Source: Erythrobacter cryptus DSM 12079 (GTDB taxonomy: Bacteria; Pseudomonadota; Alphaproteobacteria; Sphingomonadales; Sphingomonadaceae). From it: a stretch of 64,000 nucleotides of DNA. Position numbers and translations under genes: made by a program. Under the pieces are notes generated by a model that was given only the letters and a program-made list of their open reading frames with translations, ran no database searches and had not been told where the DNA came from. The stretch is taken from the NCBI RefSeq assembly GCF_000422985.1, contig NZ_AUHC01000001.1:434001-498000 (forward strand), read 5' to 3'. This document shows, piece by piece, positions 1 to 64,000 of the stretch; within the stretch, counting starts at the first letter, position 1, and every line of letters starts with the position of its first letter.

Positions 1-27
1 ATCGATCCGGCCTTGCTGCGCCGCTAG
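1..27 (+). CDS. C-terminal tail of an upstream gene (partial)
   Basis: Reading from base 1 gives eight codons (IDPALLRR) and then a TAG at 25-27. This could be the end of a gene that lies left of the window, 78 bases before purB. Too little remains to identify it, and the frame is only inferred from the lack of a better use for this stretch. Confidence 0.3.
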   Translation: MDPALLRR

Positions 28-105
28 GCGCGCCGCGGGCGGCCTTGCCTTGCGCGCCCCCCTTGCCTACCGCTCGCGCCCGAAACCGCCATACCGGAGT
101 CGCGC

Positions 106-1416
<1,311 letters not shown>

Positions 1417-1493
1417 ACCGGGCAGCGCTGGACAAGCCGGGCAAATTGCCTAGGCTGGCACGGGGGACGCAAGCATAGGGAGGGCCGCAAGGC

Positions 1494-1877
1494 GTGAGGA
1501 TATTGCGCAGCATTGCCTGGGTTCTGGCAGCCCTGGGCTTCCTGATCTTCGCGATCTACAACTGGCAGCCGGTCGAGCTGACCTTGTGGCAGAACCTGGT
1601 GCTCGAAACCAAGGTGCCGATGCTCGCGCTCATTGCCTTTGCTGCGGGCTTCTTTCCCATGTGGGCCTATCACCGCAGCATCGCCTGGGGCCTCAACCGC
1701 CGCATCCGCACGCTGGAGAACTCATTAAAGCAGGCCGCGCTCGCCCGCGCCAACGAGGCTGCCGCGGCCAAGGCGGCCGCGGATGAAAGCCCTGTGGAAA
1801 ACGCCGGGAACAGCGGTGGGCAAGGCCCGGGGCCGCTCGCCCCGGTTCCCCCCGGCAGCGAGGGCGAGGGCGCGTGA
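1494..1877 (+). CDS. LapA-domain (DUF1049) inner-membrane protein
   Basis: This 127-residue protein has two hydrophobic helices (about residues 5-25 and 42-62), an arginine-rich cytosolic turn and an Ala/Pro/Gly-rich tail. That is the layout of the LapA/DUF1049 family, whose E. coli member helps assemble lipopolysaccharide. The GTG at 1494 is chosen because a strong AGGGAGG lies 9 bases upstream. Its stop overlaps the pyrF start by four bases, so the two are translationally coupled. It is probably the first gene of the run that ends with folC. The membrane topology is read from the sequence; a role in lipopolysaccharide assembly is inferred from the family only. Confidence 0.8.
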   Translation: MRILRSIAWVLAALGFLIFAIYNWQPVELTLWQNLVLETKVPMLALIAFAAGFFPMWAYHRSIAWGLNRRIRTLENSLKQAALARANEAAAAKAAADESPVENAGNSGGQGPGPLAPVPPGSEGEGA

Positions 1878-2548
1878 GCAATCCGGTCTATCTTGCGCTC
1901 GATGTGCCGCAGCTCGCACCGGCCAAGGCGCTGGTCGAGAAGGTCAAGGCGCATATCGGCGGGGTCAAGCTGGGCCTCGAGTTCTTCTGCGCCCATGGCG
2001 GGCACGGGGTGCACGAGATTGCCCATTGCGGGTTGCCGATCTTCCTCGATCTGAAATTTCACGACATCCCCAACACCGTGGCCCGGGCGATGCAGGCGAT
2101 CCATGTCTATGAGCCGGCGATCGTCACCGTCCATGCGAGCGGCGGCCGGGCGATGATGGAGGATGCCAAGGCAGCGGCCGCCGAAGGCTGCAAGGTGGTG
2201 GCGGTGACCATGCTCACCAGCCTCGATGCAGCCGATCTAGCCAGCACCGGAGTCTATGGCAGCGCCGAGACCCAGGTGATGCGCCTCGCCGAGCTTGCCC
2301 ATGCCGCCGGGCTCGACGGGATCGTGTGCTCGGGCCAGGAAGTGGGCATAGTGAAGAAGGCGTGGAAGGACGGTTTCTTCGTCGTTCCCGGCCTGCGCCC
2401 TGCCGGGAACGGCACGGGCGATCAGAAGCGCGTCGTGACGCCGCGCCAAGCCCGCGACAACGGGGCGAGCGTGCTCGTCATCGGCCGGCCCATATCCCGC
2501 GCAGATGACCCGGTGGCAGCGGCCCGGGCGATCGAGGCGACGCTTTAG
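1874..2548 (+). CDS. pyrF: Orotidine 5'-phosphate decarboxylase
   Basis: This 224-residue TIM-barrel enzyme makes UMP from OMP, the last step of de novo pyrimidine synthesis. The catalytic D-x-K-x-x-D array is intact in FLDLKFHDIPNT (Asp59, Lys61, Asp64), and the first-strand Asp10 and the phosphate-binding IGRPI near the C-terminus are also present. It is slightly shorter than the usual 230 residues but nothing essential is missing. It starts with a GTG that overlaps the lapA stop and is followed 9 bases later by the VOC gene. Confidence 0.96.
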   Translation: MSNPVYLALDVPQLAPAKALVEKVKAHIGGVKLGLEFFCAHGGHGVHEIAHCGLPIFLDLKFHDIPNTVARAMQAIHVYEPAIVTVHASGGRAMMEDAKAAAAEGCKVVAVTMLTSLDAADLASTGVYGSAETQVMRLAELAHAAGLDGIVCSGQEVGIVKKAWKDGFFVVPGLRPAGNGTGDQKRVVTPRQARDNGASVLVIGRPISRADDPVAAARAIEATL

Positions 2549-2557
2549 AACCAGCGC

Positions 2558-2920
2558 ATGGCGGACGAGGCCACTCCCAACCTGCCCGCGCGCGACTTCG
2601 GCGCGACAACGGCTTTCTACGCCAAGCTCGGGTTCGAGGAGGACTACCGCTCGGACGGGTGGATGATTCTGTCGCGCGGGGGCGTGAAGCTGGAGTTCTT
2701 CCCCTACCCCGATCTCGACCCCTACCAGTCCTCGTTCAGTTGCTGTCTGAGGCTTGATGATCTGGCCGCAATGATGCGGCAGGTGGAGGCGAGCGGCGTG
2801 CCCGATGCGCGCCATGGCATCCCGCGCTATCACCCCGCCGCGCCTGACCCGAGCGGGCTGACCATCGCCTATCTGATCGACCCGGACGGCACCCTGCTGC
2901 GCCTGATCCAGAACGACTGA
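2558..2920 (+). CDS. VOC-family (bleomycin-resistance-like) protein
   Basis: This 120-residue protein has the glyoxalase/bleomycin-resistance fold pattern: an N-terminal beta strand with ARDF, the segment TTAFYAKLGFEEDYR (about 17-31), and the C-terminal LIDPDGTLLRLIQ strand typical of drug-binding members. The usual metal ligands of true glyoxalases are not obvious, which favours a ligand-binding rather than enzymatic member. It lies between pyrF and a GNAT gene (gap of 2 bases) in the same run. The ligand cannot be told from sequence, so a resistance role should not be assumed. Confidence 0.8.
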   Translation: MADEATPNLPARDFGATTAFYAKLGFEEDYRSDGWMILSRGGVKLEFFPYPDLDPYQSSFSCCLRLDDLAAMMRQVEASGVPDARHGIPRYHPAAPDPSGLTIAYLIDPDGTLLRLIQND

Positions 2921-2922
2921 CC

Positions 2923-3438
2923 ATGACGCAAACCGTCGCCATATGCCCCGCCACCCCTGCCGACGCACCTTTTCTCAAGGCACTGATCGAAGCGGCCTAT
3001 CGCGGCGATTCGGCGCGTCAGGGATGGAACCACGAGGCCGATATTCTCGATGACGAGCGCATCGCTCCGGGCGAGCTCGAGACGATGCTGGCCGATCCTG
3101 CCGTCACCATCCTCACGGCCCGTGATGGCGAAGCGCTGATCGGCTGCGTGGCCGTGACCCGCAAGGATGCAGCGCTCGGCTATCTCGGGATGCTGTGCGT
3201 GCGGCCCGATCTGCAATCGGCAGGCCTCGGGCGGCGCCTGCTCGATGCGGCCGAGGCCCATGCCCGCGCGCTCGGCCTTGCGGCGATGGAAATGACCGTG
3301 ATCGACAGCCGCGCTGCGCTGATCGCCTGGTATGAGCGGTGCGGCTATGCCCGCACCGGCGAAACCCGCCCCTTCCCGGTGCTGCGCGATCCCCCGATCA
3401 CCTTCGCGGTGCTGGCAAAGCCGCTTCGAGCCGCCTAG
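2923..3438 (+). CDS. GNAT-family N-acetyltransferase
   Basis: This 171-residue protein has the GNAT core. The acetyl-CoA pyrophosphate-binding motif A is QSAGLGRRL (98-106), preceded by LCVRPDL on the beta-4 strand and followed by AWYERCGYARTGETR near the C-terminus. It is expected to move an acetyl group from acetyl-CoA to a small-molecule or protein amine, but the acceptor is unknown. The gene begins 2 bases after the VOC gene and ends 11 bases before trpF, so it belongs to the same transcript. This VOC-GNAT pair has no visible link to pyrimidine or tryptophan synthesis. Confidence 0.85.
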   Translation: MTQTVAICPATPADAPFLKALIEAAYRGDSARQGWNHEADILDDERIAPGELETMLADPAVTILTARDGEALIGCVAVTRKDAALGYLGMLCVRPDLQSAGLGRRLLDAAEAHARALGLAAMEMTVIDSRAALIAWYERCGYARTGETRPFPVLRDPPITFAVLAKPLRAA

Positions 3439-3449
3439 AGGCGCGGGGC

Positions 3450-4075
3450 ATGGCCACCCTCGTCAAGATCTGCGGGCTTTCCACCCCCGAAACCCTTGCC
3501 GCTGCGCTGCGCGCCGGGGCAAGCCATGTCGGTTTCGTCCATTTCGCCAAGAGTCCGCGCCACCTTGAACTGGCCGAGGCCGCACGTCTGCGCGCGCTGG
3601 TGCCGCCGCAGGTCAAGGCGGTGCTGCTGCTGGTCAATCCTTCGGCCGCTCTGCTTGCCGAGGCGGTGCAAAGGGTGCGCCCGGACATCATCCAGTTCCA
3701 CGGCGCCGAGCCACCCGATTTGATCGCCCGCTTCCGCGCCGAGACCGGCATCGCCGCCTGGCGCGCGCTCGGCGTGCGCAGCGCCGAGAGCCTCGCCGAG
3801 GCCGATCGCTTTGCCGGCGCGGCCGATCGTCTGCTGTTCGATGCTCCGGCCAGCGCGCTTCCGGGCGGCAATGGCACCCGTTTCGATTGGAGCCTGCTTG
3901 CCGCCTATCGCGGGCCCACCCCCTGGGGCCTTGCCGGCGGGCTCAACCCTGCCAATGTGGCCGAGGCCATCCGGCTCACCGGGGCACCGCTGGTTGACAC
4001 CTCCTCGGGGGTGGAGAGCGCGCCGGGCATCAAGGACGTGGACAAGATCGCCGCCTTCTGCAAAGCCGCGCGGTC

Positions 4076-4079
<4 letters not shown>
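3450..4079 (+). CDS. trpF: Phosphoribosylanthranilate isomerase
   Basis: This 209-residue TIM barrel carries out the Amadori rearrangement of N-(5-phosphoribosyl)anthranilate in tryptophan synthesis. The catalytic pair is visible: Cys8 in VKICGL as general base and Asp131 in LLFDAP as general acid. [10 protein letters not shown] and DTSSGVES near the C-terminus form the phosphate site. An upstream in-frame ATG at 3339 would lie inside the GNAT gene and add 37 unrelated residues, so the ATG at 3450, next to the first family residues, is the better start. Its TGA overlaps the trpB ATG (ATGA). Confidence 0.96.
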
Positions 4080-5286
<1,207 letters not shown>

Positions 5287-5290
<4 letters not shown>

Positions 5291-6081
5291 GCCGCCTTGC
5301 CACTGCCTTTGGCAAGGCCCACCCCGCGCTCGTCTGCTTCATCACCGCAGGCGATGGCGACACCGCGGCCAATCTCGATGCGCTGGTGGAAGGCGGGGCG
5401 GATGTGATCGAGCTGGGCATGCCGTTTACCGATCCCATGGCCGATGGCCCGGCGATCCAGAGCGCCAATCTGCGCTCCTTGAGCGCGGGGACGACGACGG
5501 CCGATGTGCTGCGCTACGCCGCCGAGTTCCGCGCCCGGCACCCGCACGTGCCGCTGGTGCTGATGGGCTATGCCAATCCGATGGTGCGCCGCGGCCCTGA
5601 ATGGTTCGCTTCAGCCGCCGCGCAAGCGGGTGTTGATGGCGTGATCTGCGTCGACATTCCGCCCGAGGAGGACGACGCGCTCGGCCCGGCGCTGCGCGCG
5701 CGTGGCATCGCCCCGATCCGCCTGGCCACCCCGACGACTGACGCCGCGCGCCTGCCGCAGGTGCTCGAAGGCTCGCAAGGCTTCCTCTACTATGTCTCGG
5801 TCGCAGGGATCACCGGCAAGCAGCAGGCAGCCATCGAGAGCATCGCCGCCAATGTCGCGCGCATCAAGCAGTCCACCAGCCTGCCCGTGGCAGTGGGCTT
5901 CGGCGTGCGCACACCCGAACAGGCCGGGGCGATCGCCAGGGTCGCAGATGGCGTCGTGGTCGGCTCGGCGCTGGTGGAGCTGTGCGGCGCGCATGGCGCC
6001 GAGGCGCCGGCCCGCCTAAGGGAACTCACCGCAGCCCTCGCCCATGCGGTCCACACCGCCCGTCAGGAGCAACTGGCATGA
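5287..6081 (+). CDS. trpA: Tryptophan synthase alpha chain
   Basis: This 264-residue TIM barrel splits indole-3-glycerol phosphate and channels indole to Trp[16 protein letters not shown] holds the catalytic Glu42 and Asp53, and [10 protein letters not shown] and VVVGSALV form the phosphate site. The GTG at 5287 overlaps the trpB stop (GTGA). A much longer upstream reading from 5047 would encode an arginine-rich peptide inside trpB and is rejected. The stop overlaps the accD start by four bases. Confidence 0.96.
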
Positions 6082-6929
6082 ACTGGTTCACCCGCGTCCG
6101 CAATTCGCTCGGCTTTTCCTCGCAGAAGAAGACCACCGAGAAGGACCTGTGGATCAAGTGCCCGTCCTGCCAGGAGATGCTGTTCGTCCAGGATTACGAG
6201 AGCAACCTCTCGGTCTGCCCCAAGTGCGAACATCACGGTCGCATCAGCGCCGATGCGCGCCTCGCGCTGCTGCTCGATCCGGGCTTCGAGCTGCTGCCGA
6301 TCCCTGAGGTCGCCGAAGACCCGCTCCAGTTCAAGGATACCAAGAAATACACCGACCGGCTCAAGGCCGCGCGTGCGGCAAGCCCCCACAAGGATGCCTT
6401 CGTCGTCGGCTCGGGCTTCATCGAGACCCGCCCGGCGGTGGTGGGGGTGCAGGATTTCGGCTTCATGGGCGGCTCGATGGGCATGGCCGTGGGCCAGGCC
6501 TTCTGCGAGGGCGCGCAAAAGGCGCTCGATCGAGGTTGCGCCTATGTGGTGGTGACCGCCGCCGGGGGGGCGCGGATGCAGGAGGGCATCCTCAGCCTGA
6601 TGCAGATGCCGCGCACCACGGTGATGACCCGCAGGCTCAAGGCCGCAGGGCTTCCCTATATCGTGGTGCTCACCGATCCCACCACCGGGGGCGTGACGGC
6701 AAGCTATGCCATGCTCGGCGATATCCACATTGCCGAGCCGGGCGCGCTGATCGGCTTTGCCGGACAGCGGGTGATCCAGGACACCATCCGCGAGCAACTG
6801 CCCGAGGGCTTCCAGCGCGCCGAATATCTGCACAAGCATGGGATGGTCGACATGGTGGTGCACCGGCGCGAGCTGAAGGCAACGCTCGGCCAGCTGCTCG
6901 ACTATCTGCGGCCGGTCAAGGCGGCCTAG
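6078..6929 (+). CDS. accD: Acetyl-CoA carboxylase carboxyltransferase subunit beta
   Basis: This 283-residue subunit, together with AccA, transfers CO2 from carboxybiotin to acetyl-CoA in fatty-acid synthesis. The N-terminal zinc ribbon is complete (Cys28, Cys31, Cys47, Cys50), and the carboxyltransferase core shows [11 protein letters not shown] and [16 protein letters not shown]. The ATG at 6078 overlaps the trpA stop; earlier in-frame starts lie inside trpA. A trpA-accD-folC order is familiar from other proteobacteria, so this arrangement is old rather than accidental. Confidence 0.97.
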
Positions 6930-6935
6930 CTGCCG

Positions 6936-8237
6936 ATGCGCGACTTCGGGCGCTCGGACGATCCGCGCGTTCAGGCTGAGCTCGATCGTCTCGCGGCCCT
7001 GAGCCTGCCACAGGGGCGGCTCGGGCTGGAGACGATCACGGCGCTGCTTGCGCACCTCGGCAACCCGCACCGGCGCTTGCCGCCAACCTTCCATGTCGCC
7101 GGCACCAACGGCAAGGGATCGACCTGCGCCTTCCTGCGCGCGATGCTCGAGGCGCAAGGCTACAAGGTTCACGTCACCACCTCCCCCCACCTGGTGCGCT
7201 ACAACGAGCGCATCCGCCTCGCGGGCGAACTAATTTCCGATGCGATGCTGGCGGACGTCCTTGCCGAAGTGCTCGATGCCGGCGTCGATCTCGGCCCCAG
7301 TTTCTTCGAGGCGACCATCGCCGCGGCCTTCCTTGCCTTTTCCCGCGTGCCTGCCGATGCCTGCGTGGTCGAGGTCGGCATGGGCGGGCGGTTTGATGCC
7401 ACCAATGTGCTCGAGCCGCAGGTGCTTGCCGCCTGCGGGATCGCCGCGCTCGGCCTTGATCACGAGCGCTTCCTGCTCGCCCCCGAAGACGGCGTGCCGA
7501 AAGCGCCGATGGCGCGCATCGCCTTTGAAAAGGCTGGGATCGCCAAGGCGGGCGTGCCGCTGGCAACGCTCCATCACACCTATCCGCCCGAAGCGCAGGA
7601 GACGATCCGCGCGGTTGCCGCCCGCACCGGGGCGGTGCTGCACGAGGGCTTCACCAACTGCTACGCGTTCGACGGCCGCGCGAGCCTTCTTCGGGAGGAC
7701 TACACCGAGGTGCCGCTCATCCCCGCGCTGGCGGGTGCCCACCAGGCGCTCAACCTGTGCCTTGCGGTCTCGATGCTGGCGATCCAGGACAGGCTCACCG
7801 TGTCCGAGGCCGCGATCGTTGCGGGGGCAAGCGCCGCGCGCTGGCCCGCCCGGATGCAGCGTCTTGGTCCCGGCCCGCTCACCGCGCTTGCCCCTGATCA
7901 GCCGGTCTGGCTCGATGGCGGGCACAACCCCAGCGCCGGCGCTGCCATCGCAGGCCATTTTGATGGGCCGCTCCACCTCGTCATCGGGATGATCGCGGGG
8001 AAAGACCCGCGCGCGATCATCGATCCGCTCGCGGGCCGTATCCGCAGCCTTTTGGTCGTTCCGGTGCCCGGGCATGATTGCCACCCGGCCGAGGCCTTCG
8101 GCCCCGAGGCGCGGGCCGCGCCGAATGTCGCCGAAGCGCTGCTGCGCCTGCCGACCGATGGCTATCCCATCCTCATCACCGGCTCGCTCTATCTTGCCGG
8201 CGAGGTGCTGCGGCTCAACGACGAATTGCCGCTCTAG
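6936..8237 (+). CDS. folC: Dihydrofolate synthase/folylpolyglutamate synthase
   Basis: This 433-residue Mur-ligase-family enzyme adds glutamate to dihydropteroate and to folates with ATP. The P-loop is GTNGKGST (56-63). VEVGMGGRFDATNVL and the C-terminal DGGHNPSAG segment are the other family marks. It begins 6 bases after accD and is the last gene of the run. Its TAG shares a CTAG with the opposing ampG stop, so there is no intergenic terminator. Confidence 0.95.
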   Translation: MRDFGRSDDPRVQAELDRLAALSLPQGRLGLETITALLAHLGNPHRRLPPTFHVAGTNGKGSTCAFLRAMLEAQGYKVHVTTSPHLVRYNERIRLAGELISDAMLADVLAEVLDAGVDLGPSFFEATIAAAFLAFSRVPADACVVEVGMGGRFDATNVLEPQVLAACGIAALGLDHERFLLAPEDGVPKAPMARIAFEKAGIAKAGVPLATLHHTYPPEAQETIRAVAARTGAVLHEGFTNCYAFDGRASLLREDYTEVPLIPALAGAHQALNLCLAVSMLAIQDRLTVSEAAIVAGASAARWPARMQRLGPGPLTALAPDQPVWLDGGHNPSAGAAIAGHFDGPLHLVIGMIAGKDPRAIIDPLAGRIRSLLVVPVPGHDCHPAEAFGPEARAAPNVAEALLRLPTDGYPILITGSLYLAGEVLRLNDELPL

Positions 8238-9961
8238 ACCAGTTCCGGCTCGGGCGGGGGTGCGTTCTCGGCCCGGCCCGATCGGGCCTGGCGCGCCCAT
8301 TCGACAAGGCACAGCACCACCGCAAACCCGCCGATCGCGGTGGTGAGCACGAAAACATCGAAATAGCCGCGCTCCTCGATCATCTGGCCCAACGCCGGGC
8401 GCCCCAACGTGCCCACCAGCATGGTGAGCGAGGAGAGCAGCGCATATTGCACCGCGCTGTAGCCCTTGGCGACGACACTCGAGAGATAGGCGACGAAGGC
8501 CGCCCCGGCGATGCCCACGGCGATGTTTTCCATGCCGATGGTGAGCATCAGCCGGGCCATGCGATCATCGGCGCCGAACAGGCCGGCAAGCCGGGTGAAG
8601 CCAATGAAGTCGCTCGCCGCCTGCATCCGCGCGCCGCCGATGGCAAGATCGGCATAAAGCAGGTTGGTCAGCGCGGCGATCACCGCGCCAAAGGTCAGCG
8701 TGGTCATTCGCCCGATCAGCGACAGCAGCGCGCCACCAAGCGCAAGGCCCACCAGCAGCGCGGCCACGCCGAAGAACTTGGAGGCGATCGCCACCTCATC
8801 CTTGGAATATTGCAATTCGCCCAGATAGAACGGGTAGGCAAAGCTGCCCCAGATCGCATCGGTGATGCGGTAGGACAGGACCAGCGCGATCACCAGCACC
8901 GCAGCCCAGCCAAGCCGCCCGATGATCTCGGCAAGCGGCAGGATGAGCGCGCGGTAGCCGTGATCGAGCGCGGTGTCGAAGCCGGTGCGGGCCGGTGCAT
9001 CAGCAGTCAGGACATGCCGCCCCTGCTTGCGCATCGATTCCAGCCAGCCCGCGATCAGGCCGGGGATCACCACGGTCGCAATCACGATCAGCGGGCCCAT
9101 CTGGCTGACGAATTCGGTCGAATCGGGCCGCGTTTCAGGGGTCGCCGTCAGCGACCGCACCATGAACACCAGCACCGTCACCAGTGCCCAGCCCCACAGC
9201 AGGCCGACCGCGCCGAGCGCCAGCGCGCGGATCCGCGGCTCGATCTGCCCGGCACGGCGCAGAGTGCTGAGATTGGCGCGCTCCCGCTCCAACACCGCAG
9301 CGCTGCGGGTCGCATCGGGCGCCATCAGGCCGAGCAGGCCCACGACCAGGAGGATCGTTCCCATGCTGGCATACACCATCGGCCAGCCCAGCCGCTCGGC
9401 CATGAACAGCGCCAGCGCCCCGCCCACCAGTGCAGCAATGCGATAGCCCATCTGGAACACGGTGGAGAGGATGTCGATCGTTGCCACCTCGTCCGCCACA
9501 TCGACGCGCCAGGCATCGATCACCACATCCTGCGTGGCGCTGGCGAAGGCCCCGATTCCGGCGAGCAGCGAGAACAGGCCGAGCGAGGCGAGCGGATCAA
9601 GCGCCGCGAGCGTCACCAGGATTGCCCCCAGCAACACCTGCGCGCTGACGATCCACTGTTTGCGCTTGCCCAGACGCCGCAATCCCGGAAGATCGACCCG
9701 GTCAAGCACCGGCGACCACAGGAACTTGAAGGCATAGGCAAGGCCGATCAGCGAGAATACGCCCATGGTCTCGACATCGACCTTGGCCTCGGTCAGCCAG
9801 GCATAGAGCGTGCCCAGCAGCAGAGCATAGGGCAGCCCGCTGGCAAAGCCGAACAGCAGGATGAAGCCAGTCTTGGGGTGGCGCAGTGCCGCCAGCAGCA
9901 TGAGCCAGCGCCCAAGGCGCGCGCGCGCGGCGGACAGGTTTTCGGGGGCGGCTTCGGCCAT
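8234..9961 (-). CDS. ampG: AmpG-family muropeptide MFS permease
   Basis: This 575-residue inner-membrane transporter is predicted to import anhydromuropeptides released during wall turnover for recycling. The N-terminal half is characteristic: [39 protein letters not shown] and a charged GKRKQW loop, then [16 protein letters not shown] see about 13-14 hydrophobic helices with an extended middle section, so it is longer than E. coli AmpG (about 490). The start at 9961 (GGGATCGACC then ATG) is preferred to an in-frame start at 10090, which would lie inside the divergent Rieske gene. No beta-lactamase regulator is beside it. Confidence 0.85.
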
Positions 9962-9991
9962 GGTCGATCCCGTGCTTGGCAAGGCAGCGAT

Positions 9992-10020
9992 TTGCCTTGG
10001 CCCGATTTCATGGCACACTA
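9992..10020 (+). promoter_or_regulatory. Candidate promoter for the Rieske gene
   Basis: TTGCCT (9992-9997), a 17-base spacer and ACACTA (10015-10020) lie in the 88-base gap between divergent ampG and the oxygenase gene. The -10 match is weak; the -35 resembles the TTGC-type boxes seen elsewhere in this window. Confidence 0.3.
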
Positions 10021-10049
10021 AGCGGCAAGGAGAGGATGAGAAAAGAGCA

Positions 10050-11210
10050 ATGAACGCCGCAACCACAGATTTGCCCAGATTGCAGCCCACCCCCGGCCAG
10101 TTGGCCTTGGCCGAAGCGATCCGCGCGGGCGCGGCGCGCCAGGCCGGGGCGGTGCAGCACGTGCCCGCGCAGCGCTATACTTGCCCCGATCACTTCGCCC
10201 GCGAAAAGGCAGCGCTATTCGATCGCCTGCCGCAGGTAATCGCTCCTTCGGCGCTGCTGCCTGAACCGGGCATGGCCCTGCCGCACGATGCCACCGGGCG
10301 CCCGCTGCTCATTACCCGCGACGGGGCGGGCAAGGCGCATGTGTTCCTCAATGTCTGCCGCCACCGCGGCACTCGGCTGGTGGAGGGCAGCGAAGTGGTC
10401 TGCGCCAAGCGGCTGGTGTGCCCCTATCACGCCTGGACCTACCGGCTCGATGGCGCGCTGCTCGCCCTGCCCCGGCCCGAGACCTTTCCGGGCCTCGACA
10501 AGGGCGATTTCGGCCTTGTCGAACTGCCCTCGTGCGAGGCGGGCGGGCTGATCTGGTTCGCGCCGGTCGAAGGCGCCGATTTCACCCATGCCGAGGCGCT
10601 GGGCGCGGACTTTGCCGCCTTCGGCCTGGAGAGCGCCCACCTGTTCCGGCGCAAGACCCACAAGGTGCGGGGCAACTGGAAGCTGATCATGGATGCCTTC
10701 CTTGAAAGCTACCATGTCACCCGGCTTCATGCCGCCACCATCGGCCCCTTCTTCAAGGACGGGATCACCGCGGGTGACCAGATCGGCCCGCACCAGCGCT
10801 CGGCGGTCGGACGGCTCGAGGAGATGGAGGGGGTTGACCTCACCGACATGGCGGCGCTGCGCCGGGTGGTCACCTTCGCCTATCAGCTGCTGCCCGCCAC
10901 GGTGATCGTGCCCAGCCCGGATTATGTCAACGTGATGGTGCTGATGCCCCAGGCGGTCGATTGCACCCTGGTTGAGGATTTCATGCTGATCCCCGAGCCG
11001 CCGGCGAGCGAGAAGGCGCTGGCACATTGGGAGAAAAGCTGGAATCTGCTCGACGGCGGGGTCTTTGCCAGCGAGGATTTCCGCGCTGCCGAACTCGGCC
11101 AGCAGGGGCTGGCGAGCGGCGCGGTGGAGCACCTTACGCTTGGCACGCTCGAAGGCGGGATCGCGCGTTTCGACGAAATCGTGCGCGAGGCGCTGCGGAC
11201 GGCCAATTGA
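10050..11210 (+). CDS. Rieske non-haem iron oxygenase, alpha-subunit type
   Basis: This 386-residue protein has the two domains of ring-hydroxylating oxygenase large subunits. The Rieske [2Fe-2S] ligands are Cys103, His105, Cys124 and His127 (NVCRHRG and CPYHAWTY). The mononuclear iron site is YHVTRLH with His222 and His227, and Asp343 in [14 protein letters not shown] is the probable third ligand. No beta subunit, ferredoxin or reductase gene lies nearby, so electrons must come from proteins encoded elsewhere. The substrate is unknown; related lone alpha subunits act on aromatics, quaternary amines or sterols. The ATG at 10050 fits the family start; the SD is poor. Confidence 0.87.
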
Positions 11211-11280
11211 GTAAAGCAAGGCTGATTGACGGGCGCAAGAAGGTCGCCTTTGCGGGCGAAATCGGCTAGGCGCCGCGCCC

Positions 11281-12075
11281 ATGCCAAGCCAACCTCCTCG
11301 CCCCGCGTCCCAATCAAGCCCCCGCCCCGCAGGCGAGCGCATCGCCAAGCTGCTCGCCCGCGCCGGGGTGGCGAGCCGCCGCGAGGCCGAACGGATGATC
11401 GCCGAAGGCCGGGTGGCCTTGCATGGCAAGGTGCTTGAAACCCCGGCGACGATCCTTCCCGGCCTTGCGGGCGTGACGGTGGATGGCAAGCCCGTTGCCG
11501 CACCCGAGCCGACCAGGCTGTTTGCCTTTCACAAGCCTGCCGGCCTCATCACCGCCGCGCGCGATCCCGCGGGGCGGCCCACCATCTACCATGCGCTGCG
11601 CAACGCGCTGCCGCCAGGGGCCGGACGGGTGATGCCGGTCGGGCGGCTCGACTTCAACACCGAAGGGCTGCTGCTCCTCACCAATGACGGCGCGGTCAAG
11701 CGGCAGCTGGAACTTCCGGCGAGCGGCATTCCGCGCACCTATCGCGCGCGCGCGTTCGGCACGGTCAGCCAGCGCCAGCTCGACGAGCTGATCGAGGGGG
11801 TGACCATCGACGGGGTGCGCTATGGCCGGATCGATGCCAATCTCGAGCGCGCGCGCGGCCGCAACCTGTGGATCGAACTGACCATCACCGAGGGCAAGAA
11901 CCGCGAGGTCCGCCGGGTGCTCGAGCACCTCGGCCTTGCGGTGAACCGGCTGATCCGCACCGCCTATGGCCCCTTTCTCCTTGGCGATCTGCCGCGCGGG
12001 CAGGCGGTGGAACTCACCGGCAAGCCGGTTGCGCGTTTCCTTGAAGGGCTTGCCAAGGGGGAGGTGCGCGCGTGA
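11281..12075 (+). CDS. RsuA/RluB-family pseudouridine synthase
   Basis: This 264-residue enzyme isomerises a uridine in rRNA. It has an N-terminal S4 RNA-binding domain (RIAKLLARAGVASRREAERMI, about 20-66) and a catalytic domain with Asp124 in PVGRLDFNTEGLLLLTNDG. The C-terminal GKNREVRRVLEHLGLAVNRLIR stretch is typical of RluB, which modifies 23S rRNA U2605, but RsuA and RluE/F are hard to tell apart by eye. It overlaps rsmD by four bases, so two rRNA-modifying enzymes are made together. Confidence 0.9.
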   Translation: MPSQPPRPASQSSPRPAGERIAKLLARAGVASRREAERMIAEGRVALHGKVLETPATILPGLAGVTVDGKPVAAPEPTRLFAFHKPAGLITAARDPAGRPTIYHALRNALPPGAGRVMPVGRLDFNTEGLLLLTNDGAVKRQLELPASGIPRTYRARAFGTVSQRQLDELIEGVTIDGVRYGRIDANLERARGRNLWIELTITEGKNREVRRVLEHLGLAVNRLIRTAYGPFLLGDLPRGQAVELTGKPVARFLEGLAKGEVRA

Positions 12076-12650
12076 GGATCATTGCCGGCACCTGGCGCGG
12101 GCGCCGTCTGACCGCGCCGCCGGGCGAGGCCACCCGTCCCACGGCTGACCGCACCCGCGAGACGCTGTTTTCGATGCTGACGAGCCGGCTCGGCAGCTTC
12201 GAGGGCCTGCGCGTCGTTGATCTGTTTGCCGGATCGGGCGCGCTCGGGCTCGAGGCGCTCTCGCGCGGGGCGGCCTCGTGCCTGTTCGTCGAGCAGGACC
12301 GCGCCGCACTGGCCGCGATCCGCGCCAATGTGGCCGCGCTCGGGGCGCAGGGCGCGGCGCGGATCGAGGCGGGATCGGTGCTTGGCCTCGGCCCGGCGCC
12401 GCAGCCCTATGACCTCATCCTTGCCGATCCACCCTATCGCACCGGCGCGGGCGAAGTCGCGCTCGACCGCCTCTTGCGGCTGGGCTGGATCGGGCAGGAG
12501 ACCTGGATCAGCCTCGAGACCGCCTTCAACGAGGATCCGGCGGTCAAGGGCCTGATGATCGAGACGGCACGCCGGGTCGGCAAGGGCAAGCTCAACCTGA
12601 TGCGGCTGGCGCCTGCCGCACCCGACCCGGCGGCGACCCGAGGGGCTTGA
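12072..12650 (+). CDS. rsmD: 16S rRNA (guanine(966)-N(2))-methyltransferase
   Basis: This 192-residue SAM-dependent enzyme methylates G966 of 16S rRNA. The SAM-binding motif I is DLFAGSGALG (50-59) and the catalytic motif is DPPY (119-122). The N-terminal IIAGTWRGRRL followed by RPTADRTRETLFSML is diagnostic of RsmD. The GTG at 12072 overlaps the stop of the pseudouridine synthase (GTGA). It ends 6 bases before the stop of a convergent small gene. Confidence 0.95.
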   Translation: MRIIAGTWRGRRLTAPPGEATRPTADRTRETLFSMLTSRLGSFEGLRVVDLFAGSGALGLEALSRGAASCLFVEQDRAALAAIRANVAALGAQGAARIEAGSVLGLGPAPQPYDLILADPPYRTGAGEVALDRLLRLGWIGQETWISLETAFNEDPAVKGLMIETARRVGKGKLNLMRLAPAAPDPAATRGA

Positions 12651-12656
12651 GCGGGC

Positions 12657-13043
12657 CTAGCTCTGCATCGCCTCGAGCTTGCTCTTGATCTGGCCCCAGG
12701 CCATTTCGCGCTGGGCCTCGGTGAGCTTGGTCAAGGTTTCGCGGTCGGCATCATTGAGGCGCCAGAACATCGCCCGGCGCTCGGGAGTGAGCGTCCAGAA
12801 ATAGTTCTGCACCGTCGCTGTCCAGCCGTTGTAGGCCTTCTGCTTGTCAGCAGGCCAGGTCTCGACCTCGGCCAATTGCGCTGGCGTTGGCGGCGGCGGC
12901 GAAGCCTGCGCCGGAGCAGGGCGCTCCATCCCCGCATCAGTAGGGGGCGCGGCGGCCTCATCCTGCGCCGAGGCGAGCGCCGGCGTTGCGGCCAGCGCCG
13001 CACCAAGCCCGGCAAGCCCAAGGATATTGCGATAAGAGTGCAT
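12657..13043 (-). CDS. Small exported protein of unknown function
   Basis: I do not recognise this 128-residue protein. It has a clear signal peptide (about residues 1-26, ending ALASA), a Pro/Ala-rich linker, and a C-terminal helical part rich in Trp, Tyr and charged residues (WPADKQKAYNGW, TPERRAMFWRLNDADRETL). The ATG at 13043 is chosen because AGGGAGA lies just upstream and the signal peptide starts there; a longer reading from 13130 lacks both. It faces rsmD tail to tail and is divergent from uvrD. A periplasmic location is the only inference I would draw. Confidence 0.75.
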   Translation of the reverse strand: MHSYRNILGLAGLGAALAATPALASAQDEAAAPPTDAGMERPAPAQASPPPPTPAQLAEVETWPADKQKAYNGWTATVQNYFWTLTPERRAMFWRLNDADRETLTKLTEAQREMAWGQIKSKLEAMQS

Positions 13044-13272
13044 GGGGTTCTCCCTTGTGGTTGAAAGTCCCAAGCACGACGAACGCATCGCTGCCCTGCC
13101 GCTCAGTCCCCTGCAAGCCGGGCCATGCAACTATGGCGCGCGCCCTGATCGCGGCAACCGGCCCCCGCACCCATGCATCGCGCCGCGGCCACCACCGGGC
13201 GCGAAGCGTGGCGCAAAGCCGGCGGACCGTTGGCAGCCGAGCAAAAGCCGGGCATGGGGCGCGCATGGCGGC

Positions 13273-13301
13273 TTGCCCCTGCGGCCATTGTTCCCTACCT
13301 G
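13273..13301 (+). promoter_or_regulatory. Candidate uvrD promoter
   Basis: TTGCCC (13273-13278), a 17-base spacer and TACCTG (13296-13301) precede the uvrD ATG at 13314. Transcription would start about 6 bases before the ATG, giving a very short or leaderless message. The LexA box covers the -10 side of the spacer and the -10. Confidence 0.35.
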
Positions 13302-13304
13302 TTC
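13290..13304 (+). promoter_or_regulatory. LexA (SOS) box of uvrD
   Basis: GTTC at 13290-13293 and GTTC at 13301-13304 are spaced by exactly 7 bases, the direct-repeat operator bound by LexA in alphaproteobacteria. It ends 9 bases before the ATG at 13314 and would sit on the promoter. Confidence 0.8.
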
Positions 13305-13313
13305 ACGAGCGTC

Positions 13314-15629
13314 ATGAACCCCTCCCTGCCCATCCCTGCGCCCGCCAGCGATCCTGCCCCGGCCTATGCCGCACGGCTCAACCCGGCGCAGCGCGCCGCG
13401 GTGCTTGCCACCGAGGGGCCGGTGCTGATGCTGGCCGGGGCGGGCACCGGCAAGACCGCCGCGCTCACTGCGCGCCTTGCCCATCTGGTTGCCACCCGCC
13501 GGGCCTTTCCCTCGCAGATCCTGTGCGTGACCTTCACCAACAAGGCCGCGCGCGAGATGCGCGAGCGGGTGGCTGCGCATCTCGGCAGCGCGGCCGAAGG
13601 CTTGCCGTGGCTCGGCACCTTCCACGCCATCTGCGCCAAGATGCTGCGCCGCCATGCCGAACTGGTCGGCCTCCAGCCCAATTACACCATCATCGACACC
13701 GATGATCAGCTGCGCCTGTTGAAGGCGCTGATCATCGAGGCGGATCTTGACGAGAAGCGCTGGCCTGCCCGCCAGCTTGCCGGGCTGATCGATCGCTGGA
13801 AGAACCGCGGGCTGGCCCCAGACGATCTCGACGCGATCGAGAACGAAGCCTTCGCCAATGGCAAGGGCGCGGCGCTCTATGCCCGTTATCAGGAGCGGCT
13901 GCGCAGCCTCAACGCCTGCGACTTCGGCGATCTGATGCTGCACATGCTGACGATCCTGCGCCAGCACCGCGACATCCTTGCCGATTACCACCGCCGCTTT
14001 CGCTACATCATGGTGGACGAGTATCAGGACACCAACACCGTGCAATATCTGTGGCTGCGACTGCTGGCGCAGGGCCATGGCAATATCTGCGTGGTGGGCG
14101 ATGATGATCAGTCGATCTATTCCTGGCGCGGTGCGGAAGTCGCCAATATCCTGAGGTTCGAAAAGGATTTTCCGGGCGCGCAAGTGATCCGGCTGGAGCA
14201 GAACTACCGCTCCACCCCGCATATACTGGGCGCGGCCTCGGGCCTTATCCGCGCCAACAGCCAGCGCCACGACAAGACGCTGTGGACCGAATTGAGCGGC
14301 GGCGACAAGGTCAAGGTGATCGGCGTGTGGGATGCGCCCGAGGAGGCGCGCCGGGTGGGCGAGGCGATCGAGCGGCTGGAGCGCGAGGGCGCCGCGCTCA
14401 ACCAGATCGCCATTCTCGTGCGCGCACAATACCAGACCCGCGAGTTCGAGGACCGCTTCATCCAGACCGGCATCAATTACCGCATCATCGGCGGCTTTCG
14501 TTTCTACGAGCGGGCCGAGATTCGCGATGCGCTGGCCTATCTGCGGCTGATCGCCCAGCCGCAGGACGATCTGGCCTTCGAGCGTATCCACAACGTGCCG
14601 AGGCGTGGCCTTGGCGCCAAAGCGCTGGAGGCGATGCACGCCCATGCCCGGCGCACCGGCCTGCCGCTGGCAGCCGCCGCGCTGCAACTGGCTGACAGCG
14701 ATGCGTTGCCGAAACGCGCGGCGGCCACCATCGCAGCGCTGATGCGCCAGTTCCTGCACTGGCGGCAGCAGGCCGAGGTGCTGAGCCCGGCTGATCTCCT
14801 GCGCCTGGTGCTCGACGAATCGGGCTACAACGCCATGCTCGCCGCCGAACGCACCCCCGAGAGCGCCGGACGGGCGGAGAACCTTGCCGAACTTGCCCGG
14901 GCGATGGAGGAATATCAGAGCCTCGGCGATTTCCTCGAGCATGTCAGCCTGGTGATGGACAATGACCGCGCCGATGCCGAGGACATGGTGACGATCATGA
15001 CCATCCACGCCGCCAAGGGGCTGGAGTTCGATCACGTCTTCCTGCCCGGCTGGGAGGAAGGCGTGTTCCCCTCGCAGCGCGCGATCGACGAAGGGGGGCT
15101 GGCCAGTCTCGAGGAGGAGCGGCGCCTTGCCTATGTCGCGATCACCAGGGCGCGGCGCCACTGCACCATCCTGCATGCCGCGAACCGCCGCATCTATGGC
15201 CAATGGGTCAGTTCGATCCCCTCGCGCTTCATCGCCGAACTGCCCGAGGAGCACATCACCAGCCAGACCACGCTGAGCGGCGGGGTGAGCCTGTGGCGGG
15301 CAAGCTGGCGCGCGCAGGAGGATCCTTTCGCCCATGTCGCCGCCACCCGGCCCGAGCGGGGCGAGGCGCGCGGGCCCGGCTGGCAGCGGGCGCTGGCCTC
15401 GGGCTATGACAAGCGCCCGTCGCGGCTTGGCGAAACGACCCGCTCGCCCGCCAGCATCGCCGCCCCGGCGCGGCGCGACATCGCCATTGGGGCGATGGTG
15501 GCCCACGCCAAGTTCGGTCGCGGCTGCGTGATCGACCAGGAAGGCAACCGCCTCACCATCCGCTTCGAGGAGGTGGGCGATAAGCGCGTGCTTGACAGCT
15601 TCGTCACCCTGCTGGGCGAGGGCGCCTAG
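13314..15629 (+). CDS. uvrD: ATP-dependent 3'-5' DNA helicase UvrD/PcrA
   Basis: This 771-residue superfamily 1 helicase unwinds nicked DNA in nucleotide excision and mismatch repair. The Q-motif region LNPAQRAAVL is followed by Walker A GAGTGKT (42-48), VDEYQDTN (motif II), GDDDQSIYSWRGA (III), QNYRS (IV) and the motif V/VI segment TIHAAKGLEFDHVF and YVAITRAR. The C-terminus has a Tudor-like end (FGRGCVIDQEGNRLTIRFE). An upstream ATG at 13173 would add 47 odd residues and place the LexA box inside the gene; the operator just before 13314 settles the start. The stop shares a CTAG with the DEAD-box gene. Confidence 0.95.
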   Translation: MNPSLPIPAPASDPAPAYAARLNPAQRAAVLATEGPVLMLAGAGTGKTAALTARLAHLVATRRAFPSQILCVTFTNKAAREMRERVAAHLGSAAEGLPWLGTFHAICAKMLRRHAELVGLQPNYTIIDTDDQLRLLKALIIEADLDEKRWPARQLAGLIDRWKNRGLAPDDLDAIENEAFANGKGAALYARYQERLRSLNACDFGDLMLHMLTILRQHRDILADYHRRFRYIMVDEYQDTNTVQYLWLRLLAQGHGNICVVGDDDQSIYSWRGAEVANILRFEKDFPGAQVIRLEQNYRSTPHILGAASGLIRANSQRHDKTLWTELSGGDKVKVIGVWDAPEEARRVGEAIERLEREGAALNQIAILVRAQYQTREFEDRFIQTGINYRIIGGFRFYERAEIRDALAYLRLIAQPQDDLAFERIHNVPRRGLGAKALEAMHAHARRTGLPLAAAALQLADSDALPKRAAATIAALMRQFLHWRQQAEVLSPADLLRLVLDESGYNAMLAAERTPESAGRAENLAELARAMEEYQSLGDFLEHVSLVMDNDRADAEDMVTIMTIHAAKGLEFDHVFLPGWEEGVFPSQRAIDEGGLASLEEERRLAYVAITRARRHCTILHAANRRIYGQWVSSIPSRFIAELPEEHITSQTTLSGGVSLWRASWRAQEDPFAHVAATRPERGEARGPGWQRALASGYDKRPSRLGETTRSPASIAAPARRDIAIGAMVAHAKFGRGCVIDQEGNRLTIRFEEVGDKRVLDSFVTLLGEGA

Positions 15630-17038
15630 CTGCAGCCGACTTCGAGGAAGCTCGGGATCGGCCCATTCCACTCCCCGGGCCGCATCGGCGGCTCATCCGC
15701 ATCCTCGCGCGGGCGCGGTGGCCTCGAGCGGCTGGTGCTTGCGGCGCGCACGTCACCCTGAGCCGCGCGGCGCGACGTGCTTCCAGCCTTCTTCTCGGCC
15801 CTCTCATCGCGGTTGCGGCGGGCCTTGCGCTTGGCCGATGACGCACCCTCCTGCTCCGCCTCCGGGGCATCGGAAGCCGCAGCCTCGGCCCGGGCGAGGA
15901 TCTCCTTGAGGTCAACCCTCAGGTCTTCCTTGCCGAACACCTTGATCGGGCTGCCGGTGAGCTTTTCAACATTGGCGATCGCTTCGGCATCATCCTCGGT
16001 GACGAAGGTGAAGGCCCGCCCCTTGGCCCCGGCGCGGCCAGTGCGCCCGATGCGGTGGACATAGTCATCCGGGTGCCAAGGCGTATCGAAGTTGAAGACG
16101 TGGCTGACACCCTTGATGTCGAGCCCGCGCGCGGCAACGTCCGAAGCAACGAGGATGTTGACCTCGCCGCGCTTGAAGCGCTCCAGCTCCTTCAGCCGGC
16201 TCGGCTGGTCCATGTCGCCATGGATCTCGCTCGAGGCAAAGCCGTGGCGCTTGAGGCTCTGGTTGAGTTCGCGCACCGTGGTCTTGCGGTTGGCGAAGAT
16301 GATCGCGGTTTCCACGAGGTCATTCTCGAGGAACCAGCGCAGCGTCTCGCGCTTCTTGGCGGGCTTTACCGGCACCTTGAAGGCGGTGATATCGGCATTG
16401 GTCGAAGCCGCCCGGCTCACCTCGATGCGCTTGGGGTTGTTCAGGAACTTCTTGGCCAGCTTCTCGATCGGCGGCGGCATGGTGGCCGAGAACAGCATGG
16501 TCTGGCGGCTTTCGGGCAGGCGCGCGCAGATGAACTCGATATCGGGGATGAAGCCCATGTCGAGCATCCGGTCCGCCTCGTCGATCACCAGCAGCTCGCA
16601 GCCGTTCAGGAGGATCTTGCCGCGCTCGAACAGGTCCATCAGCCGGCCCGGCGTGGCGATCAGCACGTCCACCCCTTCATCAAGCGCCTTGAGCTGATCG
16701 CCCATCTGCACCCCGCCGATCAGCAGGGCCATCTTGAGATCGTGGTTCTTGCCGTATTTCTCGAAGTTTTCGGCCACCTGGGCAGCGAGCTCGCGGGTCG
16801 GCTCGAGGATCAGGGAGCGCGGCATCAATGCCCGGCGCCGTCCGGAAGCGAGGATATCGATCATCGGCAGCACGAAACTGGCGGTCTTGCCCGTGCCGGT
16901 CTGGGCGATGCCGATGAGATCCTTCATCATCAGCACCGTCGGGATGGCCTGGGCCTGAATCGGCGTGGGCGCGGTATAGCCCGCATCCTCCACGGCTTTG
17001 AGCAATTCGGGCGAAAGGCCGAGATCGGCAAAGGTCAT
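15626..17038 (-). CDS. DEAD-box ATP-dependent RNA helicase (RhlE-like)
   Basis: This 470-residue cytosolic helicase is expected to remodel rRNA or mRNA structures. It shows the Q motif (YTAPTPIQAQAIP, 21-33), AQTGTGKT (45-52), PTRELA, DEAD (153-156), SAT, and the second RecA domain with ARGLDIKGV and HRIGRTGRAG. The last 100 residues are Lys/Arg-rich and low-complexity, as in RhlE-type proteins that bind RNA nonspecifically. The ATG at 17038 begins directly at the family start (MTFADLGL); an earlier start at 17149 adds 37 unrelated residues. It converges with uvrD on a shared stop. Confidence 0.93.
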   Translation of the reverse strand: MTFADLGLSPELLKAVEDAGYTAPTPIQAQAIPTVLMMKDLIGIAQTGTGKTASFVLPMIDILASGRRRALMPRSLILEPTRELAAQVAENFEKYGKNHDLKMALLIGGVQMGDQLKALDEGVDVLIATPGRLMDLFERGKILLNGCELLVIDEADRMLDMGFIPDIEFICARLPESRQTMLFSATMPPPIEKLAKKFLNNPKRIEVSRAASTNADITAFKVPVKPAKKRETLRWFLENDLVETAIIFANRKTTVRELNQSLKRHGFASSEIHGDMDQPSRLKELERFKRGEVNILVASDVAARGLDIKGVSHVFNFDTPWHPDDYVHRIGRTGRAGAKGRAFTFVTEDDAEAIANVEKLTGSPIKVFGKEDLRVDLKEILARAEAAASDAPEAEQEGASSAKRKARRNRDERAEKKAGSTSRRAAQGDVRAASTSRSRPPRPREDADEPPMRPGEWNGPIPSFLEVGCS

Positions 17039-17103
17039 GCGCGCAGCAGGTTCCGAAAGATGAGCGACAGGGGCACTGCCGAGTTTGTCAGGCCTGCGGG
17101 CGC

Positions 17104-17132
17104 AAGGCGCGGCGTCAGGTCGCCGCGCCTTT
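17104..17132 (-). terminator. Perfect 11-bp inverted repeat between two minus-strand genes
   Basis: AAGGCGCGGCG (17104-17114), a 6-base loop and CGCCGCGCCTT (17121-17131) form an 11-bp stem 62 bases after the stop of the exported gene at 17194 and 66 bases before the DEAD-box start. The T-tract is short (TT on the minus strand, TTT on the plus strand), so it may be a weak terminator or an mRNA-protecting hairpin. Confidence 0.5.
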
Positions 17133-17193
17133 CTCGCAAACGGGCGCAAAAGTCAAGGAATCGCGCGCCTGAGAAGCGCTTGGGGCCAGAGGT

Positions 17194-17769
17194 TCAATCA
17201 TCCACCGCAACCAGCTGGCGCATCGCGGCAATCTGGCAGCGCGCCCCGGTGCGCGATTGCAGCTGGTCGCGCGCGGCGCACAGGCGCCCATCCTCGTTCT
17301 TTTCGACATAGAAGCCCGAGTAGAAATCGCGCGCGCGGCAGGATTTCTCGAGATTGACCGAGACCATCCGCTGATTGCGCAGGAACAGCACCAGGCGGTT
17401 GCCGCTGCCTGTCTGCACCCCGGCAATGCCTTGCAGCGGCACGCATTTCTCGCGCCGCCGTTCCTCGAAGCGGGGGCGGGGGGCGGCATCGGGATCGGGC
17501 AATTCGGCAAAGAGGTTGCGCCGCGCCGCCAGCGGCTGGGGCGCGACGCGGATCACCACGCGCTGTTCGATCCGCACCTGCCGTGCGCTCTGCGAGGCCC
17601 TAAGCGCCGAGAGCGGGTTGGGGAGCTGCGGCTCCTCGACCATTGCAGCGCGCGCCTCGCAGCGTGGTGCCGAGGCGGCAGGCGCAGCAGGGCGCCCGGG
17701 AGCCTCGCCCCCGGTCGTCCACGGCCAGACCAGCGCCAACGGCGCCGCCAAGGCAAACAAGCTGGGCAT
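17194..17769 (-). CDS. Exported or membrane-anchored protein of unknown function
   Basis: I do not recognise this 191-residue protein. It begins with a hydrophobic segment (about residues 3-20) that could be a signal peptide or anchor, followed by an Ala/Pro-rich linker and a C-terminal part with four cysteines (CVPLQGIAG, KSCRARDFYSGFY, LCAARDQL, ARCQIAAM). The spacing suggests two disulfides in a periplasmic domain. The start at 17769 is preferred to the longer reading from 17985, which would run through the start of the divergent FAD-oxidase gene. It sits alone. Confidence 0.65.
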   Translation of the reverse strand: MPSLFALAAPLALVWPWTTGGEAPGRPAAPAASAPRCEARAAMVEEPQLPNPLSALRASQSARQVRIEQRVVIRVAPQPLAARRNLFAELPDPDAAPRPRFEERRREKCVPLQGIAGVQTGSGNRLVLFLRNQRMVSVNLEKSCRARDFYSGFYVEKNEDGRLCAARDQLQSRTGARCQIAAMRQLVAVDD

Positions 17770-17935
17770 GGTTGCGGGCAAGGTCTCCCTCGTCAGGTGA
17801 CAGGCGCGGCGTGCCTGCCTGCAAGGGCAGGATGCACCACTGCGCGCCTTCCGCCTAGCAGCGGCAATTGAACCGTGGCTTAACTGACCCTGCACCGCGC
17901 CCGAAAGCGGTGGCACAATCGGGACGAGCTGTGGC

Positions 17936-19399
17936 ATGAAGGCCACGATGAAGCACCCCGCCCCGCCCCCGCCCACCCTGGCCACCGACTCCGACTTTCT
18001 TGCCGCGGCCGAGGCCCTGCTCGGCCCACGCGGGTTGACGCGGGACCCCGAGCTGATGCAGCCGTGGCTGACCGACTGGCGCGGGCGTTACACCGGGCGC
18101 GCCCTCGCGCTCGCGCAGCCGGCGAGCACCGCCGAGGTGGCGGCGCTGATGCGGCTGTGCGCCGCGCACCGGGTGCCGGTCGTGCCGCAGGGCGGGAACA
18201 GCGGCATGGTGGGCGGCGCGACGCCCGATGCCAGCGGCGGGGCGCTGCTCCTGTCGCTGCGGCGCATGGCCGCGATCCGCCGCCTTGATCCGGCCGCAGG
18301 GCTGGTGGTGTGCGAGGCGGGCGTGGTGCTCCAGCACCTCCACGAGGCCGCCGAGGCCCAAGGCCTGCGCTTCCCCCTAACGCTGGGCGGCAAGGGCTCG
18401 GCCACCATCGGCGGCCTCGTCTCGACCAATGCCGGGGGCACGCAGGTGCTGCGTCATGGCACCATGCGTGCGCAGGTGTTGGGACTCGAGGTGGTGCTTG
18501 CCGATGGCAGCGTGCTCGATCTCCTCGCCGCCCTCAAGAAGGACAACCGCGGGTTCGACCTCAAGCAGCTGTTCATCGGCTCGGAAGGCACGCTGGGGAT
18601 CGTCACCGCGGCAGCGCTCAGGCTGCTGCCCGCGGCGGCGGGGCGCGCCACGGCCTGGGTCGGGCTTGGCGGGATCAAGGAGGCAGGGCGCCTGCTGCGC
18701 CGGATGGAGCGCAGGCTCGGCGATGTGCTCGAAGGCTTCGAGGTGGTGCCCGCGCATTGCCTCGCCAGCGTGCTCGCCCATCAACCGGGCGCCCGTTCGC
18801 CGCTGGCAGAGCGTCACCCGTGGAACGCGCTGATCGAATGCGTCTCGCCCCATGAGGACAACGCGGCGCTCAGCGAGACATTGGAACAGGCGCTTGCCGA
18901 GGCGCTCGAGGCGGGGCTCATCGCCGATGCCGCCATCGCTGCAAACGAAGCCCAGGCCGAGGCCTTCTGGGCCCTGCGCGACGGGATTTCCGCGGCCGAA
19001 AGGGCGCTTGGCCCGGCGATGCAGCACGATATTTCGGTGCCGGTCGAGGCCATGCCCGATTTCATCCTCGCCGCCGGCCCGGCGATCGAGGCCGCCCACC
19101 CCGGCACACGCGCTGTGGCCTTCGGGCACCTTGGCGATGGCAATGTCCATTTCCACGTGCTCGCCCCCGAGGGCGCGGTGCGCGGGATATGGGAGGAGGC
19201 CGAGGGCAAGGCGATCAGCGCCCATGTCCACGATCTCGTCACCCAATGGGGCGGCTCGATCAGCGCCGAGCACGGGATCGGCCAGATGAAGCGCGATGAA
19301 CTTGCGCGGCTGCACGATCCGGTCGCGCTCGGGCTGATGCGGCGGATCAAGGCCGCGCTCGATCCCGAGGGTCTGCTCAACCCCGGCAAGCTGGTCTGA
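17936..19399 (+). CDS. FAD-linked D-2-hydroxyacid dehydrogenase (D-2-hydroxyglutarate type)
   Basis: This 487-residue flavoprotein has an N-terminal PCMH FAD-binding domain (PVVPQGGNSGMVGG, LGGKGSATIGGLVSTNAGG) and a C-terminal FAD-oxidase C domain. The probable metal and substrate ligands are His398 and His405 in FGHLGDGNVHFHV and Glu445-His446 in SAEHGIG. That pattern fits D-2-hydroxyglutarate dehydrogenase; D-lactate dehydrogenase and GlcD are the alternatives. In bacteria D-2-hydroxyglutarate arises as a by-product of SerA, so the enzyme would return 2-oxoglutarate to the TCA cycle. The start could also be the ATG at 17948. Confidence 0.85.
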   Translation: MKATMKHPAPPPPTLATDSDFLAAAEALLGPRGLTRDPELMQPWLTDWRGRYTGRALALAQPASTAEVAALMRLCAAHRVPVVPQGGNSGMVGGATPDASGGALLLSLRRMAAIRRLDPAAGLVVCEAGVVLQHLHEAAEAQGLRFPLTLGGKGSATIGGLVSTNAGGTQVLRHGTMRAQVLGLEVVLADGSVLDLLAALKKDNRGFDLKQLFIGSEGTLGIVTAAALRLLPAAAGRATAWVGLGGIKEAGRLLRRMERRLGDVLEGFEVVPAHCLASVLAHQPGARSPLAERHPWNALIECVSPHEDNAALSETLEQALAEALEAGLIADAAIAANEAQAEAFWALRDGISAAERALGPAMQHDISVPVEAMPDFILAAGPAIEAAHPGTRAVAFGHLGDGNVHFHVLAPEGAVRGIWEEAEGKAISAHVHDLVTQWGGSISAEHGIGQMKRDELARLHDPVALGLMRRIKAALDPEGLLNPGKLV

Positions 19400-19434
19400 G
19401 TTCCCGCCCCCGTGCGGCGGCGCCCGGCTGCGCC

Positions 19435-19463
19435 TTGCGCGGCCCGGCGCAAACGCCTATGCG
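19435..19463 (+). promoter_or_regulatory. Candidate sapC promoter
   Basis: TTGCGC (19435-19440), a 17-base spacer and TATGCG (19458-19463) lie in the 133-base gap before the SapC gene. The predicted start of transcription is about 63 bases before the ATG. Confidence 0.4.
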
Positions 19464-19532
19464 CGGCGGCTCGGACGGGGGCGCCACGGGGCCGACCGCA
19501 TCCACCACCACAGATTTGACCGGAGACATTCG

Positions 19533-20327
19533 ATGGCCAGCGCGCCGCAACCGCAACTTCCCTTGTTCTACAAGGATCTCCTGCCGCTCAACAGCCGCGA
19601 CCATGCCGACTGGAAGGCCGGCACGCTGGAAAGCGCCGCCCACCTCGCCGCCACCCACGCGGTGCCGCTGACCGCCGACGAATTCGTCGATGCCCAGCGC
19701 GATTTCCCGATCGTTTTCACCAGCGGTGAAAATTCGGTGCCGATCGCGCTGTTCGGGCTCAATGAAGGGGTCAACACCTTCGTCGGCCCCGACAACAAGA
19801 TCACCGAGGCGATCTATTTGCCCGCCTATGTGCGGCGCTATCCCTTCATCCTCGCCAAGCTCCAGCCGGGCAGCGAGGACATGTCGCTGTGCTTCGATCC
19901 CAGCGTCGGGGTGATCGGCAAGCGCGATGACGGCCTGCCGCTGTTCGATGACCAGGGCCAGCCAACCGATTACACCAAGGGCGTGCTCGAGTTCTGCCGC
20001 CGCTTCGAGGAAGCCGGGCAGCGCACCAAGCTGTTCATGGAGGAGCTCGCCAAGCTCGACATCCTGATCGACGGCGAGATCGCCATCACCCGCAACGACA
20101 TGCCCGACAAGCCCTTCGTCTATCGCGGCTTTCGCATGGTCGATGAAAACAAGCTGCGCGAGCTTTCGGCCGAAACGCTCGAACGCCTCGCCAAGAACGG
20201 GATGCTGGTGCTGATCTATGCCCACCTGTTCTCGCTCGGGCTGATGCGCACGATCTTCGAGCGTCAGGCCGCCCAGGGCCGCCTGCCGATGCCGGCCGCG
20301 GGCGAAGCCGCCCCCGCGCTCAACTGA
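19533..20327 (+). CDS. SapC-family protein
   Basis: This 264-residue protein matches the SapC family, named after a Campylobacter S-layer-associated gene but widespread in proteobacteria without S-layers. Recognisable parts are FYKDLLPLNSRDHADW, an FVDAQRDFPIVF segment (about 51-62), EAIYLPAYVRRYPF, and a C-terminal MLVLIYAHLFSLGLMRTIF helix. No signal peptide is present. Its biochemical role is not established; many copies lie near TonB-dependent transport or tryptophan halogenase genes, but not here. GGAGA lies 7 bases before the ATG. It converges on the N-formylglutamate amidohydrolase with a 15-base gap. Confidence 0.82.
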   Translation: MASAPQPQLPLFYKDLLPLNSRDHADWKAGTLESAAHLAATHAVPLTADEFVDAQRDFPIVFTSGENSVPIALFGLNEGVNTFVGPDNKITEAIYLPAYVRRYPFILAKLQPGSEDMSLCFDPSVGVIGKRDDGLPLFDDQGQPTDYTKGVLEFCRRFEEAGQRTKLFMEELAKLDILIDGEIAITRNDMPDKPFVYRGFRMVDENKLRELSAETLERLAKNGMLVLIYAHLFSLGLMRTIFERQAAQGRLPMPAAGEAAPALN

Positions 20328-20342
20328 GCGGGTGCGAGCGCG

Positions 20343-21335
20343 CTACTCGGCGGCCTGAAGCAGGCCTTCACCGCCGCCGAGCAGCGCGGTCTCGGCCCCG
20401 AGTTCGCGCACCAGCGCGGCAAGCAGCGCTGCCATGGCCGGCAGGCCCGGCCCCGGCTCGGCGAGCTGGCGATCGAGATAGGCGGCGCGGCACACCTCGA
20501 TCTGCAGCGCCTGCACCCCGGCTGCGGGCGCCCCGTGGCGATCGAGCACATAGCCGCCCGAATAGGGCCGGTTGTGCGCCGCCGGCACGCCGCCGGCCTC
20601 GAGCCGCGCCAGCGCCCGACCGATCAGACCCGCATCGCACGAGGCCCCGAAGCGGTCACCGAGCACGATCACCGGGGCGCGCTCCTCTGCGCTTGCCGGG
20701 CGCAGTGGCGGCATCGAATGCAGATCGATCAACAGTGCCGCGCCCCAGGCCTTGCGGATGCGTGCCAGTTCTTCGCCGAGCGCTGTGTGATAGGCGCGGT
20801 GGATATGCGCGATCCGCTCGGCCAGTTCGATCGGATCGAGCCGCCCGCGCCAGATCTCGCCCGATCCCGGCAGACGGCGTGGCACCAGCCCCAGCCCGCT
20901 GCGCGCCCGGCCGTTGCGCGCCCCGGCCGGGGCATCGGGGGCAGGCGTGGCTGGGCGCCCGCCGGCCACCATGTCCCAATCGATATCATCCTCGGCGCGG
21001 TTGAGATCGATGAGCGCGCGCGGGGCATGGGCGATCAGCAGCGCCGCCCCCGTGGCCCGCGCGATGGCAACGCCCAGCCGGTCGACATGGCGATCCTCGA
21101 GCCGCAACTGCGCCAGCGCCGGATCGCGCATCCGCGCGGTCACCGCGGGCGGATAGGCCCGGCCCGCATGGGGCACGGCCACCAGCACCGGAAGCTGGAG
21201 CCGGGCCGGCGCGCTCAGGGTGAAGGCCGGCGCCGCGCCCAGACCCGGCACCCGCCCGCCCACGCGCTGCTGGCGCGCCGCGTGGCGGCCCATTGGCACG
21301 GCAGCAAAGGCAGGATCGGGATCGGCGTGAGGCAT
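20343..21335 (-). CDS. N-formylglutamate amidohydrolase family protein
   Basis: This 330-residue protein belongs to the HutG-like zinc amidohydrolase family that hydrolyses N-formyl-L-glutamate to glutamate and formate. The family marks are VAVPHAGRAYPP, the LIDLNRAEDDIDW block and LLIDLHSMPPL, which hold the expected metal-binding His and Asp residues. No other histidine-degradation gene is close, so its substrate may be a different formylated or acylated amino acid. The ATG at 21335 is chosen over 21416, which would run nearly to the divergent cpdR. Confidence 0.82.
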   Translation of the reverse strand: MPHADPDPAFAAVPMGRHAARQQRVGGRVPGLGAAPAFTLSAPARLQLPVLVAVPHAGRAYPPAVTARMRDPALAQLRLEDRHVDRLGVAIARATGAALLIAHAPRALIDLNRAEDDIDWDMVAGGRPATPAPDAPAGARNGRARSGLGLVPRRLPGSGEIWRGRLDPIELAERIAHIHRAYHTALGEELARIRKAWGAALLIDLHSMPPLRPASAEERAPVIVLGDRFGASCDAGLIGRALARLEAGGVPAAHNRPYSGGYVLDRHGAPAAGVQALQIEVCRAAYLDRQLAEPGPGLPAMAALLAALVRELGAETALLGGGEGLLQAAE

Positions 21336-21448
21336 TGCTATGCTCTTGCTGGCGCCTTTGCCCGCGCCTGTCAAAGCCTCATCCAGGCATCGCCTGCGGT
21401 GATGATGCACAAACAATTCTTAAGCCGGCGGTGCTATGCCCCCGCCCC

Positions 21449-21835
21449 ATGAACGCGACACGCACCCCCCGCATCCTGCTCGCCGAGGACGAGGCGGCGA
21501 TGCGCGCCTATCTCGAGCGGGCGCTCACCAATGCCGGCTATCACGTCAGCAGCGTCGGTCGCGGTACCGATGCCGTGCCGCTGCTCGAGACCGGCGAGTT
21601 TGATCTGCTGCTTTCCGACATCGTCATGCCCGAGATGGACGGGATCGAGCTTGCCCAGCGCTGCGCCGAGATTTCGCCGCGCACCAAGGTGATGTTCATC
21701 ACCGGCTTTGCCGCGGTCTCCTTGCGCGCCAGCCGCGAACAACCCGCCGCGCGGGTCTTGTCTAAGCCCTTCCACCTGCGCGATCTGGTGCTTGAGGTTG
21801 AAAGGGTGTTCGAGGAGGCCGAGGCGGGCCGCTGA
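21449..21835 (+). CDS. cpdR: Single-domain response regulator CpdR
   Basis: This 128-residue stand-alone receiver has the acidic pair in LLAEDEAAMR, the phospho-acceptor Asp57 in LLLSDIVMPEMDG, the switch Thr in FITGFAA and Lys in LSKPFHLRDLV. The sequence around these residues is that of CpdR, which CckA controls through ChpT and which, when unphosphorylated, delivers substrates such as CtrA to ClpXP. CckA is encoded 13 kb away in this window. An upstream in-frame start at 21293 would overlap the divergent gene and adds nothing recognisable. Confidence 0.85.
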   Translation: MNATRTPRILLAEDEAAMRAYLERALTNAGYHVSSVGRGTDAVPLLETGEFDLLLSDIVMPEMDGIELAQRCAEISPRTKVMFITGFAAVSLRASREQPAARVLSKPFHLRDLVLEVERVFEEAEAGR

Positions 21836-21864
21836 AGGCTTATACCGCCTCGGGCGCGAATCGC

Positions 21865-21893
21865 TTGCACCTTGGCAGTGCCTGCGATAACTG
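21865..21893 (+). promoter_or_regulatory. Candidate tRNA-Val promoter
   Basis: TTGCAC (21865-21870), a 17-base spacer and TAACTG (21888-21893) sit 36 bases before the mature tRNA 5' end. A GC-rich hairpin (CGCCCC/GGGGCG, 21901-21916) lies in the presumed 5' leader. Confidence 0.45.
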
Positions 21894-21929
21894 GCCGCTC
21901 CGCCCCTGCCGGGGCGCGCGCGATGGTGT

Positions 21930-22004
21930 GGGCGTATAGCTCAGTGGTAGAGCACTACGTTGACATCGTAGGGGTCGCAAGTTCGAACCTTGCTACGCCC
22001 ACCA
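21930..22004 (+). tRNA. tRNA-Val (anticodon GAC)
   Basis: The cloverleaf is complete: acceptor arms GGGCGTA (21930-21936) and TACGCCC (21994-22000), D arm GCTC/GAGC, anticodon stem CTACG/CGTAG with loop TTGACAT and anticodon GAC (21962-21964), T arm GCAAG-TTCGAAC-CTTGC, discriminator A, and an encoded CCA (22002-22004). It reads GUC and GUU valine codons. Confidence 0.98.
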
Positions 22005-22033
22005 TCGCCCCATCCATCGGCAAAAGGCCTGGC

Positions 22034-22062
22034 AAAGCCCGCCCCTTGCGGCGGGCCTTTTT
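22034..22062 (+). terminator. Rho-independent terminator after tRNA-Val
   Basis: GCCCGCC (22037-22043) pairs with GGCGGGC (22050-22056) and is flanked by AAA on the left and a run of five T after one C on the right. It begins 30 bases after the tRNA. Confidence 0.85.
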
Positions 22063-22112
22063 GCAGCATCGGGGCCGCCTTTTCCTCTGCCGATGATTTC
22101 CCCCGCCCCGCC

Positions 22113-22140
22113 TTGCACCCGCGCCTTGCTCTGCTAAAGC
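22113..22140 (+). promoter_or_regulatory. Candidate icd promoter
   Basis: TTGCAC (22113-22118), a 16-base spacer and TAAAGC (22135-22140) lie between the tRNA terminator and icd, giving a predicted 5' leader of about 75 bases. Confidence 0.35.
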
Positions 22141-22221
22141 CCCGCGCGGGATCTATCACAGCTTCCTGTCGATCATGAACGGCCCCGCAAGCGACGGGGC
22201 AAGAAGGATAGGGCACGAGAC

Positions 22222-23445
22222 ATGCAGAAAATCAAAGTCGCCAACCCCGTCGTCGAGCTTGACGGTGACGAGATGACCCGGATCATCTGGCAGTGGATCC
22301 GCGAGCGCCTGATCCTGCCCTATCTCGACATTGATCTGAAGTATTACGATCTTTCGATCCAGAACCGCGATGCCACCGATGATCAGGTGACGGTCGATTC
22401 CGCCTATGCGATCAAGCAGTATGGCGTGGGGGTCAAGTGCGCCACCATCACCCCGGACGAGGCGCGGGTCGAGGAATTCGGGCTCAAGAAGATGTGGAAG
22501 AGCCCCAATGGCACGATCCGCAATATCCTCGGCGGCGTGGTGTTCCGCGAGCCGATCGTGATCGACAACGTGCCGCGGCTGGTGCCGGGCTGGACCGATC
22601 CGATCGTGGTCGGTCGCCATGCCTTTGGCGATCAGTATCGCGCCACCGACACCCGCATCCCCGGCCCCGGCAAGCTGCGCCTGGTGTTCGACGGCGAGGA
22701 CGGCACCAAGATCGATCTTGATGTCTTCGACTTCCCCAGCGCCGGGGTGGCGATGGCAATGTACAACCTCGACGATTCGATCCGCGACTTTGCCCGGGCG
22801 AGCTTCAACTACGGCCTCTCGCTCGGCTGGCCGGTTTACCTTTCCACCAAGAATACGATCCTCAAGGCCTATGATGGGCGCTTCAAGGACCTGTTCCAGG
22901 AAGTCTTCGACACCGAGGGTTTTGCCGAGAAGTTCAAGGAAAAGGGCATCGTCTACGAACACCGCCTGATCGACGACATGGTGGCAAGCGCGCTCAAGTG
23001 GTCGGGCAAGTTCGTCTGGGCGTGCAAGAACTATGATGGCGACGTGCAGTCCGATACCGTGGCGCAGGGCTTCGGCAGCCTCGGGCTGATGACCAGCGTG
23101 CTGATGACCCCGGATGGCAAGACCGTGGAGGCAGAGGCCGCGCACGGCACCGTCACCCGCCACTATCGCCAGCACCAGCAGGGCAAGGCGACCAGCACCA
23201 ACCCGATCGCCTCGATCTTCGCCTGGACTCGCGGGCTCATGTATCGCGGCCGCTTCGACAACACGCCCGATGTGGTGCGCTTTGCCGAAACGCTCGAGAA
23301 AATCTGCATCAAGACGGTCGAAAGCGGCCAGATGACCAAGGACCTGGCGCTGCTGATCGGCCCCAACCAGGCCTGGCTGACCACCGAGCAGTTCTTCGAG
23401 ACCATCGTCGCCAATCTCGAGAAGGAAATGGCCTCCTGGGCCTGA
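22222..23445 (+). CDS. icd: NADP-dependent isocitrate dehydrogenase (eukaryote-like type)
   Basis: This 407-residue TCA enzyme oxidises isocitrate to 2-oxoglutarate with NADP. The N-terminal [13 protein letters not shown], the [12 protein letters not shown] substrate loop, [24 protein letters not shown] and [18 protein letters not shown] place it in the homodimeric subfamily shared with eukaryotes and alphaproteobacteria, not the E. coli type. Length is normal. It is transcribed alone and converges with the NYN gene (49-base gap). Confidence 0.97.
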
Positions 23446-23494
23446 GGCAGGCGCGGCGCATGCCGCGTACGCAGGGCCGGGTGGCGCGCGGGCT

Positions 23495-24799
23495 TCAGCC
23501 TGCCGCGCCTTGCCTGCCCTCGCCCGCCTCATCCGCTGCGCCCGGCCCCTCCTCGGCAGCGATGCCGAACCAGTCGCTCAGTGTCAGCTGGTCCTCGCTA
23601 TCGAGATTGACCCCGGCATCATAGGCCAGCTGGATGAGGTTGGCGAGGAAGGCCTGGGCGATCTCATCGGCACCGGGCGCCGGGCTCTCGGTCAGCGGCG
23701 CCCCGCCGAAATGCGCACCCCGCACCACGAAATTGAGCGCCGCACGCCCCACCGGCGTCGGCGAATCGGCCAATTGGTCGCGGATCGCGCGGGTGATTTC
23801 GGCGAGGTTGAAGGGATACTCGGCAAGATACTCGGCAATCGCCTTGAAGATCACCGGCCAGGCCTCTGCCGGCAGCCGCGGCAGATCGACCACCCGGGCA
23901 AGCAGGTCGATCAATTCGGGCAGATCGCTTTCGGCCACGGTGGTGTCGGGCGCAGAGGGCGGTTCGTGGCGCTCCTCGTCCCACAGGTGATACTGGTCGA
24001 GCCGCGCGTTGGGCAATTGCAGCGCCGCGACCGCCGCGGCAAAGCCATTGCCGCCCCAGCGCGCCTCGCGCAGGCCCGGCACCGCGGCCGCGGCCTTCTG
24101 CGACAATTGCGCAAGATTGAGCGGCCTGGTCGCCTCGTTGTATTCACCCTGAACGAACAGGGCGAAGGCATCGAGCGCATCGTCAAGATCGACCGCGGCG
24201 AGCGCCGTGCTGCCCGCTGCGGGCAAGGAGACCGGCACCGGCGCCACCGCGGGCGGACGCAGCAGATCGCCGATCGCCTCGAAATTGAGCACCCGGTCGG
24301 CCACCGAAACATAGGCGCGCGCGGCATTGCCCGGCGAGAGCACCGCAATGCCGCGGCCATGCGCGCGCAGGCGATGAAGCAGCGGGGTGAAGTCCGAATC
24401 GCCCGAGGCGATCACGAACTCATCGAAGCCCGTGGGGTGCTGGAGCAGATCGAGCGCATCGATGACGATGCGGATATCGGCGGCATTCTTGTCCCGCGCG
24501 AGGGTGGGCGTGTCGACCACCTCGAACCCGGCGCTCACCCACAAGGGCCGAAAGCGCGAGAAGAAACGCTTGAAATCGCTGCCATCCTCCTGCCTGCCAT
24601 CGATCACGTAGCCGGCCGGGTTGAGATAGCAGCGCGCCACCAGCCAGCGCCGCCGCTCGCTCACCAGATAGCGCTCGGCAAGCGCTTCGAGGAGCACATC
24701 GGGCAGGTTGGCAAAGCGCAGGGCAAGGTCGGGATCGAGATTCCACAGCCCGAGAAAGATATTGTCGAAATCGACCAGAATGATGCTCTTGTTCACCAC
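23495..24799 (-). CDS. NYN-domain (LabA/DUF88-like) putative ribonuclease
   Basis: This 434-residue protein opens with a NYN/PIN-like nuclease domain (residues 1-175). The acidic set is Asp10 and Asp12 in LVDFDNIF, Asp108 and Asp114, and Asp134 and Asp136 in ASGDSDFTPLLHRL, a full metal site. Residues about 215-260 (LNLAQLSQKAAAAVPGL to GNGFAAAVAALQ) resemble an OST-HTH/LOTUS RNA-binding domain, and a further helical domain follows. Two adjacent GTG codons (24799 and 24796) follow GGGGGGA, so the start is certain to within one codon. The RNA target is unknown. It is divergent from the antiporter gene. Confidence 0.75.
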   Translation of the reverse strand: MVNKSIILVDFDNIFLGLWNLDPDLALRFANLPDVLLEALAERYLVSERRRWLVARCYLNPAGYVIDGRQEDGSDFKRFFSRFRPLWVSAGFEVVDTPTLARDKNAADIRIVIDALDLLQHPTGFDEFVIASGDSDFTPLLHRLRAHGRGIAVLSPGNAARAYVSVADRVLNFEAIGDLLRPPAVAPVPVSLPAAGSTALAAVDLDDALDAFALFVQGEYNEATRPLNLAQLSQKAAAAVPGLREARWGGNGFAAAVAALQLPNARLDQYHLWDEERHEPPSAPDTTVAESDLPELIDLLARVVDLPRLPAEAWPVIFKAIAEYLAEYPFNLAEITRAIRDQLADSPTPVGRAALNFVVRGAHFGGAPLTESPAPGADEIAQAFLANLIQLAYDAGVNLDSEDQLTLSDWFGIAAEEGPGAADEAGEGRQGAAG

Positions 24800-24946
24800 C
24801 AATCCCCCCAATTGATGCCGCGCGCATGGTTTGGGCGACTGCGCAGGAAGGCGCAATTGCCTTTTGCGCTCCACGCCTTGCCCGGTTGCCGCGAAGGCTG
24901 CGATACCGCGGGTGACAGGCTGCGCTGCGCGCGTTAAGCCTTCGCC

Positions 24947-26713
24947 GTGGCAGGCGAACTTGCTCCCTCTCCCGTTCTTTCCGATGCGCTGGTAATCCTC
25001 GGCGCGGCGGGAATCGTCATTCCGGTCTTCGCGCGCTTCCGCATCACCCCGATCATCGGCTTCATCCTCATCGGGGTGGCGGTCGGCCCCTTCGGCCTCG
25101 GCTCGCTGGTCGAGCGTGTGCCCTGGCTCACCCATATCACCATCACCAATCCCGAGGTGCTTGCCCCCTTTGCCGAATTCGGGATCGTGCTGCTGCTCTT
25201 TGCCATCGGCCTTGAACTTTCGTTCAACCGTCTGTGGCAACTGAGAAAGCTGGTGTTTGGCCTCGGCGCGCTCGAGCTTCTCATCATCGGCTCCTCGCTG
25301 GCGCTGCTGTTCGGGCTTTCGGGCACGCTCGCATGGCCAGGAGCCTTGGCGCTGGGCTTTGCGCTGGCCTTTTCCTCGACCGCGATGGTGCTGCCGATCT
25401 CGGGCACGCGCACCCCGGTAGGGCGTGCGGCGCTCTCGATGCTGCTGTTCGAGGATATCATGATCGTGCCGATCATCTTCCTCCTGGGCGCGCTCGCTCC
25501 CAACGCCCAGGCTGAAGGCTGGGAGGGGCTTTTCACCACGCTTTGGCAGGGCGGCCTGGTGGTCACGGTGCTGCTGGTGGTGGGGCGTGTCGCCCTGCCG
25601 CGCCTGTTTGCCCAGGCGGCGCGCACCAAGAGCCCCGAACTGTTCCTCGCCGCCTCGCTGCTGGTGGTGATCGGGGCCAGCCTTGCCACCGCGATCACCG
25701 GCCTTTCCCCGATCGTCGGCGCGCTGATCGCCGGGCTGCTGATCGCCGAGACCGAGTATCACACCGAAGTCGAACTGATCATGGAGCCGTTCAAGGGGCT
25801 TGCCCTCGGGGTCTTCCTGATCACCGTGGGGATGAGCATCAATCTCGTCGAGATCGGCGCCCAGATCGGCACGCTGGCCGTGGCGGTGGTGGGCGTGCTG
25901 GTGTTCAAGGCGATCGTCACCGGCATCCTGCTGCGGCTGATGGGGGCGCGGCGCGGCACTGCGGCCGAGACCGGGGTGATGATGGCCTCACCCTCGGAGA
26001 CCACGCTGATCGTGCTCGCCGCGGCCACCAGCGCGCTGGTGATTGATCAGGAAACGGCGCGCTTCTGGCAGACCGTCACCGCCATCGGCCTTACCGTCAC
26101 CCCGCTGCTCGCCCGGCTTGGCGCGGTGATCGCCCGCAAGGTCGATGGCTCCCCCACCGATCTCGAGGATGATGGCGATGAGCCGCGTACCATCATCGTT
26201 GGCGGCGGGCGCGTGGGGCGGCTGGTGGCGGACATGATGCGCGTTCACGCACAGCCCTATGTCATGATCGACAGCAACCCTGATCTCATCCTGGAGGCCA
26301 AGCGCGATGGCTATCGCGCGGTCTTCGGCGATGCCGTGCGCGGCGATGCGCTGGCGCGGCTGGGGGTGGAAAGTGCCCCGGCCGTGGTGCTGACGATGGA
26401 CGAGCCGGTGCTGGCGCAGCGGCTCGTCACCAAACTCAGGCGCGAATATCCCGAGCTTCTCATCGTCGCCCGCGCGCGCGATCCCGATCACGCCGCCGCG
26501 CTCTACCGGGCCGGTGCCAGCCATGCCGTGCCCGAAACGCTCGAGGCCTCGCTCCAGCTTTCCGAGGCGGTGCTCGTCGATATAGGCGTGGCCATGGGCC
26601 CGGTGATCGCCTCGATCCACGCCAAGCGCGACGAATATCGCGAACAGCTCGAACGCGAGGGCGGCCTTAGCGAAAAGCCGCGGCTGCGCACCAGAACCAG
26701 CACGGCCGGCTAG
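24947..26713 (+). CDS. CPA2-family cation:proton antiporter with TrkA-N domain (KefB/YbaL-like)
   Basis: This 588-residue inner-membrane protein has 12 or so helices (residues 5-390), with family motifs GPFGLGSLV, ALGFALAFSSTAMVLP and SPIVGALIAGLLIAET. A cytosolic RCK/TrkA-N domain follows, with the nucleotide-binding GGGRVG at 419-424. It is expected to export K+ or Na+ in exchange for protons, gated by NAD(H) or a thiol adduct. No KefF/KefG-type ancillary gene is adjacent. It starts with GTG at 24947; a TTGCCC box at 24878-24883 is a possible -35. Its stop shares a CTAG with the next gene. Confidence 0.88.
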   Translation: MAGELAPSPVLSDALVILGAAGIVIPVFARFRITPIIGFILIGVAVGPFGLGSLVERVPWLTHITITNPEVLAPFAEFGIVLLLFAIGLELSFNRLWQLRKLVFGLGALELLIIGSSLALLFGLSGTLAWPGALALGFALAFSSTAMVLPISGTRTPVGRAALSMLLFEDIMIVPIIFLLGALAPNAQAEGWEGLFTTLWQGGLVVTVLLVVGRVALPRLFAQAARTKSPELFLAASLLVVIGASLATAITGLSPIVGALIAGLLIAETEYHTEVELIMEPFKGLALGVFLITVGMSINLVEIGAQIGTLAVAVVGVLVFKAIVTGILLRLMGARRGTAAETGVMMASPSETTLIVLAAATSALVIDQETARFWQTVTAIGLTVTPLLARLGAVIARKVDGSPTDLEDDGDEPRTIIVGGGRVGRLVADMMRVHAQPYVMIDSNPDLILEAKRDGYRAVFGDAVRGDALARLGVESAPAVVLTMDEPVLAQRLVTKLRREYPELLIVARARDPDHAAALYRAGASHAVPETLEASLQLSEAVLVDIGVAMGPVIASIHAKRDEYREQLEREGGLSEKPRLRTRTSTAG

Positions 26714-27475
26714 CGGCCTTCGCCCAGCGACCAAACGATCGACAAGACATAAGGCCGCGCGTCGGGCGGATGTTTGAGCTGCACCGCACCCTTGGCTTCC
26801 GCGCAGGTCTCGTAGGCCAGCCGCGCGCTCATGCTCGAACGCAGCGGCCGGCACGAGGCTGGCTTGCCCTCGGCATCGAAGGTGAGGGACACAAGCACCC
26901 GGTCAAAGACTTCGTTCTGCAACGCGCGGCGCGGATATTGCAGCGGCTGGATAACGACATCATCAGCCTTGAGCCGCTGATCCTCGGCCGGGATCACGTC
27001 ATCGCCAAAGAGAACCGGGCGGTGGTCGAGCAGAGGGAAGCTGCTGGTTGAATGGGTGAACAGGGGCTCGCCCTCAGCCGCCGCCAAGGAAAGGGTGATA
27101 CGGGTGTGGTAACGGGCGCGCGTGTAATCAAGCGCGAGGTAGGGATCGGGCCGGAAACGTCCCGCCGCCTGGGCATGGGCGCAGATCGCCGCCCCGGCCT
27201 CTGCCAGGCCCTCACCGGGTTGCGCCTCGCATCCAACGACATTGCCCGCCGCATCGACCGTGAGATCGAGCGCAATCCCGGCCATGAATGGACGGGCGCG
27301 GAAGGTCTTGCGGTAAGGCGCAAGCACAGGATCGATGTCCCAAGGTCAAGTTCGCCCGCCCCGGTCACATCGAACACCCCGCCCGCAAAGACAATCGGCT
27401 CGCGTGATTGCGCCGCCAGCGGAGTGGCGCCGACAAGTGCAAAGGCCCCTGCCAGCGCGAGATCGCTTGTTCGCC

Positions 27476-27479
<4 letters not shown>
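26710..27479 (-). pseudogene. Exported TonB-C-like protein broken by a frameshift
   Basis: Two adjacent frames together make one sensible protein of about 255 residues. The first, from the GTG at 27479, gives a signal peptide (ALVGATPLAAQ) and FAGGVFDVTGAGEL. The second gives PWDIDPVLAPYRKTFRARPF and then two repeats resembling TonB C-terminal domains (FMAGIALDLTVDAAGNVVGC and RVLVSLTFDAEGKPASCRP). The second frame has a TGA immediately before PWDID, so neither frame alone is complete. Loss of one base near 27345-27348 explains this. The GTG overlaps the alaS stop, suggesting coupling. It may be a real mutation or a sequencing error. Confidence 0.7.
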
Positions 27480-30145
<2,666 letters not shown>

Positions 30146-30152
30146 GGCGGTG

Positions 30153-30181
30153 CAGTTAGGCAAAGCGCGGCCCTTTCGCAA
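30153..30181 (-). promoter_or_regulatory. Candidate alaS promoter (leaderless message)
   Basis: On the minus strand TTGCGA (30176-30181), a 17-base spacer and TAACTG (30153-30158) end only 7 bases before the ATG at 30145. Transcription would begin at or within a base or two of the start codon. The -10 is identical to that of tRNA-Val. Confidence 0.45.
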
Positions 30182-30302
30182 TGGAAGCTGCACATCGGGC
30201 CCTCGAGGCTTGGCCCCGGCGGATCTCGCGGCTGCGACCGCGAGGTCCCGCGATGAGTATCAAGAGCAGGCCAAGCGGCGATCCGAGCGAGGGCGCAACG
30301 CG

Positions 30303-30341
30303 AGAGGCCGGCGCCTGCCCTGGGGAGAGGCAAGTGCCGGC
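30303..30341 (-). repeat. Inverted repeat in the alaS-recA gap, possible recA terminator
   Basis: AGGCCGGC (30303-30310) and GCCGGCCT (30334-30341) form an 8-bp outer stem, with an inner TGCC/GGCA pair. It lies about 100 bases beyond the recA stop and lacks a T-tract. A second hairpin, CTCGCGG/CCGCGAG (30225-30244), follows. The remaining bases of this 299-base gap hold the alaS promoter and nothing else I can recognise. Confidence 0.4.
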
Positions 30342-30444
30342 CTTCCGGGTTTCCGGACGCTGCGCGGATGCAGGCGTGCTACGGGACATTGCGCCTGCGT
30401 TCACCTCGGACCGGCTGAGCCAGACCGCCGCGTCCGCTTGGGGA

Positions 30445-31512
30445 TCACATGTCGAGGTCCGCGTCCGGACCGGACATCATCTCCCCGGCGACCTGATCGG
30501 TGCGGCTGCGGATCGCAGCTTCCAGACGGTCGCAAACTTCGGGATTTTCGCGCAAGTACGCCTTGGCATTTTCGCGCCCCTGGCCGATGCGGATGCTGTC
30601 GTAGGAGAACCAACTGCCCGACTTCTCCACCAGCCCGGCCTTGACCCCGAGATCGAGAATTTCGCCGATCTTGGAAATGCCCTCGCCATACATGATGTCG
30701 AACTCGACCTGCTTGAACGGCGGGGCGACCTTATTCTTGACCACCTTCACCCGGGTGGTGTTACCGATGATCTCGTCCCGATCCTTGATCTGGCCGGTGC
30801 GACGGATGTCGAGCCGCACCGAGGCATAGAACTTGAGCGCATTGCCGCCGGTGGTGGTCTCGGGATTGCCATACATCACCCCGATCTTCATCCGCAGCTG
30901 GTTGATGAAGATCACCATGCAGCGCGAACGGCTGATCGAGCCGGTCAGCTTGCGCAGGCTCTGGCTCATCAGTCGCGCCTGCAGGCCGACATGCGAATCG
31001 CCCATCTCGCCCTCGATCTCCGCGCGCGGCACCAGCGCGGCGACCGAATCGACCACCAGCACGTCGATGGCATTGGAGCGCACCAGCGTATCGACGATCT
31101 CGAGCGCCTGCTCGCCGGTATCGGGCTGCGAGACGATCAGCTCGTCGATATTGACGCCGAGCTTCTTGGCATAGACCGGATCGAGCGCATGTTCGGCATC
31201 GACGAAGGCCGCCGTCCCGCCGGTCTTCTGCGCCTCGGCAATGACGTGCAGGGCGAGCGTGGTTTTGCCTGAACTTTCAGGCCCATAAACCTCGATCACG
31301 CGGCCGCGCGGAAGGCCGCCGACGCCGAGCGCAATATCCAGCCCGAGCGATCCGGTCGAAATCGCCTCGACCTGCATCGTCTCCTTCTGGCCCAGCCGCA
31401 TCGCCGAACCCTTGCCGAAGGCACGATCGATCTGCGCCAGCGCGGCCTCAAGCGCCTTTTGACGGTCCACGGCTTTCCTGTCCTCTTCCACCAATTTCAA
31501 CTGTGTAGCCAT
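30445..31512 (-). CDS. recA: Recombinase RecA
   Basis: This 355-residue protein forms the ATP-dependent filament on single-stranded DNA that drives strand exchange and triggers LexA self-cleavage. Walker A is GPESSGKT (77-84); the L2 loop region has [28 protein letters not shown]-type sequence, and the C-terminus is acidic (SGPDADLDM), as usual. The ATG at 31512 gives the normal length; the reading from 31635 would place the promoter and SOS box inside the gene. It is monocistronic by layout. Confidence 0.98.
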
Positions 31513-31571
31513 CGCATGCGCTCCCTTGCTTGACCAGAGGGGGAAAGCGGTTTTCCGCTGCCCGCACACGC

Positions 31572-31600
31572 TATGTATCGCATTTGTTCTCATGGAACAA
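31572..31600 (-). promoter_or_regulatory. recA promoter
   Basis: On the minus strand TTGTTC (31595-31600), a 17-base spacer and TACATA (31572-31577) make a good sigma-70-type promoter. The -35 contains one half of the LexA box, so repressor and polymerase would compete directly. Confidence 0.65.
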
Positions 31601-31609
31601 GTAGGGAAC
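31595..31609 (-). promoter_or_regulatory. LexA (SOS) box of recA
   Basis: GTTC at 31606-31609 and GTTC at 31595-31598 (minus strand) are separated by exactly 7 bases and read in the same direction as recA. This is the alphaproteobacterial SOS operator, 83 bases before the start codon. Confidence 0.9.
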
Positions 31610-31676
31610 ACGAAAATTTCCCACAACCGCGACACACGGGGCCGCGCGGGGCCGCTTGCCCGGGGCGTCCCTGCCC

Positions 31677-33314
31677 CTAGCCGCCGCCCGGGCGCCTCAC
31701 TTGCCAGTCGTAGCGCGCCTCGCTGCCCGCCGGCAGCACCAGCTCGACCGTCTGCCAGCCGTTGCGGATCGCGACCTTGCGCCCGGCAAAGCGCACATCG
31801 CCATCGCCCGCGCGGCTAAGTTCAAGGCGCAGGCGTACCGGGTGGGGATTGGCATTGGCAAGGCGCGCCTCCATCCGCCGCCAGCCGCGCGCCGCGCCCA
31901 CCGCGCGCGCGCCGCAGCGGGCAAACACCTGCGCGCTCTCGCCCAGTTCCAGCTCGATCTCCTGCCCCCGGCCATAGTCGCGCAGCCGCGCGCGGGCGGC
32001 GAGCGCGGGCCCGCGCGGGCCCGGCTCGAACAGCGCCATCTGCCCCTGCGGCAGGGCGATGCCGAGGCCCTTTTGCTCCTCGTTCCTGGTCACCAGCAGA
32101 ATCCCGGCCGGCTGCAAACCGGCTTCCGGATCAGCCGGCGCCCCTGGCCTTGCAGTCTCGGGCAGCCGCACCTCCGGCGCGCAGCGGGCCTGGTAGAGCA
32201 GCCGCGCCTTCACCCCCTGGCGATCGAGAAAGGCCACCTGCTTCATGCCCTTTGCCGCAACATCAACCCGCCCCGGCACGCGAAAGAGCTTGAGATCGCC
32301 GAGATCCTCCTCGCTTGCGGTCACCACCGCGCTCGCCATCTCGCGCGATTGGAGGCGCGCGCCGGTCACCACCACCGCATCGGCCATCCTCCCCGGTGCG
32401 GCCATCATCAGCGCCGGCGGTGGCGGCGGCACCGGTTCGTCCTCGGGCAACGGCAGGCTCGCGGCGGTGCTGCCGAGCGGATAGCAGGTGAGGCTGAGCG
32501 GCGCGCCCACCGGCGGGCTTGCCAGTGCGGCATAGTCGCTGTCGAGATTGAGCCTGCCGGCCACGATCTGCAGCCGCGCCCCGGGAAAACTCTGGCCATT
32601 GTCGTTGACGAGCGTGAGCCAGCTCAACAGCCCCAGATCGAACTCCTCGCCCGCTGCCTTGTCGGACAGGCTGGCGACATAATCGGCCTGCCAATCAAAG
32701 CCCCAGGCGAGATAGGTGAGAGTCACCTCGAAGGTGCCGGCCGCGGGCGAGACCGTATCAACCGCAAACACCGGCTGGGCCGAGAGGCCCGCGGGCACCC
32801 CGGCAAAGCTCAGCCGCTCGGGAAGGCCGGCGCAGCGCAGAGCCTCGAAGCCCGCGGCGGTCTCGAGCACGAGCCCGCCATCGGCCCGGGTGCGCACGAT
32901 CGCGCTTTCGCTCACCACCGCGCCGGTGGCGGGATTGGTGCGGGTCACCGTTACCCGGTTGCCGAGCGTGCCATCGACCAGCGCCGCCGGGGAGAGCAGC
33001 GCAGCGCTGCGGTTCTTCTCGATGGTGCCGCCGGGAAGCCCGGTGACGATCGCCGAAACCCCGATCATGCCCTCGGCCACGCCCTCAAAGCGCACCGTCG
33101 CCTCGCCCGGCGGCAGGGTGACGCGGCGGGTTTCGGAAATGAGCGCCAGGCCCCCCGGGGCCGCGCGGGTGAGGCGCTCATCGGGGGTGCGGGCGGGATC
33201 GCGGTAGATGGTGACCGACAGATCGACCGGCGCCGAGGCCTCGACCACCTCGCGCGCTGAGGCGGGAGCGACGATCACCGCCGCGCCCAGCAGGAATGTC
33301 ACGCCGCGGCGCAT
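31677..33314 (-). CDS. DUF4139-domain exported protein (second of a tandem pair)
   Basis: This 545-residue protein has a signal peptide (about 1-20, ending APASA) and the DUF4139 beta-rich pattern: [44 protein letters not shown] and [17 protein letters not shown]. It shares the order of these blocks with the gene upstream, so the two are diverged duplicates. Between the shared blocks it has a segment, [12 protein letters not shown], that looks like a TonB-box motif. Function is unknown; relatives are annotated as mucoidy-inhibitor-like. The ATG at 33314 follows GAGGGG. It starts 11 bases after its paralogue. Confidence 0.75.
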
Positions 33315-33325
33315 CACACCGCCCC

Positions 33326-34822
33326 TCAGAAGCGCGCTTCATAGGTGACGCGGATCACCCGCTCGCCATTGGCGGGCACGCTCACCTTGTAGCGCCGCCG
33401 ATCGGCATTCACCTGTTCGCCCTTGATGTCCTCGGCCGGCACACGCAGGTCGTCGGCCCACCAGGCGCGGGCAAGCCCGGTCTGGTTGAGTTCGACCTCG
33501 ACTGGCTCGCTGCGGCCGTTGGTGAGAGTGTAGCGCATCACCGTGCGGTAATAGGTCTTGGGCCGCTCCATGGTGATGGTGCGGCTGGCGCTGCCATCGC
33601 TGATGCGAAAGCGCGCGCTCCGTTCCCATTCGTCGCTGGTGATGGTCTGGCGGCTTTCGATCTCGGCCCTGACGGTGATGTCGAAGGCCTCGCCGGTGGC
33701 GAGCGAAAGCTCGCTGCCCATCGGGGTGTGGTCGATCCCGCGCTCGCCGACGAATTGCGGCGTGCCTTGTGCATCGCGCTGGTAGAAGCGCACCGTGCCC
33801 GCGGGCAGGGCATCGCCAAGGCCCGATCCGCGCGCGGTGGAAAAGGCGATGCGGCTTTCGGCATTGCGCGGCTGCTCGTCGTTCTGCTGCCAGGCGATAT
33901 CGCGCGAGTAGATGCGCCGCGCCGGCACGGCCTGCACGTCGAGGAAGCTCACCTGCTTGGTCTGGGCATTGGCGATGGTGGTGCGCCCGGCGATGGGGTA
34001 GAGATAAAGATCGCCAATCCGCTCGCGCGCAGCGGTCTGGGTGCCGGGGCGAACCATGGCGCTGCCCGCGCCCCCGCCAAAGCCGCGCGCGCCGCCGGCA
34101 TAGGGATTGCCCGCCACCAGCACCGCATCGGCATTGTGGAAGGTGGTGCCGGTGGAATTGGTGAGCGTCACCCAGCCCTGCATGTCGATGGTGCCGGCCG
34201 CGTCATTGTAGAGCGCGACATAATCGGCGCTCCAGCCGAGCCCGCCGGTGAGGTAGCGCAGCGACACCGGGCGGGTGCCGGCGCGGGCCGAATCGAGCGT
34301 CACCGACAAGGTCGGGCGGGCGCGCAGCCCGGGAGGCACGCGATCGAAGATCACCCGCACCGGCAGGCCATCATCGCGCAGCACCTCGATGCGATCGCCG
34401 ATCTGCACGACCACCCCGCCCACCACCGAAAGCACCTTGGCGCGCTCGCGGGTCTCGGCCCCGGTGGCAGGATTGGTGCGCAGCAGCGTGACGCTCTGGC
34501 CCACGGCCTTTTCCATCAGTTTGCCAGGGCTGAGCAGATCATAGTCGAAGTTCTGCTCGATGATGGTGGTGCCCGCGGCGGCAAAGCTCAAGGTCTCGGG
34601 CTGGATCCGGGCCGAGACGTCGGGAAACTCGATCCGGCTCTTTCCCGCGGCGATGGCGAGCTGGCGCACGTCCTGCACCAGGGCAAGATCATTGTTGTAA
34701 ATGGTGATGGCAAGATCGCCCTGCGCGCTCTCCTCGCCCGCGCTCTGCGCCGCCGCCCCGGCTGCGAGCAGCGCTGCCGCCGCTGCGGCAAGCCCGGTGG
34801 CGGCGCCTTTTGCCTGGTGCAT
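33326..34822 (-). CDS. DUF4139-domain exported protein (first of a tandem pair)
   Basis: This 498-residue protein has a signal peptide (about 1-27, ending AGAAAQS) and the same ordered blocks as its neighbour: [53 protein letters not shown] and KQVSFLDVQAVPARRIYS. A glycine-rich loop (ARGFGGGAG) replaces the TonB-box-like segment of the paralogue. The C-terminus NGERVIRVTYEARF ends in a phenylalanine, as many outer-membrane beta proteins do, but a barrel is not evident. The ATG at 34822 follows GGGAGGGAG. The periplasmic or surface role is unknown. Confidence 0.77.
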   Translation of the reverse strand: MHQAKGAATGLAAAAAALLAAGAAAQSAGEESAQGDLAITIYNNDLALVQDVRQLAIAAGKSRIEFPDVSARIQPETLSFAAAGTTIIEQNFDYDLLSPGKLMEKAVGQSVTLLRTNPATGAETRERAKVLSVVGGVVVQIGDRIEVLRDDGLPVRVIFDRVPPGLRARPTLSVTLDSARAGTRPVSLRYLTGGLGWSADYVALYNDAAGTIDMQGWVTLTNSTGTTFHNADAVLVAGNPYAGGARGFGGGAGSAMVRPGTQTAARERIGDLYLYPIAGRTTIANAQTKQVSFLDVQAVPARRIYSRDIAWQQNDEQPRNAESRIAFSTARGSGLGDALPAGTVRFYQRDAQGTPQFVGERGIDHTPMGSELSLATGEAFDITVRAEIESRQTITSDEWERSARFRISDGSASRTITMERPKTYYRTVMRYTLTNGRSEPVEVELNQTGLARAWWADDLRVPAEDIKGEQVNADRRRYKVSVPANGERVIRVTYEARF

Positions 34823-34945
34823 GAACTCCCTCCCCTTCTCCCCCGCTGCGCGGATGATGAACGCTTCTGCGCCTTTATCCAAGGTGAATGTGAGCCAAGG
34901 GGAATGGGCTGGGCTTTCGGAAACAGGGCCGGCACGCGCGGCCGC

Positions 34946-37486
34946 TCAGCCCCCGGCGCGCTGTTCGGCCCGTGCCTCGCGCAGCACCGCGCCGACCTTT
35001 TCGGCGATCGCCGCGACGCTGAAGGGCTTGGCGATGAAGTGCACCTCGGGAATGTCGATGTCGCGGCGCAGCACGTCCTCTGCAAAGCCCGACATGAACA
35101 GCACCGGGATCGCCGGGTGGCGCGCGCGGATGGCGCGCACCATCGCCGGGCCGTCCATCCCCGGCATCATCACGTCGGTGACGATGATGTCGAAGGGAGC
35201 CTTGGCCGCGGCAATCGCGGCAAGGCCCTCCTCGCCCCCGGCACAGGCGGTGACCTCATAGCCGGCGCGGGAAAGCGCGCGTTCGGCCACGGCCCGGACC
35301 ATCTCCTCGTCCTCGACCAGCAGCACCCTTCCGCCTGCCGCCCAGTCGGAGGAGGCAGGCGGCGGGGCGGCGCGCTTCCTCGGCGCCGGGCCGTGGTGCA
35401 CCGGCAGATAGACGGTAAAGCGCGCGCCGGTGGGCCGCCCCGACTTGTCGAGCACGTTGTCGGCAAAGATGAACCCGCCCGATTGCTTGACAATCCCGTA
35501 GGCGGTGGAAAGCCCGAGGCCGGTGCCCTTGCCCTGCTCCTTGGTGGTGAAGAACGGCTCGAACAGCTTGGGCAGCACATGCGGGGGGATGCCGCCGCCG
35601 GTGTCCTGCATGATGAGCACGGTGTAATCGGCCGCGGGCAGCACTTCCGAGCCGAGCTGGATCACCTCCTTGGCCTTGAGCGCGCGGGTGTAGAGCGAGA
35701 TCCGCCCGCTGCCATTGCCGCGCGCCTGGATCGCATCACGGGCATTGACCGCAAGGTTCATGATCACCTGTTCCAGCTGCTGCGGATCGGCGCGCACCGG
35801 GCCGAGGTTGCGATCGTGCTGGACATAGAAGGTGATCTTGCCGCCGAGCAGGCGCTTGATCAGCGGGCTGACCTCGCTCACCACGTCAGGCAGCTGGATG
35901 ATCTCGGGCCGCAGGGTCTGCTGGCGCGAGAAGGCGAGCAGCTGGCGGGTGAGCGCGGCGGCGCGGTTGGAATTGGCGCGGATCTGCTGGATGTCGTCAT
36001 AGTCGCTGTCGCCCGGGATGTGGCGCAGCAGCATCAGATCGCAGGTGCCGATGATGGCGGTAAGCACGTTGTTGAAATCATGCGCCACCCCGCCGGCGAG
36101 CTGGCCCACCGCCTGCATCTTGGTGGCCTGGGCAACCTGGCGGCGCAGCTGGTTTTCCTGGCTCGAATCGGCAAGGCTGAGCAGCACCGCCGCCTCGCCC
36201 AGGCCGCGCACCCCGGCAAGGCCGAGCGAGACCGGCTCCTCGGGGCTGGCCACCAGCCGCACCGCGACATTGCTGCTGATCGCCGGCCCGCGCCCGTGGC
36301 GCCGCACCGCATCGGACAGCGCCGCCTTGTCCTCGCGCACGACGAGATCGGTGGGAAAGGCGGGCAGCCCCCGCCCCTCGCGCCCGACGCTGCGCAGGAA
36401 GGCCTCGTTGCCGAACAGGAAGCGCCCGTCGCGGTCGGTCATGGCAAGGCCGAGCGGCAATTGCGCCAGCAGCGCCTCGAGCTGCGCCACCCCGGCCTGC
36501 CCGGCCCCGTCCCAGCCCGCGCCGATCCCCACCCCGCTGTCGATCAGCAGCATCAGCGAGGTCGCCTCGTCCGGCCCCGCCGGGCCGACCCGCGCCTCGG
36601 GATCGACCAGCGGCACATCCACCAGCGTCTGCGGGGTGCCGCTGCGCCCCTCGCGGGCATAGAAGATGCGGTCGCGCTCGTCGGTGCGCAGGAAACTGAC
36701 GAAATCCTGCCCCACCAGCGTTGCGCGCGCATCGCCCGCGGCACGCTCGGCAAAGCCGGCGCTGACCGCGCGAATCACCCCGTCCTGGGTGGTGATCGCG
36801 GTCTCGATCCCGGCGCGGCTCAGCATCTTGCCGAAGGGGCCGGAAAGGTCGACGAGATCAAGCTCGCTCCCGCGCCCACCGGCATCGGGGCGCAGCCGCC
36901 AGATGAGGTGATCCTCGCCCCGCCCGGCGCGCCGGGCCGAGACGTGCCACAACCTCCCGTCTTCATCAGCCACGCCCTCGATCGCGGCGGTGCCATCGCG
37001 CCAGGCGCTGCGGGCAAGCAGCGTCACCGCCTCGCGCGCCGCGCGCCCAAAGGGCAGGGCCGGGGGCGCCGCGCCCGCGCCGAAGGCCTCGAGAAAGCGG
37101 CTGTTGGCGCAGACCATGCGGTTGGCCCGGTCGGTGATGGCGATCGCCTCACCATTGCGCTCGCCCACCTCCTCGATCGCCGCGCGGGTGACGCTCCAGT
37201 CGGGCGCGCCAAGCGGCTCGGCGCGCGGAGCGCCCTTGAGCTGGTCGAGCAACACCACGCCGCCGAGCATCACCCCGGCGGCGAGCACGAAGGCGAGCGC
37301 CGCCACCAGGCTCGTTGTGGCAAGATAGAGCACCCCCGCGCTTGCCAGCAGCGCGCCGGCAAGGCCCAGCAGCAGCGCCGGGCGCAGCGCCGCCTCACGC
37401 AGGGCGGTGCCGGTGACGATGCGCTTGTCGGTGCCGGTGCCGGCGCCGGAACGCGGGAGCGGATCAGGCAGGGCGGCGCGGGCCAC
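34946..37486 (-). CDS. cckA: Hybrid histidine kinase/phosphatase CckA
   Basis: This 846-residue protein has two membrane helices (about 34-56 and 59-81), two PAS-like regions (about 105-200 and 335-440), a DHp domain with the phospho-accepting His469 in AGGVAHDFNNVLTAIIG, a CA domain (NLAVNARDA, DTGGGIPP, GTGLGLSTAYG), and a C-terminal receiver with Asp771 in VTDVMMPGMDG. This layout and the H-box match CckA, which feeds ChpT and so CtrA and CpdR. The GTG at 37486 is preferred to the GTG at 37495 because GAGGAG lies 8 bases before it and directly touches the other. Confidence 0.93.
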   Translation of the reverse strand: MARAALPDPLPRSGAGTGTDKRIVTGTALREAALRPALLLGLAGALLASAGVLYLATTSLVAALAFVLAAGVMLGGVVLLDQLKGAPRAEPLGAPDWSVTRAAIEEVGERNGEAIAITDRANRMVCANSRFLEAFGAGAAPPALPFGRAAREAVTLLARSAWRDGTAAIEGVADEDGRLWHVSARRAGRGEDHLIWRLRPDAGGRGSELDLVDLSGPFGKMLSRAGIETAITTQDGVIRAVSAGFAERAAGDARATLVGQDFVSFLRTDERDRIFYAREGRSGTPQTLVDVPLVDPEARVGPAGPDEATSLMLLIDSGVGIGAGWDGAGQAGVAQLEALLAQLPLGLAMTDRDGRFLFGNEAFLRSVGREGRGLPAFPTDLVVREDKAALSDAVRRHGRGPAISSNVAVRLVASPEEPVSLGLAGVRGLGEAAVLLSLADSSQENQLRRQVAQATKMQAVGQLAGGVAHDFNNVLTAIIGTCDLMLLRHIPGDSDYDDIQQIRANSNRAAALTRQLLAFSRQQTLRPEIIQLPDVVSEVSPLIKRLLGGKITFYVQHDRNLGPVRADPQQLEQVIMNLAVNARDAIQARGNGSGRISLYTRALKAKEVIQLGSEVLPAADYTVLIMQDTGGGIPPHVLPKLFEPFFTTKEQGKGTGLGLSTAYGIVKQSGGFIFADNVLDKSGRPTGARFTVYLPVHHGPAPRKRAAPPPASSDWAAGGRVLLVEDEEMVRAVAERALSRAGYEVTACAGGEEGLAAIAAAKAPFDIIVTDVMMPGMDGPAMVRAIRARHPAIPVLFMSGFAEDVLRRDIDIPEVHFIAKPFSVAAIAEKVGAVLREARAEQRAGG

Positions 37487-37519
37487 GTGGGGCACTCCTC
37501 AAACCCATGGCCGGGCTGC

Positions 37520-38131
37520 TTACTGCGCGCCGAGCCGCTGGTCGAGCCGCGCTTCCATGATCTTCAACCGTTTCGCACGCTTGCGCGCCACCACCACCCG
37601 CCACACCCAGCTTGCCACGAGGTAGCCGATCGAGGGCGCCACCACCGCGAGCACGGCAAAGCCGAAGGCGGTGGCCCCGGCCATCTCGACAAAGGCAAGC
37701 GCGCTGCTCCACAGCCCGCTTTCGGCGGTGGCCTGGGCCAGCTGCGGCCCGGCGGCATCGAGCCTGAGGGTGAAATTGCCCACCTTGTTCGCCACCACCA
37801 GCCAGAACGGCAGGGTGAAGGGGTTGGTGATGAAGGTCGCCAGCGCCGACAGCGGCACATTGGCGCGCGCCGGCAAGGCGAGGAAGGCGGCCAGGAAGAT
37901 CTGCCCCACCGGGATGATGAAGGCGGCAAACAGCCCCAGCGCCACCCCGCGCGGCACCGAGCGGCGGGTAAAGCGCCACAATTCGGGCGAGAGGAAGCGG
38001 TGCGCGATCGGCGCGAGATACTTGTTCGCCGCCATCTCCTCGCGCGTGGGCGTGTGGCGGCGGATGAGATCCATCGCCCAGGTCTTCGAGCGCAGGCCCA
38101 GCCCGCGCCGCGGGGGTGGCGGCGCGCTCAT
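37520..38131 (-). CDS. DUF2062-domain inner-membrane protein
   Basis: This 203-residue protein has a DUF2062 domain: RRSVPRGVALGLFAAFIIPVGQ and NVPLSALATFITNPFTLPFW, with three or four hydrophobic helices between about 65 and 185 and a basic C-terminal tail. The family is of unknown function; some members are fused to glycosyltransferases. GTAGGAG precedes the ATG at 38131. Its stop is 33 bases before the cckA start, so the two could share a transcript, with this gene first. Confidence 0.8.
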   Translation of the reverse strand: MSAPPPPRRGLGLRSKTWAMDLIRRHTPTREEMAANKYLAPIAHRFLSPELWRFTRRSVPRGVALGLFAAFIIPVGQIFLAAFLALPARANVPLSALATFITNPFTLPFWLVVANKVGNFTLRLDAAGPQLAQATAESGLWSSALAFVEMAGATAFGFAVLAVVAPSIGYLVASWVWRVVVARKRAKRLKIMEARLDQRLGAQ

Positions 38132-38301
38132 GCCGGCACTCCTACAAGGGGCGGCAGCGCGAGAACAGCAACGGGGGGCGCGGCGGCGGGCATGGCAGGT
38201 GCCCATATGGGTAGCACAGGGCATCTGACCAGTGGGTGAATCGCCCTTGCGTGCATTTCCTGCGCCCTGCCCGCCTTTCCTGCCTTGAAGTCCCTGCGCG
38301 C

Positions 38302-38784
38302 TCAGCCGCGCTCGCGCATCAGCCGCGCCTTGTCGCGCTTCCAGTCGCGCTCCTTGATCGCGGCGCGCTTGTCGTGGGTCTGCTTGCCCTTGGCCAGCGC
38401 CAGTTCGACCTTGGCCCGCCCGGTGCGGTTGAAATAGATCGACAGCGGCACCAGCGTCATGCCCTTGCGCTCGACCGCGCCGAGCAGGCGGTTGACCTCG
38501 CGCGCGTGGAGCAAGAGCTTCCGCGGCCGGCGCGGCTCGTGGTTGAGGCGGTTGCCGTGGCTGTATTCGGGGATATTGGCGTTGACCAGCCAGACCTCGC
38601 CATCACGCACCTCGGCATAGCTTTCGGCGATGCTCGCCTCGCCCGCGCGCAGCGCCTTGACCTCGGTGCCCTGGAGCATCAGCCCGGCCTCGAGCACGTC
38701 CTCGACATGATAGTCGAAGCGCGCCCGCCGGTTTTCGGCGACGATCTTCTGCTTGTCGAAGGTGAGCGGTTTGGGGCGTGCCAT
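38302..38784 (-). CDS. smpB: SsrA (tmRNA)-binding protein SmpB
   Basis: This 160-residue protein has the normal SmpB length and sequence: [48 protein letters not shown], and the basic tail [27 protein letters not shown] that enters the ribosomal mRNA channel. With tmRNA it rescues stalled ribosomes. The tmRNA gene is not in this window. The ATG at 38784 is preferred; one at 38799 would add five residues. Confidence 0.95.
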
Positions 38785-38944
38785 AAGGGGGCGCGACATA
38801 GGCAAGCCGCAGCCAAAAGGCGAGAGGGCATTGCACGGCGGCGCCGGCAGGCTGCCCGTGCTTTGCGCTGGGGCGGTGCCAGGGCTATGAAGGCCGAGGG
38901 GCGCGGGGGCGCATGAACGCGGTGCAGCCAAGGGGGAGAGCGGG

Positions 38945-40009
38945 ATGGACGAGCCACAGGCCTTTGCGATCGGCGGGCGCATGGTGGCGCCGGGAAGCTG
39001 TGCCGAGATCGACTTTCCGATCACCACCATGGCCACCGGCACCACCTCATCGCTGGCCGTGCGGGTGCTCCACGGGCTGCGCCCCGGCCCGGCGGTGTTC
39101 GTCAGCGCGGCGATCCATGGCGACGAGATCGTCGGCACCGCGGTGATTCAACGGCTGGCGCAGGAACTCGATCCGCGCGCGCTCAGCGGCACGGTGCTGC
39201 TGGTGCCGGTCGCCAACATCTTCGGCTTCATCACCCATTCGCGCTATCTGCCCGACCGGCGCGATCTCAACCGCTCCTTTCCCGGCAGCGCGGGGGGATC
39301 GCTGGCCGGGCAGCTGGCCCATGTGTTCTTCCGCGAGGTGGTGGAGCGCTGTGCGCTCGGCATCGACATCCATTCGGCCGCGATCCATCGCTACAACCTG
39401 CCGCAAATCCGCATCGCTGCGGGCAACAAGCGGCTGGTGGAGCTGGCCATGGCCTTTGGCGCCCCGGTGATCATCGAAAGCCCGCTGCGCGATGGCAGCT
39501 TGCGCGAACTTGCCCACCGCCAAGGGGTGGACATGCTGCTGCTCGAGGCGGGCGAGGCGCTGCGCTTTGACCGGCTGTCGATCGAGACCGGGGTGGCCGG
39601 CGTGCACCGGGTGCTGGCGCATCTGGGCATGGTCGAGGAGGATGATGGCCTTACCACGGTGGGCATCCCGGCGCGGGCCAACCGCTCGGTGTGGGTGCGC
39701 GCCCCGCGCGGCGGGGTGGCGCTGATCGAGCGCGAATCGGGCGCGCCGGTGCGCCGCGGCGACGTGCTGGCGCGGGTCGGCGGGCTGTTCGGCGAGGAGG
39801 CGCTCGAGGTCACCAGCCCGATCGACGGGATCATCATCGGCCATGCCACCCTGCCGGTGGTGCACCAGGGCGATGCCCTGTTCCACATCGCCGACATCCC
39901 CCACCCCGAGCGGGTGGGCGCGCGGATCGAGAGCATCACCGAGGCGATCCTCGCAAGCGAGCCGGAAGGCTCGGCCGAGGCGCTGCTCGACGAAGACGAG
40001 GTGGTCTGA
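38945..40009 (+). CDS. Succinylglutamate desuccinylase/aspartoacylase-family deacylase
   Basis: This 354-residue zinc carboxypeptidase-fold protein has the metal ligands His58 and Glu61 (AAIHGDE) and His143 (GIDIHS), and the substrate-binding [11 protein letters not shown] motif. The C-terminal region ([28 protein letters not shown]) is a biotinyl-lipoyl-like beta domain common in this subfamily. It probably removes an acyl or amino-acid group from a small molecule. In many proteobacteria such a gene is next to rimK and an ATP-dependent protease gene; neither is here. The plus-strand gene stands alone between two minus-strand repair and rescue genes. Confidence 0.85.
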
Positions 40010-40062
40010 GGCGGCGGGCGGCAGGTGTTTGGCGGCGGGCGCTTGGCGGCGCGCTATGCCCC

Positions 40063-42960
<2,898 letters not shown>

Positions 42961-42971
42961 GAGAGGGGTGT

Positions 42972-42986
42972 GTTCCAGATTTGTTC
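42972..42986 (-). promoter_or_regulatory. LexA (SOS) box of uvrA
   Basis: On the plus strand GTTC (42972-42975) and GTTC (42983-42986) are spaced by exactly 7 bases, 11 bases before the uvrA start codon. The repeat points against uvrA, unlike the boxes of recA and uvrD. A TTGCCA (42992-42997, minus strand) just upstream is a possible -35. Confidence 0.8.
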
Positions 42987-43413
42987 GCGCGTGGCAAGCG
43001 CCCCGGCCCCGGGGCGAGACCTGCCCACGGTGACGGGAGCCTCTAGGGTGAGAGTGATGCAACGCGCAAGCGCCGGGCTTGATCCGCGCAGGGGCGCTGC
43101 GCGTCGGCTCGCGGCGGGGAGAGGCCTTGCGGACCGCCGGCAGCACGGCCGGCCAGTGCCGCCGCGCCGGCCCTTTGCCATGATCTTTCTGATTACATTT
43201 CAGCGATCTGGGACGATCCAGTGCCCCCCTACAGAAAATCTTAAGTCGCCCGCCGGTGCCAATTGGGCCATTGCTTGGGCCACTCTCCAGCCGATCGCCG
43301 CCGGGGCCTTTCAGGGTCGCACCCTGGCGCACCACACCGATCGGCCGAGGGCCGGGACAAGGCAAGACCGGGCATCCCCCAAGCGCCCGGGCCTTGCGTC
43401 CCGGCCTGATTTG
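42987..43413. other. 427-base stretch without a convincing gene, upstream of uvrA
   Basis: The half next to uvrA holds the presumed promoter and is very GC-rich, with palindromes such as CCCCGGCCCCGGGG. The segment 43175-43250 is clearly less GC-rich. A 74-codon minus-strand frame (42957-43181) ends on the uvrA start with an ATGA overlap, but its product is Arg/Pro/Ala-rich with no domain, and it contains the SOS box, so I do not call it a gene. I see no RNA gene in it. Confidence 0.4.
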
Positions 43414-44160
43414 TCAAGGCAGGCCTGTGCTCACCAGCGCCCGCGCCCCGGGCGGGCCCAGCCAGTGGGCGCGCACGCTCCAGACGCGCGCGATCACCTC
43501 CTCGGTAAGCGCCTCGGCCGGCGGGCCCTGGGCAGCGAGGCGGCCTTCGTCAAGCACCACCACGTGATCGGCATGGTTCATCGCGAGGGCCAGATCGTGG
43601 AGCACCATCACCACCCCCTGCCCGGCATCGGCGCAGGCGCGCAAATGGGCGAGCAGCGCGAGCTGATGTGCCAGATCGAGCGCGGCGAGCGGCTCATCGG
43701 CGAGGATCCAGCGCGGTTCTCCCGCCAGCACCCGGGCGAGCAGCGCCCGCGCACGCTCTCCGCCCGAAAGCGCGCTCACCGGGCGCCGGCGCAGATGGAG
43801 GAGATCGAGCGCACCGAGCGCCGCCTCGATCGCGGCGCTGCCGCGATCGCCCCAGGGCAGGCGCCCAAGCGCCACCAGCACCTCGACCGCGACGTCCCAG
43901 GCAAGAGCGCCCTCTTGCGGGAGATAGCCCAAGGCCCTCGCCCGCGCTTTCGGGGAAAGCCCGGCCAGCACCTCCCCATCGAGGCTGACCGATCCGCGCG
44001 CCGGGGCGATCAGCCCGGCCAGCCCCATCAGCAGCGAGGATTTGCCCGCCCCGTTGGGGCCGACCAGCGCCACGATCCGCCCCGGCGCAAGCGCCAGTGA
44101 CAGGCCGGAGATGACCTCGCGCCCGCCGCGCACCAGCGCCAGATCCTCGGTCGCCAGCAT
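43414..44160 (-). CDS. ABC importer ATPase (BtuD/FecE-like)
   Basis: This 248-residue ATPase has Walker A GPNGAGKS (34-41), Q-loop LPQEGAL, signature LSGGER (131-136), Walker B WILADEP (151-157) and switch His in VLHDLALAMNHAD. It powers uptake through the permease encoded just before it; the permease TGA and this ATG overlap by one base (TGATG). The subfamily serves cobalamin, haem or ferric siderophores; the sequence alone does not decide which. Confidence 0.85.
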   Translation of the reverse strand: MLATEDLALVRGGREVISGLSLALAPGRIVALVGPNGAGKSSLLMGLAGLIAPARGSVSLDGEVLAGLSPKARARALGYLPQEGALAWDVAVEVLVALGRLPWGDRGSAAIEAALGALDLLHLRRRPVSALSGGERARALLARVLAGEPRWILADEPLAALDLAHQLALLAHLRACADAGQGVVMVLHDLALAMNHADHVVVLDEGRLAAQGPPAEALTEEVIARVWSVRAHWLGPPGARALVSTGLP

Positions 44161-45158
44161 CACACCAGCCCCCTTCGCATCTTCATCAGCAGGTAGCCGA
44201 AGAACGGCGCGCCGATCAGCGAAAGGGCAATGCCGAGCCGCAGCTCGGTCACCAGCGGCAGGATGCGCACCAGGCTGTCTGCCGCCAGCACGAGGGCTGC
44301 GCCCGCAAGCGCGCTCGGCACCAGCAGGCTCGAGGGCAGGCGATCGGTGAGCGGGCGCACGAGGTGGGGGACGATCAGACCGACAAAGCCGATGATCCCC
44401 GCCACCGCCACGCTCGCGCCGACCGTCAGCCCCACGCCCACCACCAGCAGCAGCAGCAGGCGGCGCGCATCGACCCCGAGCGAGCGCGCCGCCGCCTCGC
44501 CGAGCGTCAGCGCATCGAGCGCCGGGGCGGCGCGCAGCAGCACCGCAATCCCGGCAAGGACGAGCGGCGCGGCGAGCGCGACCTCGCGCCAGGAGCGATC
44601 GGTCAGCGCGCCGTTGAGCCACAGCACGATCTCGGACAGGGCAAAGGCATTGGGCGCAAGCGTGATCGCAAGCGCAGTGAGCGCCCCGGCAAGGCTCGCC
44701 AGCATCAGCCCGGCGAGGGTGAAAAGGGCAATGCCGCTGCCCGCCCCGCCTGCGCCGTCGCTGGTGCTGCGCCCGGCGATGAGCGCGAGGGCGGCCATGC
44801 CCAGCCCCGCGCCGGCGAGCGCCAGCCCGGGCAGCGCCCAATCGGCGAGCGCGGCGGGGAGCAAAGGGCGCGCCCAGAAGCTCGCCACCGCGCCCAGCGC
44901 GGCCATGGGGGCTATTCCAAACAGGCCCGGGTCGGCCAGCGAATTGCGCAGATAGCCCTGCATCGCCGCCCCGGCCGCCCCCAGCCCGGCGCCGATCACC
45001 AGCGCCAGCGCCGCGCGCGGGGCGCGCAGTTCGGCAAGGATCAACGCGGCATTGGCCGGTCCCTCGGCCCAGGGGGCGATCAACACCCGCCCGGCAAGCA
45101 GCGAGAGCGGCACCAGCAGCGCCAGCAGCGCGGCAAAGGCAAGGCTGGCGCGGCTCAT
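44160..45158 (-). CDS. ABC importer permease, FecCD/BtuC family
   Basis: This 332-residue inner-membrane protein has about ten hydrophobic helices and the family blocks GAGLGAAGAAMQGYLRNSLA, DPGLFGIAPMAALGA and GIIGFVGLIVPHLVRPL. It forms the membrane channel of a type II importer. The ATG at 45158 overlaps the stop of the binding-protein gene (ATGA), and the stop overlaps the ATPase start. The three genes are one operon in the order binding protein, permease, ATPase. Confidence 0.88.
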   Translation of the reverse strand: MSRASLAFAALLALLVPLSLLAGRVLIAPWAEGPANAALILAELRAPRAALALVIGAGLGAAGAAMQGYLRNSLADPGLFGIAPMAALGAVASFWARPLLPAALADWALPGLALAGAGLGMAALALIAGRSTSDGAGGAGSGIALFTLAGLMLASLAGALTALAITLAPNAFALSEIVLWLNGALTDRSWREVALAAPLVLAGIAVLLRAAPALDALTLGEAAARSLGVDARRLLLLLVVGVGLTVGASVAVAGIIGFVGLIVPHLVRPLTDRLPSSLLVPSALAGAALVLAADSLVRILPLVTELRLGIALSLIGAPFFGYLLMKMRRGLV

Positions 45159-46027
45159 GGCTGGCGGATCGCGGCGGCACGGATCGCCGCCAGCCGGGCG
45201 CGGGCGCGGGGAATGGTCGGCCCGCCGCAATAGAGCAGCCGCGGATCGAAGCGGGCAATGTGGGTGCCGGGCAGGCCCGCGCGCAGCACCGGGTGGCGCT
45301 GGCCTGCCTCGTCCCCGGCGATGAGCAGCACCTGCGGCGGATCGGCGAGCACCTGTTCGAGGCTGACCCGGTCGGCCTGCCCGAGCCCGCGCGCCGCGGC
45401 GTGGCTCGCAAAGCCGGCCTCGCGCAGCAATTGGGCGATGAGCGTCGCCTCGCCCGCGGTGATCTCGCCCGGCTGCCACAGCAGAGCGCGCGGCGCCGGG
45501 CCGGGGGGCGGTGCCGGGCGAGCGGCGATGCGCGCGGCCAGCGCCGCCCCGGCGCCCTCGCGCCGCGCCAGCCGGGCCACTTCGCGCACTTGCGCTGCGC
45601 TTTGGGCGATGCTGGTGGGGCTGCCGAAGGTTGCGACCTTCAGCCCCGCGGCCTCGAGCGCGCGGCGCGTGGGCGCGGGCAGGAAGATCGAGGCGAGCAC
45701 CAGATCGGGCCTCAGCGCGATCACCTCCTCGGCGCTGCCACCGGTGAAGCGATGGCGCGCCGCCACCTCGGGCGCAATCGAGCTGGAGGCCGGATCGCGG
45801 CTGTAGTGCGAGAGCGCCAGCACCTGCCCCGGCGCGGCGATCTCGACGAGGATGGCATCAAGACAGGGGTTGAGGCTGACGATGGTGGGCCGGGGCCTGT
45901 CGTGCTGCATCTTGTCTGTCGCAGGCACGGCGGGGGCGCAGCCCGTCATGGCGAGTGCGGCGAGAAGCAGCGTGAGCGCCGCGCTGCGGGCGCGCCCTGT
46001 GTCTCTCCGGTCGTGCCTGTGCGCCAT
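45155..46027 (-). CDS. ABC importer substrate-binding lipoprotein (BtuF-like)
   Basis: This 290-residue protein has a lipobox (AMTGC, Cys30), so it is probably anchored by lipid rather than free in the periplasm. The mature part has the two-lobed helical-backbone pattern: IVSLNPCLDAILVEI, ALSHYSRDPASSS, GGSAEEVIALRPDLVLAS, and the C-terminal RFDPRLLYCGGPTIPRA. The last block is typical of BtuF-like proteins annotated as cobalamin-binding. The ATG at 46027 is chosen because the signal starts there. No cobalamin riboswitch is evident upstream. Confidence 0.82.
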   Translation of the reverse strand: MAHRHDRRDTGRARSAALTLLLAALAMTGCAPAVPATDKMQHDRPRPTIVSLNPCLDAILVEIAAPGQVLALSHYSRDPASSSIAPEVAARHRFTGGSAEEVIALRPDLVLASIFLPAPTRRALEAAGLKVATFGSPTSIAQSAAQVREVARLARREGAGAALAARIAARPAPPPGPAPRALLWQPGEITAGEATLIAQLLREAGFASHAAARGLGQADRVSLEQVLADPPQVLLIAGDEAGQRHPVLRAGLPGTHIARFDPRLLYCGGPTIPRARARLAAIRAAAIRQP

Positions 46028-46186
46028 GGTCGCGGCCTCGATAGGGCGGCGCGCGGCGCCGGGCAAGGTGCAGGCCCCGATGCCGCTGAACCGGCAATCA
46101 GCCGCCTTCGGGGTGTCCGGTTTCGGGACGCGGGCAGCCGGCCTCCTCGCTGGCTGGCGCGGATCAGCCTAGAAGCGGGGCGCAAG

Positions 46187-47353
46187 ATGACCCGCCGCCC
46201 CGCCCTTGCTGCTCCCTCCCCTGCTGCCGCCACGCGGCGCAACGGGTGTGTGCGTGCGCGCAACAATTGGCGCAAGCGCCTCGCGGTGCTGGGCGCGGCG
46301 ATCACCGTGCCGGCAATGGCAGCGCCGACGCTTTCGGGAACAGGGCTTTCCAGCCTGCCCGGCCCTGCGGTCGAAGGCGAAGCCTCGCTGGCGCTGCGCG
46401 CCGCGGCCGAGGCCGCGCTGCCCTTCGAGCGACCGGGGATGAGCTTTCCTGGCTCGGCCTATTTCTACATGGCCGATCCGCCCGGCAGCGCGCTTGTTGC
46501 CCTGCCGGCGGAGGATCCGCACACGAACGGGGGCGAAGGCGGGCGCGATCTTGGCGCGCTCATCGATGTCGGCGATCCGGCCCGCCCGTTCTTCTCCCCC
46601 GGGGTCGGCATCACCCATGGCCGCGCGCTCGAATGCCTCGCCCAGGCGATCTGGTACGAGGCGGCGAGCGAGAGCGAGGCGGGCCAGCGCGCGGTGGCGC
46701 AGGTGGTGCTGAACCGGGTGGCGCATCCGGCCTGGCCAGCGAGCGTGTGCGGGGTAGTCTATCAGGGTGCCGAACGCGCCAGCGGGTGCCAGTTCACCTT
46801 TACCTGCGATGGCAGCCTTGCGCGCCGGCCGGGCGGCGCGAGCTGGGCGCAGGCCCGCCGGATCGCCGCCGAAGCGCTGGCGGGGAGCGTCTATGCCCCG
46901 ATCGGGCTTGCCACCCATTACCACACCTTGTGGGTCCGTCCGCCCTGGGCCGCGAGGCTTGAACATATCGGCACGATCGGGGCGCACCGCTTCTACCGCA
47001 ACCGCGGGGCGAGTGGGCAGGCCGGCGCGTTCCGCTCGGCCTATGCGGGGTTTGAGCCAGTGGTCTCGGGCCGCACCGCTCCGGTTGCGCCGACCGCGGC
47101 AGCAGCGGCGGGGTTGGCGAGCGCCGCGCCGACGGCGCCGCCCGTGGGACATCGTCCGCGCCTTGCCTCCCAGCCCATCGCGGCAAGCGCGCCCGCCCCC
47201 GCTGCCAGCCCGGCAGCACGGTTGGCCGAGCCAGCGAGCGGGGCCGGATCGGTGCGCCCCGAATATGCCCGCGCCGGCCAGTGGAAGGCCAATCCGACGC
47301 CGCGCCCCGTGCCGGGCGCCGCGGCAGGCGCCGCATCGGGCGAAGGCGAATAG
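46187..47353 (+). CDS. SleB-type cell-wall hydrolase (Hydrolase_2 domain)
   Basis: This 388-residue protein has a basic N-terminus followed by a hydrophobic signal-like segment (about 31-45, ending AMAAP), a middle region, and a SleB/Hydrolase_2 domain at about 146-255: ECLAQAIWYEAASESEAGQRAVAQVVLNR, CGVVYQG, CQFTFTCDG and THYHTLWVRPPW. The conserved glutamate in YEAASES is the likely catalytic residue of this lytic-transglycosylase-like family. The last 120 residues are Ala/Pro-rich. Such proteins cut peptidoglycan during growth. It is divergent from the importer operon. Confidence 0.8.
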   Translation: MTRRPALAAPSPAAATRRNGCVRARNNWRKRLAVLGAAITVPAMAAPTLSGTGLSSLPGPAVEGEASLALRAAAEAALPFERPGMSFPGSAYFYMADPPGSALVALPAEDPHTNGGEGGRDLGALIDVGDPARPFFSPGVGITHGRALECLAQAIWYEAASESEAGQRAVAQVVLNRVAHPAWPASVCGVVYQGAERASGCQFTFTCDGSLARRPGGASWAQARRIAAEALAGSVYAPIGLATHYHTLWVRPPWAARLEHIGTIGAHRFYRNRGASGQAGAFRSAYAGFEPVVSGRTAPVAPTAAAAAGLASAAPTAPPVGHRPRLASQPIAASAPAPAASPAARLAEPASGAGSVRPEYARAGQWKANPTPRPVPGAAAGAASGEGE

Positions 47354-47509
47354 GGCCAACCCCGGTCAACGCGCCCGTGCGCACAACAGGGTTAAGGCCT
47401 ACGAAACCCTGATCGCACACCGCGCCTTAGCGCGGCGGGGCCTAGAGGCGCAGCCGATCGCCGCGGCCCGCGGGCCCGAGGCGAGAGCTTTCTTGCCGGG
47501 AACCGCACC

Positions 47510-47863
47510 ATGTCCGTCCGCTTTGCCTCGACCAACCATCCGCTGCGCCGCCTCGGCTGGCGGGCCGCCCGGCGCGGGCTTCTAGCGCCGGCGCTGGCGC
47601 GCGCAGCCAATGACAATCCCGCGGCGGCGCCAGGTGCCGCGCTGGCTTTGCAGGCAGGCGCGGCGCCCTTCGAGCCGATGCTGATCGCGGCGCTGCGCCA
47701 CTTTGCCGTGCACGGCCTTGCCGCGGCCGAGGCGGCGCTGGCCGAGGCGCACGAGGCCGGCCTTGCCGGCGATACCGAGGCACGCGCGCACTGGCTGGCA
47801 ATCACCGCGCTGTTCGACCGCCGCCGCGCCGTAGCGGCAGGCGCCCCCGCCCCGGCGGCATGA
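47510..47863 (+). CDS. Small protein of unknown function
   Basis: I do not recognise this 117-residue protein. It starts with a basic segment (HPLRRLGWRAARRGLLAPALARA) and continues with a helical Ala-rich part (MLIAALRHFAVHGLAAAEAALAEAHEAGLAGDTEARAHWL) that ends in a short Arg-rich tail. There is no clear signal peptide, and the helical part could be amphipathic. An adequate AT-containing leader and isolated position between sleB and mdh support it only moderately. Confidence 0.55.
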   Translation: MSVRFASTNHPLRRLGWRAARRGLLAPALARAANDNPAAAPGAALALQAGAAPFEPMLIAALRHFAVHGLAAAEAALAEAHEAGLAGDTEARAHWLAITALFDRRRAVAAGAPAPAA

Positions 47864-47917
47864 GCGCGAAAGACAGCGCCGAGGCGGTGCAGCAGGATGA
47901 CGTGCATCCCTGCCTTA

Positions 47918-47946
47918 TTGCGATTGCGAACTGTTTGCAAAGATAG
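47918..47946 (+). promoter_or_regulatory. Candidate promoter of the mdh-suc cluster
   Basis: TTGCGA (47918-47923), a 17-base spacer and AGATAG (47941-47946; GATAGT with an 18-base spacer) lie in an AT-richer patch of the 236-base gap before mdh. The implied 5' leader is about 145 bases. Confidence 0.35.
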
Positions 47947-49525
<1,579 letters not shown>

Positions 49526-49535
49526 GAGCTACTGA

Positions 49536-50426
49536 ATGTCCATCCTCGTAAACAAAGACACCAAGGTCATCACCCAGGGGATGACAGGCAACACCGGCAC
49601 CTTCCACACCCAGGCCGCGCTCGACTACGGGACGCAGATGGTCGCGGGCGTCACCCCGGGCAAGGGCGGCACCACCCATATCGGCATCCCCCAGTTCGAC
49701 ACCGTGCGCGAGGCCAAGGCCGCAACCGGCGCGACCGCCTCGTGCATCTACGTGCCCCCGCCCTTTGCCGCCGACGCGATCTGCGAAGCCATCGATGCCG
49801 AGATCGAGCTCATCATCTGCATCACCGAAGGCATTCCGGTGCTCGACATGGTGCCGGTCAAGCGCGCGCTCCAAGGCTCGAAGTCGCGCCTCATCGGCCC
49901 CAACTGCCCCGGTGTGCTGACCCCGGATGAGTGCAAGATCGGGATCATGCCGGCCAATATCTTCAAGAAGGGCTCGGTCGGCATCGTCAGCCGTTCGGGC
50001 ACGCTCACCTATGAAGCCGTGCACCAGACGACCATGGTCGGCCTCGGGCAATCGACCGCGGTCGGCATCGGCGGCGACCCGGTCAACGGCACCAATTTCA
50101 TCGACGTGCTCGACCTGTTCCTCGACGATCCCGAAACCGAATCGATCATCATGATCGGCGAGATCGGCGGCACGGCCGAAGAAGAAGCCGCCGCCTTCAT
50201 CAAGCGCGAAGCCGCCAAGGGCCGCAAGAAGCCCATGGTCGGCTTCATCGCCGGGCGCACCGCCCCTCCCGGACGCCGCATGGGCCATGCCGGCGCGATC
50301 GTCTCGGGCGGCCAGGGCGGCGCCGAAGACAAGATCGCGGCGATGGAAGATGCGGGCATCCGTGTCTCCCCCTCGCCCTCGCTCCTCGGTGAAACCCTCG
50401 CCGCGATGCTGAAGGAGCACGCCTGA
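49536..50426 (+). CDS. sucD: Succinyl-CoA ligase alpha subunit
   Basis: This 296-residue subunit carries the phosphohistidine of succinyl-CoA synthetase. His251 in [10 protein letters not shown] is the phosphorylated residue, [16 protein letters not shown] and [10 protein letters not shown] bind CoA, and [11 protein letters not shown] and [12 protein letters not shown] are conserved. AGGAG lies 9 bases before the ATG. The beta subunit gene sucC, often immediately upstream, is absent from the window. Confidence 0.97.
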
Positions 50427-50439
50427 ACCACTGAAGAAC

Positions 50440-50465
50440 GGCCTCCCGCACACGGGCGGGGGGCC
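50440..50465 (+). repeat. 10-bp stem-loop between sucD and sucA
   Basis: GGCCTCCCGC (50440-50449) pairs with GCGGGGGGCC (50456-50465) with one T-G wobble and a 6-base loop. No T-tract follows directly (a TTTTT run comes 17 bases later), so partial termination or mRNA protection is more likely than full termination. Confidence 0.45.
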
Positions 50466-50508
50466 AATCCAAACTCCTTGCATTTTTCTCCTCCCCGGGA
50501 GCCCCGAC

Positions 50509-53304
<2,796 letters not shown>

Positions 53305-53357
53305 GCCGCCGCAGCCCCCTTACACCCCGATAGCACGTCATTCCAGGAACCCCTTTC

Positions 53358-54635
53358 ATGGCAACCGAAATCAAAGTCCCCGCCCTTGGCGAATCGGTCA
53401 CCGAAGGCACCATTGCCGAATGGCTCAAGCAGCCCGGCGATGCGGTCGCCGCGGACGAGCCGATCGCCAGCCTCGAAACCGACAAGGTCGCGGTCGATGT
53501 GCCCTCGCCGGTCGCGGGCGTGCTGACCGAGCACCGCGCCGCGGTGGGCGATACGGTCGAGGTGGGGGCGGTGATCGCGCTGATCGCCGAAGGCGCCGCA
53601 GCCGGAGCCAGCGCGCCCAAGGCCGAGTCCGCCTCGGCACCCGCGGCTGCCCCTGCCCCCGCAGCACCCAAGGCCGATACGGCCAGCACCCCGGCGGCAC
53701 GCGCGGAACTGCTCACCCCGGCCCAGACCATGTCTCCGGCGGTGCGCCGCGCGGTGCTCGAATACGGGGTCGATCCCTCGACCATCAAGGGCACCGGCAA
53801 GGACGGGCGGCTGACCAAGGAAGACGTGATCGCCGCCGCCCAGGCCCGCGCCAAGAGCGCGCCTGCCCCAGCCGCCAGCCCGGCGCCTGCCCCCGCCGCC
53901 GCCCCGGCTGCCGGCACCCAAGCCGCGGCTGCGGGCCGCAACACCGAACGCGTGCGCATGACGCGGATGCGCCAGACCATCGCCAAGCGCCTCAAGGCCG
54001 CGCAGGACAATGCGGCGATGCTTACCACCTTCAACGACTGCGACATGAGCGCGGTGATCGCAGCGCGCGAGAAATACAAGGATCTCTTCGCCAAGAAGCA
54101 CGACATCCGTTTGGGCTTCATGGGCTTCTTCGCCAAGGCCGCCTGCCTTGCCCTGAAGGACGTTCCCGCGGTCAACGCCTATATCGAGGGCGATGAGATC
54201 GTCTATCACGACTATGTCGATATCTCGGTGGCGGTGAGCGCGCCCAATGGCCTCGTGGTCCCGGTGGTGCGCGATGCCGACAAGAAGGGCTTTGCCGAGA
54301 TCGAGCGCGAGATTGCCGATTTCGGCGCCCGCGCCAAGGCCGGCACGCTCACCATGGAGGACATGGCCGGCGGCACCTTCACCATCTCCAACGGCGGGGT
54401 GTTCGGCTCGCTGATGAGTACGCCGATCATCAATCCGCCGCAATCGGCGGTGCTCGGGCTCCACCGCATCGAGGATCGCCCGGTGGTGCGCGACGGCCAG
54501 ATCGTGATCCGCCCGATGATGTATCTCGCCCTGTCCTATGACCACCGCCTGATCGACGGGCGCGAGGCGGTGACCGCGCTCAAGATCATCAAGGAGGCGA
54601 TCGAGGACCCGACCCGGATCCTCATCGATCTTTGA
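53358..54635 (+). CDS. sucB: Dihydrolipoyl succinyltransferase (E2 of 2-oxoglutarate dehydrogenase)
   Basis: This 425-residue E2 has one lipoyl domain (1-78) with the modified Lys43 in [10 protein letters not shown], an Ala/Pro linker, an E3-binding domain (about 120-157, [22 protein letters not shown]), a second Ala/Pro linker, and the catalytic core with His396 and Asp400 in [11 protein letters not shown]. It forms the cubic core that moves succinyl to CoA. It is 53 bases after sucA and 51 before lpd. Confidence 0.97.
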
Positions 54636-54686
54636 GGCGCTGCGCGTCGCCCCCGGCCGCTTCCGGGATGACGAAAGAGGAACAAG

Positions 54687-56093
54687 ATGGCTGACCATTC
54701 CTACGATTACGACGTGCTCATCATCGGCGCCGGGCCAGGCGGCTATGTGGCGGCGATCCGCGCCGCGCAGCTGGGCCTCAAGACCGCCTGCGTCGAAAGC
54801 CGCGCGACGCTGGGCGGCACCTGCCTCAATGTCGGCTGCATCCCATCGAAGGCGCTGCTCCACGCCTCGGAGCTGTTCGAGGAAGCCGCCGGCGGGCACT
54901 TTGCCGCCTGGGGCATCAGCGCTACGCCCAAGCTCGATCTGGCGCAGATGATGGCCGAAAAGGCCAAGGCGGTGAGCGAGCTGACCGGCGGGATCGAGTT
55001 CCTGTTCAAGAAGAACAAGGTCACCTGGATCAAGGGCCATGCCGCCTTTGAGGATGCGCACAGCGTGCGCGTGGGCGATGCTGTCCACACCGCCAGGGAC
55101 ATCGTGATCGCCACCGGCTCGAGCGTCACCCCGCTGCCCGGCGTTGCCGTGGACAATGCGGGCAAGCGCATCGTCGATTCCACCGGCGCGCTCGAGCTTG
55201 GCGAGGTGCCCGAGCATCTGGTGGTGATCGGCGGCGGGGTTATCGGGCTTGAGCTTGGCAGCGTCTGGCGGCGGCTCGGGGCCAAGGTCACGGTGATCGA
55301 GTTCCTCGATCAGCTCCTGCCGGGCATGGATGGCGAGGTGCGCAAGGAGGCGGGGCGCATCTTCAAGAAGCAGGGCATGGAGCTGATGCTCGGCCACAAG
55401 GTCACCGGCGCCGAGGTCAAGGGCAAGCGCGTCACCCTCGCCATCGAGAAGGCCGCCGGGGGCGAGCCGCAGAGCCTCGAGGCCAGCCACGTGCTGGTTG
55501 CCATCGGGCGGCGGCCCAACACCGAGGGCCTCGCGCTGGAGAAGGCGGGGCTGAGCGTCAACCAGCGCGGGCAGATCGAGGTTGATGCCGATTTCCGCAC
55601 CGCGGTACCGGGCATCTGGGCGATCGGCGATGTCATCGCCGGGCCGATGCTCGCGCACAAGGCCATGGACGAGGGTCACGCCGTGGCGGAAAACATCGCC
55701 GGGCATACCGGCATCGTCAACCGCGAGGTCATCCCCAGCGTGGTTTACACCATGCCTGAAATCGCCGGGGTGGGCCTCACCGAGGAACAGGCCAAGGAAA
55801 AGGGCTTTGCCGTCAAGGTCGGCAAGTTCCCGATGAGCGCCAACAGCCGCGCCAAGGCCAACCGTGACACCACCGGCTTCGTCAAGATCATCGCCGATGC
55901 CGAGACCGACCGGGTGCTCGGCGTGTGGATGATCGCGAGCCTTGCCGGAACGATGATCGCCCAGGCGGTGCAAGCGATGGAATTCGGCGCCACGGCTGAA
56001 GACATCGCGCTGACGTCGCACGCACACCCCACCCATGCCGAGGCGGTCAAGGAAGCGGCGATCGCGGTGAGCGGCAAGCCCATTCACATGTGA
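54687..56093 (+). CDS. lpd: Dihydrolipoamide dehydrogenase (E3)
   Basis: This 468-residue flavoprotein reoxidises the lipoyl group with NAD. FAD-binding GAGPGG is at 14-19, the redox disulfide is Cys46/Cys51 in GGTCLNVGCIPSK, the NAD motif is IGGGVIGLELGSVW, the second FAD site is WAIGDVIAGPMLAHKA, and the catalytic His is in SHAHPTHAEAVKEA. As the last of sucA-sucB-lpd it is probably the E3 dedicated to the 2-oxoglutarate complex. Confidence 0.97.
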   Translation: MADHSYDYDVLIIGAGPGGYVAAIRAAQLGLKTACVESRATLGGTCLNVGCIPSKALLHASELFEEAAGGHFAAWGISATPKLDLAQMMAEKAKAVSELTGGIEFLFKKNKVTWIKGHAAFEDAHSVRVGDAVHTARDIVIATGSSVTPLPGVAVDNAGKRIVDSTGALELGEVPEHLVVIGGGVIGLELGSVWRRLGAKVTVIEFLDQLLPGMDGEVRKEAGRIFKKQGMELMLGHKVTGAEVKGKRVTLAIEKAAGGEPQSLEASHVLVAIGRRPNTEGLALEKAGLSVNQRGQIEVDADFRTAVPGIWAIGDVIAGPMLAHKAMDEGHAVAENIAGHTGIVNREVIPSVVYTMPEIAGVGLTEEQAKEKGFAVKVGKFPMSANSRAKANRDTTGFVKIIADAETDRVLGVWMIASLAGTMIAQAVQAMEFGATAEDIALTSHAHPTHAEAVKEAAIAVSGKPIHM

Positions 56094-56155
56094 TCCGCCT
56101 TGCGGCATGATCGCTCCCGCCTGATCGGCAAGGGCAGGGGCGAGTGGGGGGATCG

Positions 56156-57640
56156 ATGCGGATGCGGCTGGGGCTGATCGCAGCGGGCGCGCTGGCCTTG
56201 GCGGGGTGCCAGGCGGAAAGCGCCGCGCCCATCGCCCCGCCCCGGGCGAGCGATCCGGTGACGATCCCGGCGGCGGCCTCGCATGTCGCGGTTGATCTTG
56301 CGGTTGATCTCAGCGCGCTCGAGCGCACGCTCGAGCAGCGCCTCCCGCGCACCTTGTGGACGATCAATCGGCAGGACATGGACTGCGTGCCGTCCAAGCG
56401 GCTTGATCTTGAACTGGTGGCGGTCAAGACCCCGCGGGTCACCTGCGACATCACCGGCACGGCCACGCGCGGGCGGCTGCGCCTGACAGGCAAGGGGCGC
56501 GAGCTCATCGTCACCCTGCCGGTACGCGCCCGGGTGGCGGCGCGCGATATTGCCGGGGTGCTCAAGGGCGAGACCGCCACCGCGGCCGCCGACGTGGTGC
56601 TGCGCCTGACGCTCGATGTGGCGCCCGACTGGCGCATCATCGCCCGGCCCGACCTTTCCTATCGCTGGGTGCGCGAGCCGGGGATCGACTTTCTCGGCCA
56701 GCGCATCCGCTTTGCCTCGGCCGCGGACAAGGAGCTGCGCCCGCTGACGCAGCAGATCGAGCGCGAGATCGCGCGCGAACTTGCGCGCCTCGAGCTGCGC
56801 GAGGCGGCCACGCGCGGTTGGCGCGCCGCGCACACCGTGCTCGAGCTCAATGCCCGCAACCCCGCGGTCTGGGCGCGGCTCACCCCGCAGCGCTTCCTCT
56901 ATGGCGGCTACCGCGCCAGTGGCCAGCAATTGACGCTGAGCCTCGGGCTTGACGGCATGGTCGAGACCATCGTCGGCCCGCGGCCCGAGCCGCCCGCCCC
57001 CACCCCCCTGCCTCCGCTTGGCCGGCTCGAAGGCGCGCGCAACAAGGCCAGCCTCGCCATCCCCGTGGTGGCCGATTATGCCGTGCTCGAGCCGGTGATC
57101 GCCAAGGCTCTCGCCAAGCGCACCGCGCGGCCCATCCCGCTCAAGGATTATGGCAGCGTCACCGCCCGGATCGACAAGGTCGAGGCCTATGGCACCACCG
57201 GGCAGCGCATCGCCGTGGGGGTGAGCTTTGCCGCAACGTCCGATCTTGCGCTGGTGGACAAGGCGCAAGGCACGGTGTGGCTGGTGGGCCGCCCGGTCAA
57301 CCAGCCCGATTCGCGCGCGATCGAGTTTGCCGATGTCGCAATCACCGGCGCCACCGGCTCGCTCGGCGGCGATCTGCTGCTTGCGCTTGCCAACACGCCC
57401 GAGTTCAATAGCGCCATCGCCGCGGCCCTGCGGCAGAACTTCGAGAACGATTTCAACAAGCTGCGCGCCAAGATCGATGCAGCGCTGGCGCAGCGGGTGG
57501 ACGGGCCGGTGGCCTATTCGGTCACCATCGACAAGCTTAGCACCGGCACGATCGAGGCCCATGGACAGGGCCTGTTTCTCCCCGTGAGCCTCGAGGCGAC
57601 GATCCGGGCGAAGCTCCTTGGGCTTGGCGGCGTGAAATAG
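56156..57640 (+). CDS. DUF4403-domain lipoprotein
   Basis: This 494-residue protein starts with a short signal and lipobox (ALALAGC, Cys18), so it is a lipoprotein. The rest fits DUF4403: HVAVDLAVDLSALERTLEQRLP near the start, two long repeats with alternating beta strands and amphipathic helices, and a C-terminal FENDFNKLRAKIDAAL followed by LGLGGVK. The ATG at 56156 follows GGGGGGA; an upstream GTG at 56144 sits in that SD. Some relatives resemble lipid-binding tubular folds, but the role is not known. It follows lpd by 62 bases. Confidence 0.75.
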   Translation: MRMRLGLIAAGALALAGCQAESAAPIAPPRASDPVTIPAAASHVAVDLAVDLSALERTLEQRLPRTLWTINRQDMDCVPSKRLDLELVAVKTPRVTCDITGTATRGRLRLTGKGRELIVTLPVRARVAARDIAGVLKGETATAAADVVLRLTLDVAPDWRIIARPDLSYRWVREPGIDFLGQRIRFASAADKELRPLTQQIEREIARELARLELREAATRGWRAAHTVLELNARNPAVWARLTPQRFLYGGYRASGQQLTLSLGLDGMVETIVGPRPEPPAPTPLPPLGRLEGARNKASLAIPVVADYAVLEPVIAKALAKRTARPIPLKDYGSVTARIDKVEAYGTTGQRIAVGVSFAATSDLALVDKAQGTVWLVGRPVNQPDSRAIEFADVAITGATGSLGGDLLLALANTPEFNSAIAAALRQNFENDFNKLRAKIDAALAQRVDGPVAYSVTIDKLSTGTIEAHGQGLFLPVSLEATIRAKLLGLGGVK

Positions 57641-57654
57641 GCGGCAAGCCCCCT

Positions 57655-57683
57655 TTGCCTTGCTGGCGCGCGGCGGCTAGCAC
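57655..57683 (+). promoter_or_regulatory. Candidate amidase promoter
   Basis: TTGCCT (57655-57660), a 17-base spacer and TAGCAC (57678-57683) lie 34 bases before the amidase ATG. Confidence 0.4.
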
Positions 57684-57717
57684 AGGCAGCAAGGGGTGAA
57701 AGGACAGAGGATCACGC

Positions 57718-59076
57718 ATGGCCTATCCGCAATTGACCAGCGAGCCGGGCGCGCTCGCCACCAGCGCCGCCATCCGTGCCGGCAGGCTCAGCGTGGCCGA
57801 AGCGGTCGATGCCGCGATCACCCGGATCGAGGAAAAAGACGGGGCGATCAACGCCCTGGCCGTGCCCAATTTCGAGGCCGCCCATGTCCAGGCGCGCGCG
57901 CTCGATGCCGCCGGGCCGCGCGCGGATCAGCCGCTGTTCGGCGTGCCGATGACGATCAAGGAAAGCTTCGATGTCGCCGGCCTGCCCACCACCTGGGGCC
58001 ATGCCCGCTACAAGGACCAGCCCGCGCCGCGCGATGCGCTGCTGGTGGAGCGGCTGAAGGCAGCAGGCGCGGTGATCATCGGCAAGACCAACGTGCCGGT
58101 GGACCTCACCGATTGGCAGAGCTTCAACCCGGTCTATGGCCGCACCGCAAATCCGCACCATCCCGAGCGCTCGCCCGGCGGCTCCTCGGGCGGCAGCGCT
58201 GCGGCGGTGGCGAGCGGGATGGTGGCCTGCGACTACGGCACCGATATCGGCGGATCGGTGCGGGTGCCGGCGCATTTCTGCGGGGTGTGGGGGCACAAGA
58301 CCACCTGGGGCCTGGTGCCCAAGCACGGCCACGATCACCCGGCGATGAGCCGTAAGCCGGGCTTCATCGCCGCGCATGACGGGGCGCTCAGCATCGCCGG
58401 ACCGCTGGCGCGCGATCCGGCTGATCTGGCTGTGCTGGTCGAAGTGGGCGCCGATGTGCCGCTGCGCCGGCGGGTAAAGCCGCTGGGCCAATGCCGCCTG
58501 CTGGCGCTCACCGATCTGCCCGGCGCCCCGCTCGATGCCAGCGTGCGCGCGCCCACCGAGGCGGCGATCGAGGCGCTGATGCGCGCGGGGATCGCGATCG
58601 AGCGGGAGAGCGCGCTCCTCCCCGATCTTGCCGCGCAGCACCGCGCCTATCTCAAGATGATGAACGTGGTGATGGCGCGCGGCGCCCCGGCGCCCGACGG
58701 GAAGCGCGCCAGCGCAAGCGACTGGTTCGATCTGCTCGATGCCCAGGCGGTGGCCATGGCGCGCTGGAGCGCCTTGCTCGAGACCTATGACTTCGTACTC
58801 GCCCCGCCCGCCCCGGTGCTGGCGATGCCGCACCGCGAGGAAGCGGTGTTCCGCGGCACGCTCAGCATCAATGGTATCGAGGAGCCGGGCGGCAATGGCC
58901 TCATCTGGGCCGGGCTTGCCACCTTCCCCGGCCTTCCCGCCACGGTGCTGCCGATCGGGACAGGAAGCTATCTCGGCGCCGATTTGCCCTGCGGACTGCA
59001 GGTGATCGGCCGGCGCTGGGCCGATCTCGATTGCATCGCCGCGGCCGAGGCGATCGCCGCGATCTTGCACGGCTAA
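57718..59076 (+). CDS. Amidase-signature-family amidase
   Basis: This 452-residue enzyme has the Ser-cisSer-Lys triad of the amidase signature family: Lys81 in TIKESFDVAG, Ser156 in SPGGSSGGSAAA and Ser180 in YGTDIGGSVRVPA, at the same spacing as in fatty-acid amide hydrolase. It hydrolyses an unknown carboxamide. It is shorter than GatA and lies far from any gatC or gatB, so it is not the tRNA amidotransferase. GGACAGAGGA precedes the ATG. The PepSY gene begins 12 bases later and may share its transcript. Confidence 0.9.
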   Translation: MAYPQLTSEPGALATSAAIRAGRLSVAEAVDAAITRIEEKDGAINALAVPNFEAAHVQARALDAAGPRADQPLFGVPMTIKESFDVAGLPTTWGHARYKDQPAPRDALLVERLKAAGAVIIGKTNVPVDLTDWQSFNPVYGRTANPHHPERSPGGSSGGSAAAVASGMVACDYGTDIGGSVRVPAHFCGVWGHKTTWGLVPKHGHDHPAMSRKPGFIAAHDGALSIAGPLARDPADLAVLVEVGADVPLRRRVKPLGQCRLLALTDLPGAPLDASVRAPTEAAIEALMRAGIAIERESALLPDLAAQHRAYLKMMNVVMARGAPAPDGKRASASDWFDLLDAQAVAMARWSALLETYDFVLAPPAPVLAMPHREEAVFRGTLSINGIEEPGGNGLIWAGLATFPGLPATVLPIGTGSYLGADLPCGLQVIGRRWADLDCIAAAEAIAAILHG

Positions 59077-59088
59077 GCCGGCTCGGCC

Positions 59089-59799
59089 ATGGGGCGCGGC
59101 ATGGCCCGCTTCGCGTTCATGCCCCGCCTTGCCCGCTGGCACATCTGGCTTGGCTGGCTGGTGGGCGTGCCGATCGTGCTGTGGCTGGCAAGCGGCCTGT
59201 TCATGACCCTGCGCCCGATTGGAGAGGTGCGCGGCGAACATCTGCGCCGCGCGCTGCCCGAGGCGCCGCTGGTGATCGCGGGAAGCGCGCTCGCCGCGCC
59301 CGAGGCTAGGCTCAAGGAGCTGCGGCTGGTGATGCAGCAGGGCCGCGCGGTGGCGATCCTCACCGGGCTTGATGGCAGCATCCGCAGGGTCGATGCCGCA
59401 AGCGGCGCGGCGCTCCCCCCGCTCGATGCCGCCGCCGCCCGGGCGCTGGTGGCCGAGCGGATCGTCGGCGGCGACAAGGTGGTGCGCGTCACCGCCTATG
59501 CCGCCGACAAGGCACCCTTCGATTTCCGCCGCCCGCTGGCGGTGTGGCAGGTGCGCCTTGCCGATGGCACCAATGTCTATGTCGGGCGCGAGACCGGCGA
59601 GATCGAGGCGGTGCGCACCCGCTGGTGGCGCGCCTTCGACCTTGCCTGGGGCCTCCACATCATGGACCTTTCCGGGCGCGAGGATACCAGCCACCCGGTG
59701 CTGATCGGCTTTGCCGCACTGGCGCTCGGCTCGGCGCTGATCGGCTGCGTGCTGATGTTCCGCCGCCGCCGCGCGCGCCCGGGGCCGGGAACGCGATGA
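59089..59799 (+). CDS. PepSY-domain membrane protein
   Basis: This 236-residue protein has a first membrane helix with WHIWLGWLVGVPIVLWLASGLF (about 18-39), a periplasmic PepSY-like part with VWQVRLADGTNVYVGRETGEI (about 151-171), and a second helix (LIGFAALALGSALIGCVLMF, about 204-223) ending in an Arg-rich tail. The conserved histidines (WHIWLG and WGLHIMD) resemble PepSY_TM proteins that bind haem or take part in iron reduction. The start could be the ATG at 59101. Its stop overlaps the next gene (ATGA). Confidence 0.78.
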   Translation: MGRGMARFAFMPRLARWHIWLGWLVGVPIVLWLASGLFMTLRPIGEVRGEHLRRALPEAPLVIAGSALAAPEARLKELRLVMQQGRAVAILTGLDGSIRRVDAASGAALPPLDAAAARALVAERIVGGDKVVRVTAYAADKAPFDFRRPLAVWQVRLADGTNVYVGRETGEIEAVRTRWWRAFDLAWGLHIMDLSGREDTSHPVLIGFAALALGSALIGCVLMFRRRRARPGPGTR

Positions 59800-60431
59800 C
59801 CCCGGCGGTGTTCACCCCCATTCTCGATGCGCTCGATCTGGCAGGGATCGCGCTGTTTGCGCTCACCGGCGCGGTGCTCGCGGCGCAGCTGCGGCAGACC
59901 TTTGTGACCATGGCCTTCTTCGCCCTGGTGACGGGCGTGGGCGGGGGCACCTTGCGCGATCTGCTGATCGGGGCGCCGGTGTTCTGGATTGCCGACCCGT
60001 GGGTGGCCCCGGTGTGCCTGGCCACCGCGCTCATCGCCTGGTTCACCCCGGTGAGCTGGTGGCAAGGGCGCGGGCTTGCCTATGCCGATGGCGCCGGGCT
60101 TGCGGCCTATGCCGTGCTCGGCAGCGCCAAGGCGCTCGCCTATGGCGTGCCCCCGGTGCCCGCGGCGCTGATGGGGGTGATCACCGGCTGTGTCGGCGGG
60201 ATCGTCCGCGACGTGGTGGCGGGCCGCCCGTCGATCATCATGCAGCCCGAACTCTATGTCACCGCCGCCGCGCTCAGCGCCGCGCTCACCGTCGCCGGGA
60301 TGGCCGCGGCGCCGCTGCTGGGGCTGGGCGCGCCGCCGGTGTGGGGCGCGGCCTTTGCCAGCGGCTTTGCCCTGCGCGCCGCGGCGATCCGCTGGCAATG
60401 GGGCCTTCCTGCCTATGGCCGGCTCGCCTAG
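59796..60431 (+). CDS. TRIC/UPF0126-family membrane protein
   Basis: This 211-residue protein has six or seven helices and the duplicated UPF0126 pattern: ALFALTGAVLAAQLRQ, GVGGGTLRDLLIGAPVFW and, in the second half, GVITGCVGGIVRDVVAGRPS with ELYVTAAAL. Bacterial members of this fold form trimeric cation channels; glycine transport has been proposed for some. The GGGTLRD and GGIVRD repeats are the pore-lining kinks. It is translationally coupled to the PepSY gene. Confidence 0.85.
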   Translation: MTPAVFTPILDALDLAGIALFALTGAVLAAQLRQTFVTMAFFALVTGVGGGTLRDLLIGAPVFWIADPWVAPVCLATALIAWFTPVSWWQGRGLAYADGAGLAAYAVLGSAKALAYGVPPVPAALMGVITGCVGGIVRDVVAGRPSIIMQPELYVTAAALSAALTVAGMAAAPLLGLGAPPVWGAAFASGFALRAAAIRWQWGLPAYGRLA

Positions 60432-60443
60432 CAGGCCGCGGCG

Positions 60444-61298
60444 CTAGAGATCGCCATCGATGGTCTCGGGGATTGCCACGCCCGGGATCGGCCCGCCGGG
60501 ATAGGCCGGCATCGGCTGAGGCGCTGCTGTGGCGCCCGCGGGCAGGCGCGCCTCGCGCACCGACAGATCGGGCCGCACCGCCCCGCCAATCGCGGCACGG
60601 GCATCGGCATAGCGCGCATCGGACCACTGCCCATCGCCGCGCGGGGACGAGGCCGAGCCGGTGCCAAAGGCAAAGCCATCGCCATAATCGATCCCGTCGA
60701 TCTGCCCGCCATTGCCGATCCGGCACTGGAACGGCGCGCCGTTGAACAGCCTCCCACTCACCCGCCAGCCGCCGGCCGAGCGTTCAACCCCATCGACGCT
60801 TTCCACCCGCACATCGCGCTCGATCCGGGTAAGGCACTGGTCCACGGCATTGTCGAGCCCGCGCGCCCCGCTGCCGTGCAGCCGGGTGCGCGGCTCCTCG
60901 GCGCGGCGGTCGCGCCAGTCATCGGGGACCCGGCGATAACGCTCGCGCTCGACCACCACCACATCGCGCTCGCGCCGGCGGTTCTCGGCGCTGGCGATGG
61001 CGGCGATCCCGCCGATGATCGCCGCGCCGATCAGCACATCGCCGGCATCGATCCGGTCGCGCCGCCAGCCGCGCCGGCCCCAGCCGCCGCCCCAGCCCCA
61101 ATGCCGGCAGCGCCAGCCCCAGCAGCGCCAATCGGCGCTGGTGCGGGCGGGATCATAGCGGCTGTGATCGAAGGCGAAAGGCGGCGCGCCATGGGCCGGA
61201 ATTGTCACGCTTGTGGTGGCTGCCGATGCCGGAGCGGTGATGAAAGCGGCGCCGCCCAAGGCGGCGGTGAGCGCCAGAACGCGCAAGTTCAGAGCCAT
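60444..61298 (-). CDS. Exported glycine-zipper-type protein, paralogue A
   Basis: I cannot assign a function to this 284-residue protein. It has a signal peptide (about 1-26, ending APASA), a Trp/Gly/Arg-rich patch (WRCWGWRCRHWGWGGGWG), a hydrophobic glycine-spaced segment VLIGAAIIGGIAAIASA, an Arg/Asp-rich stretch and a C-terminal domain starting AVDQCLTRIERDVRVESVDGV and containing FQCRIGNGGQIDGIDYG. The order matches the next gene. AGGAGAGA precedes the ATG at 61298. The tail (about 220-284) is unique to this copy. Confidence 0.7.
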   Translation of the reverse strand: MALNLRVLALTAALGGAAFITAPASAATTSVTIPAHGAPPFAFDHSRYDPARTSADWRCWGWRCRHWGWGGGWGRRGWRRDRIDAGDVLIGAAIIGGIAAIASAENRRRERDVVVVERERYRRVPDDWRDRRAEEPRTRLHGSGARGLDNAVDQCLTRIERDVRVESVDGVERSAGGWRVSGRLFNGAPFQCRIGNGGQIDGIDYGDGFAFGTGSASSPRGDGQWSDARYADARAAIGGAVRPDLSVREARLPAGATAAPQPMPAYPGGPIPGVAIPETIDGDL

Positions 61299-61461
61299 GT
61301 CTGCTCTCTCCTGTTGCTTGCCGAAGCGCGCCCACCACACGCTGCTGGGCCGCGCCTAACAGCGCCAGGCTTGCGCTGGGCTGAACCGTCGTCCGGCAAG
61401 AAGATGGCGCGCACCGCCCGAGGGAGAGGCAGGCAGGCGGCGCGCGCCGAGTGCGGGCGGC

Positions 61462-61998
61462 TCAGCGCAGCCCGCGGATGCCGTCAAAGTCGATCAGCGG
61501 CGCGCCGCGTCCATCGAGCCGGCAGGTAAAGCGCCCGCGATCAAACCCGCGCCCGCCCCAGCGCCCGCCATCACCGACCTCGATCCGGCCCTCGATGCGA
61601 AAGCCGAAGCGGCGCCGATCGACATCGCGCACGTCGATCACGTCGGCATAGCGGTAGCCGCCGAAGCGCCGGGCCTGAAACTCGGCCGCACGCACGCAGC
61701 GCTCCACCGCGCCGCGGGCGCCGCCGCCATAGCCCCAGCCGCCGCGATCCCAATCGCCGCGATAGCGCCGATCGCGATAGTCCCGGCGGTCGCCGTCAAA
61801 GGCCCCGGCGAGCGCAGCGATCCCGCCGATCACCACCGCACCGGCGATAACCTCGCCCGCGCTGATGCCGTCGCGGTCGCGCCCATCGTGCGCCATGGCA
61901 GGGGTGGCGGAGGTGGCGGCGAGCGCGCTGGCAGCGACCGCGCCGAGCACGAGCCTGGCCGCTTTGCCGGAGGCCAGCCGGTTGGTCGTGGTGGTCAT
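61462..61998 (-). CDS. Exported glycine-zipper-type protein, paralogue B
   Basis: This 178-residue protein repeats the plan of the previous one: a signal peptide (ending ATPAMA), VIAGAVVIGGIAALAGA, an Arg/Asp-rich stretch, then AVERCVRAAEFQARRFGG, VIDVRDVDRRRFGFRIEGRI and FTCRLDGRGAPLIDFDG. The shared Cys in the AV.(Q/R)C and F.CR motifs may form a disulfide. AAGGAACGC precedes the ATG at 61998. Together with paralogue A it looks like an old tandem duplication; the role is unknown, possibly in the envelope. Confidence 0.7.
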   Translation of the reverse strand: MTTTTNRLASGKAARLVLGAVAASALAATSATPAMAHDGRDRDGISAGEVIAGAVVIGGIAALAGAFDGDRRDYRDRRYRGDWDRGGWGYGGGARGAVERCVRAAEFQARRFGGYRYADVIDVRDVDRRRFGFRIEGRIEVGDGGRWGGRGFDRGRFTCRLDGRGAPLIDFDGIRGLR

Positions 61999-62132
61999 CG
62001 ATGCGTTCCTTGTCGTTTCACGCCAGGCCCGATTGCCCGGGGTGTGGGGCAAGGAATGCCCGATTCGCGCTGAGGCATGGCTGAACTGGCGCGACAGGCG
62101 CCGTTAATCCTACAACCCCTTTTGATGAACGC

Positions 62133-63503
62133 CTATCGCGCAGCCAAGGCCGCCAGCACATCGCGGGTGAAGGCTGCGATATCGAAGCCCGAGCCGGGCG
62201 GATCCTCCCCCCGCCGCACGATCACCACCTGCCGCGCAGGCACGATCACCACATATTGCCCGCGATTGCCGAAAGCGGCGAAGGTATCGGGCGGCACGCC
62301 CTCGGACCTGTTCATCAGCCAGAAGCCAGCACCATAGCCAAAGGGGCCATCGGGCTGCGGGCCGGACGGGGCGGAGACATATTTGACCCAGCCTTCGGGC
62401 AGGATACGCTCGCCCGAGGGGAGCTTGCCGTCGTTGAGGTAAAGCTGGCCGAAGCGGATCAGATCCATCGTGCTCGCCCAGACTTGGCTGGAGAGAACAT
62501 AATCGCCCTGCCAGTCAGTCTCGGCGATGGTGTCGTGCATTCCGATCCTTGCAAAAAGTTCGGCCGGCGGATGCTCGGCAAAGGTGTGGGCGATGGCCGC
62601 AACCGCTGCCAGCGTGTCGTTGTTGGCATAGCGGAACACCGTTCCGGGCTGGTGAACCACCGGCCAGTGCAGCGCTGTTTCGCGCACGGTCGATCCGCCG
62701 AAATAGAGCGCATCGGTGCGATTGCCGGGGGTATTGGAATAGCGGCCTGAGGCCATGCGCAAGAGGTGATCGAGGGTAATGGCGCGGCGTGGGTCACTCT
62801 CCGACAGGCCAAGGCCAGCCGAGGCCTTGACGTCCGCCTCGCCACGCTGGATCGCTGCGCCTACCAGCGTGGCCGCAATGCTCTTGGCAACTGACCAGGT
62901 GCGCTGCGGCGTAAAGGGCGTGAACCCATCTGCAAAGCGCCAATCCCAGCCATCCTCCCCCCAATTGACCGAAACGGCCGTGGTGCGCGCCTTGGCACCA
63001 TAGGCGCCGCCCATTGCGGCCTCCAGCACAGGCGTGACCTTCCCGGGCCTGCGCATGTGCCAGTTGGCAATCGACCCTTGTCGGGCCTCCGGGGGCGTTT
63101 CGGTCACATCGCGCGCTTCCATACCGATGGGGCCGAGCGCGCATCCGCCCCCGCTGCGCTGAAAGGCAATGCGGGGTGGCATGTCCTCTGCCCAATCGAC
63201 CACGACATGGCGGATCGGGTGCGATCCCTCTGGCCAACGCGTGATGCGGTGGGAGAGATCGCCTATGAGCGCATCAAGCGGCTGCTGAATCCCGGTCAGT
63301 TCATAAGCGAGCACACTCTCTTCGCTGCGCTCGGGCCATCCGCTGCGCTCAGCGCTGGCCATCGCCCCGCACAGCATCAGCGCCTTGTATCCGGCGGCAA
63401 GCGCGCGGGTGTAGCGCGCCTCGAGCGCTTGTTGCTGGGTCTGGGCGGCGGCGGGAGCGGCGGCGAGAAGCAGCGCGGCAGCGGCAAGGGTGGTGCGGAT
63501 CAT
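62133..63503 (-). CDS. Exported serine hydrolase (beta-lactamase/class C-like)
   Basis: This 456-residue protein has a signal peptide (about 1-21, ending APAAAQ) and a serine beta-lactamase-like fold: the SxxK motif SVAK (Ser204, Lys207) and the YxN motif YAN (Tyr292, Asn294). The third motif is FGNRGQYVVI instead of a clear KTG. Such 6-aminohexanoate-hydrolase or esterase-like members usually cleave esters or peptides rather than beta-lactams. The first 180 residues are an extra domain without a known match. The ATG at 63503 marks the signal start. Confidence 0.83.
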   Translation of the reverse strand: MIRTTLAAAALLLAAAPAAAQTQQQALEARYTRALAAGYKALMLCGAMASAERSGWPERSEESVLAYELTGIQQPLDALIGDLSHRITRWPEGSHPIRHVVVDWAEDMPPRIAFQRSGGGCALGPIGMEARDVTETPPEARQGSIANWHMRRPGKVTPVLEAAMGGAYGAKARTTAVSVNWGEDGWDWRFADGFTPFTPQRTWSVAKSIAATLVGAAIQRGEADVKASAGLGLSESDPRRAITLDHLLRMASGRYSNTPGNRTDALYFGGSTVRETALHWPVVHQPGTVFRYANNDTLAAVAAIAHTFAEHPPAELFARIGMHDTIAETDWQGDYVLSSQVWASTMDLIRFGQLYLNDGKLPSGERILPEGWVKYVSAPSGPQPDGPFGYGAGFWLMNRSEGVPPDTFAAFGNRGQYVVIVPARQVVIVRRGEDPPGSGFDIAAFTRDVLAALAAR

Positions 63504-63530
63504 GGGGGCGCAACCTATCCCCCGCTGCAC

Positions 63531-63561
63531 AAAAGGAAAGGGCCGGAAAACCTTTCGGCCC
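63531..63561 (-). terminator. Terminator of the rplQ operon
   Basis: On the minus strand GGGCCG (63556-63561) and CGGCCC (63540-63545) form a stem with a 10-base loop, followed by TTTCCTTTT (63531-63539). It lies 35 bases after the rplQ stop. Confidence 0.7.
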
Positions 63562-63595
63562 CGGCCCCTTGCCCGTGTCGCGCAACGGCGCGGTC

Positions 63596-64000
63596 TTACG
63601 CTTCTTCGTATTCGCCGGCCTGCACCGGGCCCGAATCCTGGCCCTTGGCGGCTTCATCGCGGTCAACCAGTTCGATCACCGCCATCTGCACCGCATCGCC
63701 GGCGCGGATGCCGGCACGCAGCACCCGGGTGTAGCCGCCCTCGCGGGTGGCATAGCGCGCGGCGAGCACATCGAAGAGCTTCTTGAGCTGCACTTCATCA
63801 CCCAAGCGGGCCATAGCGAGGCGCCGGTTGGAAAGGCCGCCGCGCTTGGCCAGCGTGATCAGCTTTTCCACATAGGGGCGCAATTCCTTGGCCTTGGGCA
63901 AGGTGGTGATGATCTGTTCGTGCTTGATCAGCGCAGCGGCCATGTTGCGCAGCAGCGCGTTGCGGTGACCCGTGCGGCGGCCCAGCTTGCGGCCCGAAAT
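63596..64000 (-). CDS. rplQ: 50S ribosomal protein L17 (start outside window)
   Basis: The visible 134 residues run into the window edge. They begin [24 protein letters not shown], so only about three or four N-terminal residues (normally MRHG or similar) are missing. [22 protein letters not shown] and the C-terminal [11 protein letters not shown] are typical of L17. The Glu/Ala-rich tail is longer than in E. coli. It is normally the last gene of the rpsM-rpsK-rpoA-rplQ operon, whose other genes would lie to the right of the window; the terminator after it fits that. Confidence 0.95.

Follow-up and report, generated by a model that had tools for sequence, protein, structure and literature searches.

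What does the gene on the minus strand at 23495..24799 encode, and on what would its product act? The window, the whole 64,000-nucleotide stretch of Erythrobacter cryptus DSM 12079 that was analysed, holds at this place a real protein-coding gene: the open reading frame gives 434 amino acids plus a stop codon from a GTG start, this start residue is also that of close relatives in the alignment, and a GGGGGG run that may be the ribosome-binding site ends 5 bases upstream of the GTG. We put a probability of roughly 0.55 on the product being a metal-dependent endoribonuclease that a portable LOTUS/ROQ-like reader module directs to folded RNA. Such a protein would be a stand-alone enzyme: its N-terminal NYN domain would cut RNA, and the winged helices of its C-terminal LOTUS-like and ROQ-like domains would bind folded RNA, either hairpins or duplex stems, and so guide the nuclease to particular transcripts or tRNA-like RNAs. 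The analysis itself established where the domains begin and end, that the acidic site is invariant, that a confident model has a ROQ-like fold, and which modular architectures occur.

Relatives were gathered by scanning genome contigs with a six-row alignment, which returned 374 pattern matches; 203 of these are relatives, a number well beyond chance. Of the 203, the top 80 were kept as family loci, and 67 of these 80 best matches extend to residue 400 or further. Alignment A2 (50 rows) joins the window protein to 49 of the 80 loci, those left out being mostly near-copies; A3 and A4 (43 rows) are without six short forms and L103, and two loci with broken frames (L052, L092) were kept out of the alignments. 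In the window protein, NYN is the only Pfam domain above its cut-off (residues 6-171, 75.3 bits, E = 9.4e-21, cut-off 24.2); NCBIfam yielded no domain, and the PADLOC LabA-like NYN model matched at 5.7e-6. The Pfam NYN model matched all 50 aligned members (E up to 0.1). Together with the structural match below, this places a PIN-like NYN nuclease domain at residues 1-182 (24254..24799, minus strand). Invariant in all 50 rows are D10, F11, D12, N13, K104, D108, D114, S132, D134 and D136, of which D10 (24770..24772), D108 (24476..24478), D134 (24398..24400) and D136 (24392..24394, all minus strand) make up the acidic site. The original prediction of a complete acidic metal site, which had singled out D134, stands, because nine of the listed residues, these four included, are unchanged in 50 of 50 members.

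Structure comparison (VIA) with the full AlphaFold2 model of the window protein (mean pLDDT 88.5) agreed with this assignment: residues 1-183 matched 2qip with Z = 18.7, the mouse MARF1 NYN domain with 17.6 and the human one with 17.0. Human MARF1 is described as an endoribonuclease with an acidic patch of Asp358, Asp426, Asp427 and Asp452 (PMC6294520, available text). Judging from the order of motifs, D10, D108 and D134 would be the counterparts of Asp358, Asp426 and Asp452, and the step from D108 to D134 is 26 residues, equal to that from Asp426 to Asp452. Metal-dependent RNase activity is reported for the MARF1 NYN domain and for a bacterial CRISPR-associated NYN protein in the portions of PMC6294520 and PMC11346440 available; by analogy with both, the window protein is probably an RNase.

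Past approximately residue 200, the sequence forms two separate domains (204-285 and 291-418), both of high confidence in the models, which follow a low-confidence linker at residues 183-203 (24191..24253, minus strand; pLDDT below 50 at 187-200). We assign the first of these, at 23945..24190 (minus strand), to a LOTUS-like (OST-HTH-like) winged helix on the basis of profiles and models. In a second model built from 43 rows and limited to the tail (residues 203-420, pLDDT 92.3), its part comprises helices at model positions 3-20, 27-37, 45-48 and 50-57 followed by strands at 63-65 and 69-72, an order of helices and two strands that, as modelled, is a winged-helix topology. The Pfam OST-HTH model matched none of the 50 members (E up to 0.1), and none in 10 members even at E up to 10; the positive control, L004, which is the sole short NYN protein of the genus put to Pfam and carries NYN plus OST-HTH, was found at 1.3e-8. 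The best single link from the middle domain to OST-HTH, as far as sequence goes, is the relative L110, in which residues 266-331 approach the Pfam OST-HTH cut-off (E = 9.3e-5, 22.7 bits against 23.8) and the family's own middle-domain profile matches the same stretch (268-326).

Comparison of profiles pointed the same way. The middle-domain profile matched nine short relatives with 72% probability, or 31% over gap-poor columns, where the real score lay above 150 of 150 shuffles; against 24 OST-HTH domains over gap-poor columns the probability was 11%, again above 150 of 150 shuffles. The margin was thin for a diverse LOTUS set (real score 18.68 vs 18.14 among shuffles). Column shuffles that included mostly-gap columns were discarded: they produced absurd scores near 130-137 over few columns (three of the best five listed), and in a second such shuffle 19 of 300 reached the real score, so they were replaced by gap-poor columns. 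For the middle domain, the top-scoring structural match was residues 5-80 of 9rvz_C, a chain of the Egalitarian-BicD-RNA complex whose protein its row does not name (Z = 7.1 over 72 residues, covering window residues 204-277, 23969-24190), followed by 1t6s, a Chlorobium protein of unknown function (6.7), ScpB 6juv (5.7), SelB 1lva (5.6) and, at Z = 4-5, MukEF and transcription-factor winged helices; values below 8 may reflect merely a common arrangement. Among the 50 matches listed for the tail model, whose Z values re-score only Foldseek's own choice, there was no LOTUS structure. The LOTUS-like region of the original prediction thus fares in part: the weak profile matches, L110 and the modelled winged helix support it without proving it, the Pfam OST-HTH result (0 of 50) speaks against it, and the lack of a LOTUS entry among those 50 structural matches rules nothing out.

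The second domain, at residues 291-418 (23546..23929, minus strand), had been expected to be a third, uncharacterised helical domain; it exists, but it is not uncharacterised, since its predicted fold is a specific known one, that of the ROQ domain with which Roquin, a regulator of human immunity, holds RNA hairpins. The full model superposes on Roquin ROQ 3x1o with Z = 11.2 and an rmsd of 2.8 over 122 residues (VIA). With the tail model, the 13 best entries were all Roquin ROQ (Z = 10.8-11.4, alignments of 120-123 residues at rmsd 2.7-3.0), Z dropped to 4.6 for the next match limited to the C-terminal domain, and Foldseek ranked ROQ first (probability 0.99, E = 0.27). An attempt to establish ROQ homology by sequence failed: when 44 C-terminal sequences were compared with human ROQ by hhalign, the probability was 1.3% and the score 16.4, which at least 5 of 200 shuffles exceeded (best shuffle 20.9). 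The Pfam models PF21206 and PF18386, both matched by the human ROQ domain, were not among the seven families matched by the 50 members (E up to 0.1). Because sequence comparison with human ROQ finds nothing, we describe the C-terminal domain as having, in the models, a ROQ-like fold over its whole length, a likeness of fold rather than demonstrated homology.

In Roquin, the ROQ winged helix binds stem-loop RNA (PMC4614863, available text), and alanine at K220, K239, K259 or R260 abolishes or strongly lowers hairpin binding (PMC5603727, available text). In a gapless register of 49 residues set by eye, R352 (23744..23746, minus strand; arginine in 42 of 44 rows), at the start of the ROQ-like recognition helix, lies opposite K239 and may be its counterpart, while K220, K259 and R260 have none; the wing that bears K259 and R260 in Roquin is shorter in the window protein. 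Also basic and near-invariant is R340 (40 of 44 rows). RNA contacts common to the two domains would at best be partly conserved, and a likeness to ROQ near the last two helices, seen by eye, is a lead only. We infer that the LOTUS-like and ROQ-like domains bind RNA, and by analogy with Roquin they may prefer structured RNA. The protein is plausible as a candidate post-transcriptional regulator, as had been suggested.

A profile of the C-terminal domain was run over four sets of genomes, and the genomes matched, each count including the centre genome, were 6 of 398 for Pseudomonadota, 4 of 296 for the L038 phylum (one of the four, L125, spurious), 1 of 148 for the L086 phylum and 7 of 150 for the L097 family. 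L125 was rejected as a family member and removed from the counts, its frame looking antisense and of low complexity. Among 16 distinct proteins from 17 loci (L107 and L199 are the same place), 12 have NYN, one LOTUS-like and the ROQ-like domain, two have two LOTUS-like domains, one (L124) has NYN and the ROQ-like domain without a LOTUS-like domain, and in one (L110) a RelA/SpoT domain (5.4e-16) replaces NYN. The last is encoded at L110:1483-2940 (G768:C4), with L112:9632-11077 (minus strand) being the same gene; it is a single case, the C-terminal 285 residues having matched only their own genome among 385 of the class, and the 19 and 20 matches listed for tblastn of L110 against plasmids and phages all fell within its RelA/SpoT part. 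The LOTUS-like/ROQ-like module moves between architectures and is found beside enzymes linked to RNA, and its fusion to RelA/SpoT points to the reader, rather than the nuclease, as the common theme. Toxic small alarmone synthetases (toxSAS) act on tRNA ends (PMC11559606, available text), and tRNA-like RNA is therefore one candidate ligand of the module.

A more conservative account would see a NYN-OST-HTH (LabA-like) protein of the usual bacterial kind that carries an additional helical domain, whose likeness to ROQ is convergent and serves protein contacts or dimerisation, not RNA. We hold this to be rather unlikely. It would fit the lack of a sequence relation to ROQ and the fact that NYN-OST-HTH fusions have been known since 2010 (PMC2848206, available text), and it draws on six Sphingomonas proteins of about 298 amino acids without a ROQ-like domain, which group as a single clade (100/96) within the sphingomonad group; because these relatives have none, the enzyme can manage without it. 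Against convergence, the ROQ match is specific and takes in the whole domain, filling the top 13 entries before the drop from Z = 10.8 to 4.6, the basic residues R340 and R352 are near-invariant, and L124 keeps the ROQ-like domain with NYN though its LOTUS-like domain is gone.

The nucleic acid could instead be DNA, or a DNA/RNA hybrid, in which case both winged helices would bind DNA. T4 RNase H, which is a flap-type 5' nuclease, is among the structural matches of the NYN part (Z = 8.3), many winged helices bind DNA, and MukEF and transcription-factor winged helices (Z = 4-5) appear for the middle domain. We nevertheless consider a DNA substrate very improbable: the best matches act on RNA, the MARF1 NYN nuclease for the N-terminal part and ROQ for the C-terminus, and chains of the Egalitarian-BicD-RNA complex top the middle-domain list (Z = 7.1 for a chain whose protein is not named in its row).

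An endoribonuclease with a built-in reader of folded RNA can be set beside several known systems. Bacterial proteins that join an LK-nuclease (DUF88/NYN) to OST-HTH, termed 'LabA-like', were described by Anantharaman, Zhang and Aravind in 2010 (PMC2848206, available text). With these the window family shares an N-terminal NYN domain followed by one or two LOTUS-type winged helices, a stand-alone gene and a sporadic spread; it differs in that its middle domain escapes the Pfam OST-HTH model in all 50 members and, relative to the proteins as described in the available text of that paper, in adding the C-terminal ROQ-like domain. Animal MARF1 likewise has an NYN endoribonuclease and LOTUS in one chain, with acidic residues in the same order; unlike the window protein, it has RRMs and many LOTUS domains and works with the eukaryotic decapping complex. 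With the ROQ domains of Roquin-1 and Roquin-2 (3x1o, 4z30 and others), what is common is the fold of the whole C-terminal domain (residues 294-418, Z of about 11), whereas no sequence relation is detectable and the wing is shorter in the window protein. Roquin itself, unlike the window protein, also contains HEPN, RING and CCCH-finger domains, recruits a deadenylase and is not known to have a nuclease domain. The NYN protein of Bacteroides fragilis, also bacterial, is an Mn2+-dependent RNase (PMC11346440, available text); it lies within a type III CRISPR system, whereas the neighbours here, icd and kefB, are non-CRISPR genes. In animals, the PIN-type RNase Regnase-1 (MCPIP1) and Roquin act on overlapping stem-loops (PMC5031192, available text). 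The same functional pairing of a PIN-type RNase with a ROQ reader of structured RNA may be present here, by analogy and not by homology, in one bacterial chain instead of two animal proteins.

Bacterial NYN-LOTUS proteins are already known, and for the ROQ-like part we found no description. In the literature covered, which was open-access with subscription papers mostly outside it, 'ROQ domain' and 'LOTUS domain' never occurred together; titles and abstract beginnings of the matches listed for ROQ/NYN/bacteria and for prokaryote/winged helix/Roquin mentioned no bacterial ROQ; and the word 'roquin' is absent from the HEPN survey PMC3710099 and from PMC8195603. That literature treats ROQ as a domain with which animals read hairpin RNA and which is studied in connection with autoimmunity. 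A bolder proposal, which we regard as doubtful, is that a portable bacterial module of a LOTUS-like and a true ROQ domain, joined to NYN or RelA/SpoT, reads stem-loop or tRNA-like RNA and that animal ROQ descends from it. If this were true, RNA control in the style of Roquin and Regnase would have a bacterial root. The window protein hints at a one-protein bacterial counterpart of this animal RNA-decay system; with a bacterial ROQ fold welded to a MARF1-type RNase, the origin of ROQ could be put to the test, and a single-chain RNA-decay enzyme that selects its own targets would be at hand. A second handle would come from the RelA/SpoT fusion, one reader with two outputs, by which the RNA ligand should be easier to find.

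Proteins with all three domains occur sporadically in Actinomycetota, Pseudomonadota and other groups. Among the best 80 of the 203 relatives are loci from sphingomonads, Actinoplanes and other Micromonosporaceae, Thermomonosporaceae, Nocardioides, Arthrobacter/Pseudarthrobacter, Variovorax/Piscinibacter, Thermodesulfobacteriota, a Hydrogenedentota bin and a few others. In the window's order, the whole protein matches 6 of 396 genomes (E <= 1e-12): besides the window's own genome, these hold three proteins of nearly full length, a short form and a short NYN protein. Partial matches only were found in 14 of 24 genomes of the same genus; we read 15 short NYN proteins, 14 from 13 of those genomes and one from G037. 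In its own genome, the window protein is the sole NYN match and no OST-HTH match was found; possibly it replaced the short NYN proteins of its congeners.

The gene fills the spacer (23446-24946) between isocitrate dehydrogenase (icd, 22222..23445, plus strand; Pfam Iso_dh) and a kefB-like cation/proton antiporter gene (24947..26713, plus strand; Pfam Na_H_Exchanger and TrkA_N). An icd match was present in 24 genomes of the same genus. In 9 of them kefB lies 108-162 bases past icd; in the other 15, no kefB occurs inside the up to 1.5 kb available after icd, and none of the 24 carries the window's gene at this site. A simple script found a T-tailed hairpin in seven of the nine congener icd-kefB spacers (one of the seven weak) and none between icd and the NYN gene in the window, where a terminator scan of 23400-24970 gave two terminator-like matches vs a shuffled mean of 1.2. 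GC content is 66.8% for the NYN gene, 66.9% for kefB and 61.3% for icd. The simplest reading is that the NYN gene was gained at the icd-kefB site in the window's lineage. This site comparison agrees with the earlier view that no neighbour explains the gene, as does clustering of open reading frames across the 80 family loci, a search for operon partners that used crude longest-frame calls in GC-rich DNA. The gene itself clustered in 63 loci and a frame antisense across it in 11. No conserved operon partner emerged: neighbour clusters reached at most 10 loci each, both 10-locus clusters are confined to Actinoplanes, and those that span lineages (3-6 loci) include an ABC-type ATPase, a LysR-type regulator (named by eye) and Vsr.

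As a defence or abortive-infection effector, the module would sense foreign or phage-altered structured RNA, upon which NYN (in L110, RelA/SpoT) would shut translation down; we judge this unlikely, a defence role being possible but not favoured. The low frequencies of the C-terminal domain (6/398) and of the whole protein (6/396), the gain at the icd-kefB site, partial relatives on plasmids and the PADLOC NYN match (5.7e-6) are consistent with it, as is the alternative RelA/SpoT effector, a domain related to the tRNA-attacking toxSAS (PMC11559606, available text). Near the family gene lie a methyltransferase, restriction genes and Vsr in L030 and L066, and DISARM DrmD with Vsr in L105; these neighbours were, however, hand-picked, ten of them from five loci, and PADLOC matched strongly in three (L030, L066, L105), weakly in L028 and not for the L097 protein. 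Defence marker genes occurred at 8 of 80 family loci vs 1 of 20 background stretches in a seed search (five of the eight supplied the seeds), which is no clear enrichment; we do not claim one, and the link to defence islands is weak. Further against a defence role, the window's C-terminal domain was unmatched in phage and plasmid collections, no relative was confirmed in viral contigs, the gene sits between housekeeping genes in the window, and the family gene is present in many Actinoplanes and Arthrobacter. The tail model had no convincing match in a viral library, the highest probability being 0.23 among the 50 matches listed, which rules nothing out. As a separate observation, the Vsr-type nicking endonuclease genes, accompanied by restriction-modification or DISARM genes, lie at L030:1572-2096 (PADLOC Vsr), L066:4795-5361 and L105:7703-8131 (both by clustering and tblastn), beside three distant family members.

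In a midpoint-rooted tree of the NYN part, the sphingomonad group nests among Actinomycetota, and a long branch (0.73) leads to the window protein. The simplest account of the Sphingomonas short forms is that the ROQ-like domain was lost once; a similar short form is carried on the Sphingobium plasmid pTomTYG74b. One locus (L026), on a 4.4 kb contig of a Dechloromonas bin, clusters with the sphingomonads in this tree, and its placement under Dechloromonas is likely a binning error.
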